Shown: positions 1-55,613 of the stretch, piece by piece
How positions within the stretch are numbered: the first letter of the stretch is position 1
Layout of the letters: each line of letters starts with the position of its first letter
Assembly: GCF_030824435.1 (NCBI RefSeq)
Contig: NZ_JAVBXS010000098.1
Coordinates: forward strand, 1 to 55,613
Length of the DNA: 55,613 nucleotides
DNA from: Rheinheimera sp.
Lineage (GTDB): Bacteria; Pseudomonadota; Gammaproteobacteria; Enterobacterales; Alteromonadaceae
Reading direction: 5' to 3'
Translations under genes and position numbers: made by a program
Notes under the pieces: generated by a model
What the model saw: the letters and a program-made list of their open reading frames with translations, nothing else
Told to the model about the DNA's origin: nothing
Databases searched by the model: none

Positions 1-45
1 TTTGTTTCGCACAATCTAGTCAGGTTTTCGCGACCGGCGCTCTGC

Positions 46-1683
46 ATGCACAAATTAAATTTGTCCGGACTTCAAATACTTGTAGTGGATGATCAACGCC
101 CTTTTCAGGTGATGCTCAAAGGTATCCTGAAAAGTTTAGGTATGGTCAATATTCAGTTTGCCAGCAGCGGGGAACAGGCGCTCAGCCGCTGTGGCCAAAC
201 CGAATTTGATTTACTTTTTGTCGATTACAATCTGGGTGCCGGTAAAAATGGCCGCCAGTTGCTGGAAGACTTAAGGGAAAAACAACTACTGAAAGCCAGC
301 GCTATTTTTATTATTGTCACAGGTGAAAACACCGTCACCATGGTGATGAGTGCCGTTGAAACCGAGCCTGATGATTACCTGATCAAACCTTTTTCGCAGA
401 GCCTGCTGAAAACCCGTCTGTTAAAACTTCAACATAAAAAACAACATTTAGCCGCTTTATATGAAGCTTTGTACCTGCACCAAAGTGCTGAAGTGATTGT
501 TGAATGTGAAAAGGAAATAGCCGCCAACGGCCGTTATGAACAATATTGCCGGCGGGTACTGGCCGAAACTTTATTAAACCAACAAAATTTTTCAGCATTG
601 GAAAGCCTGCTGAGTGACAGCATGCAACAACGCCGGCCGACCTGGGCCTTGTTGTTAGAAGCCAAATTCCGCTTACAGCAACAAGACCATCAACGTTGTC
701 TGGCGTTATGTGATGAAATTATTGAACTGAACCGGCTCTGTGCTCAGGCGCTGGACATCAAATGCAATTGCCAACTGGCACAAGGGGACACAGAAGGCGC
801 CATGCAAAGTGTCACTCAGGCAATTTACATTGCACCTTTCCAGCTTGGCCGGCAGTATTTATTGCTAAAAGTTGCCCGTGAGGCGGCAAGCCCGATGGAT
901 ATGGTGCAGGCAAGCAAACAAATTTACGAACTGACAAGGCGCACCGCCAAACAAGATGTCAGTCATCTTCTCAATTACATCAGAACCATGCTTGACGCTA
1001 TTGTCAGTATCGACGAACCGGCCAAACGTAATAAATTACAACAAGAAACCCTGCTGCTACTGCACCGCAGCCAGAAAGATGAACTTTTACTTAAAGACGT
1101 TGATTTTGAAAGGTTTGAACAACTTTGTATGGCCAGGCTTGATGCCATTGAGGGGCGATACCATCAGGCGAAAAAAGCCGCAGACAAAATTTGTGACAGC
1201 ATCAAAGGCACAGAGCCTGATGTGCCCGATTTGGTGATGTTATTAATTGATATCGGTGAGTTCGAAGGTGCCGACCATTTTTTGGCAATGCTCAGTGACA
1301 ACAATTCGCAGGATCCGGTATTGGCACAAATGCTCAGCCAACATCAACTGCACTCTGAGGACAAACGTCAACAACTGACGGCTCTGAATAAAACCGGCAT
1401 GGACAGGTATCAGGAAGGCAAATATCAGGAAGCCATGCAGCTGTTTGAACAGGCGCTACAAGTGGCGCCGGGTAACACCGGCGCTGCGCTGAATTTAATT
1501 CAGGCGATGCTGCAGGTACTGGAATCACAACAAAAACAAAAGTCGCTTGCGCTTTATCAGCGCTGCCGGCAAATTTTTAAAACCATTGAACAGGAACTGC
1601 TGATGGCGCACCACCAGCAACGTTTTGCCCAGTTACAACAGCAGTATCAGGGTTACCGGCAGGAGCTGAAACAAAGCAGCTGA
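46..1683 (+). CDS. Response regulator receiver domain with TPR-like repeats
   Basis: A CheY-like receiver domain occupies about residues 8-125. The acidic pair D15/D16, the phospho-acceptor D60 (in FVDYN), T92 and K114 (in IKPF) are all present, so it should be phosphorylatable. The remaining 420 residues are helical and rich in Gln and Leu. They look like tetratricopeptide repeats, clearest near residues 445-480 (MDRYQEGKYQEAMQLFEQAL). There is no DNA-binding, GGDEF or other enzymatic output domain, so signalling is probably through protein contacts of the repeats. The ATG has no good Shine-Dalgarno sequence, and only 45 bases upstream are visible, so the start is uncertain. No sensor kinase is adjacent; it converges on deoC with a 4-base gap. 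Confidence 0.85.
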   Translation: MHKLNLSGLQILVVDDQRPFQVMLKGILKSLGMVNIQFASSGEQALSRCGQTEFDLLFVDYNLGAGKNGRQLLEDLREKQLLKASAIFIIVTGENTVTMVMSAVETEPDDYLIKPFSQSLLKTRLLKLQHKKQHLAALYEALYLHQSAEVIVECEKEIAANGRYEQYCRRVLAETLLNQQNFSALESLLSDSMQQRRPTWALLLEAKFRLQQQDHQRCLALCDEIIELNRLCAQALDIKCNCQLAQGDTEGAMQSVTQAIYIAPFQLGRQYLLLKVAREAASPMDMVQASKQIYELTRRTAKQDVSHLLNYIRTMLDAIVSIDEPAKRNKLQQETLLLLHRSQKDELLLKDVDFERFEQLCMARLDAIEGRYHQAKKAADKICDSIKGTEPDVPDLVMLLIDIGEFEGADHFLAMLSDNNSQDPVLAQMLSQHQLHSEDKRQQLTALNKTGMDRYQEGKYQEAMQLFEQALQVAPGNTGAALNLIQAMLQVLESQQKQKSLALYQRCRQIFKTIEQELLMAHHQQRFAQLQQQYQGYRQELKQSS

Positions 1684-1687
1684 GTAA

Positions 1688-2419
1688 TTATGGCGTAAGC
1701 TGAGCCATCAATTCAGCCAGCAGCACACTGGCGCCAATACGCATCAGTTCAGGTTGCGCCAGACGCCCTGTTATTTCTTCATACATAGCAACCAGCTCCA
1801 CTGCCTGCGCCAGGGTGCGCACACCACCTGATGCCTTAAAGCCAACAGGTTTTTTAGCTGCAGCTATTACTGTTAACATAATACGGGCAGCTTCCATAGT
1901 CACACCCACAGGCACTTTACCTGTGGATGATTTTACAAAATCAGCACCGCATTCAATGGCAAGTTCGGTCGCTTTGATAATTTGTTGTGGTGTGACCAGT
2001 TCGCCGGATTCAATAATAATTTTCAGGCAATGTGCACCACAGGCTTCGCGAACATCATATAAAAAACTTTTTACCCGACCGGTATCGCCGGCCAATAACG
2101 CCTGGTAAGGCAAGACACAGTCAATCTCATCGGCACCAAGCATCAACGCCTGCTGAATTTCCTGCACCACCATATCCGCTGCACAATTGCCGCTTGGGAA
2201 ATTAACGACTGTTGCCAACCGGCTTTGTACACCCAGTTGCTGCAGACGCTCACGGCACTGTGTTAAAAAAGCCGGATATACACAAAATGCGGCTGGCAAC
2301 TGTGCCGGCAACATATGAGCAGCTAACCAATCCGCCATGTCGGCACTGGTATCGTTGTCGGTTAAACGGGTCAGATCAAGCAATTTTAACAACTGCTGCA
2401 GTTTAAGTTGATTTGTCAT
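1688..2419 (-). CDS. deoC: Deoxyribose-phosphate aldolase
   Basis: This class I aldolase cleaves 2-deoxyribose 5-phosphate to glyceraldehyde 3-phosphate and acetaldehyde in deoxynucleoside catabolism. The length of 243 residues is close to the E. coli enzyme (259). The Schiff-base lysine is K163 in the signature DFVKSSTGK. The second lysine K195 lies in GFKASGG, and the acidic residue of the proton relay is D100 in DEIDCV. The start has AGGA nine bases upstream of the ATG. Unlike in E. coli it stands alone, without deoA, deoB or deoD. Confidence 0.95.
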   Translation of the reverse strand: MTNQLKLQQLLKLLDLTRLTDNDTSADMADWLAAHMLPAQLPAAFCVYPAFLTQCRERLQQLGVQSRLATVVNFPSGNCAADMVVQEIQQALMLGADEIDCVLPYQALLAGDTGRVKSFLYDVREACGAHCLKIIIESGELVTPQQIIKATELAIECGADFVKSSTGKVPVGVTMEAARIMLTVIAAAKKPVGFKASGGVRTLAQAVELVAMYEEITGRLAQPELMRIGASVLLAELMAQLTP

Positions 2420-2657
2420 TATTGAGGTCCTGGATCCGGGCCGGCTGTTTGCTGTTTTTGGAGTGCCGGCTTTTTACGTCTCTGAGTCGGGTGTGCGATT
2501 AAAACAGAAATAGTTGGCATAAATAAAGCCCTGCCACACAGAAATACCAACAAATAGCGGTGTTCAGTTGGGTGTACAAGCTCACACAACAGATCATTTT
2601 GCCTAAACTCAGAACAGACAACAGCTAAATATCAGTTTTCCCGGCCCCTTGTCCCCG

Positions 2658-3374
2658 TCAACACAAATCCAATAAATGCTGATGTTGTTTAAACCAGCCT
2701 TTGGCCTGCTGAAACTCTGGGTAAAACAACGCCACCCGTTGCCAAAACGCCGGTGAATGATCCATATGAGTTAAATGTGCCAGCTCGTGCACAACCACAT
2801 AATCAGCGACCCAAGCAGGGGCCAACATCAGCCGCCAGTTAAAGCTGAGCAGACCTTTGCTGGTACAACTGCCCCACTTTCGCTGCCAGTTTTTAATCTG
2901 AATATCAGCCGGTTGCACCTGCATCTGCTGCTGCCAATAAAACACACGAGCAGTAAACCATTGTTGCGCCTGTTGCTGATACCAGCTCTTTAACAGATCA
3001 AGCTGTTTTTGCCGGCGACGCCCGGTACTGACCCGAGCCGACAATTGCAGCCACAGAGTCTGACCATCGCGACTGACTGCACTGACTTTATCGGTGACCA
3101 CTTTTAGCTGTAGTTTTTCATCAAGCAACGGCAACAACGCACTCAGCAGATAATCCGGTGTCACAACACTTTGTTGTTGTGCTTTCAGATGGCGTTCTAC
3201 CCAGTGCTGCTTTTGCAAAATAAAATGTTCAATTTGCTGTTTTGCCACGGCAACCGGGGCCAACACCGTCAGAGCGCCGTTTCGGATCTGCAACGCAACG
3301 CTACGACGACGTGCCGACCGCTTCAGTTGATAAGGCAAGGAAGTAAACTGGCAAATTTCAGACAACAGCAGCAT
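2658..3374 (-). CDS. YgjP-type zinc metallopeptidase-domain protein (DUF45)
   Basis: The C-terminal third carries the family signature: RKWGSC (165-170), then HELAH (196-200), and a third histidine at 206 in MDHSPAFW. This is the gluzincin-like arrangement of the YgjP/SprT-related family. The N-terminal 150 residues contain the family's RxxxRSVALQI-type beta region and a Gln-rich helical segment. No signal peptide is visible, so it should be cytoplasmic. The physiological substrate of this family is not settled. It is divergent from xthA with a 136-base gap. The ATG is preceded by ACGGGA. Confidence 0.85.
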   Translation of the reverse strand: MLLLSEICQFTSLPYQLKRSARRRSVALQIRNGALTVLAPVAVAKQQIEHFILQKQHWVERHLKAQQQSVVTPDYLLSALLPLLDEKLQLKVVTDKVSAVSRDGQTLWLQLSARVSTGRRRQKQLDLLKSWYQQQAQQWFTARVFYWQQQMQVQPADIQIKNWQRKWGSCTSKGLLSFNWRLMLAPAWVADYVVVHELAHLTHMDHSPAFWQRVALFYPEFQQAKGWFKQHQHLLDLC

Positions 3375-3510
3375 TCCCGTTGGTTATCAAAGTGCCGCAG
3401 CATAACGGAAGCAACATAATTACAGCAAGTCCGGGACTTAGCAGCCTGTGGATCTTGATGGTATGATGCCAGACAAAGGCAATTCAGACTTGGGAAAGGT
3501 TTAGGCAAAC

Positions 3511-4320
3511 ATGAAAGTTATTTCTTTTAATATTAACGGGCTGCGTGCACGTCCACACCAACTGGCCGCTTTGGTAACAACACACCAGCCTGATTTTATC
3601 GGTCTGCAGGAAATTAAAGTCCATGATGATGAATTTCCGATGGATGAAGTAAAAACGCTGGGTTATTCGGTTTATCATTTTGGCCAAAAAGGCCATTATG
3701 GTGTGGCTATTCTCAGCAAAACGCCGGCAGACAATATGTTGTATGGTTTCCCCGGTGATGAAGCTGATGCTCAGCGCCGCATGTTGATTGGCCGCTGGAC
3801 ACTCCCTGATGGCCGTGTTTTTACCTTGCTCAACGGTTATTTCCCACAAGGTGAAAATCGTGACCACCCAACCAAATTTCCAGCCAAACAAAAATTCTAC
3901 GCCGATTTAATGCATTACCTGCAACAAAATCACAGCCCTGATGATTTAGTGGCAGTGATTGGCGATATTAATATTTCACCCCTTGATCTGGATATTGGTA
4001 TTGGTGAGCCCAATCGCAAACGTTGGTTAAAAGAAGGCAAATGTTCATTTTTACCGGAAGAGCGTGACATGCTGCAACGCCTGAAAGACTGGGGTCTGAT
4101 TGATACTTTCCGCGCTTTACATCCGGAGCGCACCGAACGTTACAGCTGGTTTGATTATCGTTCCAAAGGTTTTGATGATAACAGAGGGCTGCGTATTGAT
4201 GTGGTGATGGCAACAGCCCCCCTGGCCGCTTTATGTATCGAATCTGACGTAGACTATGATTTACGCGCTATGGAAAGACCATCAGACCATGCGCCTGTCT
4301 GGTCAACCTTTAAACTGTAA
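3511..4320 (+). CDS. xthA: Exonuclease III (AP endonuclease)
   Basis: This endonuclease/exonuclease/phosphatase-fold enzyme incises DNA at abasic sites and degrades 3' ends in base excision repair. The 269 residues match E. coli XthA (268). Visible active-site elements are LQEIKV (metal-binding Glu near 35), [13 protein letters not shown] (catalytic Asp and Asn), and the final SDHAPVW (catalytic His). AAAGG lies upstream of the ATG. The next gene begins 85 bases downstream and probably has its own promoter. Confidence 0.96.
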
Positions 4321-4405
4321 AAGCATAACCTTGTCACCTATGCTAACACTCTGTCCCACAAGCGTTGCGGGCAGAGTGATTTAAATTAAATCAGAGACTT
4401 CAATC

Positions 4406-5041
4406 ATGTTCTGGCTACTGTGCTGGCTAATTCCTCTGTATTTTCTGACGCTGGACAAAAAGCTTTGTTTGTTGTGGCGCCAGGCACAGATCCGCCAGTT
4501 GTTTGCAGCAACCGGGCTTTGCCTGCTGGTGCTGTGGCAAATCAAAGCGCAGCTGCCTGATGGACCAGCCCTGCATTTTCTGGGGATCACCAGCGCCACT
4601 TTGCTGTTGGGGTTGCGTCTTAGTTTATTGTTGATCCCCGCAATTTTACTCACCACTGCCATCGCCACTTTATTGGTAGTGCCGGCCAAATTGGGCACAA
4701 CAACACAGCAGCTCATTAACTGGACTGTTCTGACGGTGCTGGCGGTGCAAAGTTATCTGCAGTTGTGGCTGGTGAATAAATACTGTGGCAGACATCTGTT
4801 TGTGTATATTTTTCTGACGGCTTTTATCGGCTCAGCCTTGTGTACAGTGATGTTTGTCCTGCTGCAAAGCAGCGCGATATTGTTATTACAACCCGATGCA
4901 GCTTATGACTTTAATGCTTATCTGGTGATGTCGCCATTGCTGGCACTGCCGGAGGCGATTCTAAACGGTATGGCCATGACTTTATTGCTGGTGTACCGGC
5001 CTGAATGGGTGGCGACTTATCAGCCTGCCACACCGTCGTAA
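4406..5041 (+). CDS. CbiM-like integral membrane protein (COG3235 type)
   Basis: This 211-residue protein is almost entirely hydrophobic, with about six membrane segments. It resembles the COG3235 branch of the CbiM/NikM energy-coupling-factor permeases, including the HFLGITSATLLLGLRLSLL stretch near residues 52-70 and the terminal PEAILNGMAMTLL motif. In CbiM/NikM such proteins are the metal-specificity subunit for cobalt or nickel uptake. Here no ATPase (CbiO) or T-component (CbiQ) gene is adjacent, and the N-terminal metal-binding MHI motif of true CbiM is absent. A metal-uptake role is therefore not shown. Confidence 0.65.
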   Translation: MFWLLCWLIPLYFLTLDKKLCLLWRQAQIRQLFAATGLCLLVLWQIKAQLPDGPALHFLGITSATLLLGLRLSLLLIPAILLTTAIATLLVVPAKLGTTTQQLINWTVLTVLAVQSYLQLWLVNKYCGRHLFVYIFLTAFIGSALCTVMFVLLQSSAILLLQPDAAYDFNAYLVMSPLLALPEAILNGMAMTLLLVYRPEWVATYQPATPS

Positions 5042-5186
5042 CCAACAAAACTACATGCCCCCCAACAAGGCTACTCAAGGGAAACGGGCAATAAAACAAG
5101 CCTGACCTTGTATCTGCAAACACAGCATACACAAATTTGGCCTGTCACCTTGAAGGAGTCTTGTTATGGAGCTGACGAAAACCTTG

Positions 5187-5633
5187 TTACAGCCATTGCC
5201 GGATAAAGGTTTTATCCAGCTGCCGCACGGCCAGACTTAACAAAGTGGCCAAATCGGCATAACAGGGTTTAGCTGCAGGGCGTGGCACAGCAACCCCTTG
5301 GTGCTGCATTTTATCGGCAATCTCCAGATACCACTGCAACATGGCAGGTGGTAACACAGAATCAGCCCTTTTTCCGAGCCAATACCAACCCTGCAGTGGT
5401 AAAGACAACATAAACAAAGCACTGGCCAAAGCGGGAGCCAGATAACTTTGCCCCATCCACTGCAACTGCACAACCAGCGAAATCACACTGAGCGCGGGCA
5501 ACAGCTGTTGCGCTCTTTTAGTCAGGCGAATAATTTGATTTTCCGGAAAGACACTGTTGAGCTCATTGACTAATGGCCAGGTCCGACTGTAAAGAACCCC
5601 ATGTTGCAGGGTGGCAATTAAACTGCGCTGCAT
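5187..5633 (-). CDS. yfbV: UPF0208 (DUF412) membrane protein YfbV
   Basis: The 148-residue protein matches E. coli YfbV in order throughout: YSRTWPLVNEL near the start, two membrane segments around residues 45-85, LPLQGWYWLGKR, LPPAMLQWY, and the ending QLDKTFIRQWL. In E. coli YfbV is an inner-membrane protein implicated in insulating the Ter macrodomain. That function is known there and only inferred here. In E. coli it neighbours ackA-pta; here those genes are absent and it lies between a convergent CbiM-like gene and a 610-base gene-free region. Confidence 0.9.
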   Translation of the reverse strand: MQRSLIATLQHGVLYSRTWPLVNELNSVFPENQIIRLTKRAQQLLPALSVISLVVQLQWMGQSYLAPALASALFMLSLPLQGWYWLGKRADSVLPPAMLQWYLEIADKMQHQGVAVPRPAAKPCYADLATLLSLAVRQLDKTFIRQWL

Positions 5634-6243
5634 CTGAACCCCACGACCTATTGCATTGCCTTTTACCTTAGCATAACTGCAGCTTTGTCGGCCAGCTTGC
5701 GACTACAAAGCTGCATCAGATCAGAACCTGAAGCAGAGCTTTATCGGTACATACTGTAAGTTTTCCCGACAATAACTGCGGTTTCATTCGCAAAAGAGCT
5801 GGATAAATGCACAGTCGCTTTGATTGGCATCATTAAATTGCTATTTTTTGGCATCTTCACACGTTTTTACAAAAATGCTGATATAACAAAAAATATGCCA
5901 TTCGCATTAAATGTTATTTTTTAATAAGTTACACATTCTAAACAGAGAAATACACAAAGTTGTCCACAGAATCTGTGGACAACTTTTTCCGAATAAACCC
6001 TGCCTCACAGCGTCATGCATCCGAATCTGACATCGAAAAACAACGGTTTCAGAAACTTTTCACCACCAAAACCAGTAAAATCACATTTTCTTTTTTGATG
6101 TTATAAAGACCAAACAACAGCGGCACAACGCATGCCGTGGTTTTTTGACTTGCTGCCAAACACGAAAAAAACCGAATTCTGCTAGCCTTTAACCTTGCTC
6201 TTTGGGTAGTATCAAGGGATTATTTTGTCGGAGAAACAACAGC
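5634..6243. other. 610-base gene-free region
   Basis: No convincing coding frame was found on either strand. The left part must hold the yfbV promoter (minus strand) and the right part the promoter of the EIIA-like gene. Positions 5870-5955 are strongly AT-rich, followed at once by the perfect palindrome listed separately. A weaker hairpin (CGGCA/TGCCG, 6121-6137) is followed by six T residues. An untranslated small RNA ending at one of these hairpins is possible but not shown. Confidence 0.5.
5956..5988 (+). terminator. Perfect 14-bp hairpin with T-tract (terminator-like)
   Basis: The arms 5956-5969 and 5973-5986 are exact reverse complements around a 3-base loop, and the right arm runs into a T5 tract, as in an intrinsic terminator read on the plus strand. 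No gene on the plus strand leads into it. Each arm also contains TTGTCCACA, one base from the DnaA box consensus TTATCCACA, in inverted orientation. Confidence 0.6.
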
Positions 6244-6777
6244 ATGCCGGTGCCTTTTTCCAAAATGCAGCAGACCACTGTGTTGCCTGCAACTCAGGGG
6301 CTGACTATTCAAAGCCCGGCAAGCGGTATGGTGATGCCTTTGTCACAAGCAACAGAGCCGGCAGCAGCTGCGGGTTATTTTGGTGAAGGCGTGATGTTAT
6401 TGTTGCAAGGACATCAGCTAAAGGCGCCTTTTGCCGGTATTTGTATTCGTCAGGACCAGGCAGGACAACAACTCAGATTTTGCCATGCCAATGGTTTGCA
6501 GCTCGATATTCATTTTCCACCACAATGCCTGACGCAGCATGGCCGTGGTTTTGACTGGCAGATTGACAATAAAACAACGGTGACAGCAGGACAAACTGTG
6601 CTGCATTTTGATGTTGCCCTGCTCAGTCAGTGGGTGCAGCCGCTGTATTGTCTGATCACGCTGAAACAACACAGCAGATTTGGCAACATCTGGTATCGCA
6701 GTTGCTATCACGAAGTCTGGCAAGATCCATTATTTTTTGTCGAGTTAAGCGCTGCCGGCAGTGGCCATTCGGCCTGA
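6244..6777 (+). CDS. Divergent orphan EIIA-Glc-like protein
   Basis: Residues 18-130 follow the fold of PTS glucose-type EIIA: SPASGMVMPL, KAPFAGICI, GLQLDIHF, the GRGFDW segment and VTAGQTVLHFDVALL. The histidine equivalent to the phosphorylated His90 of E. coli EIIA-Glc is kept (H90 in LDIHF). The position of the partner His75 is glutamine (Q75), and the usual NHAF region is replaced by GQQLRFC. Phosphotransfer to a IIB domain is thus doubtful, and a regulatory or structural role is an inference. The ATG at 6244 is chosen because CGGAG lies ten bases upstream; a TTG 42 bases earlier would add a poorly conserved leader. No IIB, IIC, HPr or EI gene is nearby. The last 45 residues are unlike EIIA. 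Confidence 0.75.
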   Translation: MPVPFSKMQQTTVLPATQGLTIQSPASGMVMPLSQATEPAAAAGYFGEGVMLLLQGHQLKAPFAGICIRQDQAGQQLRFCHANGLQLDIHFPPQCLTQHGRGFDWQIDNKTTVTAGQTVLHFDVALLSQWVQPLYCLITLKQHSRFGNIWYRSCYHEVWQDPLFFVELSAAGSGHSA

Positions 6778-6844
6778 CTGGCATTCTGACACCAGAATTT
6801 TCAGGTGTCAGGCCACTTTATCAACGCCTGAAAAAGTAAACATC

Positions 6845-7198
6845 ATGATTAAAATTTACGGCATTAAAAATTGTGACACCATGAAAAAAGCACGGGCTTT
6901 TTTAACCCAAGCCGGCGCTGAACATCAGTTTATCGACTACAGAGTGGACGGACTGAGCCGCGATTTATTACAACAATTTGTCGATGCTCTGGGTTGGCAG
7001 GCTCTGCTCAATAGCAAAGGCACCACCTACAGGGCTTTGCCTGAAACAGATAAAACCGATTTGACGGTAGAAAAAGCCATGGCACTGATGCTGGCGCAAC
7101 CCGCTTTAATTAAAAGGCCGTTGCTTGATATCAACGGCAGTTTCCATCTTGGTTTTAAAGCCGAACAATATCAGCAGTTACTCACAGGTGCACAATGA
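6845..7198 (+). CDS. yffB: ArsC/Spx-family thioredoxin-fold protein YffB
   Basis: This 117-residue protein starts [13 protein letters not shown], with a single N-terminal cysteine at position 10, and later has the [15 protein letters not shown] segment typical of YffB. The family shares the arsenate-reductase fold, but its biochemical role is not established. The ATG at 6845 is the natural start; the frame stays open upstream, but that part overlaps nothing conserved. Its stop codon overlaps the dapE start (ATGA), and the yffB-dapE pairing is also found in E. coli. Confidence 0.88.
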
Positions 7199-8373
7199 AC
7201 CCAAATAGTTTTTCCGGCACTGAAGTAACAACTTCCGCTGAACTGAGTCCGGTGGTGGCACTGACGGCAGAACTGATCCGCCGTGCTTCTGTCACCCCTG
7301 CTGACGAAGGCTGCCAGCAGCTGATGGCAGATCGTTTAAGCAAACTGGGTTTTCAGATTGAGTCGATGTTTTTTGAAGACACGTTAAATTTATGGGCGCG
7401 CCGTGGTCAGGGCAAACCGCTGTTTTGTTTTGCCGGTCACACCGATGTGGTGCCTACAGGGCCGCTGGAGCAATGGCATACGCCACCTTTTGAACCCACT
7501 ATTATCGACGGCATGATGTATGGCCGTGGCACTGCCGATATGAAAGGCAGCCTGGCCGCCATGATAGTGGCCACTGAGCGCTTTTTAGCGAAAAAACCTG
7601 AGCTTACCGGCGATATCGCTTTTTTAATTACCAGCGATGAAGAAGGTCCTTTTATTAACGGCACCAAAAGAGTGATTGAAGTGCTGGAAGCCCGGCAGGA
7701 AAAAATCCGCTGGTGTTTAGTGGGTGAACCTTCCAGCACTAAAGCTGTGGGTGATGTGATTAAAAACGGCCGCCGTGGTTCATTAACGGGTTATCTGACC
7801 GTTTTGGGTGTGCAGGGCCATGTGGCTTATCCGCATCTGGTCAAAAACCCCATTCATCTGGCAGCACCTGCGCTGGCTGAACTCAGTCAGCAAGTTTGGG
7901 ACCATGGCAATGCGTTTTTCCCGGCCACCAGTTTTCAGATTTCTAATATTCATGCCGGCACAGGCGCTACCAATGTGGTGCCTGGTGAAATGAGCCTCAC
8001 CTTTAACTTCCGTTACAGCACAGAAGTGACGGCCGAGCAGCTGCAACAGCAAGTGCTCGCCATTTTGGATAAACATCAGCTCAACTACAAAATGGATTGG
8101 GTGTTAAACGGTCTGCCGTTTTTAACGGACAGTGGTGCTTTGGTGGCGGCAGCTGTTAAGGCTGTTGAACAAACCCAGGGTTTTACCCCATCGCTGGAAA
8201 CTTCAGGCGGTACGTCCGATGGTCGTTTTATCGCGCCCACCGGGGCTCAGGTGCTGGAGCTTGGCCCTTGTAACGGCACTATTCATAAAATTAATGAATG
8301 TGTCAGCGTACAGGACCTCGAACTATTAACTGATATGTACGAACTCATGTTGCATGAGATGTTGTGCCAATGA
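7195..8373 (+). CDS. dapE: Succinyl-diaminopimelate desuccinylase
   Basis: DapE hydrolyses N-succinyl-LL-2,6-diaminopimelate to succinate and LL-diaminopimelate for lysine and peptidoglycan synthesis. It is an M20-type dinuclear zinc enzyme. Visible ligands and catalytic residues are [11 protein letters not shown] (His, Asp), GRGTADMKG (bridging Asp), TSDEEGP (catalytic Glu pair), VGEPSS, and HKINE near the C terminus (His). At 392 residues it is about 17 longer than the E. coli enzyme, with the extra residues at the N terminus. It overlaps both neighbours by ATGA junctions, so it is probably translated in a coupled operon. Confidence 0.96.
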
Positions 8374-9059
8374 ACCTAGCCAGGCTGCTGACAGGCCTTG
8401 AGCCGCCGGATTTAGTTTCTGTAAGTGTTGAAAACCAGGCTTTGCAGCTGGAACGGCAAAGTGCGGCCGCTTTGGCAAAAATGCAACAAGCGGCCCGGCT
8501 GGATGGTATTGAGCTTGCGGTGGCATCTGCTTATCGCAGTTTTGACCGCCAGGCGGCCATCTGGAACGGCAAAATGTCGGGGCACAGAGCTGTGTATGAT
8601 CAGCAGCAACAACAGCTTGATATTCAAAAGTTTACTGGTTTTGCCAAACTCGAGGCTGTGTTGTTATATTCGGCCTTGCCAGGTGCCAGCCGTCATCATT
8701 GGGGCACAGATCTGGATGTATTTGACGCTGCGGCTGTTGCTAGCAATTATCAGCTTCAGTTGCAGGAGGCTGAATATCAGGCCGGTGGGCCTTTTCACAA
8801 ATTGGCGATGTGGCTTGCCCAATATGCCGGCGATTTTGGCTTTTTCCGGCCTTATCAACAATATCAGGGCGGCGTGGCAGCAGAGCCGTGGCACTTAAGT
8901 TACCAACCTTTGTCTGATTTTTATCTGCAACAATTTGAACTTCTAATGTTGCAACAAGCTATTGCACAAAGTTCTTTGACTGAAAAACCGTTGATTGAAC
9001 AATATCTGCCGGACATTTTTCAGCGTTATGTATTAAATATTTGTAAGGAGGCTCTGTGA
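8370..9059 (+). CDS. M15 family D-alanyl-D-alanine carboxypeptidase-like protein
   Basis: The signature of the VanY/M15B group is clear: SAYRSF (53-58), then [10 protein letters not shown] with zinc ligands H109 and D116, and EPWHL with zinc ligand H175. Such enzymes trim the terminal D-Ala of peptidoglycan stem peptides. No cleavable signal peptide is seen in this 229-residue form, which is odd for a wall enzyme. The ATG at 8370 overlaps the dapE stop; a GTG two codons earlier is possible. The pairing with dapE links it to cell-wall metabolism. Confidence 0.88.
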
Positions 9060-9322
9060 GCTGGACTTTTATCGGAATGTTATTGTTAGTGGTGGGTTTA
9101 ATTGCCGCCAATCTGGCGCTGCTTAAACATGGCAGCAAAAAAAATCAACGTCCACTGAAACCAGGTAAACCGCAAAGCAGCAGCCAGCAACAGCAGCAAA
9201 AAGCGCAGGCCGCAGCGACAACAGCACCAGTGGTGGTACAAAACAGTGAAAAAACAACGCCGGACCAGGATGCCACTGCATCACAAAACAGCACTCAGGA
9301 TAACGACCAGAGTCAGGTGTAA
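9056..9322 (+). CDS. Small single-span membrane protein (DUF2897-like)
   Basis: This 88-residue protein has one N-terminal hydrophobic segment (residues 3-22) followed by a basic patch and a Gln/Ser/Ala-rich low-complexity tail. It begins with GTG, overlaps the preceding stop codon, and has a very strong AAGGAGG ribosome site. Length and position after dapE and an M15 peptidase fit the DUF2897 family, although the tail is longer than usual. Its function is unknown. Confidence 0.7.
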   Translation: MSWTFIGMLLLVVGLIAANLALLKHGSKKNQRPLKPGKPQSSSQQQQQKAQAAATTAPVVVQNSEKTTPDQDATASQNSTQDNDQSQV

Positions 9323-9328
9323 TGATAG

Positions 9329-9351
9329 ACCGGCATTGATTGGCCGGTTTT
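9329..9351 (+). terminator. Intrinsic terminator of the yffB-dapE operon
   Basis: The stem ACCGGC/GCCGGT with an 8-base loop is followed by TTTT. It lies seven bases after the last stop codon of the operon. Confidence 0.7.
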
Positions 9352-9394
9352 AGTCACAAACGCAGTGCACAAAGCCTCGCCTGCCAAAACGAAT

Positions 9395-9431
9395 ACGCTG
9401 TTTGCTGCGGCTTAACCACAGCAAACAGTGT
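9395..9431 (-). terminator. Long hairpin after yejK
   Basis: CTGTTTGCTG (9398-9407) pairs perfectly with CAGCAAACAG (9419-9428), and the stem extends to 13 pairs with one G-U. It sits six bases beyond the yejK stop codon. The following minus-strand sequence is not a clean T-tract, so it may be a stabilising 3' hairpin rather than a strong terminator. Confidence 0.55.
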
Positions 9432-9436
9432 CAGAT

Positions 9437-10477
9437 TTAATCTTCTTTATTGCGGTCAAAACTGGAATAACCACGGATAAACTTCTGCAACTGGTCGCGC
9501 AAATTGGGTGGTGTGCCTTTAATGACCAGCACATCGCGCTCGGCGTCATATTGCACTCTATCACCCAGCAGTTTTTGCTCAAAACTCAGACTTAACCCGG
9601 CGCCGGCACCGGAAAATTTCACCAGCGTTTTTAACTCTTTTACATCGACGGGGAATTGCTCCGCCACCGGCAACTCACGTTCAGTACAATAACGGGCAAA
9701 AGCATGGTCATCTGAGCTGTCGACTGTTGCTGAAAGCTCCTGCAAAGTCACATCCTGACCCTGTTTGGCGCGTTCTTCACAATATTGATATACCTGCTTA
9801 CGCACGTCATGTTTTTCCGCGCTGTCGTAATCGCCTTCGGCCAGATATTCTTCCACCGAAGCCAGCACCACTTTGCTGCTTTGTTTAGCGTCAACGCCTT
9901 CTTCACAACCTAAAAAGTCGAGGAAAAAGTCCGCCACTTTGCGCCCTGCTCTGCCGCGGATAAAACTGATGTATTTGCCCTGCTCAGGCGACATTTGATA
10001 TTCAGTTAAATCCAGCCTTGCCGCCAGCTGCATGCGGGCAATATCCAGATGTTTGGCGCTGGACAGTTGTAAATCGGCCGACACTGAAAAATGCTCTTTG
10101 CTGCCCAAAAGTGCAATAAGCAGGTATTCGTTGGCCAGATAACGGTAATGACACAACATAAAATAACCGGTTTCCGGAATTTGATGTTTGGTTAGTTCCA
10201 CCACCAACTGGCCAGTGGCGAGTTCAGCCAGACTGACAAAATTACGTTCTTGTTGTTGCCACTGATGAATAGCGTCACAAAACTCCGGATTTTTACCGCT
10301 GTTAAATGCTGCATAACCTTTGGCCGGTTTGCCGTTATAAGCTAAATGCAGCTGCTCCAGCAGCAAAGCCACTTGTTGGCTGACCGGCACCAGTTCCTGA
10401 CGGAAATGCGCTGTTAACTGAGCAGATTCATTGGCTTCGATATAATTAATTGCCAGCAGGTGCACATCGACAGACAT
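9437..10477 (-). CDS. yejK: Nucleoid-associated protein YejK (NdpA)
   Basis: YejK binds double-stranded DNA as an accessory nucleoid protein; in E. coli it has also been linked to topoisomerases. The 346-residue product is close to E. coli YejK (335). Recognisable elements are the N-terminal AINYIEANESAQL region and the conserved central SFIRGRAGRKVADFFLDFLG. As in E. coli it is transcribed divergently from yejL-yejM, here with a 70-base intergenic gap. Confidence 0.93.
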   Translation of the reverse strand: MSVDVHLLAINYIEANESAQLTAHFRQELVPVSQQVALLLEQLHLAYNGKPAKGYAAFNSGKNPEFCDAIHQWQQQERNFVSLAELATGQLVVELTKHQIPETGYFMLCHYRYLANEYLLIALLGSKEHFSVSADLQLSSAKHLDIARMQLAARLDLTEYQMSPEQGKYISFIRGRAGRKVADFFLDFLGCEEGVDAKQSSKVVLASVEEYLAEGDYDSAEKHDVRKQVYQYCEERAKQGQDVTLQELSATVDSSDDHAFARYCTERELPVAEQFPVDVKELKTLVKFSGAGAGLSLSFEQKLLGDRVQYDAERDVLVIKGTPPNLRDQLQKFIRGYSSFDRNKED

Positions 10478-10547
10478 AAGTTTTCCTGTTTAAATGGATT
10501 TCTGTTAATATTCTACCTGTTTCATTCAGTTAATTTCAGAGTAATTC

Positions 10548-10772
10548 ATGCCGATCCAATCCAAGTATTCCAACCAGCAAATCGAAACCCTTGTCAACAT
10601 TCTGTTGGAAACCTTGCGGCAACAAAACGCCACCACCGAATTAAGTTTGATGTGCCTGGGTAATACCATCAGCCACATTATCAAAACAAATGTACCTGCC
10701 GCCCAACAGGGTGAAGTGGCCAAACACTTCAGTCAGGCGTTACAGGACGCCGTCAGCAGCAAGGCGCACTAA
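10548..10772 (+). CDS. yejL: DUF1414 protein YejL
   Basis: The 74-residue protein matches E. coli YejL throughout: YSNQQIETLVNILLETL, LSLMCLGN, the region around NTISHIIKT, and the Ala-rich end. Its function is unknown. It lies six bases before yejM, so the two are almost certainly one transcript. Confidence 0.93.
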   Translation: MPIQSKYSNQQIETLVNILLETLRQQNATTELSLMCLGNTISHIIKTNVPAAQQGEVAKHFSQALQDAVSSKAH

Positions 10773-10778
10773 CTTTTT

Positions 10779-12296
10779 ATGGTGCTCGAGCAGAACCTGT
10801 CACTTGTCAATAAAATTGACCGGTTATTACGCTGGGGCCACTGGTTTACCTTTTTTAATGTATTGCTGGCCTTAGTGGTGACCGGCAGTTATTTTCTGGC
10901 CGATCCCTTACCACAATCTGCGATTGGCTGGATTTATCTGTTGTTCACCTGGTTGGGTCATACCGCTTTTATCTGTTTTTTGTTTTTTATCATCACTATA
11001 TTTCCGGTCAGTCTGATTTTTCCTTATCAGCGCCATGTGCGGGGCTTGGCCGCTTCGCTTGCTACCGGCGGTTTTGTTGCACTTATTTTTGACGCTTATG
11101 TCTATCACAGCCTGGGGTATCACGCAGGCTCTGCTTCTTATGAACAAACCTTAGATTTATTACGCCAGCAGGTGGTGACCAATTTACGCAACTTTGTGTT
11201 AATCACTGCTGCAGTAGCGGCGCTGCTTTTATGGCTGCAACTGGTACTGAGTAACTTTTGCTGGAAAAAAATTGCCCGTTTAGGCCATTCTGGTGTTGGC
11301 AAACCGGCGCTGGTGTTGTTGCTTGGTAGTTTTGTATTCAGTCACTTGCTGCATATCTGGGGCGACGCCAGCCAAAACGATGCGATTACCCGTCAGGACA
11401 ATATTCTGCCTTTTAGTTACCCGGCAACAGCCCGCACTATGCTGGCGCGTTATAACTTGCTGGAAACTTCAGCAAACGCCACTGAGCTGCAACAAAACTG
11501 GCTGCAGCCAGCGGCACTGCGGCAATTACCGGTGCAACTCAGCTGCGCCGCTGCCGCCAATACAGCGCCTGTGCATTTGATCCTGCTTAACAAGCTAACC
11601 ACGGTACAACAGGCACAGCTGAAACAACTGGGCCTGCGGCCAATGAATACTCACTTTGCGCCAGTGGCCAAAACACAGGCTGTGGACAATTTGTTATACG
11701 CCGACATGGCGCAGAACGAAACACAAAAAGCACCGGACTGGCTCAAGCAGCTTCCTCCGGGTTATGTCGCTTTTTATGCCGGAAACAACTGGCAACAACA
11801 ACTGCCCTGGCTAAAAACACAAAAAACATCCACAACAGCTTTGTTGCATTGGCATTTATTAGACAACGACGATGAACTGACACCATTGCTGCAGCAAGCG
11901 AACGACGGCCCTTTGCTGGTACTTGAGCTACAAGGCCAAAGTGATAAATTTGCGCTTGGTGCAGCTGCTTTTTGGTATCGTTGGCCACAGTTGCAACAGA
12001 TGCGCATCAGCGACGTCACTCAACATCTGGATATTTTGCCAACCTTGCTGGCCGAGCTGGGTTGTTACAACCAGCAAAACTGGAGTGGCGATAATTTATT
12101 GCAGCCACAAAGCCAAACCAAACTAAATATTCTTAATAATCAGCTGTATAGCTTTCGCAAAGACAAAATGTTGGTAGTAGAAGAAGACGGTAGTTTTAGC
12201 GTCTGGTCGGCCGGCACTGCAGTACGGCTGGAGCAGCGGCTCGATTTACCTATGCTGACCGACGCACTGAAACGTTTACCTTCACAGCAACCCTAA
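10779..12296 (+). CDS. yejM: YejM/PbgA/LapC-like inner-membrane protein with reduced periplasmic domain
   Basis: The N-terminal half (about residues 1-190) carries the DUF3413 membrane domain with five hydrophobic segments, as in E. coli YejM. YejM senses lipopolysaccharide and restrains LpxC degradation through LapB. The C-terminal half should be a sulfatase/phosphatase-fold periplasmic domain, but the protein has 505 residues against 586 in E. coli. The usual VDGLR-type metal-site motif after the first beta strand is replaced by VHLILLNKLT, and I see no substitute. The fold seems to be retained (DVTQHLDILPTLL near residue 415 and LYSFRKDKM near 455) without the metal site. The identity is supported by the conserved yejK/yejL/yejM arrangement. 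Confidence 0.85.
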   Translation: MVLEQNLSLVNKIDRLLRWGHWFTFFNVLLALVVTGSYFLADPLPQSAIGWIYLLFTWLGHTAFICFLFFIITIFPVSLIFPYQRHVRGLAASLATGGFVALIFDAYVYHSLGYHAGSASYEQTLDLLRQQVVTNLRNFVLITAAVAALLLWLQLVLSNFCWKKIARLGHSGVGKPALVLLLGSFVFSHLLHIWGDASQNDAITRQDNILPFSYPATARTMLARYNLLETSANATELQQNWLQPAALRQLPVQLSCAAAANTAPVHLILLNKLTTVQQAQLKQLGLRPMNTHFAPVAKTQAVDNLLYADMAQNETQKAPDWLKQLPPGYVAFYAGNNWQQQLPWLKTQKTSTTALLHWHLLDNDDELTPLLQQANDGPLLVLELQGQSDKFALGAAAFWYRWPQLQQMRISDVTQHLDILPTLLAELGCYNQQNWSGDNLLQPQSQTKLNILNNQLYSFRKDKMLVVEEDGSFSVWSAGTAVRLEQRLDLPMLTDALKRLPSQQP

Positions 12297-12323
12297 AGGC
12301 TGTTAGCTGCTTTTTTAGCAAGC

Positions 12324-12623
12324 TTATTGCAGATTTTTACTGACTTTGGGCCGCACCACTCTTTTGCCGCTAAGCTCAAGCTCCGCCAGATGAAACAGGT
12401 TGGTAAACACTATCGCAGGCGCTTCTGCTGAAAAACGCTCTTTATAGGCCAGTGCTGCCTCTGCCATCAGCTGCGCCGCCAGCCGGTCATATTGGCTGTC
12501 ACCGTCATAAGACAAAGGCTCCGCAAGCTCTGCTAAACCCAGCTCTTTTTGCCGGCGCATAAAATAATTCATTAAAAACTCATATTGTTTAACGTCGAGA
12601 AAATCGCGGCAATCCATACTCAT
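12324..12623 (-). CDS. Unknown 99-residue protein
   Basis: I do not recognise this family. The predicted product is mostly helical and acidic, with a central YDGDSQYDRLAAQL segment and a basic tail (KRVVRPKVSK). It has no signal peptide or membrane segment. The ATG at 12623 is favoured by AAAGG about nine bases upstream; a second ATG two codons later is possible. It is convergent with yejM and stands alone on the minus strand. Codon use resembles the neighbouring genes, which supports a real gene. Confidence 0.65.
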   Translation of the reverse strand: MSMDCRDFLDVKQYEFLMNYFMRRQKELGLAELAEPLSYDGDSQYDRLAAQLMAEAALAYKERFSAEAPAIVFTNLFHLAELELSGKRVVRPKVSKNLQ

Positions 12624-12868
12624 TTTTAACAACCTTTGTGAGGGTCTGTAACCCCGGGAAAACCATCACGCAGCATAGTCACGGCGGGCGGATACATAAA
12701 AATGACGCCCTAAGCTAGTCACAACTGCACCTTTGTTATCGTTACAACACCAAAACAACTTCCCCATCCTGATTGATTTTTCCGATGATCTGAAACCAAT
12801 AATAACGCTGGAAAACATAAATGCGAACAACTATCATTTGCGTATTAACCAGCTTTGGATGCCACATC

Positions 12869-13081
12869 ATGTTAAAAACCCTGAGTTTTGCCATTATGCA
12901 CTTTAGTATCGCTTTTACTGTGGCTTATTTACTCACCGGCGACATTATTGTTGGTGGCCTGGTAGCTTTGGTTGAACCTGCCGTCAATACAGTGGGTTAT
13001 GTCTTTCATGAAAAAATCTGGCAGCGCCTGCAACAACGTAAGTTAGCACTGCAAAGCACCAACGCTATTTTCAAAGGCTGA
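12869..13081 (+). CDS. DUF2061 small membrane protein
   Basis: The 70-residue form beginning MLKTLSFAIMHFSIAF matches the family: two hydrophobic segments, a TGD turn, ALVEPAVNTVGY, and the FHEKIW motif. Its function is unknown. An ATG at 12821 in the same frame would add 16 residues not typical of the family, although the spacing to a weak GGAAA is acceptable there, so the start is not certain. Confidence 0.82.
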   Translation: MLKTLSFAIMHFSIAFTVAYLLTGDIIVGGLVALVEPAVNTVGYVFHEKIWQRLQQRKLALQSTNAIFKG

Positions 13082-13168
13082 CATACCTTCAACCACAAAA
13101 AACGTTTACACTAGCGCCCTTTCCCAACCGTCACCCCAATTCAATCTGGGAAGCAGGATTTCTGGCGC

Positions 13169-13735
13169 ATGGCCCTTAAAGCAACCATTTATAAAGCTGA
13201 ACTCGCAATTGCCGATATGACACGGCACTATTATCAAACCCATAACCTGACGCTGGCACAACATCCGTCCGAAACCATAGAACGAATGATGTTACGTTTG
13301 GTGGCATTTACGCTTTGTGCTGACGAACGGTTGTTATTTGGCAAAGGTATTTCTGAAGACAGTGAACCTGATTTGTGGCAACACAACTTAAGTGGTGAAA
13401 TTGAACTTTGGGTTGAACTGGGTTTACCGGACGAAAAACTGCTGCGCCGCGCCAGCCACAGAGCCAAACAAGGTTTAGTGCTCGCTTATGGTGGCACTGT
13501 GGTGGATAAATGGTGGAAAGACGTGCAAAAAGGCGCGCAGGAGCTGAACAACCTGACTGTGGTTGCGATAAAAGCAGACGAATCTGCCGCTCTTGCTACA
13601 CTTTGTCAGCGCAGTATGCAGCTGCAATGTACCATTCAGGAAGGTCAGCTGTGGTTTGCTGACAATCAGCAGTCTGTTGTGATAAACCCTATCGTGCTCA
13701 AAGCTGCCACTTCCCCTCTTTTTACGTTGGAGTAA
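13169..13735 (+). CDS. yaeQ: YaeQ family protein
   Basis: The 188-residue protein follows E. coli YaeQ closely: MALKATIYKAELAIADM, then LAQHPSETIERMMLRLVAF, ADERLLFGKG, the WVELGLPDE motif, and a C-terminal QLQCTIQEGQLWF. YaeQ has a restriction-endonuclease-like (PD-D/ExK) fold and a debated link to transcription elongation; its activity is unproven. The next gene starts two bases after its stop, so the two form an operon. Confidence 0.94.
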   Translation: MALKATIYKAELAIADMTRHYYQTHNLTLAQHPSETIERMMLRLVAFTLCADERLLFGKGISEDSEPDLWQHNLSGEIELWVELGLPDEKLLRRASHRAKQGLVLAYGGTVVDKWWKDVQKGAQELNNLTVVAIKADESAALATLCQRSMQLQCTIQEGQLWFADNQQSVVINPIVLKAATSPLFTLE

Positions 13736-13737
13736 TT

Positions 13738-14565
13738 ATGTTTTTAGGCAAACTCAACACCTTAGTGATGAAAAAGCAGGTTGAATTTGGCGTGTATCTC
13801 GATGGCAAAAGTTGGGGTGACATTCTGTTACCACGCCGTTATGTACCCAAAGATCTGGATTTAGGCAGTTCAGTTGAAGTGTTTTTATATCTGGATTCTG
13901 AGGACCAGCTGATTGCCACCACCGAAAAACCTTTGGTGATGGTAGGCCAGGTGGCACAGTTAAAAGTAGTAGCAACCACCAAAGTGGGTGCTTTTTTAAA
14001 CTGGGGTCTGAAAAAAGATTTGCTGGTGCCTTTTTCCGAACAGGCAGTACCAATGCAGCAGGATTACAGTTATCTGGTGTATTGTTATGTCGACCGCAGC
14101 AACCGTATTGTTGCTTCCAGCAAACTGGATAAATTTATTGGTAAAACCACACCGGTTTATCAGCGCGGTGATGAAGTAGAAATTCTGGTCACTGAACCTA
14201 CAGATTTAGGTTACAAAGCTGTGGTTGATAACGAACACTGGGGTGTTTTGTATAAAGATCAGGTGTTTAAGCCGCTGCGTCGTGGTTACCGCTGTAAAGC
14301 TTATATTGGCAAAGTGCGGGACGATGGCAAAATTGATTTGCTGCTCGATAAACCTGGTTATGCCAAAACCATCAGTTTTGCTGAACAAATTATTGAAAAA
14401 TTAACAGTGGCCGGCGGTGAATTGCCGCTGTCGGATAAAAGTGAACCTGAAGCAATTTATGCCGCTTTTGGTGTCAGTAAAAAAGTTTTTAAACAAGCCA
14501 TTGGCGGTTTAATGAAAGAAGGCAAAATTGAGATTGAACCAAGCCGGATTTTGCTGAAAAAATAA
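13738..14565 (+). CDS. cvfB: CvfB/YitL-type S1 RNA-binding protein
   Basis: This 275-residue protein has tandem S1-like OB domains (about residues 1-65, 68-140 and 145-210) and a C-terminal winged-helix-like region ending GLMKEGKIEIEPSRILL. Family members such as Staphylococcus aureus CvfB bind RNA and affect virulence gene expression. Its role in gammaproteobacteria is not defined. GGAG precedes the ATG, and an excellent terminator follows the stop codon directly. Confidence 0.9.
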   Translation: MFLGKLNTLVMKKQVEFGVYLDGKSWGDILLPRRYVPKDLDLGSSVEVFLYLDSEDQLIATTEKPLVMVGQVAQLKVVATTKVGAFLNWGLKKDLLVPFSEQAVPMQQDYSYLVYCYVDRSNRIVASSKLDKFIGKTTPVYQRGDEVEILVTEPTDLGYKAVVDNEHWGVLYKDQVFKPLRRGYRCKAYIGKVRDDGKIDLLLDKPGYAKTISFAEQIIEKLTVAGGELPLSDKSEPEAIYAAFGVSKKVFKQAIGGLMKEGKIEIEPSRILLKK

Positions 14566-14592
14566 AAAACCACCTCCATAGGAGGTGGTTTT
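14566..14592 (+). terminator. Intrinsic terminator after yaeQ-cvfB
   Basis: A perfect 12-bp stem (14566-14577 with 14581-14592) has a 3-base loop and A- and T-rich outer ends. The A-run at the 5' side makes it a likely bidirectional terminator, also serving the convergent GGDEF/EAL gene. Confidence 0.9.
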
Positions 14593-14670
14593 AAATTGAC
14601 AATAAAATCTTGCCAGCCCGGGCTCAGACCATATCACTGAGCCCGCAATCAGCTAAACCTGTCACATCTT

Positions 14671-17121
14671 TTATCTGAGCCAGGCGCTGGCTTCTTTGGC
14701 CGTTACCGCTTTGGCAAACCAATAACCCTGACCTGCATCACAACCAAGCTCTGACAATAATTTACGTTGCAGGCTGGTTTCAATACCTTCGGCAATGACT
14801 GTTAAAGAAAGGGTTTTTGCCAGGGTAATAATGGTATTCACTACGGCATTTTCCTGAATACGCGGCCTGATGCCGGCAATAAAACTGCGATCAATTTTTA
14901 ACACATCCAATTGAAATTCATGCAGATAACTTAAGCTGGAATAACCGGTACCAAAGTCGTCCAGCAACACTTTGACACCTGCAGCCCTCAAACAATCAAT
15001 ACTCATTTTGGCCTGTGCCATTTTATCTATCAGGGCACTTTCGGTAATTTCAATCGCAAGATAAAAAGGCTGCACCCCGGCCTGCGCCAGCAATTCCAAC
15101 ACCTTGTGCGAAAAATCTGCGTCGGAGAAACTTCGGCCAGACACATTGACACTGACATAAAACGGGTTGGCAAAATCCAGCCGCCATGTCGCCAGTTGTT
15201 TTACAGCAGCCTGCACCACATACAAATCAATCTGCTGCAGCAAACCCAGCTCTTCTGCCAGCGGAATAAACTCATTTGGAAGCACCAAACCCCGCTCCGG
15301 ATGTTGCCAGCGGATCAGCGCTTCAAAACCCAGGGTATGTTCCTGCGCCAAATCAACAATAGGCTGATAATACAAATCAAACTGATTTGTTTGCAGTGCC
15401 GCTTTTAATTCAGTCTCCAGCTGATAATGTGCTGTAGTAGCAAAATCCATTTCTGCACAAAACTGCCGCCAAATGCCCCTGCCATCTTGTTTTGCCTGAT
15501 ACATGGCAATATCGGCACGACGGATCAGCTCATCCGTATCCAACTGTTCGGTACTGACATCCGCAAAGGCAATACCAATACTGGTAGAGGTTTGCAGCTG
15601 GTGTTGTTTTAACACAAAAGGCTGCTGTAGCTGCGCCGCTATACGTTCCGCCACTTCAACCACATCAGCAAAACTCTGTACATCTTCCAGCAGAATGGCA
15701 AATTCATCACCACCAAGCCGCGCCAGCGTATCATTTTGTCGTAAACAACTTTTCAGGGCATGGCCAACCGCAATCAGAAATTCATCACCAACCTGATGCC
15801 CCAGGGTATCGTTGACCATCTTAAAACGGTCAAGATCCAGATACAGCACGGCCACCACTTTGTCCGGATACCTTAAACGGCGTTTAAAGGCATGATTAAC
15901 CCTATCAATAAACAAAATACGGTTTGGCAAATTTGTCAGGGCGTCGTGCAGCGCCTGATGACGCAACCTTTGTTGTACAAAAGCACGTTCCAGCGCACTG
16001 GAAATATGCTGGGATACAAAGGTCAGCAGCTCTAAATCTTTTTGATCATAACTGATGCCAGGATCGTAACTTTGCACCACCACCACACCACGCACTGCAT
16101 CACCGGAGCGAAACGGCACACCAAGCCAGCTTTCAGGTGCAGAGCCATAAGCTGTCACTTCTTTGGTGCGGTCAAATTCTTCCAGCATAGCCCTGTCCGC
16201 CAGTAAAGGCCGGTCGGTACGAAATACATAACCTGTTAAGCTGTTTGCCAGAATTTCTTTGGGGTAGATGGTGGTAGGGCTGATATGTTCAGTGGTATCA
16301 ACAAAATACGGAAAATGCAGCACTTCATCCTGATCATCAAACAAAGCGATATAAAAGTTTGGTGCGTAAATTAATGAGCTGACGTTCTGATGGATATGCT
16401 GATAAAAGGCGGTAAAATCTTCGGCGTCATAACTTAATGAAGCAATATTAAACAAAGCTTTTTGGACCAGCTCGGCGTATTCCAGTTTTTGAATCGACTG
16501 TTCAAGTGCCGCCAGATCCTGCAACTTACGCAACCTGCTACTGAGAATAGAAGCAACATGCTCCAGAATTTGCTGATGTTGTTCATTAAAAAAATGCGCG
16601 TCCCACTGTTCACAGTCAATAACAGCTAATAATTCGCCTTGTTCTAATACCGGCACCGCCAGTTCAGACAAACGTTCAGACACGTCTTGCAAATAATACT
16701 GGCATTGCCGGGTATCGGGCACCAGAATGCTTGTCTGTTGCACCGCGCACTGGCCGACAATACCCTGGCCATAAGCCAGCATCCCCAGCCCCTGATGATG
16801 AGGTAAATCTCTAGACCCTACAGCAGCCACCCGCTGCAGGCTTTGTGTTGCAACGTCAGCGACAAAAATAGCGCAATCTTCGAAACCAAGTGCAGCCGCC
16901 ACTTGTTGTGCAACAAAAGGGTAAATCTCAGCTGGCGTCATCAGCTCATTAAGCTGCAACGCCAGTTTATTAATAAGGTGCAAAATTGATGTTTCGCGTT
17001 GCAACTGCAGATTTTGTTGCAACAATTCGTGGCGCTGCTGCAACAACTCTTTATTTTGTTGCTGCAGCTGGCACACATCAGCAGGCTGTGCTGCAGACCA
17101 TTCATCCATAGCGCAACTCAT
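14671..17121 (-). CDS. GAF-GAF-GGDEF-EAL cyclic-di-GMP turnover protein
   Basis: The 816-residue soluble protein begins with a Gln-rich coiled coil (about 17-50). Two GAF-like domains (about 55-195 and 220-385) follow, then a diguanylate cyclase domain (about 390-555) and an EAL phosphodiesterase domain (about 560-815). The cyclase motif GGDEF is intact at 470-474, and an RQND inhibitory site lies five residues before it. The EAL motif is intact at 600-602 with the other catalytic elements NVSGRSF, EITES, DDFGTG, LKIDRSF and EGIE. Both activities are therefore possible, with the GAF domains as the likely input. It starts 124 bases after the end of the cfa operon and may have its own promoter in the inverted-repeat region. 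Confidence 0.93.
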   Translation of the reverse strand: MSCAMDEWSAAQPADVCQLQQQNKELLQQRHELLQQNLQLQRETSILHLINKLALQLNELMTPAEIYPFVAQQVAAALGFEDCAIFVADVATQSLQRVAAVGSRDLPHHQGLGMLAYGQGIVGQCAVQQTSILVPDTRQCQYYLQDVSERLSELAVPVLEQGELLAVIDCEQWDAHFFNEQHQQILEHVASILSSRLRKLQDLAALEQSIQKLEYAELVQKALFNIASLSYDAEDFTAFYQHIHQNVSSLIYAPNFYIALFDDQDEVLHFPYFVDTTEHISPTTIYPKEILANSLTGYVFRTDRPLLADRAMLEEFDRTKEVTAYGSAPESWLGVPFRSGDAVRGVVVVQSYDPGISYDQKDLELLTFVSQHISSALERAFVQQRLRHQALHDALTNLPNRILFIDRVNHAFKRRLRYPDKVVAVLYLDLDRFKMVNDTLGHQVGDEFLIAVGHALKSCLRQNDTLARLGGDEFAILLEDVQSFADVVEVAERIAAQLQQPFVLKQHQLQTSTSIGIAFADVSTEQLDTDELIRRADIAMYQAKQDGRGIWRQFCAEMDFATTAHYQLETELKAALQTNQFDLYYQPIVDLAQEHTLGFEALIRWQHPERGLVLPNEFIPLAEELGLLQQIDLYVVQAAVKQLATWRLDFANPFYVSVNVSGRSFSDADFSHKVLELLAQAGVQPFYLAIEITESALIDKMAQAKMSIDCLRAAGVKVLLDDFGTGYSSLSYLHEFQLDVLKIDRSFIAGIRPRIQENAVVNTIITLAKTLSLTVIAEGIETSLQRKLLSELGCDAGQGYWFAKAVTAKEASAWLR

Positions 17122-17172
17122 CGCGCTTTATCCATAACACAGATGCCATATTGCAGAACCACCTGTTCTGGT

Positions 17173-17232
17173 CCATTGGACCGAACTATTTGTTTAGCTT
17201 AAGAAAGTTATAACATAGTTCGGCTCCAATGG
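17173..17232. repeat. 17/18-bp inverted repeat around an AT-rich spacer
   Basis: The left arm 17173-17189 and right arm 17215-17232 are reverse complements apart from one extra base in the right arm. The 25-base spacer is AT-rich and contains TTATAAC. It lies between the end of the cfa-like gene and the start of the GGDEF/EAL gene. It could be an operator pair, a 3' hairpin of the cfa transcript or a small mobile remnant. There is no T-tract, so a simple terminator is less likely. Confidence 0.7.
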
Positions 17233-17245
17233 TAAATCAGCCGCC

Positions 17246-18490
17246 TCAAAGTGGTTGGCGGTGACCGGGTTTACTCAGCACCAGATGCACAGCACTGGTG
17301 GCGCGTTCTAAAAAACCACCTTCACAATAACAAAGGTAAAAATGCCAGAGCCGCACAAAACGATCGTCATAACCCAATTGATGCACAGCATCACGCGCCG
17401 CCATAAAATTACTGCACCAATCCGCTAAAGTGCGGGCGTAATCCAGACCAATATCCTGCACCTGACGTATTACCAGATCAGTGTGTTGCGCTGCGGCCTG
17501 AGTCATCCGGAACATGGAAGGCAGGCAACCGCCCGGGAACACAAACTTTTTAATAAAATCCACTTCCCGCCGGTAAAATTCATAACGTTGATCGGCAATG
17601 GTAATAGCCTGCAATAACATCAGACCGTCAGGTTTAAGCAGGCTTGAACACTTGGCAAAATAACCGTCCAGATATTCATGGCCAACGGCTTCAATCATTT
17701 CAATAGACACTAGTTTGTCGTACTGGCCACTAAGCTCTCTGTAATCTTGAAATAACAGGGTTATTTGCTGCTCTAACCCAGCAGCTTCGATTTGCGCTTT
17801 GGCATAATCATGTTGTTCCCGCGAAATGGTGGTGGTGGTCACCTTGCAGCCATAATTACGGGCGGCAAAAATGGCCAGACCGCCCCAGCCAGTGCCAATC
17901 TCCATCAGATGGTCACCAGATTTCAGCTGCAACTTGTCGCAAATTAATCTGAGTTTGTGTTGTTGCGCTTCTGCCAGGCTGCTGTCAGGCGTTGGATAAA
18001 CCGCACTTGAATACATCATACTGGCGTCTAAAAACAGCTGATACATGCTGTTACCCAAGTCATAGTGGGCGGAAATATTCTTTTTTGATTGTGCTTTTGA
18101 GTTACGGTTACGCCAGTTTAATAATTTCAGCGCTGGTTTACTTAAACGCGCCCAGCCAGACTCAAGTTCATCTAACAACGCCATATTGCGGGCAAAAATC
18201 TGCACCAGCGCTGTCAGGTTATCAGTGCGCCAATGGCCTTCGATATAAGATTCTCCAGCACCAACCGAGCCTCCGAGCACCAGTTTTTGATAAAAGGCAG
18301 GGTCGACCACAGTTAAAGTAATACGCAAGTCGGCATGGGGATCACCCAGCAGTTGTTTGTCATGGTCTTCTACCAGTTCAATACAACCATGTTGTAATTT
18401 GGCCAGATAGCCCAGCATCAGATTACGGCAAATTTTGTCCAGTACGCCCAGATTGGCCAGCACCGACGAGTCTGCAAGTGAAAATGTCAT
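17246..18490 (-). CDS. Cyclopropane-fatty-acid synthase-like SAM methyltransferase
   Basis: The 414-residue protein matches the CFA synthase family, with the SAM-binding loop LMEIGTGWGGLAIFAA near residue 190, SIEMIEAVGHEY, and the catalytic-cysteine region YCEGGF near the C terminus. Such enzymes add a methylene or methyl group from SAM to unsaturated phospholipid acyl chains at the membrane. It is the last gene of the operon and overlaps the DUF1365 stop by ATGA. Paralogs in COG2907-DUF1365-Cfa sets can act on modified lipids other than cyclopropanes, so I give no symbol. Confidence 0.92.
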   Translation of the reverse strand: MTFSLADSSVLANLGVLDKICRNLMLGYLAKLQHGCIELVEDHDKQLLGDPHADLRITLTVVDPAFYQKLVLGGSVGAGESYIEGHWRTDNLTALVQIFARNMALLDELESGWARLSKPALKLLNWRNRNSKAQSKKNISAHYDLGNSMYQLFLDASMMYSSAVYPTPDSSLAEAQQHKLRLICDKLQLKSGDHLMEIGTGWGGLAIFAARNYGCKVTTTTISREQHDYAKAQIEAAGLEQQITLLFQDYRELSGQYDKLVSIEMIEAVGHEYLDGYFAKCSSLLKPDGLMLLQAITIADQRYEFYRREVDFIKKFVFPGGCLPSMFRMTQAAAQHTDLVIRQVQDIGLDYARTLADWCSNFMAARDAVHQLGYDDRFVRLWHFYLCYCEGGFLERATSAVHLVLSKPGHRQPL

Positions 18491-19236
18491 AATGAAGGAT
18501 CCTTAGGCTGCTGATGGCCATACACAGGTAATCTTTTAAACAAAAGTTTCAGCGCATGCCAATAAATTCGAAACACCACTTGTACGTTTTGCCAGGGCGT
18601 GTGGATCAGCTGCTGTTGCAGACTGGGTTTATTAAGTTCATGCCGGGTTAAATCCAGCCAGGCACTAAAAACACGCTCACCAAGCCGCCAGTTGCTGATG
18701 CTAAGCTGCAGCTCAGTTTCTGGCTGGTTGATTTTCCATTGATATTGCATATCCAGTGGATTAAAAGGCGACACATGGAAATTTTTATCATGGCAAAACT
18801 CAGTGTCACCTTCAGTCTGAAGCGGTATTAAATAATAATGTCGTTCATTCCAGGGTGTATTACTTACTTCTGCTAGTAAATACAAAGGCTTACCATCAGC
18901 ATAACAGTAGTACAAATTGAGTGGACTGAAAAATACGTTGAAGTTTGCCAGCGGGCTTAATAAAAAAACCAGCTGCACTTCTTTGTCGCCCCCCAACGCT
19001 TTCACTTTGTCTTTCACCGCCTGCGCCAAATCATCTGCACCTTGCAGGTAATCCTTGCGTCTGAAACTCCAGGCGGCAAACTTTTCCAAACTTAAATAAC
19101 GACCAAAAGACGAAAGAGAGTCAAGCTGTTGTAAATCAAGCCATAAATAACTGACGTCATAACCAAAATCATGAACTTCAGGCAAATACCTTTTGTGACC
19201 AACCCGGCCTTTATACCAGGCATGCCCTGCTTGCAT
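18487..19236 (-). CDS. DUF1365 protein
   Basis: The 249-residue protein is a full-length DUF1365 (COG3496) member, with YLWLDLQQLD near residue 30, LSPLANFNVFFSPLNLYYCY, EVSNTPWNERHYY, FHVSPFNPLD and the C-terminal RIYWHALKL. The catalytic role is unknown. The gene almost always sits beside a COG2907 flavoprotein and a CFA-synthase homolog, as here. It shares a base with the previous stop codon (TGATG) and overlaps the next start by four bases, so the three are translationally coupled. Confidence 0.92.
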   Translation of the reverse strand: MQAGHAWYKGRVGHKRYLPEVHDFGYDVSYLWLDLQQLDSLSSFGRYLSLEKFAAWSFRRKDYLQGADDLAQAVKDKVKALGGDKEVQLVFLLSPLANFNVFFSPLNLYYCYADGKPLYLLAEVSNTPWNERHYYLIPLQTEGDTEFCHDKNFHVSPFNPLDMQYQWKINQPETELQLSISNWRLGERVFSAWLDLTRHELNKPSLQQQLIHTPWQNVQVVFRIYWHALKLLFKRLPVYGHQQPKDPSL

Positions 19237-20489
19237 CAGAACCTGACTCCAAGCAAAGCGGCCACATCAACAGCACTTCTGACGCCATCTTCATGAAAAC
19301 CGTTATACCAATAAGCACCACAAAAATAGCTGCGGTTGTGGCCGTTTATTTCTGCACGGCGTTGTTGTGACAACATCGTAAAATGGTTATACACCGGATG
19401 GGCATAACAAAAAGTGCGTAATATGGCTTGTGGCTTAATACGATGATCTGCATTGAGTGAAACAACAAAAGTGTGTTCACTTTCAATGCCTTGCAGTATG
19501 TTCATATTGTAACTTAAGGTTGCTTTCTGGTTGGAACTATCATCCAGTAAATAATTCCAGGAAGCCCAGGCAGCACGGCGTTTGGGCAAAATACTGTGAT
19601 CAGTATGTAGCGTCACCTGATTGTCCTGATAGGCAATACCACCGAGAATTTGTTGCTCTGCCAGGCTGGCATCGCCTAACAGTTTTAGCGCCTGATCGCT
19701 GTGACAAGCAAACACCACCTGATCAAATTGTTCAATACGACCATCCGGCAATTCAACTTCTACATAATCAGCAAAACGGCGCACGGCTTTGACAGGGCTT
19801 TGTAAGCGAATGCCTTCATCACCACATTGTTTTAACATGGCCTCAACGTAACTGCGTGAGCCACCTTTGATCACAGCCCACTGCGGCCGGTCTGTGATAT
19901 TCAGCAAACCATGGTTTTTAAAAAACTGCAGGAAAAACCGCAGCGGAAAGTCGGGCATTTCAGTCAGGCCGGAAGACCAGATAGCAGCGCCCATCGGCAA
20001 CAAATAATGATCACGCAGCTCTTTGCCAAAACCATGTTTTTGCAAAAAGTCGTCCATTTTCAGGTCAAGATCGGTATGGTCTTCGAGCAGCATTTGTTTT
20101 GCGGTGTTATTAAAACGCACTATTTGCCACAACATACGCCAGAACGATGGTCGCAGCAGATTGCGTTTTTGCGCAAACAAACTCCAGAGGGTATTGCCAT
20201 TGTATTCCAGATTGGCTGACGGTTTTTTTACGGAAAAACTCATTTCAGTTGGTTGAAATGGCACCTTGAGTTCGGTCAAAAAGCGGTTAAACAACGGATA
20301 AGTCCAGTTATTAAACACAATAAAACCTGTGTCTATGGCGTAATTTTTCCCGGCAACTTCAACATCAACAGTGGCTGTGTGGCCACCCAGATAATCATTG
20401 GCTTCAAATAAGGTCACCTGGTGTTCACGCTTTAATAAATACCAGCTCATCATTCCGGCGATACCACCGCCTATTACTGCAATACGCAT
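19236..20489 (-). CDS. COG2907 FAD/NAD(P)-binding amine-oxidase-like protein
   Basis: The N terminus has a Rossmann dinucleotide loop (IAVIGGGIAGM) and the flavin amine oxidase motif ANDYLGGHT. Other family marks are DTGFIVFNNWTYP, MGAAIWSS and VIKGGSRSYVEAM. These flavoproteins (417 residues here) accompany DUF1365 and CFA-like enzymes and are thought to oxidise or desaturate lipid acyl chains; this is inference. I chose the ATG at 20489 because AAGGA lies seven bases upstream; an ATG five codons earlier lacks a ribosome site. Confidence 0.9.
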   Translation of the reverse strand: MRIAVIGGGIAGMMSWYLLKREHQVTLFEANDYLGGHTATVDVEVAGKNYAIDTGFIVFNNWTYPLFNRFLTELKVPFQPTEMSFSVKKPSANLEYNGNTLWSLFAQKRNLLRPSFWRMLWQIVRFNNTAKQMLLEDHTDLDLKMDDFLQKHGFGKELRDHYLLPMGAAIWSSGLTEMPDFPLRFFLQFFKNHGLLNITDRPQWAVIKGGSRSYVEAMLKQCGDEGIRLQSPVKAVRRFADYVEVELPDGRIEQFDQVVFACHSDQALKLLGDASLAEQQILGGIAYQDNQVTLHTDHSILPKRRAAWASWNYLLDDSSNQKATLSYNMNILQGIESEHTFVVSLNADHRIKPQAILRTFCYAHPVYNHFTMLSQQRRAEINGHNRSYFCGAYWYNGFHEDGVRSAVDVAALLGVRF

Positions 20490-20513
20490 GTTTTGTTCCT
20501 TCATCTTTACTGC

Positions 20514-20984
20514 TTAATCCTGCGCCATTTTCTGTTTAACTTTTGTGGTCAGCCAACCCAGCAACGGAATATGCCGGTACACCATATCAGTCAGGTCGTA
20601 ATAATCACGATGGTAAATAATGCGGCCGTCGCTATGCCATTGCAGTGCGGTACAACCTTGCACTTCAATGTTTTTGCCAGCGGCAATAGCAGGATGGCTT
20701 AAGGTCATAGTCCAGCTGAGAAATCCCTGATTGCCTTGTACAGCCTGTTGCAAAGGCAAAAAATGACAGCTACTGAGCCTTGCATAAGCATGGGCAAAAT
20801 ACTGCTCCAGGGACGCTAAACCGTGAATTTCATGTACAGGGTCAATAAACTGCACATCCGGGTGATAAATAGCGGCCAGGCTTTTGAGGTTGTTGGCAGA
20901 CAAAGCATTATAAAACTCAACGAACTGCTGTAAATTTGCTGAACTTTGCATAATTCCGCTGTCTTTTTCCGTATGTTCACTCAC
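20514..20984 (-). CDS. NTF2/SnoaL-like fold protein
   Basis: The 156-residue protein has the NTF2-like cone pattern: an N-terminal helix (FVEFYNALSANN), then YHPDVQFIDPVHEIHG, and a C-terminal YYDLTDMVY strand. Such domains bind small hydrophobic ligands or act as isomerases or hydratases. No catalytic role can be read here. The GTG start at 20984 has GGAG nine bases upstream and overlaps the phrB stop by eight bases; an ATG at 20951 is the alternative. Its place between photolyase and the flavoprotein suggests a part in the same stress or lipid process. Confidence 0.85.
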   Translation of the reverse strand: MSEHTEKDSGIMQSSANLQQFVEFYNALSANNLKSLAAIYHPDVQFIDPVHEIHGLASLEQYFAHAYARLSSCHFLPLQQAVQGNQGFLSWTMTLSHPAIAAGKNIEVQGCTALQWHSDGRIIYHRDYYDLTDMVYRHIPLLGWLTTKVKQKMAQD

Positions 20985-22407
20985 TTGTGATTGCTCCGGC
21001 TGGTTTTTTTACCGCATTAAAGATTTCAAGGGTTCTGAGCCTGGCTTTGGCGTGGTCCACCACGGGCTTGGCATAATGCACCGACATAGGCAGAGGGTGT
21101 GGCCAATGGATCTGCTTATTGCTTAAAGCCGCCAGCTCAGGCACAAATAAACGGATAAAATCGCCATTGGGATCAAATCTTTCACTTTGGGTGACAGGGT
21201 TAAAAATACGGAAATAAGGTGCAGCATCTGTACCTGTTGAAGCGGCCCACTGCCAGCCGCCGTTATTGGCAGCAAAATCGCCGTCAATCAGCTTTGACAT
21301 AAAATAGGCTTCGCCCCAGCGCCAGTCGATTTGTAAATCTTTCACCAGAAAACTGGCCACTATCATGCGTAATCTGTTGTGCATCCAGCCGGTTTGATTC
21401 AGCTGGCGCATCGCAGCATCAACAATAGGGTAGCCGGTTTGGCCTTGACACCAGGCATCAAACCATTTGCTGTTATTGCCCCAGACAATAGCGGCAGTAT
21501 CCTGCTGAAAGGGTTGGTGTTTAATCAGCTTTGGATAAGCCACCAGAATATGTTTGTAAAACTCCCGCCAAATCAGCTCGCTGAGCCACACAGCTGCGCC
21601 AGAGCCTTCCTGATAACATTGCTCACCAGATTCAAGCTGCAACCTTGCTATCGCTTGTTGCGCTGATATGACACCTATTGCTAAATAGGCCGACAAACCC
21701 GAAGTACCTGGTTTTGCGGGGAAATCACGTTGTTGTTGATAGTCCAACACTCTTTCACGGCAAAAAGAGCGCAACATCTCCAGCACTTGTTGCTCAGCAA
21801 CCGGATAAGCAGCAGAGCTGTTATCCCCATCCAGCATGGGTGTCACGCCATCTGGCAGTTTTAAGCTCACAGTGTTCAGGCTTTTCGGTTTTGGCAAACA
21901 ATAACAACCAGTGCTTTGTAGTTTTTGCAGCCAGGTCTTTTTAAAGGGCGTAAACACCTTATACACATCACCGGTTTTACTCAGCACTGTACCCGGCGCA
22001 AAACGGCATTGGTTGTCGATAAAATGGCAAGGCACCCCAAGTTCTGCCAGCGCCGCAGTGACCGCTTTGTCTCTTTGTTGCTCACGCACTTCATATTCAG
22101 TCTGGGCAAATAAAGCCTGAGCGCCTTGCTTCGCCAAAGCAACAAGCTGGGCTGAACATTGCTGATAACTGCCGCCTTCCAGCGCCAACAACTGCCCGCC
22201 GACAGCGGCAAGCTCCTGTTGCATGGCCTGAACACGACGGCGCAGCAAATCTTGTTTTATCGGCGCCATCTGGTGTTGCAACCAGGTCGTTGGTGTGGCA
22301 ATAAAAACAGCAACCACAGGCAAACCTAACTCCAAGGCAGCATGCAAAGCGGCATTGTCATAACAGCGCAAGTCGTTACGTAACCATACAATAGAAAAAC
22401 CGGCCAT
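20977..22407 (-). CDS. phrB: Deoxyribodipyrimidine photolyase (class I CPD)
   Basis: Photolyase uses FAD and light to split cyclobutane pyrimidine dimers. The 476-residue protein has the N-terminal antenna domain (FSIVWLRNDLR) and the C-terminal FAD domain with TGYPIVDAAMRQL, MHNRLRM, the WGEAYF motif, GGWQWAASTGTD and FNPVTQSERFDP. The ATG at 22407 is chosen because the family N terminus begins here and the ybgA stop is four bases upstream. The ybgA-phrB order is as in E. coli; the downstream lipid genes are not. Confidence 0.96.
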   Translation of the reverse strand: MAGFSIVWLRNDLRCYDNAALHAALELGLPVVAVFIATPTTWLQHQMAPIKQDLLRRRVQAMQQELAAVGGQLLALEGGSYQQCSAQLVALAKQGAQALFAQTEYEVREQQRDKAVTAALAELGVPCHFIDNQCRFAPGTVLSKTGDVYKVFTPFKKTWLQKLQSTGCYCLPKPKSLNTVSLKLPDGVTPMLDGDNSSAAYPVAEQQVLEMLRSFCRERVLDYQQQRDFPAKPGTSGLSAYLAIGVISAQQAIARLQLESGEQCYQEGSGAAVWLSELIWREFYKHILVAYPKLIKHQPFQQDTAAIVWGNNSKWFDAWCQGQTGYPIVDAAMRQLNQTGWMHNRLRMIVASFLVKDLQIDWRWGEAYFMSKLIDGDFAANNGGWQWAASTGTDAAPYFRIFNPVTQSERFDPNGDFIRLFVPELAALSNKQIHWPHPLPMSVHYAKPVVDHAKARLRTLEIFNAVKKPAGAITSE

Positions 22408-22411
22408 AACG

Positions 22412-23353
22412 TTACGCCCGCAAACCAAGTTCAGCCGGGAAAGGCTGCAGATAACGTTGAGCCGCCACATAGGCTTGTGGGTGCTGCCGCAGATGGTGTT
22501 TTAATAAAGTTAAAGGTGCCAGCAAAGGGGCATGCCCTACCCTGTATTGGTGAATAAGCTGCAACAATTCTTGCTTGGCATCCGCCGACAGCATTTGTTT
22601 AAAAAAGCCTTGCAGGTGCATCAGAACATTGGCTTGTTGTTTGCGGGTTGCCTGTTGTTTTAATGCACGGCTGAAATCAAGCAGATAACGCATCGCAAGC
22701 TCCTCAGGCGCAAATAACTTTGCGTTGGCCACCAAACGGCCCAGTTCACGATAAGCTGTGGGATGATGCGCCATGATCAAAAACTTAAACTGGCTATGAA
22801 AAGCCACCAGCTTGCCGATGCTAAAACCATCTTTCATCTGCTGCTGCCAGGCATGTATCGCATAAACCCTGGTGATAAAGTTTTCTTTAAGCTCTTCATC
22901 CAATAAACGGCCATCTTCCTCCACCGGCAACCATGGATAGGTTTGCATCAACTGTCTGGTAAAAAGTCCGGTGGCAATTTTGCCTTGTAACTCGCCTTTT
23001 TCATTGACCAGACGCACACGTTCCATGCCGCAACTGGGTGATTTGGCGCAGACAATATAACCGGACAACTGATGTAAAGACGGCAGTTTGGCTTCAGTAA
23101 AAGCCAGCATTTTGTCGGTAAAATCAATGCTACTGTCTTTGTTATTGACCAGCCGGATGTCGCCAACATCGGTTTTCATCAGCCGGATGGCTGGCCTTGG
23201 TGTGCCCATGCCAATCGCAAGCTCAGGACACACAGGCACATAAGAAACAAAGTTTCGTAAAATATCACTACAAAAAGCCGAGTTTTTATGACCGCCGTCA
23301 TAACGGACTTTTTCGCCTATCACACAAGCGCTGATGCCAATTTGAATAGTCAT
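22412..23353 (-). CDS. ybgA: YbgA-like DUF523-DUF1722 protein
   Basis: The first half (about residues 1-155) is DUF523, starting IGISACVIGEKVRYDGGHK and containing AKSPSCGMERV, both with conserved cysteines. The second half (about 185-300) is DUF1722 (LVAFHSQFKFLIMAHHPTAYRELG). This fusion is the YbgA family; the function is unknown. It is the first gene of the operon with phrB, and a candidate ECF-type promoter lies 33-62 bases before its ATG. Confidence 0.92.
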   Translation of the reverse strand: MTIQIGISACVIGEKVRYDGGHKNSAFCSDILRNFVSYVPVCPELAIGMGTPRPAIRLMKTDVGDIRLVNNKDSSIDFTDKMLAFTEAKLPSLHQLSGYIVCAKSPSCGMERVRLVNEKGELQGKIATGLFTRQLMQTYPWLPVEEDGRLLDEELKENFITRVYAIHAWQQQMKDGFSIGKLVAFHSQFKFLIMAHHPTAYRELGRLVANAKLFAPEELAMRYLLDFSRALKQQATRKQQANVLMHLQGFFKQMLSADAKQELLQLIHQYRVGHAPLLAPLTLLKHHLRQHPQAYVAAQRYLQPFPAELGLRA

Positions 23354-23385
23354 GGTTATTTCTGAATTACTGTCGCGGATACAAT

Positions 23386-23415
23386 GCTTTACAGTTTAAC
23401 CATCGAATTGGATCA
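23386..23415 (-). promoter_or_regulatory. Candidate ECF11 (RpoE/ChrR-type) promoter of the ybgA-cfa operon
   Basis: On the minus strand TGATCC (23415-23410) and TAAAG (23391-23387) are separated by 18 bases and lie just upstream of ybgA. The singlet-oxygen sigma factor RpoE of Rhodobacter sphaeroides recognises TGATCC and TAAGA at similar spacing, and its regulon includes photolyase and CFA-like genes. The match is by eye. No rpoE-chrR pair is in this window. Confidence 0.55.
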
Positions 23416-23536
23416 GTGTAATTTTAAATTTATGGCAAAAATCAGCAAGAAAGCTTCAGCAACAACAAAGCAGGTTGCATTGCGCAGAGAAATGAGGAAA
23501 CGTCATTCGGGGGCTAAGGCCAGCTTAAACTCCAAT

Positions 23537-23571
23537 AAAAAAGGAGCATCCCTGAGGTTTGCTCCTTTTTT
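23537..23571. terminator. Bidirectional terminator after ihfA
   Basis: Six A residues plus GGAGCA (23537-23548) pair with TGCTCC plus six T residues (23560-23571) around an 11-base loop. On the minus strand it lies about 55 bases beyond the ihfA stop and ends the pheST-ihfA transcript. Confidence 0.85.
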
Positions 23572-23625
23572 CACCCTACAGACATTATTGATTCATGCCT
23601 GCAGTGCCATCAGCATTAACACTGA

Positions 23626-23922
23626 TTATTTTTTAGCGGTACCTACTTCAACCCGGCTTTTTAACTTCTGGCCTGGGCGGAAAGTCACCACACAACGGGC
23701 GGAAATTGGAATATCTTCACCGGTTTTTGGGTTACGGCCAGGGCGCTGATTTTTGACTCGCAGGTCAAAATTACCAAACCCCGACAGCTTCACCTGGTCG
23801 CCAGCTTCCAAAGCCACTCGGATTTCTTCAAAAAAAGCTTCGACTATCATTTTGGCATCGCGTTTGCTGATGCCAAATTTGGTAAATAAACGTTCTGCTA
23901 AATCGGCTTTGGTAAGCGCCAT
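23626..23922 (-). CDS. ihfA: Integration host factor subunit alpha
   Basis: The 98-residue protein is nearly identical to E. coli IhfA in the core: [30 protein letters not shown], the DNA-intercalating loop [17 protein letters not shown], and [17 protein letters not shown] bends DNA and supports recombination, replication and sigma-54 promoters. The ATG at 23922 has GAGGG seven bases upstream. It starts two bases after the pheT stop, the same pheST-ihfA linkage as in enterobacteria. Confidence 0.98.
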
Positions 23923-23924
23923 TC

Positions 23925-26312
23925 TCAATCCCTCAACGTTGCGTTGAACTCATCACTAAGTGCTTGCACTACCGAAGAAATCACCTGTTGGATGTCTTTA
24001 TCTTCCAGCGTGCGTGCCTTGTCCTGCATGGTTAAAGCTATTGCCAGAGACTTCATGCCCTCTGCAATGCCCTGCCCTGTATACACATCAAACAACTTTA
24101 GGTCAACTAGTTGATTTCCGCCAACTTTTCTAATAGTAGCAAGGATATCTGAAAAACGCACATCAGATTTCACAACTATTGCCAAATCGCGACGGTTTGC
24201 CGGATATTTTGACACTTCCTGAGCTAAAACAATGTGTTTTGAGCCAAAAGCTGCCAATTCCACTTCAAACAAAAAGGCTTTGCCTTTGATGCCCAGTTTA
24301 CGTTCAGCTTCAGGGTGCAAAGCACCAATAAAACCGGCCGCCTGACCATTACGGCGAATGATGGCCGTCTGACCCGGATGTAATGCGCTGTGTTCACCTT
24401 TGGCAAAACTAAACTCCTGACTTGCCGATGTCATGGCAATCAAAGCTTCTACATCACCTTTGATGTCATAAAAATCAACAGCACGTTCCGCCATAGTCCA
24501 GTGTTCATTGCCAAAACTACCAACAATCACACCACCAATCACCGGCACCTGACGTACACCACCTTCGGCATTGGCATCAGGGATAAACTTCAGGCCATAT
24601 TCAAACAAACGAATGCGGTTTTGCTGACGATTTTGATTGTATTGCACAGCCTGCAATAAACCTGGCCACAGATTTAACCGCATCGCCGACATATCGGCAG
24701 AAATCGGGTTTGGCAACACTAAAGCTTCAACACCAGGGAACAACGCCTGTTGTACTTTAGGGTCAACAAAACTATAGGTAATAGCTTCCTGATAACCGCG
24801 AACGACCAGCACATCTTTCAGGTTGTGCACTGAAATTTCGGCCTCAGAATGATCGCGCATTTTTAAGCTGGCCACTGGTGCAACATTTGGGATGTTGTTG
24901 TAACCATAAACCCGCGCCACTTCTTCAATCAGATCTTCGGAGATGCTGATATCAAAACGGTAAGTAGGAACTGTCACCTGCCAGCTGTTGTTATCAAAAA
25001 CAACTGCAAAACCAAGACGTTGGAAAATTTCTGTCACTGTCTCTGTGGCAATTGAAATGCCCAGAATACGGTCTAGTTTTGCTCTGCTCAGACTGATTTT
25101 TGCAGGTTTTGGCAAATGTTCATCAGATTTGGCTTCCACCACAGGACCAGCGTCACCACCCACAATCTCCAGCAGCAACTGTGTTGCGCGCTCCATCGCT
25201 TTGTGTTGCAGCTCTGGATCTACACCACGCTCGTAACGGTGCGAAGCATCGGTATGTAAACCGTATTGACGGGCTTTACCTGCCATTTCAATTGGCGAGA
25301 AAAACGCACTTTCGAGGAATATATCGGTGGTCGCTTTGGTAACACCACTATGTAGGCCACCAAAAATACCGGCCATGGCCAAAGCTTTGTTCTCGTCGGC
25401 AATGACTAAAGTGGCTGGCGTCAGTTTGACTTCGTTTTCATCCAGCAGCACCAGCTTTTCTTCAGGCTTTGCCAGACGCACCACAATGCCGCCTTCAATT
25501 TTATTTAAATCAAAAGCATGCATTGGATGACCAAGCTCAAGCAGCACAAAATTGGTCACATCAACCACAGGGTCGATAGCACGAATGCCACTACGGCGCA
25601 GCTTTTCTACCATCCAAAGTGGTGTTATTGCACCCGTGTTGATGTTTTTAATCACCCGGCCTAAATAACGAGGACAAGCTTTTGGCGCTGCTAACTCAAT
25701 GGCTAGCTTGTCATTGATAGTGGCGGCAACAGGGTTTATCACAGGCACTTTGACGTCCAGCTGGTTTAACACCCCCACTTCACGGGCCAGACCCATTAAA
25801 CCTAAACAGTCAGCGCGGTTTGGCGTTAAATCCACTTCAATAGCGTTGTCATCCAGCTTTAAAAATTCGCGGATATTCATGCCAAGTGGCGCATCCAGCG
25901 GCAGCTCAATAATACCGTCAGAACTTTCGGCCATGCCAAGTTCAGACAAAGAACAGAGCATACCGTTTGACGGCTGCCCACGTAATTTGGCGGCTTTAAT
26001 TTTAAAATCGCCAGGCAATACAGCGCCCACAGTAGCAACGGCAACTTTCAGGCCCTGACGGCAGTTGGCAGCACCACAAACAATGTCCAGCAATTCGCCG
26101 CTTCCAATGTCTATTTTGGTCACTTGTAATTTGTCGGCTTCCGGATGTCGGCCACATTCAACCACATGGCCCACCACTACACCGCTGAACTCGCCGGCAA
26201 TGGCGTCGATACCGTCCACTTCAAGACCGGCCATCGAAATTTGTTCGGAAAGTTCTAAGGTTGATAATTGTGGGTTCACCCACTCACGTAACCAGGATTC
26301 GCTGAATTTCAT
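23925..26312 (-). CDS. pheT: Phenylalanyl-tRNA synthetase beta subunit
   Basis: The 795-residue length equals the E. coli subunit. N-terminal [13 protein letters not shown], the tRNA-binding OB domain ([20 protein letters not shown]), the B3/B4 editing region, the [18 protein letters not shown] motif, and the C-terminal anticodon-binding ferredoxin-like domain ([17 protein letters not shown]) are all present. The ATG at 26312 follows a GGGGAG ribosome site; a TTG one codon earlier was rejected. It forms a heterotetramer with PheS. Confidence 0.98.
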
Positions 26313-26327
26313 CAATAAACTCCCCGC

Positions 26328-27344
<1,017 letters not shown>

Positions 27345-27537
27345 TTAAACCGGCAATAATACACCAGAAAGTGCCATGAAGGGCTGTTTATACTGAGGTT
27401 TTTTCGGCAGAAAATGTGGTTTTTAATGCATGGCAACATGCAGGCGGAGGGAAATAGACCAATCGCATGGTTGAAACACCAGAGCAGCCAGCAAAACCGA
27501 CATCGGAGGTGGCATCAGAGCTGGCTGTGCAAGCGGT

Positions 27538-28245
27538 TTAGTCACCCGTTTCAGACAACACGTCTTTGACAAAAGGAATCGTCAGTTTGCGCTGGTGCAC
27601 CATAGAGGCTTTGTCGAGTTTGTCGAGAATATCAACCAAAGCACGTAAATCCCGTTGCTGGCGATTAAACAAATAACGCGCAACTTCATCCGGCAATTCA
27701 ATGCCCCGCAGCCTGGCTTTTTGTTGCAACAGTTTTTGTTTGTCGTCGTCACTTAATAAACGCAGCTGAAAGCTGGTACAAGCCTGCAAGCGCGACACTA
27801 AGTCGGGCAAACTAATGCCTAACTGAGTTGGCGCTTCATCGGCTACTATAATGAGCTTTTTACCCTGCTCCACCATGCGGTTGTATAAATCGAACAGCGC
27901 CACCTGCCAGTGGCTGTCACCGGCAATGGCCTGAATATTATCAAGGCAGACTAAATCAAGCTGCTCTAAACCATCAAATAACCTCGGGCTGTACTGGCGA
28001 AAATCATCCAGCGCCAGCAACTGACTGGTAAGGCCAAGCTCCTGAGCTTGTACACAAGCGGCGTACAACAAATGCGATTTCCCACTGCCGCTGGCGCCAA
28101 ACAAATACACCGGCAGTTGGGCTGGCCCTGGTTGCAGATATTGCCTGATAAACTGCACCGCCGGACTTGTATCAGCACCAAAAAAGCTCTGCAAGGTTTC
28201 ATCGTCCGGCAAAGTCACGGCCAGGGTAAATTGGGTAGGTAACAT
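27538..28245 (-). CDS. hda: DnaA-regulatory inactivator Hda
   Basis: Hda works with the loaded sliding clamp to promote ATP hydrolysis by DnaA after initiation. The 235-residue AAA+ protein has an N-terminal clamp-binding-like segment (QFTLAVTLP), Walker A GASGSGKS, a Walker B LVCLDNI, an LPDLVSRLQ sensor region and the ending RKLTIPFVKDVL. Its ATG overlaps the stop of the DUF2066 gene (TGATG), so translation is probably coupled. Confidence 0.95.
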   Translation of the reverse strand: MLPTQFTLAVTLPDDETLQSFFGADTSPAVQFIRQYLQPGPAQLPVYLFGASGSGKSHLLYAACVQAQELGLTSQLLALDDFRQYSPRLFDGLEQLDLVCLDNIQAIAGDSHWQVALFDLYNRMVEQGKKLIIVADEAPTQLGISLPDLVSRLQACTSFQLRLLSDDDKQKLLQQKARLRGIELPDEVARYLFNRQQRDLRALVDILDKLDKASMVHQRKLTIPFVKDVLSETGD

Positions 28246-29522
28246 CAGGGTTTGATATACCGGTAAAAAGTGCTGATAACGGCAGTGGTAGTACCGGAGT
28301 TGGCAACTGTGCCACTGTTTGTTTGCTGCTCCTGAATTTGCAGCTCAGCAACAGATTCAGTTGTTGCCGCGGTTGGTTCTTCAGCACCCAGCGCTTGCTC
28401 CATCGCCTGCTCTGCTGCTGTTAAAGTTGAGGCAGAATTGTTGGCTGCTTCATCCGCGCCGGGTTCAGTGGCTGGTCTCTGCAAGGCTTCATTGTTGGGT
28501 TGAATGGCAGCAGGCGCTTGTTCGGGTTGTAACTTTTTCTCCAGCGCTAAAGCACGGTAAAAATCGGCTTCAGTGGCCGTTAATTGCAGCGCTATCACCG
28601 CCTGTTGCTGGCTAAAACTTACTAACTGATGCTGGCGCACCGTCAGCATAGAAGCAAAAATTTTCTGCACCTGTACCAAATCGGTCAGGCTGGTTACACC
28701 GGCAATGGTCAGTTGCAATTGCCCTTCAGCAGTTACAGTATTCTGCTGATGCAGATTCACTGCATACTGCGCCGATAGTTCGCTGGCAAGTGCCGCTGAA
28801 AACTGCGCCATTAAAGACGGAATATCGGCTGCGGTAAATTCTTGTTGTTGCAGCTGACCATCCTGTTGTTGCTGGCGAATCAGCCGGTATTGCAGCTGAC
28901 CTGTGGCATCCTGTAATTGTTCCACCAGCAAATTTTGCACCCGCTCCGCTTTATAGCGGATAGAGGCTGTGCCTAGCGCTGCCCAGTCGCCGGCCCAAAC
29001 ACTGCTTTCGTTAAGCAGCGCTAAATCGTCAACGTCATACAAAGGATAAATAAAACTTAAACCGTATTTTTTGGCTTGTTGCATTAGGTTTGTGCGCAGC
29101 GGATGTTGGTTTTCCAACACAAATTTGGGTTCAGCCAGTGTTTTTTCTGTCAGCCATACCAACACATCAGGGCGGCGGCTGCCCCAGACCGGTACTTGTT
29201 GTTGCGCTAATAAAGCAGTGATTTTTTGTTGATCTAAACTCACCACCAGCAGATTGCGGCCGTCGCGCTGCACCATCTGGTATTGTTTCACATAATTGCC
29301 GGCTTGTTTCAGTTCAGCCTGCACCTGACTGTTAGCCATAATGGCGTCACTACCTGTCAGTTTTAACAGCACTGCGGCAAAAGCCGCCTGTTGCCAGGCC
29401 GACTGGCTTTGGTTTGCATCCACCTCTGCCTGATATAAATCAGTCAGTTCAGCAGCAAGCACAAAGCTGGCTGATGTAGACAGGATAAAGAGGCTGAATA
29501 AAAACGCAGACAAAAATCGCAT
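28245..29522 (-). CDS. DUF2066 exported protein
   Basis: The 425-residue protein has a clear signal peptide (about residues 1-23, ending VLAA) and a DUF2066 domain over about residues 24-330. The C-terminal 95 residues are low-complexity Ala/Glu/Thr. The family is periplasmic or envelope-associated, with unknown function, and is often found beside hda in this bacterial group. GAGGA lies eight bases before the ATG, and the marC stop is ten bases upstream. Confidence 0.85.
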   Translation of the reverse strand: MRFLSAFLFSLFILSTSASFVLAAELTDLYQAEVDANQSQSAWQQAAFAAVLLKLTGSDAIMANSQVQAELKQAGNYVKQYQMVQRDGRNLLVVSLDQQKITALLAQQQVPVWGSRRPDVLVWLTEKTLAEPKFVLENQHPLRTNLMQQAKKYGLSFIYPLYDVDDLALLNESSVWAGDWAALGTASIRYKAERVQNLLVEQLQDATGQLQYRLIRQQQQDGQLQQQEFTAADIPSLMAQFSAALASELSAQYAVNLHQQNTVTAEGQLQLTIAGVTSLTDLVQVQKIFASMLTVRQHQLVSFSQQQAVIALQLTATEADFYRALALEKKLQPEQAPAAIQPNNEALQRPATEPGADEAANNSASTLTAAEQAMEQALGAEEPTAATTESVAELQIQEQQTNSGTVANSGTTTAVISTFYRYIKP

Positions 29523-29532
29523 TAAAAAATCC

Positions 29533-30168
29533 TCAACGCGCCAGCACAGGGAACAAGCCCTTCAGGCCCAGACTGATAAATTCAACTGAAATAGCGGCCA
29601 GAATCAAACCCATCACCCGGGTGATAATATTCATGCCGGTCTGACCCAGTTTGCCGGCTATTTTACCTGATAACCGCATCAGAATGGCCAGAATTATACC
29701 AACGACAATAATTTCCGCTGAAACAATTAAATAATGTTGCCAGCCTTCTGCTCTGTTGCCGTACAAAATGATAGAACTGATGGCGCCGGGCCCGGCCAGC
29801 ATCGGCATGGCCAAAGGCACTATGGCAATAGATTCTCTTTTAGTGGCTTCCAAACGTTCGGCTTCGGTATTTTTGGCGCCGCTGGTCTGGGCATGCAACA
29901 TCGAAATGGCCATTAATAAAATTAAAATACCACCGCCAACCCGGAACGAATTCACCGAAATACCAAAAAAATTCAGGATCATTTCGCCAAAAAACAAGGT
30001 CACCAGCAAAATTACAGTGGCGCCTTTGGCTGCTGTCATAGCCACATATTTTTTATCTTGCGCGCTGTGATGTTGAGTTAAGGATAAATACATCGGCAGC
30101 GCACCAAGGGGGTTTAAAATGGCGAGAATACCAATAAAAATTTTCAGATAGTCCTGGATTTCTAACAC
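29533..30168 (-). CDS. MarC family membrane protein (YchE-like)
   Basis: The 211-residue protein has six hydrophobic segments and typical MarC motifs: FIGILAILNPLGALPMYLSLT near the N terminus, then FGISVNSFRVGGGILIL, the loop motif ESIAIVPLAMPMLAGPGAIS, and GMNIITRVMGLILAAISVEFI. It resembles E. coli YchE. The substrate is unknown; earlier claims of antibiotic export by MarC were not upheld. It starts with GTG, preceded by AGGA. It heads the marC-DUF2066-hda operon. Confidence 0.9.
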   Translation of the reverse strand: MLEIQDYLKIFIGILAILNPLGALPMYLSLTQHHSAQDKKYVAMTAAKGATVILLVTLFFGEMILNFFGISVNSFRVGGGILILLMAISMLHAQTSGAKNTEAERLEATKRESIAIVPLAMPMLAGPGAISSIILYGNRAEGWQHYLIVSAEIIVVGIILAILMRLSGKIAGKLGQTGMNIITRVMGLILAAISVEFISLGLKGLFPVLAR

Positions 30169-30480
30169 TTAAAATTCCTGTGAGCTATTGCCAATAAAAA
30201 GAGTGTCAGTGTAATAACAAGCCAAGGTGCACTGCAATCAGCCACAACAGAATGAGCATTGTTTTCTGCCAGCCCAAAGGTTCAGATGCAAATATGCACT
30301 CTGTGTCCCTTTGTTGCGGCCATCAGCAGCAGATTTTGCCAACAGTTTACAACATCAGCTGATAAGGCTGACGAACAAGACAGGCTGGCTGACAAATAAT
30401 AAAGCCACCATCAGGTGGCTTTATTCTCAGGGCGACAGTACAAACCTGACCGCCATTGTGCTTTACAACAAAAGCCTGGC
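30169..30480. other. Gene-free stretch between marC and bamC
   Basis: This 312-base gap holds the bamC terminator (30398-30425) and must hold the marC promoter, which I could not place with confidence. No convincing small gene is visible. Confidence 0.5.
30398..30425. terminator. Bidirectional terminator after dapA-bamC
   Basis: A perfect 12-bp stem (AATAAAGCCACC with its complement) surrounds a 4-base loop. On the minus strand it is about 55 bases after the bamC stop. Confidence 0.85.
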
Positions 30481-31542
30481 TTAGAGCTCTACTTTTGTTT
30501 TGCGGATAGTGGCGACAAACACTTCGTAAATAGCGTCGACCGTCGCCTGATCCAGCGCATTGCCGTTTTTGTCACGCCATTTAATGGCAGTGCCTTTATC
30601 TGTTTTGCTTAGCGCCAACTGATATTCACCTTCGGCAATCGGCAATACCGGCTGCTCTTCACTGCCCCATAACGCATCCCAGAAACCCGCTTCAGGCTTG
30701 GTAAAGGTCACATAATAGACATAATCAGTGCGGTTTAAGTCACTCACTTGTAATGACAAGTGTTCAAACAACAATTCAAGCTGAGTCCAGGCCACCTCTA
30801 ACGATTGGGTCGTTAACAAAACAGCTTCGTTTTTGTCATTGGTCGCCCGGGTTAACAACACATCCGGCAACTTCGCTTTAGCTTCCTGAATACGTGCCAA
30901 CTCGACAGTGGCCACTTTATCAATAATACGATTTAAAAAATGTACTTCTTCCCGGCGCTGCGCAATAGGGGTAATTGTTTTTGCAGAATCGGCGTATTTG
31001 TGCCCGGCAAGCTGCACTTTAACTGCAACAGTGCGGCCATGGGTACGAGGTTCAAACTCGATATTAAAACGGCTTTCCTGAGTCAGACTTTCGCTTTTCC
31101 ACCACCACCAACCAGTTTCTTCATATTCACTGACCCAGCCTGACTGCCAGCTCGTTGCTGAAGTTTTGGTTAATTCAATCTTCTGCTCAGCAAAAAAGTC
31201 TGTGATATTGCTGGTCAAAAACGGCATCAGGTCGCCGGTAAATTCATTGCGTTCAAAAAACACCCGCACTTCTTTGTCGTCTTCTTCCACCCGGGCGTTG
31301 GTGGATACAGCCAGCACCTGCATAGGCGCACGCAGCTCCATGTCGTCACCACGAACACCAGCGGCAACTTTAGCCGGAATGTCGTATTGCGCCGGTGTTT
31401 TTGGTGCTTTTAAACCAACAGGAACAGCCAGTTCTTTTACATTTGATTTGGTTTGAGCCGTTGTGGTTTCGGGTGCAGTCCATAATGAACAGCCAGATAA
31501 CAGCAGGGTGGCAAATACAGTGCCGGGGATCCAATAATGCAC
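30481..31542 (-). CDS. bamC: Outer-membrane assembly lipoprotein BamC
   Basis: BamC is a lipoprotein of the BAM complex that inserts beta-barrel proteins into the outer membrane. A lipobox LSGC places the lipidated cysteine at residue 18. An unstructured N-terminal segment and two helix-grip domains (about residues 95-215 and 225-350) follow. The length of 353 is close to E. coli (344). The GTG start has AGGAG seven bases upstream. It follows dapA by ten bases, the conserved dapA-bamC pair. Confidence 0.93.
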   Translation of the reverse strand: MHYWIPGTVFATLLLSGCSLWTAPETTTAQTKSNVKELAVPVGLKAPKTPAQYDIPAKVAAGVRGDDMELRAPMQVLAVSTNARVEEDDKEVRVFFERNEFTGDLMPFLTSNITDFFAEQKIELTKTSATSWQSGWVSEYEETGWWWWKSESLTQESRFNIEFEPRTHGRTVAVKVQLAGHKYADSAKTITPIAQRREEVHFLNRIIDKVATVELARIQEAKAKLPDVLLTRATNDKNEAVLLTTQSLEVAWTQLELLFEHLSLQVSDLNRTDYVYYVTFTKPEAGFWDALWGSEEQPVLPIAEGEYQLALSKTDKGTAIKWRDKNGNALDQATVDAIYEVFVATIRKTKVEL

Positions 31543-31552
31543 CTAAAAACTC

Positions 31553-32434
31553 CTAAAGATTAATTTTGGCTTGTTGTAGCGCTTGTTCGATTACAACATG
31601 ATGAATTGGTTCCAGCCGGGTTAACGGTAAACGGGCAAAATCAGAAAGAATCAGCCCCATACGTTTCAGCGCCCATTTGGTTGGAATCGGATTACTTTCA
31701 ATAAATAAATCGCGGTGCAGTGCTTGCAGACTGGCATCAACAGCTTCTGCTTTTTCAGCATCCCCCTTGCGGGCTGCAGCTATCATGGCAGTCATGCCGG
31801 CAGGCGCCACATTGGTGGTGACTGAAATCACCCCATGGCCACCTTGTAAAATAAAGTCTTTGGCGCTGGCGTCATCACCACTGAGTAAATCAAAATCTGC
31901 ACTGCAACTTGCTTTGAGTTGTGCCAGGCGTTCCATTGATCCTGTGGCTTCTTTGATACCAACGATATTGTTCACGCGGCTAAGCTCGGCAACTGTAGCA
32001 GCCTGTAAATCGACACCAGTGCGGCCAGGCACGTTGTAAAGCAGCACAGGTTTATTTGCCGCAGCTGCCACAGCTTTAAAATGCGCCACCATACCTTGTT
32101 GTGTTGGTTTGTTGTAATAAGGCGTCACAGTTAAAAAACCATCAATGGCAAACGCATTCAACGCTTCAGTTTTAGCCACAGCCTCAGCAGTAGAATTAGA
32201 ACCGTTACCTGCCAAAATCTGACAACGCCCCGCCACTTGTTCAATCACAGCCTGTAATACTTCCAGCTGTTCAGCAAAAGGAATAGTGGCCGCTTCACCC
32301 GTAGTACCCATGATCACCAAACCATCGGTACCGTTTTGCAACTGGTAGTCCACCAGTTGACGCAGGCTGGCGTAATCCACCTGACCTGTTTCTGTCATCG
32401 GGGTAATAAGGGCGACGTAACTTCCTCTGAACAT
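31553..32434 (-). CDS. dapA: 4-hydroxy-tetrahydrodipicolinate synthase
   Basis: DapA condenses pyruvate with aspartate semialdehyde in the lysine/DAP pathway. The 293-residue TIM barrel shows GTTGEAATI (active-site Thr pair), VTPYYNKPTQ (Tyr), YNVPGRTGVD (Arg), VGIKEATG (Schiff-base Lys) and LSGDD. The ATG at 32434 was chosen over the longer open frame because GGAG lies eight bases upstream and the family N terminus MFRGSYVALITPM begins there. It is divergent from gcvR. Confidence 0.97.
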   Translation of the reverse strand: MFRGSYVALITPMTETGQVDYASLRQLVDYQLQNGTDGLVIMGTTGEAATIPFAEQLEVLQAVIEQVAGRCQILAGNGSNSTAEAVAKTEALNAFAIDGFLTVTPYYNKPTQQGMVAHFKAVAAAANKPVLLYNVPGRTGVDLQAATVAELSRVNNIVGIKEATGSMERLAQLKASCSADFDLLSGDDASAKDFILQGGHGVISVTTNVAPAGMTAMIAAARKGDAEKAEAVDASLQALHRDLFIESNPIPTKWALKRMGLILSDFARLPLTRLEPIHHVVIEQALQQAKINL

Positions 32435-32575
32435 GGCTACTGCTCCGTAATTTTCAGGCTGCCTATGGTAATGACGCGGCCATACAAACACAAGCAACTG
32501 CTGAGCCTGCTGATGAATTTTCACCGAACTATGTTAAACTCGGCGCCCCTTTTCCGTTCAAGGTCGCTTGTAAAG

Positions 32576-33097
32576 ATGGCTCAACAACTGGTGGTGACTG
32601 CAATAGGCGCCGACCGTACCGGTATTGTCAGTCAATTATCCCGGCTGGTCAGTGACTGCAACTGTAATATCGTCGACAGCAGAATGGCGATTTTTGGCAA
32701 TGAATTTACGTTTATTATGTTGTTGTCAGGCGACGCTGCTGCCATCAGCAAAATTGAATATTTATTACCAAGTTCAGGTGTTGAACTTGATCTGTTGACG
32801 ATGACCAAACGTACATCCGCCCACAAACCGCCACCGTTGTCGGCGCCTTATCTGCTGTGTTACACCGGACCAGATAAAGTGGGCACTTTGGGGGCTATAT
32901 CCAGTTTGCTGGCTGACCATCAGGTGTACATTGGTGCTTTGCGCTCGGAAACCCATCAGGTGAACGGCATTGCTCAAACTGATACTCAGATGACGGTACA
33001 GCTACCGGGTAGTATTGATGCGGCCACTTTGCGAACTTTGGTGCTGCAGAAACTCAGCGAACTGTCATTAACCGGCAGTTTTGACATGCAGAGTTAA
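32576..33097 (+). CDS. gcvR: Glycine cleavage system regulator GcvR
   Basis: The 173-residue protein contains two ACT domains: about residues 5-75 (LVVTAIGADRTGIVSQLSRLV) and 90-165 (LLCYTGPDKVGTLGAISSLL). GcvR represses gcvTHP expression by binding the activator GcvA; this is known for E. coli. The ATG at 32576 gives the family N terminus. The frame is open upstream, but that part overlaps the dapA start. The gcvR/dapA divergence and bcp downstream match E. coli order. Confidence 0.93.
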   Translation: MAQQLVVTAIGADRTGIVSQLSRLVSDCNCNIVDSRMAIFGNEFTFIMLLSGDAAAISKIEYLLPSSGVELDLLTMTKRTSAHKPPPLSAPYLLCYTGPDKVGTLGAISSLLADHQVYIGALRSETHQVNGIAQTDTQMTVQLPGSIDAATLRTLVLQKLSELSLTGSFDMQS

Positions 33098-33125
33098 CTG
33101 GCAAATTTCGTTTTTATTAACATCA

Positions 33126-33160
33126 AACCGGCCATGACTTTGTTTTGCGCCGGTTTTTTT
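33126..33160 (+). terminator. Terminator of gcvR
   Basis: AAACCGGC and GCCGGTTT (33126-33133 and 33149-33156) form an 8-bp stem around a 15-base loop, followed by further T residues. It lies between gcvR and bcp. Confidence 0.75.
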
Positions 33161-33176
33161 TATCAAAGGAATCAAT

Positions 33177-33641
33177 ATGAATATGCTGACTGTGGGTCAA
33201 AAAGCCCCTGAATTTGCACTGCAGGATCAAAACGGCAATACAGTGGAACTGACCCAATTATTAAAATCAGGCGCTGTGCTGCTGTATTTTTATCCTAAAG
33301 CTATGACACCGGGCTGCACAGTGCAGGCCTGTAATTTAAGAGACAGCCAGGCCGAATTTGCCAAAAAAGGGGTTCAGGTGGTTGGTATCAGTACGGATCC
33401 GGTAAAAAGTCTGGCTAAATTTGTACAGCGTGATGCGCTGAATTTTACTCTGCTGTCAGACCCGGAACATCAGACTGCCGCAGCTTTTGGTGTATGGGGC
33501 GAAAAAAAGTTTATGGGCAAGGTCTACGATGGTATTCATCGCACCAGTTTTTTAATTGGGCAAGATGGCATGATTCAGCAGGTTTATCAGGACTTTAAAA
33601 CCAGCAATCACCATGAAGTGGTGCTAAAGTCTCTGCCATAA
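33177..33641 (+). CDS. bcp: Thioredoxin-dependent thiol peroxidase (Bcp/PrxQ)
   Basis: The 154-residue peroxiredoxin reduces hydroperoxides in the cytoplasm. The peroxidatic cysteine is in TPGCTVQACNLRD near residue 47, with a second cysteine five residues later, the E. coli Bcp type of atypical two-Cys arrangement. Conserved FYPK and ISTDP segments are also present. AAAGGA precedes the ATG. Confidence 0.95.
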   Translation: MNMLTVGQKAPEFALQDQNGNTVELTQLLKSGAVLLYFYPKAMTPGCTVQACNLRDSQAEFAKKGVQVVGISTDPVKSLAKFVQRDALNFTLLSDPEHQTAAAFGVWGEKKFMGKVYDGIHRTSFLIGQDGMIQQVYQDFKTSNHHEVVLKSLP

Positions 33642-33671
33642 AGCGGTTAAAACTGCCAGGAGCATTCTGTT

Positions 33672-34289
33672 ATGAAATTGTATTATGCACCCGCAGCCAG
33701 CTCTCTCTCAGCGCACATTAGCTTGTTGGAAGCTGGTTTAAAATTCACCCCGGTGAAAGTGGATTTAAAAACCAAGTTGTTGCCGGATGGCGGCAATTTT
33801 AATGACATCAACCCACTTGGTTATGTACCTGCATTACAGTTAAAAAACGGCGAAGTACTGACCGAATGCCCTGCTATTTTGCAATATATTGCCGACCAAT
33901 CACCGGCCAGCAATCTGGCGCCAGCCAATGGCAGTTTTGCCCGTTATAAACAACAAAGCCTGCTGAATTTTATTGCCACTGAACTACATAAAAATTTTTC
34001 GCCGCTGTTTGACCCAACCGCAACCGATTCAGGCAAACAAGCGGCAGTGAAAAAACTGCAACTTCGTTTTACTACAGTTGAACAGCTGCTGGCTGGCAGC
34101 TCTTTTTTAACCGGCGACCAATTTACTCTGGCCGATGCTTACCTGTTTAACGTTGCGCTTTGGTCACGTTTTGTAAAATTTGATTTAACCCCTTACCCAC
34201 AACTTCAGGCTTATCTGGATCGCATTGCCAAACGCCCTGCTGTCAGACAAGCATTGCAGGACGAAGGCCTGTTAAGGCATGGAGAATAA
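33672..34289 (+). CDS. Beta-class glutathione S-transferase with Ser at the Cys10 position
   Basis: The 205-residue protein aligns with E. coli GstA: MKLYYAPAASSLSAHISL, NPLGYVPALQL, TECPAILQYIAD, FIATELHKNFSPLF and DQFTLADAYLF. The beta-class cysteine 10, which can form a disulfide with glutathione, is serine here (S10). Activity may therefore follow a serine-type mechanism, but this is inference. AGGAG lies ahead of the ATG. It is four bases from the dehydrogenase gene, but the link may be only transcriptional. Confidence 0.92.
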   Translation: MKLYYAPAASSLSAHISLLEAGLKFTPVKVDLKTKLLPDGGNFNDINPLGYVPALQLKNGEVLTECPAILQYIADQSPASNLAPANGSFARYKQQSLLNFIATELHKNFSPLFDPTATDSGKQAAVKKLQLRFTTVEQLLAGSSFLTGDQFTLADAYLFNVALWSRFVKFDLTPYPQLQAYLDRIAKRPAVRQALQDEGLLRHGE

Positions 34290-34292
34290 TAG

Positions 34293-35405
34293 ATGACAAC
34301 AATTCAGACTTTACCGCTGGTGCTACTGTTGACCACCATGGCTGCCACTGCCGCCGAACCGGCTTTTTTAGCGACACAACAACACAAACTGAAGATTGAA
34401 ACCATCACTGAAGGGTTATCCCATCCCTGGGGCATGGCATTTTTACCCGACGGCAGGCTGCTGGTAACAGAACGTGACGGCAAACTTCGCATAGTGACAA
34501 ACGGCAAAGCGGGCGAACCTGTCACAGGTTTACCCAAGCTGGCTGTTGGCGGCCAGGGTGGTTTACTCGATGTGCTGCTTGATAAAGATTTTGCCAACAA
34601 CCAGACCCTGTATTTAAGTTTTTCTGAGCCTGGTAAAGATGACAGCAATAGCACTGCAGTGCTGAGCGCCAAACTGGTGGGCAACAGCCTGACCGACAGC
34701 AAAGTGCTGTTTAGCCAGCAGCCTAAATTTAACAGCAAATACCATTTTGGCGGCCGCTTGGTGCAAGAAGCCAATGGTGCACTTTTTATCACTTTGGGTG
34801 ACAGAGGCAGCCGCCGTGAAGACGTGCAGCCACTGTCAACCCATATCGGCAAAGTGGTCCGGGTGATGCCGGATGGCACAGCTGCTGAGGGTAACCCTTT
34901 TATTGCAGATAAATCGGCCAAAGCGGAAGTCTGGTCCAATGGCCATCGTAATATTCAGGGCGCAACTTTGGACGCTCAGGGTCGGCTCTGGACCCATGAA
35001 CATGGTCCACAAGGCGGCGATGAAATTAATATCACCCTGGCGGCCAAAAACTATGGCTGGCCGCTGATCACTTATGGTGAAGAATACGGTGGTGGTGTTA
35101 TTGGCAATACCAAAGCGGATGGCCTGGAACAACCACTGCACTATTGGGTGCCTTCCATAGCACCAAGCGGCATGACCTTTTATCAACAAAAAATGTTTGG
35201 TAAATGGCAACATAACCTGCTGGTGGGTTCGTTAAAGTTTGGTCAGTTGGTCAGGCTTGAAATTAAAAATGATAAAGTGGCACATGAAGAACGTATCCGG
35301 ATTGGCAGCAGAGTGCGCGATGTGGAAGTGGCACCAGATGGCAGCGTTTATTTATTAACCGACGAAGATAATGGCGCCATTTTAAGACTGACACCGGCCG
35401 ACTAA
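34293..35405 (+). CDS. yliI: PQQ-dependent aldose sugar dehydrogenase (YliI/Asd type)
   Basis: The product (370 residues, against 371 in E. coli YliI) has a signal peptide (about residues 1-21) and a six-bladed beta-propeller of the soluble glucose dehydrogenase type. Family landmarks are LSHPWGMAFLPDGRLLVTER, GGQGGLLDV, YHFGGRLV, LGDRGSRREDVQPL, HEHGPQGGDEIN and the ending DVEVAPDGSVYLLTDE. The enzyme oxidises aldoses in the periplasm with pyrroloquinoline quinone and calcium. No PQQ synthesis genes are in the window, and the next gene looks like a PQQ importer. Confidence 0.93.
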   Translation: MTTIQTLPLVLLLTTMAATAAEPAFLATQQHKLKIETITEGLSHPWGMAFLPDGRLLVTERDGKLRIVTNGKAGEPVTGLPKLAVGGQGGLLDVLLDKDFANNQTLYLSFSEPGKDDSNSTAVLSAKLVGNSLTDSKVLFSQQPKFNSKYHFGGRLVQEANGALFITLGDRGSRREDVQPLSTHIGKVVRVMPDGTAAEGNPFIADKSAKAEVWSNGHRNIQGATLDAQGRLWTHEHGPQGGDEINITLAAKNYGWPLITYGEEYGGGVIGNTKADGLEQPLHYWVPSIAPSGMTFYQQKMFGKWQHNLLVGSLKFGQLVRLEIKNDKVAHEERIRIGSRVRDVEVAPDGSVYLLTDEDNGAILRLTPAD

Positions 35406-35423
35406 GGCCCGCAAGTCCATGAT

Positions 35424-35451
35424 GCCGGTGCCTGCACCGGCTTATTTTTAT
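35424..35451 (+). terminator. Terminator between yliI and the TonB receptor
   Basis: GCCGGTGC and GCACCGGC (35424-35441) form a tight GC-rich hairpin followed by TTATTTTTAT. It lies 18 bases after the dehydrogenase stop. Because the receptor gene starts about 100 bases later, it could act as full terminator or as attenuator. Confidence 0.8.
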
Positions 35452-35544
35452 CTAACGCCTGATCATGCCCTGTTTAAGCCAGGACGGACGCTCGCCGCTG
35501 CCGTGACTGAGGACTTTGGCCTTTATTTACGTAGGATAATATTG

Positions 35545-37593
35545 ATGCACCCAGCCCAAGCTTTGCCTTTGTTGTCGTTGTCAGTTTTTTGCTGCACCTT
35601 GTTTGCACCTGTGACACTGGCACAAAATCAGGCAGCCGTTCAGCAAAACGACAAAGCGGCAGAAGAAGCGCAACAACTGGAACGGCTAGTGGTAAGCGTG
35701 CAACAACAAGCCAGACCCTGGTTAAGTTCGGTGGCCGCTGTCAGCCGCTTGCAACTTGATGAAGATCCGGCTTTGGATATCGCCGCTTTATTGCGTAATA
35801 TGCCTGGCCTGCAGGCTGACCAACGCGCCAACTTTGCTCAGGATAGCCGTATTAGCCTGCGCGGTTTTGGCAGTCGCAGTAGTTTTGGTGTCAGGGGCAT
35901 CGAAGTGTTGTTTGATGGTATTCCCTGGTCAACCAGCGACGGTCAAAGCCAACCGTCCAGTATTCCTTTTGAGCAATTAAGTTCAGTCGAAGTATTACGT
36001 GGCCCTTTTGCCGCCTTGTATGGCAATGCCGCTGGCGGCGTATTAACTTTACACAGTAAAACCACGCTGCAAGGTGCCTCGCTGCAACATCAACAAAGTG
36101 CCGATTATCGCCAGCACAGCCTGCAGCTGGGTGATGGCCAAACCGAACTTTACCTGAAAAAACTGGATCATCAGGGCTATCGGGTGCATAACAGTGCCGA
36201 AAAACGCCAGGCTGCACTTCGCAGCAGTTATCAATTTGACGAGGTCAGGCTAAATTGGCGTTATGACTGGAGCGACGACCCGTTGCTGCAGGATCCTCTG
36301 GGGTTAACCAAAACCGAATTTTCTACCAATCCACAGCAAACAGCTGCAGTCGCCAGCTTATTTAACAGCCGAAAAAGCAGTGCCCAGCGCCAGCTTAGTC
36401 TGCAACTGACACCTGAAGATAACGACTGGCAGTTCGCAGCATGGCAGGGTGAAAGAGACATCACGCAGTTTCTGGCATTTAGTGGTGATGCACCTGGTGC
36501 CGCCGGTGGTGTAGTGGCACTGACACGGCATTTCAGAGGCCTCAAGGCGCAACAACAGCTGCAGTTTGGCCAGTGGCAACATCAGCTGGCACTGCAGTTA
36601 GAAGAAAATACTGACCAGCGCCGTGGTTATGTCAATCAGCGTGGTGTGGCCGGGGATTTGCGCCGTGATGAAAGTGGCAAAGTCAGCAATAGCGAAATAG
36701 CCTGGCAAACTGAATACCAGACTGATGCGCTGTGGCGACTGCATCTTGGCAGCAGGTTAAGCCGTATTCGTTTTGCTGTGGAAGATTATTTTATTCAGGC
36801 CGCTAACCCCGACGATAGCGGTCAAAGTTCACAACAACTGGCTGCTGTGGCTATGGGTGCCTCTTATCCCGTGAGTGAGCAACTGCATTTTTACTTCAGT
36901 GCCGGTCGTGGTTTTGAAACCCCCACCCTGAGCGAAATGGCTTATCAGGTCAACGGCAATGGTTTAAATCTGGCACTGAAACCTACCCGTAACCGCCAGC
37001 TCGATATGGGGCTGAAGTGGCAACAACAACAAACACAAGCATCAATAGACTGGTTTTATATTCAAAGCCGTGACGAACTGGTGATTGCCCAATCAGTCGG
37101 CGGTCGCACCAGTTACCGCAATGCGGCACAAACACAAAGAACAGGCGCTGAGTTACTGCTGTTGCACCCTGTGACTGAACAACTGCAACTGCAATGGAGC
37201 AGTACTTTGTTGGATGCCAGTTTTGCCGCCGACAGCACAGCAGGGAAAAATCTGCCTGGGGTCGCCAGGGTGCAACATCGGCTCGGGCTGAGTTATGACC
37301 CGTTTTTTGATCAATCCTGGTTGTTAGGCAGCAATATCAGTTATCGCAGCAGATTGTGGACTGACGATATCAACAGCATGGCCGCTGACAGCAGCACGCT
37401 ACTGGATATAAAAAGCAGTTGGCAAGCTGATTGGCAACAAAGTCATTGGAGCTGGTGGCTGGCTGTTGATAATCTGACCGACGCCGATTACGCCGGTGCC
37501 GTTGTGGTCAATCAGGCTAATGGCCGCAGTTTTGAACCAGGCACACCCAGACAATTTCAACTGGGTTTTCGTGTACAACTGCTACTGGACTAG
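35545..37593 (+). CDS. pqqU: TonB-dependent receptor of the PqqU/YncD type
   Basis: The 682-residue protein has a signal peptide (about 1-25), a plug domain and a 22-strand-type barrel. It resembles E. coli YncD, now PqqU, the outer-membrane receptor for PQQ, in many places: AQDSRISLRGFGSRSSFGVRG, DGIPWSTSDGQSQ, the plug end VEVLRGPFAALYGNAAGGV, SAGRGFETPTLSEM, GGRTSYRNA, and the final VVVNQANGRSFEPGTPRQF. The ATG at 35545 is chosen because AGGA lies nine bases upstream and a signal peptide follows; the longer open frame runs back through the terminator. The last residue is Asp rather than aromatic. Confidence 0.85.
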   Translation: MHPAQALPLLSLSVFCCTLFAPVTLAQNQAAVQQNDKAAEEAQQLERLVVSVQQQARPWLSSVAAVSRLQLDEDPALDIAALLRNMPGLQADQRANFAQDSRISLRGFGSRSSFGVRGIEVLFDGIPWSTSDGQSQPSSIPFEQLSSVEVLRGPFAALYGNAAGGVLTLHSKTTLQGASLQHQQSADYRQHSLQLGDGQTELYLKKLDHQGYRVHNSAEKRQAALRSSYQFDEVRLNWRYDWSDDPLLQDPLGLTKTEFSTNPQQTAAVASLFNSRKSSAQRQLSLQLTPEDNDWQFAAWQGERDITQFLAFSGDAPGAAGGVVALTRHFRGLKAQQQLQFGQWQHQLALQLEENTDQRRGYVNQRGVAGDLRRDESGKVSNSEIAWQTEYQTDALWRLHLGSRLSRIRFAVEDYFIQAANPDDSGQSSQQLAAVAMGASYPVSEQLHFYFSAGRGFETPTLSEMAYQVNGNGLNLALKPTRNRQLDMGLKWQQQQTQASIDWFYIQSRDELVIAQSVGGRTSYRNAAQTQRTGAELLLLHPVTEQLQLQWSSTLLDASFAADSTAGKNLPGVARVQHRLGLSYDPFFDQSWLLGSNISYRSRLWTDDINSMAADSSTLLDIKSSWQADWQQSHWSWWLAVDNLTDADYAGAVVVNQANGRSFEPGTPRQFQLGFRVQLLLD

Positions 37594-37743
37594 GCTAGAT
37601 TAGCTGTACCCGTTATACTGGGTTCAGCCCTTGCATCTTTGCTGCGGCAGATAGGTGCAATCCGCCCTTGATAACAGCGGAAACATCTTTATTTGGAACA
37701 CCCCGCACAAGGACGGCTTTGGATTTCAGCCCGGAGCTTTGTA

Positions 37744-38514
37744 ATGCAGTTCAGACAAAGTTTAATATGGTTTTTAAGCATAGTTTTTTGCGCTCTGCCA
37801 GCGGCACAGGCCAATACCGGCAAAGTGCTCCGGCTGGGTATGTATCACTCGCCACCTTATTACCACACCGAAAATGTCAGTGAACCTCAGGGTTTATCTC
37901 TGGACTTGTTAACCCCTGTGGCAGAGTCGCTGGGTTTTCAACTTGAAGTGGTTCCCTGCCCTTTTCCACGCTGCCTGAAAATGGCAGCTCAGGGTGAACT
38001 GGATATAGTGGCAGGCTTAATTAACAACAAAAAACGACAACAGTTTTTATACTTTTTATCGCCACCTATGATGCAGTTTCATTCGGCTTTTGTATTTTAC
38101 AGCCGTCAGGGCACCCCATTAAAACTAACCCAACTTGCTGATTTAAAAGGCCATAGTGTCGCAGTGATGCGGGACGCTGTTTATTTTGATGCTTTTGACA
38201 AAGCGGAAAACTTTACCAGGGTCAAAGTCAATTCTGAAAGTGTAGCGCTGGAAATGGTGGCGATGGGACGGGTGGACTATGCCATCACTGTGGAAAAAAC
38301 CGCTTTGGGTTCATTACATGACGCAGGCTTGCAGTTGTCTGATTTACACCGCCAGCCTTATTTGCATCACCAAAGCATTGATGGTTATCTGGCGTTTGCC
38401 CGCAATTCCCCGCATTTTGCCTTGGTGCCCCAAATAGAAGCACAGTTGCAACTACTGGAAAAAAAAGGAATTTTGCAAAAACTTTGGCTAAAATACGGCC
38501 TGATCACACCTTAA
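37744..38514 (+). CDS. Family 3 solute-binding (PBPb) periplasmic protein
   Basis: The 256-residue protein has a signal peptide (about 1-22, ending AQA) and an SBP_bac_3 domain starting VLRLGMYHSPPYY. Typical features include ELDIVAGLINNKKR and VDYAITVEKTALG. Such proteins bind amino acids or small polar ligands, but no ABC permease or ATPase gene adjoins it, so it may serve a distant transporter or a sensor. The ATG at 37744 has GGAG upstream. Two cysteines (PCPFPRC) may form a disulfide. Confidence 0.85.
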   Translation: MQFRQSLIWFLSIVFCALPAAQANTGKVLRLGMYHSPPYYHTENVSEPQGLSLDLLTPVAESLGFQLEVVPCPFPRCLKMAAQGELDIVAGLINNKKRQQFLYFLSPPMMQFHSAFVFYSRQGTPLKLTQLADLKGHSVAVMRDAVYFDAFDKAENFTRVKVNSESVALEMVAMGRVDYAITVEKTALGSLHDAGLQLSDLHRQPYLHHQSIDGYLAFARNSPHFALVPQIEAQLQLLEKKGILQKLWLKYGLITP

Positions 38515-38896
38515 TACTGCTATTTGCGTTGTGCCGGTTTGAACTTCATGCGTTCTGCTGTGCCAAAGAGGAAAACCTTTCGCGCCAACCACAAGACATA
38601 AACTCTACCAGACATCAGGTACAAGGCGGGTCAGGTTACTGTGCCTCTTCTGTTGGATCTGCTTGAAATTGTGATCAGATCCAAGGCAACATGAAGCAGG
38701 CCTGCAGTCATATCCAGCAAAGCTGCCGCTAAATTGGCGTTACCATGCGCAGGTAGAACCCGGCATAAGCCTGGCGGATTAAGGTGAAAGGCGTATCCAG
38801 CCGCAATGATACCGGCAAAAAAGCGGTAGCTGATGCGGTGATAGATGCAGTAAAGTTATCGGCTTTTAATGCCGGATCATCAGAGCGCAAAAATCC
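38515..38896. other. 382-base region without a recognised gene
   Basis: An inverted repeat TTGGATCTG/CAGATCCAA (38653-38661 and 38676-38684) forms a 9-bp hairpin without a T-tract. On the minus strand a 53-codon open frame, 38890-38729, starts with TTG just before bepA; see findings. The bepA promoter should lie here but was not located. Confidence 0.45.
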
Positions 38897-40351
38897 ATGA
38901 AGTTTTTGGTTGTAAACTCTCCCTGGTTTCAGGTTATCAGCCTGTCAGCCCTGTTAAGTTTTTCGGCACTGGCCAACAATAATCAGTTGCCTGATCTTGG
39001 CAGTAATGCCTTTTCGACTTTAACACCGGAAAAAGAAAAACAAATTGGTGATGTAATGATGCGCCAGACCCGCGCCAGTCTGCCAATGGTGAATGATCCC
39101 TTATTGGACGAATATCTGAATAATCTTGGCCAGAATCTGATTGCCAAGGCCGAAGGTGTGCGGTTTCCATTTCAGTTTTATTGGGTAAATGACCGTAATA
39201 TCAATGCTTTTGCTACTTTGGGTGGCCATATAGTTGCCAACACCGGTACTTTGGCAGTGGCAGAAACCGAAAGCGAATTTGCATCAGTGATGTCGCATGA
39301 AATTGTGCACGTCACCCAGCGTCATATTGCCCGCTCGGTCGAAGCCCGTTCACAATCTGCGCCTCTGACTATGGCCTCAATACTGGGCTCTATTTTGCTG
39401 GCGGCGGTAAATCCGGAAGCTGGTATGGCAGGATTAATGGCATCTCAGGGTGTGGCACAACAATCTGCGATCAACTTTACCCGCAGCAATGAACAGGAAG
39501 CCGACCGTATTGGTATTCAGCTTTTGGCCAGTGCCGGTTTTGACCCTTATGCCATGCCGGAATTTTTTAATAAACTTAATGAAAAAACCCGTTTTGCCAA
39601 TACCCAACTGGCATTTTTATATACCCATCCGCTGTCAAGATCCAGGATTAGCGACTCCAGAGTCAGAGCACAACAGTTTGAACAAAAATTTGTGCCGGAC
39701 AGCGCCGATTTTGCCCATATCAAAGCCAGGATCTGGGCCAGATATCAGCTGGACAACGCCGCTGCTATAGCCCATTTTCAGAAAAAGCTGTCACAACCCG
39801 GGGGCAATACCAGAGCCAATCAATATGGTCTGGCTTTGGCATTATTCGACAGCAAAGATTATCAGGGCGCCGAACAGCTATTAACCAAACTCAGAACAAA
39901 CGACGATAAAAACCTGTTTTATTTAGACGCCATGACCGATGTATATCTGAGCACCAACAGGGTAAATCAGGCGCTGGAAATGCTGGAACAACAATATCTG
40001 CTCAGGCCCAATAATCAGGTGATCACTCTCAATTACGCCAATGCAGCTATGCAGGGTAAATCACACCGGCTGGCATTACATCTGCTGAAAAACCTGTTGT
40101 ATTACAAAAACGACACCTTTTTGGCTTATGACATGCTGACTGACGCCTACAAAGGCTTAGGCGACATGGCGCGTTATTACGAAGCCCGTTCTGATTTATA
40201 TTATCAGCTGGCCAATTACCCCAAAGCTATTGACGATATTAATATGGCGCTGAATCAGCTGGGGCCGGAACATCAGCTGGAAAACCGCCGGCTGGAAGCG
40301 AAGAAAAAAGCCCTGCACACTGAATTTAGCCGACTGAAAAAACTAAACTGA
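38897..40351 (+). CDS. bepA: Periplasmic M48 metalloprotease/chaperone BepA
   Basis: BepA promotes maturation or degradation of LptD and other outer-membrane proteins. The 484 residues (E. coli 487) include a signal peptide (about 1-26), the M48 site HEIVH in MSHEIVHVTQRH with the downstream zinc ligand in NEQEADRIG, and a C-terminal TPR region from about residue 290. The following yfgD-like gene is the same neighbour as in E. coli. Confidence 0.95.
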   Translation: MKFLVVNSPWFQVISLSALLSFSALANNNQLPDLGSNAFSTLTPEKEKQIGDVMMRQTRASLPMVNDPLLDEYLNNLGQNLIAKAEGVRFPFQFYWVNDRNINAFATLGGHIVANTGTLAVAETESEFASVMSHEIVHVTQRHIARSVEARSQSAPLTMASILGSILLAAVNPEAGMAGLMASQGVAQQSAINFTRSNEQEADRIGIQLLASAGFDPYAMPEFFNKLNEKTRFANTQLAFLYTHPLSRSRISDSRVRAQQFEQKFVPDSADFAHIKARIWARYQLDNAAAIAHFQKKLSQPGGNTRANQYGLALALFDSKDYQGAEQLLTKLRTNDDKNLFYLDAMTDVYLSTNRVNQALEMLEQQYLLRPNNQVITLNYANAAMQGKSHRLALHLLKNLLYYKNDTFLAYDMLTDAYKGLGDMARYYEARSDLYYQLANYPKAIDDINMALNQLGPEHQLENRRLEAKKKALHTEFSRLKKLN

Positions 40352-40361
40352 GGAAACGCCC

Positions 40362-40706
40362 ATGCTGACCATTTATCATAACAACCGCTGCTCTAAAAGC
40401 CGCGAAGTACTGTCGTTACTGGAGCAGCTGGGCCGCCCTTTTTTGGTGGTAAATTACCTGAGCGAACCGCTGGACGAAGCTGCCCTGCGTACTTTATTAC
40501 AACAACTGCAATTATCGCCGCGTGAACTGCTGCGCGACAAAGAAGAAGAATATAAAAACATGGGACTGGACAACACAACTTTGCCTGATGATGTGATTAT
40601 TCAGGCCATGTTGACCCAGCCTAAGCTGATTGAACGCCCCGTGGTGGTGCATGGTGATAAAGCCGTGATTGCCCGTCCAGCCAGTCGATTACTGGAACTG
40701 TTTTAA
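40362..40706 (+). CDS. yfgD: ArsC-family reductase (YfgD)
   Basis: The 114-residue thioredoxin-fold protein begins LTIYHNNRCSKSREVL with the single active cysteine at residue 9. It also has the conserved arginine region KLIERPVVV and the ending ARPASRLLELF. This is the glutaredoxin-dependent arsenate reductase family. Its position after bepA rather than in an ars operon favours the YfgD subgroup. It overlaps the next gene as TAATG. Confidence 0.9.
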   Translation: MLTIYHNNRCSKSREVLSLLEQLGRPFLVVNYLSEPLDEAALRTLLQQLQLSPRELLRDKEEEYKNMGLDNTTLPDDVIIQAMLTQPKLIERPVVVHGDKAVIARPASRLLELF

Positions 40707-41278
40707 TGCCGGTGACTGTTTTAGTGTTGTACCACTCCCGCCATGGCTCTGTGGCGGCGCTGGCCGAAAAAATTGCCGTTGGCGTTGAAGCTGTCGGCGC
40801 CACGGCATTACTGCGCACTGTACCTGCGCTTACTGCAGTTCAAAGCACAACGCCACAACATCCGGTGTTCACTCAGGAAGAACTACTGAAAGCAGATGCG
40901 CTGGCTATTGGCAGTCCGGTGCGTTTTGGTGTGATGAGTGCAGAGATGAAAGCATTTTGGGACAACACCAGTGCACTTTGGTTAAAAGGTGCACTCATTG
41001 ACAAACCAGCCGGGGTTTTTACCTCTTCTTCTTCAATGCATGGTGGTAATGAAGCCACCTTACTGGGTATGATGCTGCCGCTGTTACACCATGGCATGCT
41101 GCTGGTTGGCGCGCCTTATGATCAACCGGCGTTGCATCAGACCCAAAGTGGTGGCACCCCTTATGGCCCAAGCCATGTAACAGGACCTGAACACAGTAGT
41201 GTTCTGACTGCCCACGAACAGCAATTGGCTGTTCAGTTTGGTAAACGTTTAGCCCTAGTTGCCGGAAAATTACAATGA
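40706..41278 (+). CDS. wrbA: WrbA-like NAD(P)H:quinone oxidoreductase
   Basis: This flavodoxin-fold FMN protein reduces quinones by two electrons, limiting redox cycling. Visible are the N-terminal VLVLYHSRHGS phosphate loop, GSPVRFGVMSAEMKAFWD, FTSSSSMHGGNEATLLGM and GTPYGPSHV. The length of 190 is normal. It is coupled to yfgD upstream and DUF2069 downstream by overlapping start and stop codons. Confidence 0.92.
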   Translation: MPVTVLVLYHSRHGSVAALAEKIAVGVEAVGATALLRTVPALTAVQSTTPQHPVFTQEELLKADALAIGSPVRFGVMSAEMKAFWDNTSALWLKGALIDKPAGVFTSSSSMHGGNEATLLGMMLPLLHHGMLLVGAPYDQPALHQTQSGGTPYGPSHVTGPEHSSVLTAHEQQLAVQFGKRLALVAGKLQ

Positions 41279-41703
41279 CCTGGTTTATTGCTTCACATAT
41301 TCCGCTTGCCAGCCGCACCCGACTGTATCTGCGTTTGGGGCAAGTTGGCTTTTTGCTGTTATTTTTGCTTATCCCGCTGTGGGTGTTGTGGCTGGATCCG
41401 CCAAAAATGGGCAGCCCAAGAGTTTTATTGGCTTTATTGTGGGGACCTTTGTGGTTACCGCTGATGGGCATTTTACGTGGTAAAGCTTATACCTTTGCCT
41501 GGGCCAACTTTATTGTGATGATTTATTTTGTGCACAGTCTGACACATTTGTGGATCAGCAGTGGCACCACCTTATATCTGGCGCTGGTTGAATTAGCTGC
41601 CAGCTGCCTGATGTTTGCCGGCTGTACCTATTATGCTAAGTATCGTGGTCAGGAGCTGGGTTTAAAGATCCCAAAACTCAAAGATGATCCGGTGCGGCAA
41701 TAA
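41275..41703 (+). CDS. DUF2069 membrane protein
   Basis: The 142-residue protein has four hydrophobic segments (about residues 22-42, 48-66, 74-92 and 98-116) and a short charged tail. The LWGPLWLPLMGILRGK and VHSLTHLW elements fit DUF2069, which commonly follows wrbA in related genomes. Its function is unknown. It overlaps the wrbA stop (ATGA). Confidence 0.88.
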   Translation: MTWFIASHIPLASRTRLYLRLGQVGFLLLFLLIPLWVLWLDPPKMGSPRVLLALLWGPLWLPLMGILRGKAYTFAWANFIVMIYFVHSLTHLWISSGTTLYLALVELAASCLMFAGCTYYAKYRGQELGLKIPKLKDDPVRQ

Positions 41704-41730
41704 CAGCTAAATCTGCTAAAAATGGCCCTG

Positions 41731-42492
41731 TTAACCTGAATTATGTTCAGGCAGATAGGGCCGGATAATCTTCTCAACAAACTGCTGTTGTTGCACTTCA
41801 TCAAAAGCTTGTTTGATGGCCGCCAAATGACTGGACTTGGGGCTGAGCGCACAATAGACAGCCGGCGCTTTTGTCCAGAGCGGATCATAAGTCAGGCTGG
41901 TATCAAACTTCTGGCGGGTCATCACATAACCGTATGATAAATCGACCGTCATCACGGCATCTAACCGCCCTTGTGCCAGTCTTGTCAGATTACTTTCCAG
42001 CGAATGGGCGTCATCCCGCACTAATAATTCTTCAGCAAAAGCCTGTTCCAGCTCCGGATAAACAAAACCACGGATAGTGCCAATACGTTTGTGAAATAAG
42101 TCACTGAGCTGACGGTTGGGTTTGCTGTCGCTGCGCCGGACTATATATTGTGCGGAATAAAACAAAGGCCCGACCCACTCAAGTTCTTTGGGTTTACTCA
42201 CCCATTCCGGACTGATAAAACAGCCTAAATCTGCTTTACCTGTGGCTATCCAACTTTCGACTCTGGCGCGTGCCAGTGGTAGATAAACCACAGGTAAAGT
42301 GGTTATTTTGCCTATTTCATCAATAAGTTGTTTACTGATACCGCCGCTCAGGCTGCCATCCTGGGAAAACATGGCATAAGGAACAGCATTAGTGTCGCTG
42401 ACCACTGCTTTAATTTCGTTGCTCTGTACCTGTGGGGTTGCAGCCAATAAGGCCATACCCCACAGTGCCATCTGTATCCGCTTTGATTTCAT
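41731..42492 (-). CDS. Second family 3 solute-binding-like periplasmic protein
   Basis: The 253-residue protein has a signal peptide (about 1-24, ending VQS) and an SBP_bac_3-like domain with SGGISKQLIDEIG, KADLGCFISPEW and RLDAVMTVDLSYG. Start at the ATG 42492; the TTG one codon before is less likely. It belongs to the same broad family as the protein at 37744 but differs throughout. No transporter genes adjoin, so the ligand is unknown. Confidence 0.8.
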   Translation of the reverse strand: MKSKRIQMALWGMALLAATPQVQSNEIKAVVSDTNAVPYAMFSQDGSLSGGISKQLIDEIGKITTLPVVYLPLARARVESWIATGKADLGCFISPEWVSKPKELEWVGPLFYSAQYIVRRSDSKPNRQLSDLFHKRIGTIRGFVYPELEQAFAEELLVRDDAHSLESNLTRLAQGRLDAVMTVDLSYGYVMTRQKFDTSLTYDPLWTKAPAVYCALSPKSSHLAAIKQAFDEVQQQQFVEKIIRPYLPEHNSG

Positions 42493-42682
42493 CAAGTGCT
42501 TTTTACCCCTGACATCAAGATCCTGACAGCAGGCCGGATCATTAGTGCCTACAACGACAGCCCTTGTAATGGCTAAAACTCAAAGTTAACCATAGCAAAA
42601 ATTGTCTGTGCTGACAGTAGTTTTCAATCCGAAATGGCCGTTGCCACGTAATCTTTTACAGCGATAACAAGGTGAAGAAAAT

Positions 42683-43285
42683 ATGTGGTCTGAAATAGCC
42701 TTATTCCCATTAAGTCAGGTGGTATTGCCAGAAGGGCAAATGCAACTGCGTGTGTTTGAACCACGTTATATCCGTCTGGTGAAAGAAGCCTGCGCCGGTA
42801 AACGTGCTTTTGCCAGCGCCTTATTGAATCCTTATGTGGCGCAGCAACATCAGGATAGGATTTTTAAAGTGGCGACTCTGGTGCGGGTGACGGATTTTAG
42901 TCAGCTTGAAGATGGTTTGCTGGGCATTACCATTGAAGGTACTGAACGGGTATTGATTGAACAACGCTGGCAGGAAGAAGACGGCCTGCATGTAGCAAAG
43001 GCACGGATTTTACCGGCCTGGCCACAACTGCCTTATCTTGCTGCTCATCAGCAGATCCGCGATGAACTTTGCACTGTGTTTCAACAAAACCCGGCGCTCA
43101 GTTTGTTGTACCCCACACCACAATGGCAAAACAGCAACTGGCTGGCGCAACGTTGGCTGGAAATTCTGAATATGCAACCACCGTTGAAATATCAGTTGAT
43201 GGCGGCTGATGGCGCTGAGCCCACACTGGATGCATTACAACACTGGTTGGCAGCTGACGCAGAGCCCGCTAGCAGTGCAGGTTAA
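42683..43285 (+). CDS. Stand-alone Lon N-terminal (LON substrate-binding) domain protein
   Basis: The 200-residue protein matches the Lon protease N-terminal domain alone: IALFPLSQVVLPEGQMQLRVFEPRYIRLV, then VATLVRVTDFSQLEDGLLGITIEGTERV split over strands, and a C-terminal helical part. There is no AAA+ or protease domain. Such proteins are widespread and of unknown function, perhaps substrate adaptors. AAGGTGA lies before the ATG. Confidence 0.88.
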   Translation: MWSEIALFPLSQVVLPEGQMQLRVFEPRYIRLVKEACAGKRAFASALLNPYVAQQHQDRIFKVATLVRVTDFSQLEDGLLGITIEGTERVLIEQRWQEEDGLHVAKARILPAWPQLPYLAAHQQIRDELCTVFQQNPALSLLYPTPQWQNSNWLAQRWLEILNMQPPLKYQLMAADGAEPTLDALQHWLAADAEPASSAG

Positions 43286-43323
43286 ATAACCAACACTGAC
43301 AACCCGGCTCAATAAAACAAATG

Positions 43324-43989
43324 TTAGTTAATACCAAGGTACTTGTGCACCTGCACACTTAAACGCCAGTTATTCGCCATACAAGCTTCAATGGCCAGTT
43401 TGGTGGCTTTGGCTTTTTGGCTTATCGGCTGCAAATAGATATATTTACCTGTGGTATCAAATGTTTGTAATAACTCTTTTAATTCTTCCACATGTTTTTC
43501 CATCGCCACAGGGTGTTTAATTTCATTGGCACGCTCGAGGCAACTGGTTAATACCGGATAACCACCTTTCATATTCACTTTAGGCGATACCGTTACCCAG
43601 GTGTCTTTGGGCGCCAGAATTTCAAAAGTACCTGAAGTTTCAATCTGAGTGCTGAACCCATGTTGATGTAATAACTCACAAAGCGGGTTTAAGTCATACA
43701 TACAAGGTTCACCGCCCGTGATCACCACGTGACGGGCGCGATAACCACGCTCAACAAACAAAGCCAGAATACCTGCTGCATCACTACTTGCCCAATGATC
43801 AGAATCGGCTTTTTTGGCTGTGGTATCACCCAGCTGGATTAACAATTCAGGCTGTATTTCCCAGGTGTGTTTGGTATCACACCAGGAGCAGCCGACAGGA
43901 CAACCCTGCAAACGCAAAAAAATGGACGGTGTGCCGGTGTAGTTGCCTTCACCCTGAATAGTTTCAAAAATTTCGTTAACTTTATACAC
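43324..43989 (-). CDS. queE: 7-carboxy-7-deazaguanine synthase
   Basis: QueE is a radical SAM enzyme that makes CDG from carboxy-tetrahydropterin on the way to preQ0 and queuosine. The 221-residue protein has the E. coli-like FETIQGEGNYTGTPSIF, the iron-sulfur cluster motif CPVGCSWC, TGGEPCMYDL, VSPKVNMKGGYPVL, and the ending LSVQVHKYLGI. It is divergent from queC with 86 bases between, so one region probably controls both genes. Confidence 0.95.
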   Translation of the reverse strand: MYKVNEIFETIQGEGNYTGTPSIFLRLQGCPVGCSWCDTKHTWEIQPELLIQLGDTTAKKADSDHWASSDAAGILALFVERGYRARHVVITGGEPCMYDLNPLCELLHQHGFSTQIETSGTFEILAPKDTWVTVSPKVNMKGGYPVLTSCLERANEIKHPVAMEKHVEELKELLQTFDTTGKYIYLQPISQKAKATKLAIEACMANNWRLSVQVHKYLGIN

Positions 43990-44075
43990 GCTGAGTTGAT
44001 TTCCTTTAGACCTTGGCGATTATGCAGTACAATGCGCGCCCCAAATTGCTGACCATTATAACGGGAGCTGCAAGA

Positions 44076-44732
44076 ATGCCGCAAAAAGTTGTTGTGATTT
44101 ATTCAGGTGGCATGGATTCCTTTACCGTGCTGCACAATGCCATTCGTGCCGGCCACCAAGTGTATGCCTTGTCTTTTAACTATGGTCAGCGCCATGTCAA
44201 AGAGCTGATTTGTGCACAAAACGTCTGTCAGGAGCTGGGCATTCATCACAAAATTGTTGATATTTCAGCGATTAACCAATTGATTGGTGGCTCGTCGCTG
44301 ACCGACGATATTGAAGTGCCGGAAGGCCATTATGCCGCCGATAATATGAAATCGACCGTGGTGCCCAACCGCAATATGATTTTATTAAGTCTGGCTGTGG
44401 GTTATGCGGTGTCGCTGGACGCTCAGGCAGTTTATTACGGTGCTCATTCAGGGGACCACTTTATTTACCCGGATTGCCGTCCTGAATTTGTGCAAAAAAT
44501 GAATGATGTCTGCCAGATAGCCAACTATGAGCCTGTTGATATCATCAGCCCTTACCTGCAACAAACCAAAATTGAAATTCTTAAAGACGGTCTTGCGATG
44601 GGTCTAGATTACAGTAAAACCTGGACTTGTTATAACGGCCGCGAAAAAGCCTGTGGTAAATGTGGTTCTTGCCAGGAGCGGCTGGAAGCTTTTGCACTGA
44701 ATCAGGTGACAGATCCACTGCCTTACGAATAA
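44076..44732 (+). CDS. queC: 7-cyano-7-deazaguanine synthase
   Basis: QueC converts CDG to preQ0 with ATP and ammonia. The 218-residue protein has the PP-loop [48 protein letters not shown] and the C-terminal zinc site [14 protein letters not shown]. The ATG at 44076 is chosen because GGGAG lies eight bases upstream and the family N terminus begins there; the frame is open 63 bases further. Confidence 0.96.
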
Positions 44733-44741
44733 AGCTGTTCC

Positions 44742-44806
44742 GGCCACAACCCTGGTGGCCTGCCCCGGCTCTTTGCCGATAGTCAGGCACAGAAACATCT
44801 GTGCCT
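44742..44806. terminator. Two successive hairpins between queC and metR
   Basis: GGCCAC/GTGGCC (44742-44747 and 44755-44760) is followed by a perfect 9-bp stem AGGCACAGA/TCTGTGCCT (44785-44793 and 44798-44806) with a 4-base loop. They lie between convergent genes and probably terminate both transcripts. Confidence 0.65.
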
Positions 44807-44820
44807 CTTATTACTAACCG

Positions 44821-45723
44821 TTAAGCCACAGCCTGTGGTTGTGCTGCCGGTGAATAACGGCGCAACAGCTGATAAAAAGCCGTTAAAGCCGCACTTTGTT
44901 TATCGCGCTGATAAGCCAGATACATCTGACGGCTAAAACCCTGTTCGCTCAGCCTTTTAACAACAATCAGCCCCTGGCTGACAAAAGGTTCCGCCAGCCA
45001 ACCCGGCAGCACAGCAATGCCCTCGCCCGCCGCCACCAGTTGCAACATCTGACTGGCATGCGCCACTTGTCTGAGTTCACCGCTAAAAGCTGTTTTTTGT
45101 AAAAACAGCCGGAATAAATCCTGCCGCTCCGGTGGGATCGGATAAACCAGCAACTTTTCCCGTGCTAAATCTGCGGCTGTCACAAACGCAACTGCTGCCA
45201 GCGGATGTTCAGGCGCGATAAAAGCAAACAACTCCAGTTCAAATAACGGCAGATAACTCACTTGCTGCTCCAGCCGTCTGTCTGTGGTTAACACCAGATC
45301 CAACTCATCATGCAGCATAGCTTCTATCGCATGATGCTGAATATCAGTTTCAAATGTCAGCTGCACCTGTGGCCATTGCTGGCGAAAGGCTTTTAACGCC
45401 GGTAACAACCAATGGACACAGGCATGGCACTCCACAGTGAGCCGCAGTTGTTGCGCCGGTAACTGACCGCTTTTTAGCTGCTGCCAGGCGAGGTCAAGTT
45501 GCGGTAATACGGTGGTGGCGACATCCAGCAACAATTTGCCCTGGGCGCTGAACTGCACAGGTTGAGATTTCCGCACAAACAAACTGGCTCCCAGCATTTG
45601 CTCGGCATCTTTCAGTTGGTGTGACAAGGCCGACTGGGTAACAAAAAGCCGGCTGGCCGCGCCCTGTAAAGAGCCGGTTTGTTGTAATGCCAGTAAAGTG
45701 CGCAGCAGTTTGAGCTCAATCAT
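44821..45723 (-). CDS. metR: LysR-type regulator MetR
   Basis: The 300-residue protein has a LysR winged helix-turn-helix (residues 1-60: LKLLRTLLALQQTGSLQGAA) and a substrate-binding domain. The HACVHWLLPALKAF stretch near residue 95 and divergence from metE match MetR, which activates metE with homocysteine as coinducer. The 107-base gap to metE carries a near-consensus MetR half site (TGAA-N5-CTCA, 45726-45738) and the MetJ operator. Confidence 0.92.
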   Translation of the reverse strand: MIELKLLRTLLALQQTGSLQGAASRLFVTQSALSHQLKDAEQMLGASLFVRKSQPVQFSAQGKLLLDVATTVLPQLDLAWQQLKSGQLPAQQLRLTVECHACVHWLLPALKAFRQQWPQVQLTFETDIQHHAIEAMLHDELDLVLTTDRRLEQQVSYLPLFELELFAFIAPEHPLAAVAFVTAADLAREKLLVYPIPPERQDLFRLFLQKTAFSGELRQVAHASQMLQLVAAGEGIAVLPGWLAEPFVSQGLIVVKRLSEQGFSRQMYLAYQRDKQSAALTAFYQLLRRYSPAAQPQAVA

Positions 45724-45761
45724 AATGAATTTTTCTCACGTAACAGAGGCTAGTTATTCAG

Positions 45762-45791
45762 TTGTGGCACCACAGCATAACCGGCAATAAT
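45762..45791 (+). promoter_or_regulatory. Candidate metE promoter
   Basis: TTGTGG (45762-45767) and AATAAT (45786-45791) are separated by 18 bases and lie directly before the MetJ boxes. The -35 and -10 matches are moderate, so this is a by-eye proposal. Confidence 0.4.
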
Positions 45792-45815
45792 AGACATATC
45801 AACATCTAGACGTCC
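45792..45815 (+). promoter_or_regulatory. MetJ operator: three tandem 8-bp met boxes
   Basis: Three contiguous octamers, AGACATAT, CAACATCT and AGACGTCC, match the met box AGACGTCT at 6, 5 and 7 positions. MetJ binds tandem boxes cooperatively with SAM. They end 15 bases before the metE ATG and would overlap the transcription start, a repressing position. Confidence 0.75.
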
Positions 45816-45830
45816 AAATGAGGGAAAGAT

Positions 45831-48101
45831 ATGTCAACAACACACAGCCTTGGTTTTCCGCGTATCGGCAATAAACGCCAGTTAAAACGTGCTTTAGAGC
45901 AATATTGGCAAGGTGAAATTTCACAAGAACAACTACAAAACATTGGTGCTCAACTGCGTGCTGATCACTGGCAGTTGCAACAACAAGCCGGTATTGATTT
46001 AGTGCCGGTCGGCGATTTTGCTTATTACGACCATGTATTAAACACTTCGTTGTTATTTGGGGTAGTACCAAAACGTCATCAAACGGCAGATGGTCAGATT
46101 GATTTTGACTGCCAGTTCCGCATCGGCCGTGGCCGCGCGCCTACAGGCCCAGCCGCCGCTGCCAGCGATATGACCAAATGGTTTAATACCAACTATCACT
46201 ATCTGGTACCGGAATTTGACGCGCGGCAACAATTTAGCCTGACTGATTTAAGTTTGTTCAACCAAATCAACGAAGCAAAAGCCTTGGGGTTGAATTTTAA
46301 ACTGGTGTTGCCAGGCCCTGTCACTTACCTGCATTGTGGCAAAGTGGCTGAGGGCGTCGATAAACTCAACCTGCTGCCGGCTCTGCTGAAGGGTTATCAG
46401 CAACTGCTGGATGCCCTCAATGCCGCCGGCGTACAGTGGCTGCAACTGGATGAACCTGTGTTGGCACTGGAACTGTCTGCAGACTGGCTCAGTGCTATTC
46501 AGACCAGCTACCGCAGCTTGCAAAAAGGTCAGCTGAAACTGTTACTTACCAGCTATTTTGGTGATATTTCCGCTTATTTACCCCAGCTGGTTGATTTACC
46601 TTTTGACGGTATTCATCTGGACTTATGCGCCGAGCCAGTGGATTTAACCAAAGTTGCAGCGCTTATCCCCAGCCACTGGGTGTTGTCGGCCGGTATTATC
46701 AATGGCCGTAATATCTGGCGCGCCGACTTAAGCAAAGCTTACCAGGAGCTCAAACCGCTGTTTGCACAAAAAGGCGACAAACTCTGGCTTGGCACTTCCT
46801 GCTCTTTATTACATAGCCCTGTTGATTTAACCCTGGAAAAACAGCTTGAGCCCGAGATCCGAAGTTGGTTTGCTTTTGCCCGGCAAAAGTGCGAAGAGCT
46901 GAAGTTATTACAACAAGCTTTAAAAAGTGACGACACCAGCGCCATTGAACACTACAGCGCGCCTGTTAAAGCAAGGGCACACTCGACCTTGGTGCACAAG
47001 GCACAAGTGCAACAAGCTTGTGCCAAAGCAAAAACCGAAAAATCGGATCGCAGCCTGCCTTTTGCCAGCCGTATCAATATTCAGCAACTGAAACTGCAAC
47101 TGCCGCTGTTGCCAACCACTACTATTGGCTCATTTCCACAAACACCGGATATCCGCAAATTAAGAGTGGATTTAAAAGCCGGCCGTATCAACGAGCAGCA
47201 GTATCAGCAGCACATCCAACAGCAGATTGCAAAAGCTGTACAACTGCAGGAGGAGTTAGGTCTGGATGTGTTGGTGCATGGTGAAGCAGAGCGCAATGAC
47301 ATGGTGGAGTATTTTGGCGAGCAGCTGCAGGGTTATGTCTTTACCCAGTTTGGCTGGGTGCAAAGTTATGGCAGCCGTTGTGTCAAACCACCAGTTATTG
47401 TTGGTGATATCAGCAGGCCGAAGGATATGACAGTCCGGTGGACAGCTTATGCTCAGTCGCTGACCAAAAAACCAATGAAAGGTATGCTGACAGGCCCTGT
47501 TACTATGCTGGCATGGTCTTTCCCAAGGGAAGATTTAAGCCGTGCTGATATCGCGTTGCAGCTGAGTCTGGCACTGGCAGATGAAGTCAAAGCGCTGGAG
47601 CAAGCCGGTATTCAGATTATTCAGATTGATGAACCGGCATTTCGTGAAGGTTTACCGCTCAAACGCAGCCAGTGGCAGCAATACCTCAACTGGGCAGTGG
47701 ACACCTTTAAAAGGTGCAGTACCCATATCAATAGCAGCACACAAATTCATACCCATATGTGTTATTCGGAGTTTAACGACATTATCGGTGCTATTGCCGC
47801 TATGGACGCTGATGTGATCACCATCGAAACCTCACGTTCTAATATGGAGTTATTGCAGGCTTTTGAAGATTTTGCTTATCCCAACCAGATTGGCCCCGGC
47901 GTGTATGACATTCATTCCCCCAATGTGCCGGATCTTGACTGGATCAAACAGCTCATTCATAAAGCGGCCGGCAAGCTGCCGGTACAACAACTCTGGGTGA
48001 ATCCGGATTGTGGTTTAAAAACCCGTGGCTGGCCTGAAACTGAAGCAGCACTCAAACATATGGTGCAGGCTTGCAGAGAACTACGGCAGGAGCTGGCGTG
48101 A
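45831..48101 (+). CDS. metE: Cobalamin-independent methionine synthase
   Basis: MetE transfers a methyl group from methyltetrahydropteroyl-triglutamate to homocysteine. The 756-residue protein (E. coli 753) has both TIM-barrel halves: N-terminal LGFPRIGNKRQLKRALE and a C-terminal half from about residue 430 (PTTTIGSFPQT). The zinc ligands are visible in HTHMCYSEF (His, Cys), HGEAERNDMVEYFGEQL and the late VNPDCGLKTRGW. GAGGGA precedes the ATG. Control is probably by MetR and MetJ. Confidence 0.97.
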   Translation: MSTTHSLGFPRIGNKRQLKRALEQYWQGEISQEQLQNIGAQLRADHWQLQQQAGIDLVPVGDFAYYDHVLNTSLLFGVVPKRHQTADGQIDFDCQFRIGRGRAPTGPAAAASDMTKWFNTNYHYLVPEFDARQQFSLTDLSLFNQINEAKALGLNFKLVLPGPVTYLHCGKVAEGVDKLNLLPALLKGYQQLLDALNAAGVQWLQLDEPVLALELSADWLSAIQTSYRSLQKGQLKLLLTSYFGDISAYLPQLVDLPFDGIHLDLCAEPVDLTKVAALIPSHWVLSAGIINGRNIWRADLSKAYQELKPLFAQKGDKLWLGTSCSLLHSPVDLTLEKQLEPEIRSWFAFARQKCEELKLLQQALKSDDTSAIEHYSAPVKARAHSTLVHKAQVQQACAKAKTEKSDRSLPFASRINIQQLKLQLPLLPTTTIGSFPQTPDIRKLRVDLKAGRINEQQYQQHIQQQIAKAVQLQEELGLDVLVHGEAERNDMVEYFGEQLQGYVFTQFGWVQSYGSRCVKPPVIVGDISRPKDMTVRWTAYAQSLTKKPMKGMLTGPVTMLAWSFPREDLSRADIALQLSLALADEVKALEQAGIQIIQIDEPAFREGLPLKRSQWQQYLNWAVDTFKRCSTHINSSTQIHTHMCYSEFNDIIGAIAAMDADVITIETSRSNMELLQAFEDFAYPNQIGPGVYDIHSPNVPDLDWIKQLIHKAAGKLPVQQLWVNPDCGLKTRGWPETEAALKHMVQACRELRQELA

Positions 48102-48248
48102 CTAAATAATATTTATCAACAATAAGTTAAGCCATCAACTCCGGATGAAACCCAGAAATAGTGCGGGTCTGCTGCCGGGTTGTATAAAAGCCATTGCTCA
48201 GGCCTGATTTAATAAAAGCGGATGACCACAAAGGCAGAGCAAGCCAAT

Positions 48249-48278
48249 AAAAAAAGACCACAACAGTGGTCTTTTTTT
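48249..48278. terminator. Bidirectional terminator between metE and cysB
   Basis: Seven A residues plus GACCAC pair with GTGGTC plus seven T residues around an AACA loop. It serves the convergent metE and cysB genes. Confidence 0.9.
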
Positions 48279-48296
48279 ATCAGTTCAATTCCGGCA

Positions 48297-49277
<981 letters not shown>

Positions 49278-49448
49278 TCAGGCTTCCGTTATTGACATAT
49301 GATTAGCCATATGCGCGGATGATGTGATTATTCCAGCCAATTCAAAATTTGGCGTTTAGTATAACCAATAGTAGCTAAAAACCTGCCTAAGCAGTAGTTC
49401 TTTTTACTGACATTGGTTGAGTGACAGCGGTAAAGGAACTGAAATATC

Positions 49449-50135
49449 GTGGAACAGCCGGAAATTGATTTTGCCACTGTACTGGCCTCTGCCGTACACG
49501 ACATGAAAAACTCATTATGTATGCTGATCCAGTCAATGGATTTGTTGCAGCAGGATTTAGCCCCCCATTCAGAAACCGCCAGTCAGGAACTGGCCCGCAT
49601 TCATTATGAAGCGTCCAGACTGAACAGCAATCTGATGCAGCTGTTGTCGTTATACCGCATCGAAAAAGAACAACTGCCTTTACATCTGGACGAATATTTT
49701 GTTGAAGATTTACTGGATGAAGTACTGATCAAAAACGAGATGTACAGTCAGCAAAAACAGATTGCAGTTCAACTCGACTGTGCGGCTGATCTCTGTTGGT
49801 TTTTTGACAATGATTTGGTCGGAAATCTGATTAATGATATGTTCGTCAACGCCTTACGTTATAGCACCACCCAGTTATTGCTCAAAGCCAGCATCATTGA
49901 TGACTATCTTTGTATTGAATTGCATGACGACGGTGAAGGTTTTCCACAGTTTATGCTGGAAAACAGCGACAATAGTATGATGCATTTTAATTTAACAGCC
50001 GGACGCACAGGTTTAGGCTTGTTTTTTGCACACTTAATTGCCAAAGCACACCGCAATCAGGGTCGGGTTGGTCGTATTGAGTTATCAAACGGTGGCCAAT
50101 TTGGTGGCGGCGTCTTTAGGTTGTATCTGCCCTGA
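49449..50135 (+). CDS. Histidine kinase core without a sensor domain
   Basis: The 228-residue protein is only a transmitter: a HisKA-like dimerisation segment with H17 in SAVHDMKNSL, an N box LINDMFVNALRYS, the G1 box HDDGEGFP and the G2 box GRTGLGLFFA. No transmembrane segment, PAS or GAF domain is present, so input must come from a partner protein. It starts with GTG, preceded by AAGGA eleven bases upstream. No response regulator gene adjoins it; a receiver-TPR protein lies at 46-1683. Confidence 0.88.
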   Translation: MEQPEIDFATVLASAVHDMKNSLCMLIQSMDLLQQDLAPHSETASQELARIHYEASRLNSNLMQLLSLYRIEKEQLPLHLDEYFVEDLLDEVLIKNEMYSQQKQIAVQLDCAADLCWFFDNDLVGNLINDMFVNALRYSTTQLLLKASIIDDYLCIELHDDGEGFPQFMLENSDNSMMHFNLTAGRTGLGLFFAHLIAKAHRNQGRVGRIELSNGGQFGGGVFRLYLP

Positions 50136-50208
50136 CGGGCGGCAGAAGATTGGTAATTTTGCCAATTTCTGTTTAAGATGCAGGTGGTAAACCAAGTCAG
50201 AGGTTCAG

Positions 50209-50973
50209 ATGGTTTTGACCATGATCATTGTTCTGGTAATAGCATTAGTGGTTTTTGCTGTTATTTCGAACGCAATACAACAACACAAAGAACGGTTAGC
50301 CACGTTAAAACGGGCTGAGTTCTCTAAGTTGCGTGGCATGCTGGAAGATACCGAAGAAATTCTGCTGAATGCCGCCAATGTGCCTCTTACCCCACCTATT
50401 TCGCAAATGCTGCTTAAACGTATTGCTTATACCCTCAAAGCTATGGTTGAGCTGGAACCCGGCTCGCGCGATTTAAAAAGCCGGCTGGCCGACACCGAAA
50501 AAAAGCTGGAAGATATGGGAAGTCACACTCAGGCTCTCAACGAACACATCACCTTGCCTGATAACGACAAACAAATTATTGGCATGATCCAGGGCATTAA
50601 AAAACTCAGAACCATTCTGCGGGCAGAACATGCCCGCGGCAATATTGATACCCAGATTGTAGTGCAGGAAGACAGAAGACTGGAAAACCTGCAACTGCGT
50701 ATTAATGTTGAAAGTCAGATCAAAAGAGGCAACCAGGCCCGTAGCAGCGATATGTTAGGTTCTGCCCGGCAGTGTTATGAAAAAGCCCTTATTACCCTGT
50801 CCAATGCCAGCCATGTGGACGAATATGTCACCTCACGCCGTAACGAAATGACGTCATTGTTAGCAGAAATTGCCGAAGAGCTAAAAGAAGGCAATTTACG
50901 GGACCGGCAAAAACGTGCCGAAGCGGAAAATAACGACCTGGACGTGTTATTTGCCCCTAAACGCAAGTGGTAA
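50209..50973 (+). CDS. Membrane-anchored coiled-coil protein of unknown function
   Basis: I do not recognise a named family. The 254-residue product has one N-terminal membrane segment (about residues 3-20) and then a long charged, largely helical cytoplasmic region with coiled-coil character. It may contain a TPR-like helix pair near residues 180-200 (SARQCYEKALITLSN). AGAGG lies six bases before the ATG; a second ATG four codons on is possible. It stands between the kinase gene and convergent topA. Confidence 0.75.
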   Translation: MVLTMIIVLVIALVVFAVISNAIQQHKERLATLKRAEFSKLRGMLEDTEEILLNAANVPLTPPISQMLLKRIAYTLKAMVELEPGSRDLKSRLADTEKKLEDMGSHTQALNEHITLPDNDKQIIGMIQGIKKLRTILRAEHARGNIDTQIVVQEDRRLENLQLRINVESQIKRGNQARSSDMLGSARQCYEKALITLSNASHVDEYVTSRRNEMTSLLAEIAEELKEGNLRDRQKRAEAENNDLDVLFAPKRKW

Positions 50974-51206
50974 CTTGCGGCCGCTTAAGTCTGACGTTTG
51001 ATGCGAAATTAACTTAACCGCAGCAGTATCCATCCCCCTTTTATCTCCTTTATCGTTTTATTACTTTCGCTTTAGTTATCGGGCAAAATCAAATTTTTGC
51101 AGCAGCTTGTGACGTCAACAGCAACTTATTAATAAAACCAGCATTTGCACTGAACAATAAAACGCATCTTAAATCAGCCTGACATCAACAGCTTTGTAAA
51201 AACAAC

Positions 51207-51230
51207 AAAGGCCACTACTGTGGCCTTTTT
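51207..51230. terminator. Bidirectional terminator after topA
   Basis: AAAGGCCAC and GTGGCCTTT form a 9-bp stem around a TACT loop, flanked by A and T runs. It lies 19 bases beyond the topA stop on the minus strand. Confidence 0.85.
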
Positions 51231-51248
51231 AGCTGATGGAACCAAAGC

Positions 51249-53846
51249 TTAAGCTTCTGCTTTGCTCTCTTGCCATTTACCGTCTTTAAACCATAAAGAC
51301 CAGCCGGTTGCTTTGCCGTCTTTTTCCGACATCACATATTGCTGTTTGGTTTTACGGCTCCAGCGCACTATGGTTGGATTGCCGGCCGGATCCTGAGCCG
51401 GCGCTGCGGTCAGATATAAAAACTTCGGCACTAACCTGTCTTTAAATCTTTGCAGTTCAGCCACCAAAGGTGCTCTGGTTTCGCGGGAGCGTGGGAAAGT
51501 GGACGCAGCCAAAAACAAACCTGCAGCACCATCACGCAATACAAAATAAGCGTCTGACTTTTCACAGGCCAGCTCCGGTAAATGAACCGGATCTTCTTTT
51601 GGCGGTGCTGCTTCACCGTTCTTTAACAGTTTGCGGGTGTTTTTACAGTCGCTATTGGTGCAGCCAAAATACTTACCAAAACGGCCGGATTTTAACTGCA
51701 TGTCAGAGCCGCATTTTTCACATTCTATCAGCGGGCCGTCATAACCTTTAATTTTAAAGGCGCCACTCTCCACCAGATAACCATCACAACCCGGGTTATT
51801 ACCACAGACATACAACTTACGTTGTTCGTCCAGCAGGTACGAGTCCATCGCGGTGCCACATTTGGCACAACGTTTTTTGTGACGCAGCACTTCGGTTTCA
51901 AGTTCGTCTTCGTCGGCCACCAACACAGCTTCATCACCTGGTGTCAGGTTCATGGTGGTGGTGCAACGCTCTTTCGGTGGCAGGTTATAACCGGAACAGC
52001 CTAAAAACACACCAGTGCTGGCGGTACGGATACCCATTTTGCGGCCACAACTTGGGCAGTCAATATCAGTTAATACAAACTGATTGGTGCGCATACCACC
52101 TTGTTCTACATCCGCTTCTGCTGTTTTCAGCTTGCTTGAGAAGTCGCCGTAAAATTGATCCAGCACTTTTTGCCAGGCCAGTTCACCGTGCGCTATGTCA
52201 TCAAGTTTTAATTCCATATTGGCGGTAAAATCGTAATTCATCAGATCGCTGAAGTTTTCCACTAAGCGGTCTGTGACAATTTCACCCATTTTTTCGGCGT
52301 AAAATCTTTTGTTTTCGACCTTCACATAACCACGTTCCTGGATAGTCGAAATAATGGCAGCATAAGTGGAAGGACGGCCAATACCGCGTTTTTCCAGTTC
52401 TTTGACCAGGCTGGCTTCACTGTAACGTGCCGCTGGTTTGGTAAAGTGCTGGGCTGGCAATAACTGCTCTAGCTGCAGCGTTTCGCCGACTTTTAAATCC
52501 GGTAATTCTTTTTCTTCTTCGTCTTTGCGTTTTTGTGCTGGTTGCACTCTGGTCCAACCGTCAAAACGTAACACCCGGCCTTTGGCTTTGAGCTCAAAGT
52601 CACCGGCCTGCACGGTAATATTGGTGACATCGTACAGCGCATTTGGCATCTGGCAGGCAACAAACTGGCGCCAAATCAGCTCATACAGCTTCTTGGCGTC
52701 TGCTTCCATATCACCCAACATACTGGCCTGAATATTCACATCAGAAGGACGTATGGCTTCGTGTGCTTCCTGCGCATTGGCTTTGCTGCCGTAACTTAAT
52801 GGCTCTGCTGGCAGATACTTTTTACCAAACTGCTGTTCAATAAAATCTCGAACTGCGCCTACCGCTTCTGTCGACAGATTGGTCGAGTCGGTACGCATAT
52901 AAGTGATATAACCGGCTTCATACAAACGCTGCGCCAGCATCATGGTTTTTTTCACGCCATAACCCATGCGGGTACTGGCGGCTTGTTGCAGTGTAGAGGT
53001 AATAAATGGCGCCTGAGGTTTGCTGCTGGACGGTTTATCTTCGCGTTCAGTCACCTGATAACTGGCGCGCTGCAACAGCGCAACAGCGGCATCGGTCTGC
53101 GTTTTATTGTCAGGTCTGAAGGCTTTACCGTTTTGGCGTACCACTTCCAGTTTTAACGCTGCTTTTGCCGCTGAAATGGTTTCAGCATCTACTGTCCAGT
53201 ATTCTTCCGGCACAAAAGCTTTAATTTCGCGTTCACGTTCAACCACTAACCGCACTGCAACAGATTGCACCCGGCCAGCAGATAAACCACGGGCGACTTT
53301 TTTCCATAACAGCGGGGAGACCATAAAACCAACAACACGGTCTAAAAAGCGGCGGGCTTGCTGGGCGTTTACCCGGTCGACATTCACCTGACCAGGTTCT
53401 ACAAAGGCATTTTTAATGGCATTTTGGGTGATTTCGTTAAATACCACCCGTTTAAATTTCTGTTCTTCACCGCCGATGATCTGTTGCAAATGCCATGCAA
53501 TAGCTTCTCCTTCGCGGTCTAAGTCCGTTGCCAGATAAACTGTGTCAGCTTTTTCAGCTAAAGCTTTGAGTTCTTTAACAACTTTCTCTTTACCTGGCAG
53601 AATTTCGTAACGCGCTTTCCAGCCGTTTTCCGGATCTATGCCCATGCGGTCGACCAGCGCCAGATATTCTTTCTGCGCTTTTTCCAGTTTTACGTCTTTT
53701 TTGCTTTTTTCTTTGTCTTTATTGCTGCTGGTTGGCAAGTCGCGGATATGTCCCACGCTACTTTTTACAATAAAATCATTACCTAAATATTTATTAATTG
53801 TTTTAGCTTTTGCCGGTGATTCGACTATTACCAGTGATTTCGCCAT
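51249..53846 (-). CDS. topA: DNA topoisomerase I
   Basis: TopA relaxes negative supercoils. The 865-residue length equals E. coli TopA. The Toprim domain ([35 protein letters not shown]), the active-site tyrosine in [14 protein letters not shown], and the C-terminal zinc-ribbon repeats with [19 protein letters not shown] and CEKCGSDM are present. It is divergent from astB, 229 bases apart. Confidence 0.98.
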
Positions 53847-53952
53847 CGTTGTTCCGAGATCCCTAAACTTTGGTGGGCATTCTACATGTCTTTTTAACGT
53901 ATATCCGCAAACTCAAGTTGTGACAAGTGAATAAACTCATTATTATTCGGTT

Positions 53953-53997
53953 GACCCTGTCTTTACAGGGTCATTCTGCCGGTTAAATCAGCAGAAT
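53953..53997. promoter_or_regulatory. Two adjacent hairpins upstream of astB
   Basis: GACCCTGT/ACAGGGTC (53953-53960 and 53965-53972) is a perfect 8-bp stem. It is immediately followed by ATTCTGC/GCAGAAT (53973-53979 and 53991-53997). They lie in the topA-astB divergent gap, 79 bases before astB, without T-tracts. A leader or protein-binding role is possible, but neither is shown. Confidence 0.45.
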
Positions 53998-54075
53998 ATA
54001 AAATGAAGCAATCCAATAACGGCCGCAAAAACAATAAAAACAGTGCCCCTTCCCAACTGAAGGAATAAAGCAAAA

Positions 54076-55416
54076 ATGAAGTACTTTGAAGCAAACTTTG
54101 ATGGCTTAGTTGGGCCAACGCATAACTATGCCGGTTTATCTGTCGGCAACGTTGCGTCACTTAACAACGCCAAAAATACCTCTAGTCCAAAACAAGCTGC
54201 ATTGCAGGGCTTGCAAAAAATGAAAGCGCTGGCCGATTTAGGCATGGTGCAAGGTGTGTTAGCACCACAAGAACGTCCCGACGTTTATACATTACGCCGG
54301 CTCGGTTTTAGTGGTACTGACGCAGAAGTGATTGCCAAAGCAGCAAAACAGGCGCCCTCTGTGTTCAGAGCTGTCTGTTCAGCGTCCAGCATGTGGACAG
54401 CCAACGCAGCGACCATTTCACCCAGCAAAGACACAAAAGACGGCAAAATTCATTTTACCCCGGCCAATCTGACCAATAAGTTTCACCGTTCGTTAGAGCC
54501 TGAAACCACGGGCCGGATTTTAAAAGCCATGTTTAATAATGAGCGCCATTTTAGTCATCACCAGCATCTGCCGGACAATGACCACTTTGGTGATGAAGGC
54601 GCCGCCAACCACACCCGTTTATGCAGTGAATATGGCGAAACAGGTGTAGAACTGTTTGTGTTTGGCCGTTACGCCTTTGATTACAACAAACCAGCGCCAC
54701 GTAACTTCCCTGCCCGTCATACTTTTGAAGCTTGTGAAGCTGTAGCCCGTTTACATGGTTTGTCGGATGACAAAGTGGTGTATATCCAGCAAAGCCCTGA
54801 AGTGATTGATCAGGGTGTGTTTCACAACGATGTGATAGCGGTAGGTAACCAAAATGTGTTGTTTTACCATCAACAGGCTTTTGTCGACAGCACACAGAAA
54901 CTGGATGAAGTAAAACGCAAATTTGGTGATAAGTCAGAGTTACATTTGATTGAAGTACTGGACCATGAAGTGACAGTACAACAAGCCATTCAGACTTATT
55001 TGTTTAACACTCAGGTCATTACCCTGCCGTCCGGCGAAATGGCCATTATTGCCCCGACAGAATGTCGCGACCATCCGCAGGTTGCTGCTTATTTAGAACA
55101 GCTGACCGGCCGTGGCACGCCTATCCGTCAGGTGCATTATTATGATGTAAAACAAAGTATGAGAAACGGCGGTGGCCCTGCTTGTCTGCGTTTACGTGTT
55201 GCCATGAGCGAAGCGGAAAAACAGGCGGTGAATCCAAATGTGCTGCTGGATGACAACTTGTTTGCCCGGTTAAATCAGTGGGTGAACAGCCATTATCGTG
55301 ATCAGATTTCAGAAGCAGATTTGGCAGATCCATTGTTGTTGAATGAAAGCCGCGCTGCACTTGATGAACTGACTAAAATTCTGCAACTGGGTTCGGTCTA
55401 TCAGTTCCAGCGTTAA
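54076..55416 (+). CDS. astB: N-succinylarginine dihydrolase
   Basis: AstB removes two ammonia molecules and CO2 from succinylarginine in the AST arginine-catabolic pathway. The 446 residues (E. coli 447) include [26 protein letters not shown] with the catalytic Glu, [13 protein letters not shown] with the His, and [11 protein letters not shown] with the Cys. AAGGA lies upstream of the ATG. The other ast genes (astC, astA, astD, astE) are not in the window; an IS element begins just after its terminator. Confidence 0.97.
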
Positions 55417-55461
55417 GTTCACTTTGCCATGGCGCTTTAAGCCTGGTGTTTCATAAAAAGT

Positions 55462-55487
55462 AAAAGGCTACCTGGGTAGCCTTTTTT
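55462..55487 (+). terminator. Terminator of astB
   Basis: AAAAGGCTAC and GTAGCCTTTT form a 10-bp stem with a CTGG loop, followed by more T residues. Confidence 0.88.
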
Positions 55488-55495
55488 ATTAACTT

Positions 55496-55613
55496 TGACC
55501 CGTCCTAAATAACGTTGACACTTTTTATCCTGAACCGTGGAGAGTGTCATGAATGCAATAGCCAAGCGTACGCAAAAAGATTATTCCCTTGCCTTTAAAT
55601 TAGCGGTGGTGGC
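55496..55613 (+). mobile_element. Left end of an IS3-family-like insertion sequence (cut by the window edge)
   Basis: Position 55496 begins TGACCCGTCCTAAATAACG, the look of an IS3-family terminal inverted repeat starting with TG. A short leader and a transposase start follow. The right end, second orf and target duplication are outside the window, so the IS cannot be named. It lies nine bases beyond the astB terminator T-tract. Confidence 0.75.
55549..55613 (+). CDS. IS3-family transposase OrfA, N-terminal fragment
   Basis: Only 21 residues are present, with KRTQKDYSLAFKLAVV as the recognisable core of a helix-turn-helix OrfA of the IS3 family. GGAGAG lies upstream of the ATG. The gene is truncated by the window end, not visibly broken. 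Confidence 0.75.
   Translation, partial: MNAIAKRTQKDYSLAFKLAVV

Follow-up and report, generated by a model that had tools for sequence, protein, structure and literature searches.

A six-gene operon in the Rheinheimera sp. window (the whole stretch of DNA analysed, 55,613 nucleotides) most probably belongs to the sigmaE-ChrR (ECF11) regulon of photo-oxidative stress, with RudS, PhrB and the Ufa products protecting three targets. The operon is apparently induced by singlet oxygen made by light, and it probably protects tRNA, DNA and membrane lipids. Operons of this kind are already known; a homologous Shewanella promoter and operon have been published (PMC4336711). The evidence from this analysis consists of family-level gene identities, conservation of the promoter, presence and co-occurrence of chrR, and synteny. 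Enzyme activities and regulation are carried over from papers on other species; what the operon does in the window organism, and whatever part the SnoaL-like protein plays in it, is inferred.

In the proposed mechanism, singlet oxygen would cause turnover of ChrR, freeing sigmaE for transcription from TGATCC-N16-TGTAAA. RudS would strip UVA-absorbing 4-thiouridine from tRNA, PhrB would repair pyrimidine dimers, and UfaM, UfaD and UfaO would convert phospholipid cis-vaccenoyl chains, stepwise, to a singlet-oxygen-scavenging methylated furan fatty acid. The most likely role of the SnoaL-like protein would be acid-base catalysis on a precursor or a product of furan fatty acid. Because turnover of ChrR in Rhodobacter also needs the furan fatty acid genes (PMC6852236), the operon would act back on the sigma factor that drives it. 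A single likely singlet-oxygen promoter would then serve furan fatty acid synthesis, a DNA photolyase and an enzyme that erases a tRNA modification.

Layout of the operon and its published relatives

The minus strand carries six genes, rudS, phrB, a SnoaL-like gene, and ufaD-, ufaO- and ufaM-like genes, at distances of +4, -8, +24, -1 and -4 bases. The initial annotation had given the same six co-directional genes and the same gaps and overlaps, which hold with the starts chosen here, and Pfam agreed in kind with the family it had named for each gene. The features are:

23928-23626: upstream gene, IhfA-like by reading of its sequence
23537..23571, strand not given: hairpin resembling an intrinsic terminator, lying between this upstream gene and the operon (17-nt arms, 88% complementary; 1-nt loop; A6 at the arm start, T6 at the end)
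23388..23415, minus strand: candidate sigmaE-ChrR-type promoter (TGATCC 23415-23410, 16-base spacer, TGTAAA 23393-23388)
22412..23353, minus strand: rudS-like gene, TudS (2-thiouracil desulfurase) + DUF1722 (PF04463, 126.3 bits; PF08349, 135.6 bits)
20977..22407, minus strand: phrB, deoxyribodipyrimidine photolyase (PF03441, PF00875; equivalog NF007955, 578.9 bits, cut-off 506)
20514..20984, minus strand: SnoaL/NTF2-like gene, candidate furan fatty acid enzyme (PF12680, 65.1 bits)
19236..20489, minus strand: ufaD-like flavin-dependent desaturase (PF01593; the label COG2907 is from the initial annotation)
18487..19236, minus strand: ufaO-like DUF1365 protein (PF07103, 228.1 bits)
17246..18490, minus strand: ufaM-like SAM-dependent fatty acyl methyltransferase, CMAS family (PF02353, 292.8 bits)
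14671..17121, minus strand: GAF-GAF-GGDEF-EAL protein (Pfam), context, 3' of the operon

Three starts were chosen among alternatives. We took phrB to start at 22407 (the ORF list has an earlier in-frame ATG at 22470), the SnoaL-like gene at a GTG at 20984 (a later ATG at 20951 is possible), and the ufaD-like gene at 20489 (the ORF list begins at 20504). In 17 of 19 genus loci, what comes after ufaM is, judged only by length and strand, a co-directional ORF of 756-845 aa; L078 and L080, the remaining two, have little or no sequence beyond ufaM or ufaO.

The window operon resembles, and differs from, operons described in other species. The RpoE2-ChrR operon of S. oneidensis, SO_3386-SO_3374, also begins with ybgA and contains phrB and cfa (PMC4336711), whereas the window operon has TGTAAA as the -10. 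The locus of Shewanella ANA-3 (L179) has additional genes for MerR, an SDR, DUF2878, a chalcone isomerase-like protein and DUF3833; the window operon has no MerR gene, and relatives of the last four lie outside it in the window genome. UfaD, UfaO and UfaM types are shared with RSP1091-1087 and RSP2144 of R. sphaeroides, where RpoE-ChrR control of the furan genes is reported, whereas for the window operon such control is deduced (PMC7380195). In R. sphaeroides, ufaM (RSP2144) is separate and, by locus tag, beside a photolyase gene, whereas the window ufaM is in the operon; RSP1089 is a transporter gene, which the window operon lacks.

The first gene is of the RudS type

The first gene is not the plain ybgA of the initial annotation: Pfam domains and key residues identify a TudS-DUF1722 fusion of the RudS type, a predicted tRNA 4-thiouridine eraser. 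It shares with the published RudS the fusion, three cysteines, the catalytic Glu, Arg and Ser positions, and a place in a light operon with a photolyase (PMC11417400). C10, C42, C108, E44, R53, S105 and S107 occur at the spacings named for RudS_KT in that paper. These residues are kept in the 109 aligned sequences from fetched loci, including the window copy, with one gap at C10 and with position 107 being S in 88 and T in 21. RudS_KT has Asn26, whereas 104 of the 109 have Asp there.

Furan fatty acid genes and the SnoaL-like gene

The last three genes are, by sequence, of the UfaD, UfaO and UfaM types, known from Rhodobacter as the makers of methylated furan fatty acids (PMC7380195). The DUF1365, flavin desaturase-like and CMAS methyltransferase genes stand together in the operon, and this supports the earlier suggestion that UV repair is coupled to a membrane-lipid modification, possibly methylated or furan fatty acids. 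The ufaO-like gene, the sole DUF1365 match in the genome, is proposed to encode the O2-using furan-forming enzyme. In four wider-phylum loci, the UfaD-like proteins encoded near rpoE-chrR are 40.5-42.1% identical to the window one; for UfaO, homologues near rpoE-chrR in the wider phylum reach only 26-32%, in part-length alignments.

Across many gammaproteobacterial loci, the SnoaL-like gene accompanies those for furan fatty acids. Where there was enough flank, it was near the ufa genes at 74 of 76 loci of the order set and 75 of 77 of the named set, and this synteny strengthens the earlier proposal of the NTF2-like gene as a genuine component of the operon. At 42 of the ufa loci keeping it in these two sets, neither RudS nor PhrB was nearby. 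Y40, D48, Y62, W91, G110, D127, D130 and P140 are invariant in 62 sequences, and all of these except P140 are at 99% in 153 sequences. The AlphaFold model (mean pLDDT 88.8) has an NTF2-like fold of the ketosteroid isomerase (KSI) and limonene epoxide hydrolase kind, and enzymes of the KSI, limonene epoxide hydrolase and SnoaL folds were 8-22% identical to the protein in the structure matches.

The catalytic residues of KSI are Tyr14, Asp38 and Asp99. In a weak alignment with KSI (E 0.61) that stops short of Asp99, Asp38 corresponds to D48, and Tyr14 to F24, beside Y25. Limonene epoxide hydrolase has an Arg-Asp-Asp catalytic triad; in the alignment with 5aif, the Asp of RDYxD is kept as D127, and the two earlier-strand residues, Arg and Asp, are absent. 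None of the other catalytic residues of these two enzymes was at the aligned places.

Based on these results, we think that the SnoaL-like protein is a candidate acid-base enzyme of furan fatty acid metabolism. Our tentative suggestion, somewhat short of an even chance, is that it is a fourth, previously unrecognised enzyme, a KSI-fold acid-base catalyst that either accelerates a reaction of the oxygenated diene from UfaO (closure of the ring or isomerisation of a double bond), or processes a ring-opened singlet-oxygen product with the SDR. If the latter form is true, the protein could make or remove the lipid signal for ChrR turnover, a matter of interest in ECF11 research. Two questions raised in the literature, the reductant of UfaO (PMC7380195) and the path of a membrane oxidant to cytoplasmic ChrR (PMC6852236), could be approached through a conserved extra enzyme.

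It is possible, with a probability only slightly lower, that the SnoaL-like protein and the SDR act on electrophilic oxidation products of furan fatty acids, in detoxification or recycling, and not in making the furan. In the order set, the co-directional gene next 3' of SnoaL has the size of an SDR in 53 of 77 cases; in the named set, 66 of 77 SnoaL genes are followed in this way by one that a profile identifies as an SDR. The neighbour at L114, an SDR by Pfam, finds 59 ORFs in the order loci. R. sphaeroides can make furan fatty acid without RSP1087 (PMC7380195), which PMC7074977 terms an SDR. Yet the matching SDR of the window genome, which scores 284.8 bits against the operon SDR profile, is apart, on contig C6 with DUF2878 and a chalcone isomerase-like gene, while SnoaL remains beside ufaD.

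We consider it unlikely that the gene is a passenger with no part in lipid metabolism. It is within 7 kb at only 15 of 59 loci in the wider-phylum sample, and in R. sphaeroides the furan fatty acid comes from UfaM, UfaD and UfaO, no SnoaL-like gene being described at RSP1087-1091. Against this stand its retention at nearly all order and named loci, many without RudS or PhrB near, and the conservation of its three Asp.

The candidate promoter upstream of rudS is conserved with a strict spacing

The sequence TGATCC-N18-TAAAG that the initial annotation placed 33-62 bases before the first ATG is there (TAAAG 23391-23387, ATG 23353). As a promoter, its -35 stands, but TGTAAA after N16 makes a better -10 than TAAAG after N18. 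The result is nearly the published sigmaE-ChrR form, exact in -35 and spacer length, with TGTAAA versus CGTA in the -10. The SO_3386-SO_3374 promoter is TGATCC-N16-CGTAAT, and SO_3386 transcription was raised by plasmid-borne rpoE2 in Shewanella oneidensis (PMC4336711); for the homologous operon PSPTO_1121-1114, the consensus is TGATCC-N16-CGTA (PMC5507510).

All 18 fetched genus relatives holding rudS have the candidate promoter, with 11 or 12 of the 12 hexamer bases and identical spacing; the spacer agrees with that of the window at 7 to 13 of 16 positions. Chance could account for the motif taken by itself. In this test, TGATCC-N14..20-TAAR had two matches in the window versus 0.97 expected, and 28 of 100 shuffles had as many. 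The search for other genome sites proposed earlier was not specific with the motif as then written (103 matches to TGATCC-N15..19-TAAR). The backward control (1 and 1) gave no information, since reversing the pattern creates CTAG, a tetramer seldom seen in such genomes. Because of its conservation and spacing, we regard the predicted rudS promoter site as credible.

The N16 motif preceded 31 of 78 operon first genes (14 in the genus set, including the window, and 17 outside), and at the other spacings from 8 to 24 it occurred three times in all. Among 655 other ORFs, it occurred nine times at N16 and five times at other spacings. The 47 loci with no N16 site were scored under an automatic first-gene rule that often picked an internal gene, including at five genus loci that have the site before rudS. 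Elsewhere in the genome, TGATCC-N16-CGTAA sites lie before folE2, DUF2805-SDR and a gene for a DPRP photolyase; the RpoE-type targets of Shewanella and Rhodobacter include phr and folE2.

The genome contains an rpoE-chrR pair

The genome has a ChrR-type pair, for which the initial annotation had proposed a search. ChrR scored 182.4 bits to TIGR02451 (cut-off 124.5), with Cupin_7 above its cut-off, zf-HC2 just below, and H-X3-C-X2-C in the sequence. The end of the putative ECF11 sigma gene, an ORF with sigma-70 regions 2 and 4, overlaps the start of chrR. A site of the [T/A]GATC[C/T]-N16-CGTA type is upstream of rpoE-chrR in only 6 of 21 genus loci, and the window genome's own is AGATCT.

DUF1365 and ChrR largely occurred together. 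Among 197 genomes of the order, 86 had both, 26 DUF1365 alone, one ChrR alone and 84 neither; in the genus, each was found in 21 of 22 genomes (ChrR over its cut-off), and one genome had neither. ChrR over its cut-off was absent from 26 of the 112 genomes with DUF1365, so other regulators can run these genes. One such regulator is a light-sensing MerR/LitR (adenosyl-B12) repressor. In several other genera, rudS and phrB have a MerR gene between them, as in Shewanella ANA-3 and Aeromonas popoffii, and LitR control of a PhrB-LitR-RudS operon in Pseudomonas is mentioned in PMC11417400. However, we doubt that such a repressor, and not sigmaE-ChrR, is the main driver here: no MerR/LitR gene was found between rudS and ufaM in the operon, the conserved upstream element has ECF spacing, and a simple scan showed no sigma70-type site upstream of rudS. 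With rpoE-chrR in the genome and a conserved site with a strict 16-base spacer, the data support the placement of the operon under an RpoE/ChrR-type promoter.

The methyltransferase scores below curated cyclopropane synthase cut-offs

The ufaM-like product was below the cut-offs for curated Cfa (NF008686, 299.5 bits versus 400), Brucella-type CFA synthase (277.9 versus 600) and CfaB (243.2 versus 650). That it is an ordinary cyclopropane synthase, making the operon product cyclopropane and not furan fatty acids, is very improbable: its best solved relative is the cyclopropane synthase 6bqc and papers on Vibrio cholerae and Shewanella name the light-regulon gene cfa, but it falls under all three of these cut-offs, and in 79 of 81 order loci the CMAS gene has a co-directional UfaO-type gene next to it.

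The operon belongs to a known kind

The operon belongs to an already known kind; new here are the assignment of RudS, a promoter frame with comparative support, and a conserved SnoaL-like component. The six genes share one strand at distances of +4, -8, +24, -1 and -4 bases, reproducing the values in the initial annotation, and Pfam matches in gene order were TudS plus DUF1722, photolyase, SnoaL_2, flavin amine oxidase, DUF1365 and CMAS. The main reading of that annotation, a photo-oxidative operon under a candidate RpoE/ChrR-type promoter, is upheld alongside these observations.

The first gene, previously named ybgA, encodes a TudS fusion and is not E. coli-type YbgA, which is described as DUF1722 only (PMC11417400). 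Across 109 sequences from the fetched loci (window copy included), the Cys, Glu, Arg and Ser positions reported there as necessary for removal of 4-thiouridine from tRNA were conserved. The same report already notes RudS genes beside photolyase in light operons.

The window has single copies of the UfaD (desaturase), UfaO (DUF1365, O2-using) and UfaM (methyltransferase) types (functions from PMC7380195), in the order D-O-M. Against three cyclopropane synthase models, the methyltransferase scored below cut-off. Window UfaD was 40.5-42.1% identical to the UfaD of the four wider-phylum loci compared (L310, L311, L317 and L337), and UfaO was 26-32% identical to wider-phylum counterparts in part-length alignments. 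Three wider-phylum loci (L307, L310 and L318) have the layout ChrR-RpoE / UfaD-UfaO-(ORF of ~430 aa)-DUF3833-SDR, roughly resembling the order and sizes of R. sphaeroides RSP1093-RSP1087 (last three 402, 186 and 245 aa).

Many other order loci have the arrangement RpoE-ChrR-RudS-(MerR)-PhrB-SnoaL-SDR-UfaD-UfaO-UfaM-DUF2878-chalcone isomerase-like-DUF3833 (Pfam labels for the last four from L114, and for MerR from L105 and L119); in others, parts are absent or rearranged. Among profile-labelled named loci, the arrangement was found in Shewanella, Aeromonas, Idiomarina-type bacteria and Pseudoalteromonas, and its SnoaL-to-DUF3833 part, without photolyase, in Enterobacter and Vibrio sp. Y2-5. In the window genome, an SDR-DUF2878-chalcone isomerase-like cluster, elsewhere in the furan fatty acid operon, lies apart on contig C6, its SDR scoring 284.8 bits against the operon SDR profile, and DUF3833 is on contig C59, so these parts are located elsewhere and not missing. 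A genus relative has a similar SDR-led trio (L268:6175-7893).

L266:707-2494, + strand: SDR-DUF2878-chalcone isomerase-like cluster, on a 3.1-kb contig of the window genome

By eye, an imperfect inverted repeat of ~17 bases lies at window 17140-17230, between ufaM and a GAF-GGDEF-EAL gene, whereas the repeat-finding tool called no repeat in this interval. A sigma70-like site (11/12; window 20907-20934, minus strand) that falls early in the SnoaL-like gene may act as a secondary ufa promoter or be a coding coincidence.

The upstream element comes close to a published promoter frame

Two features lie upstream of the operon:

23415-23387: TGATCC/TAAAG element of the initial annotation
23537-23571: terminator-like hairpin, separating the operon from the upstream gene, which we take to be IhfA-like

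A 121-aa ORF (window 23384-23749, plus strand), antisense over promoter and terminator and with no Pfam match, is probably not a gene.

The motif alone proves nothing, since TGATCC-N14..20-TAAR is expected by chance about once per window and TGATCC-N15..19-TAAR matches 103 times in the 3.92-Mb genome. The published form in Shewanella (PMC4336711) and Pseudomonas syringae (PMC5507510) is TGATCC, 16 bases, CGTA; applied to the window, this frame reads TGATCC-N16-TGTAAA. We fetched loci from 19 of the 20 other DUF1365-bearing genus genomes, together with one other-genus locus. TGATCC-N16-TGTAAA or TGTAAT was present 26-70 bases 5' of the called rudS start in all 18 of the 19 genus loci that hold rudS; the hexamers matched the window at 11-12 of 12 bases and the spacer at only 7-13 of 16.

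Spacer lengths were counted upstream of the operon's first gene at 78 order loci (81 including the window, minus L090, L148 and L151, where the locus end is too near): 31 sites had spacer 16 and three in total had any other length from 8 to 24, compared with nine and five, respectively, for 655 other ORFs. The 31 sites (14 from the genus set, window included, and 17 from other genera) are not independent events, because the loci are related; two of the 17 (L102 and L104) have an unlabelled ORF in first place. Under the automatic first-gene rule, 47 of the 78 loci had no N16 site.

The genome encodes an RpoE-ChrR-type pair

The expected rpoE-chrR regulator was found: a full ChrR is encoded in the window genome (182.4 bits against a cut-off of 124.5), its gene overlapping that of an ECF-type sigma factor. 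AGATCT-N16-CGTAT lies upstream of the pair; counting this locus, sites of such a looser form occur at 6 of the 21 rpoE-chrR loci of the genus. Among 197 order genomes, 86 had both DUF1365 and above-cut-off ChrR, 26 DUF1365 alone, one ChrR alone and 84 neither (Fisher p 6e-31, uncorrected for kinship). One of the 22 genus genomes had neither; it is only 91% complete. Because furan fatty acid genes are reported to be required for ChrR turnover (PMC6852236), feedback of the operon on its own regulator by this route is possible.

TGATCC-N16-CGTAA had six sites listed in the window genome, of which we opened five:

L067:5590-5616, + strand: before folE2, 206 bases away
L068:6292-6266, - strand: before a DUF2805-SDR pair
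L071:5294-5320, + strand: before a DPRP photolyase gene
L066:6925-6899, - strand: before a DUF4397 gene
Fifth opened site: before a Band 7/HflK-like gene

The first four may mark further sigmaE-ChrR targets. Published target lists include phr, a photolyase-related gene, for Shewanella RpoE2 (PMC4336711) and folE2 for R. sphaeroides RpoE (PMC7074977). Within phrB, the codons for the stretch [F/Y]DPx[G/A]xFIR often read TGATCC-N16-CGTAA/T, a mimic of the sigmaE promoter that occurs in 26 order loci (e.g., L091, L114 and L149) and is a trap for promoter scans.
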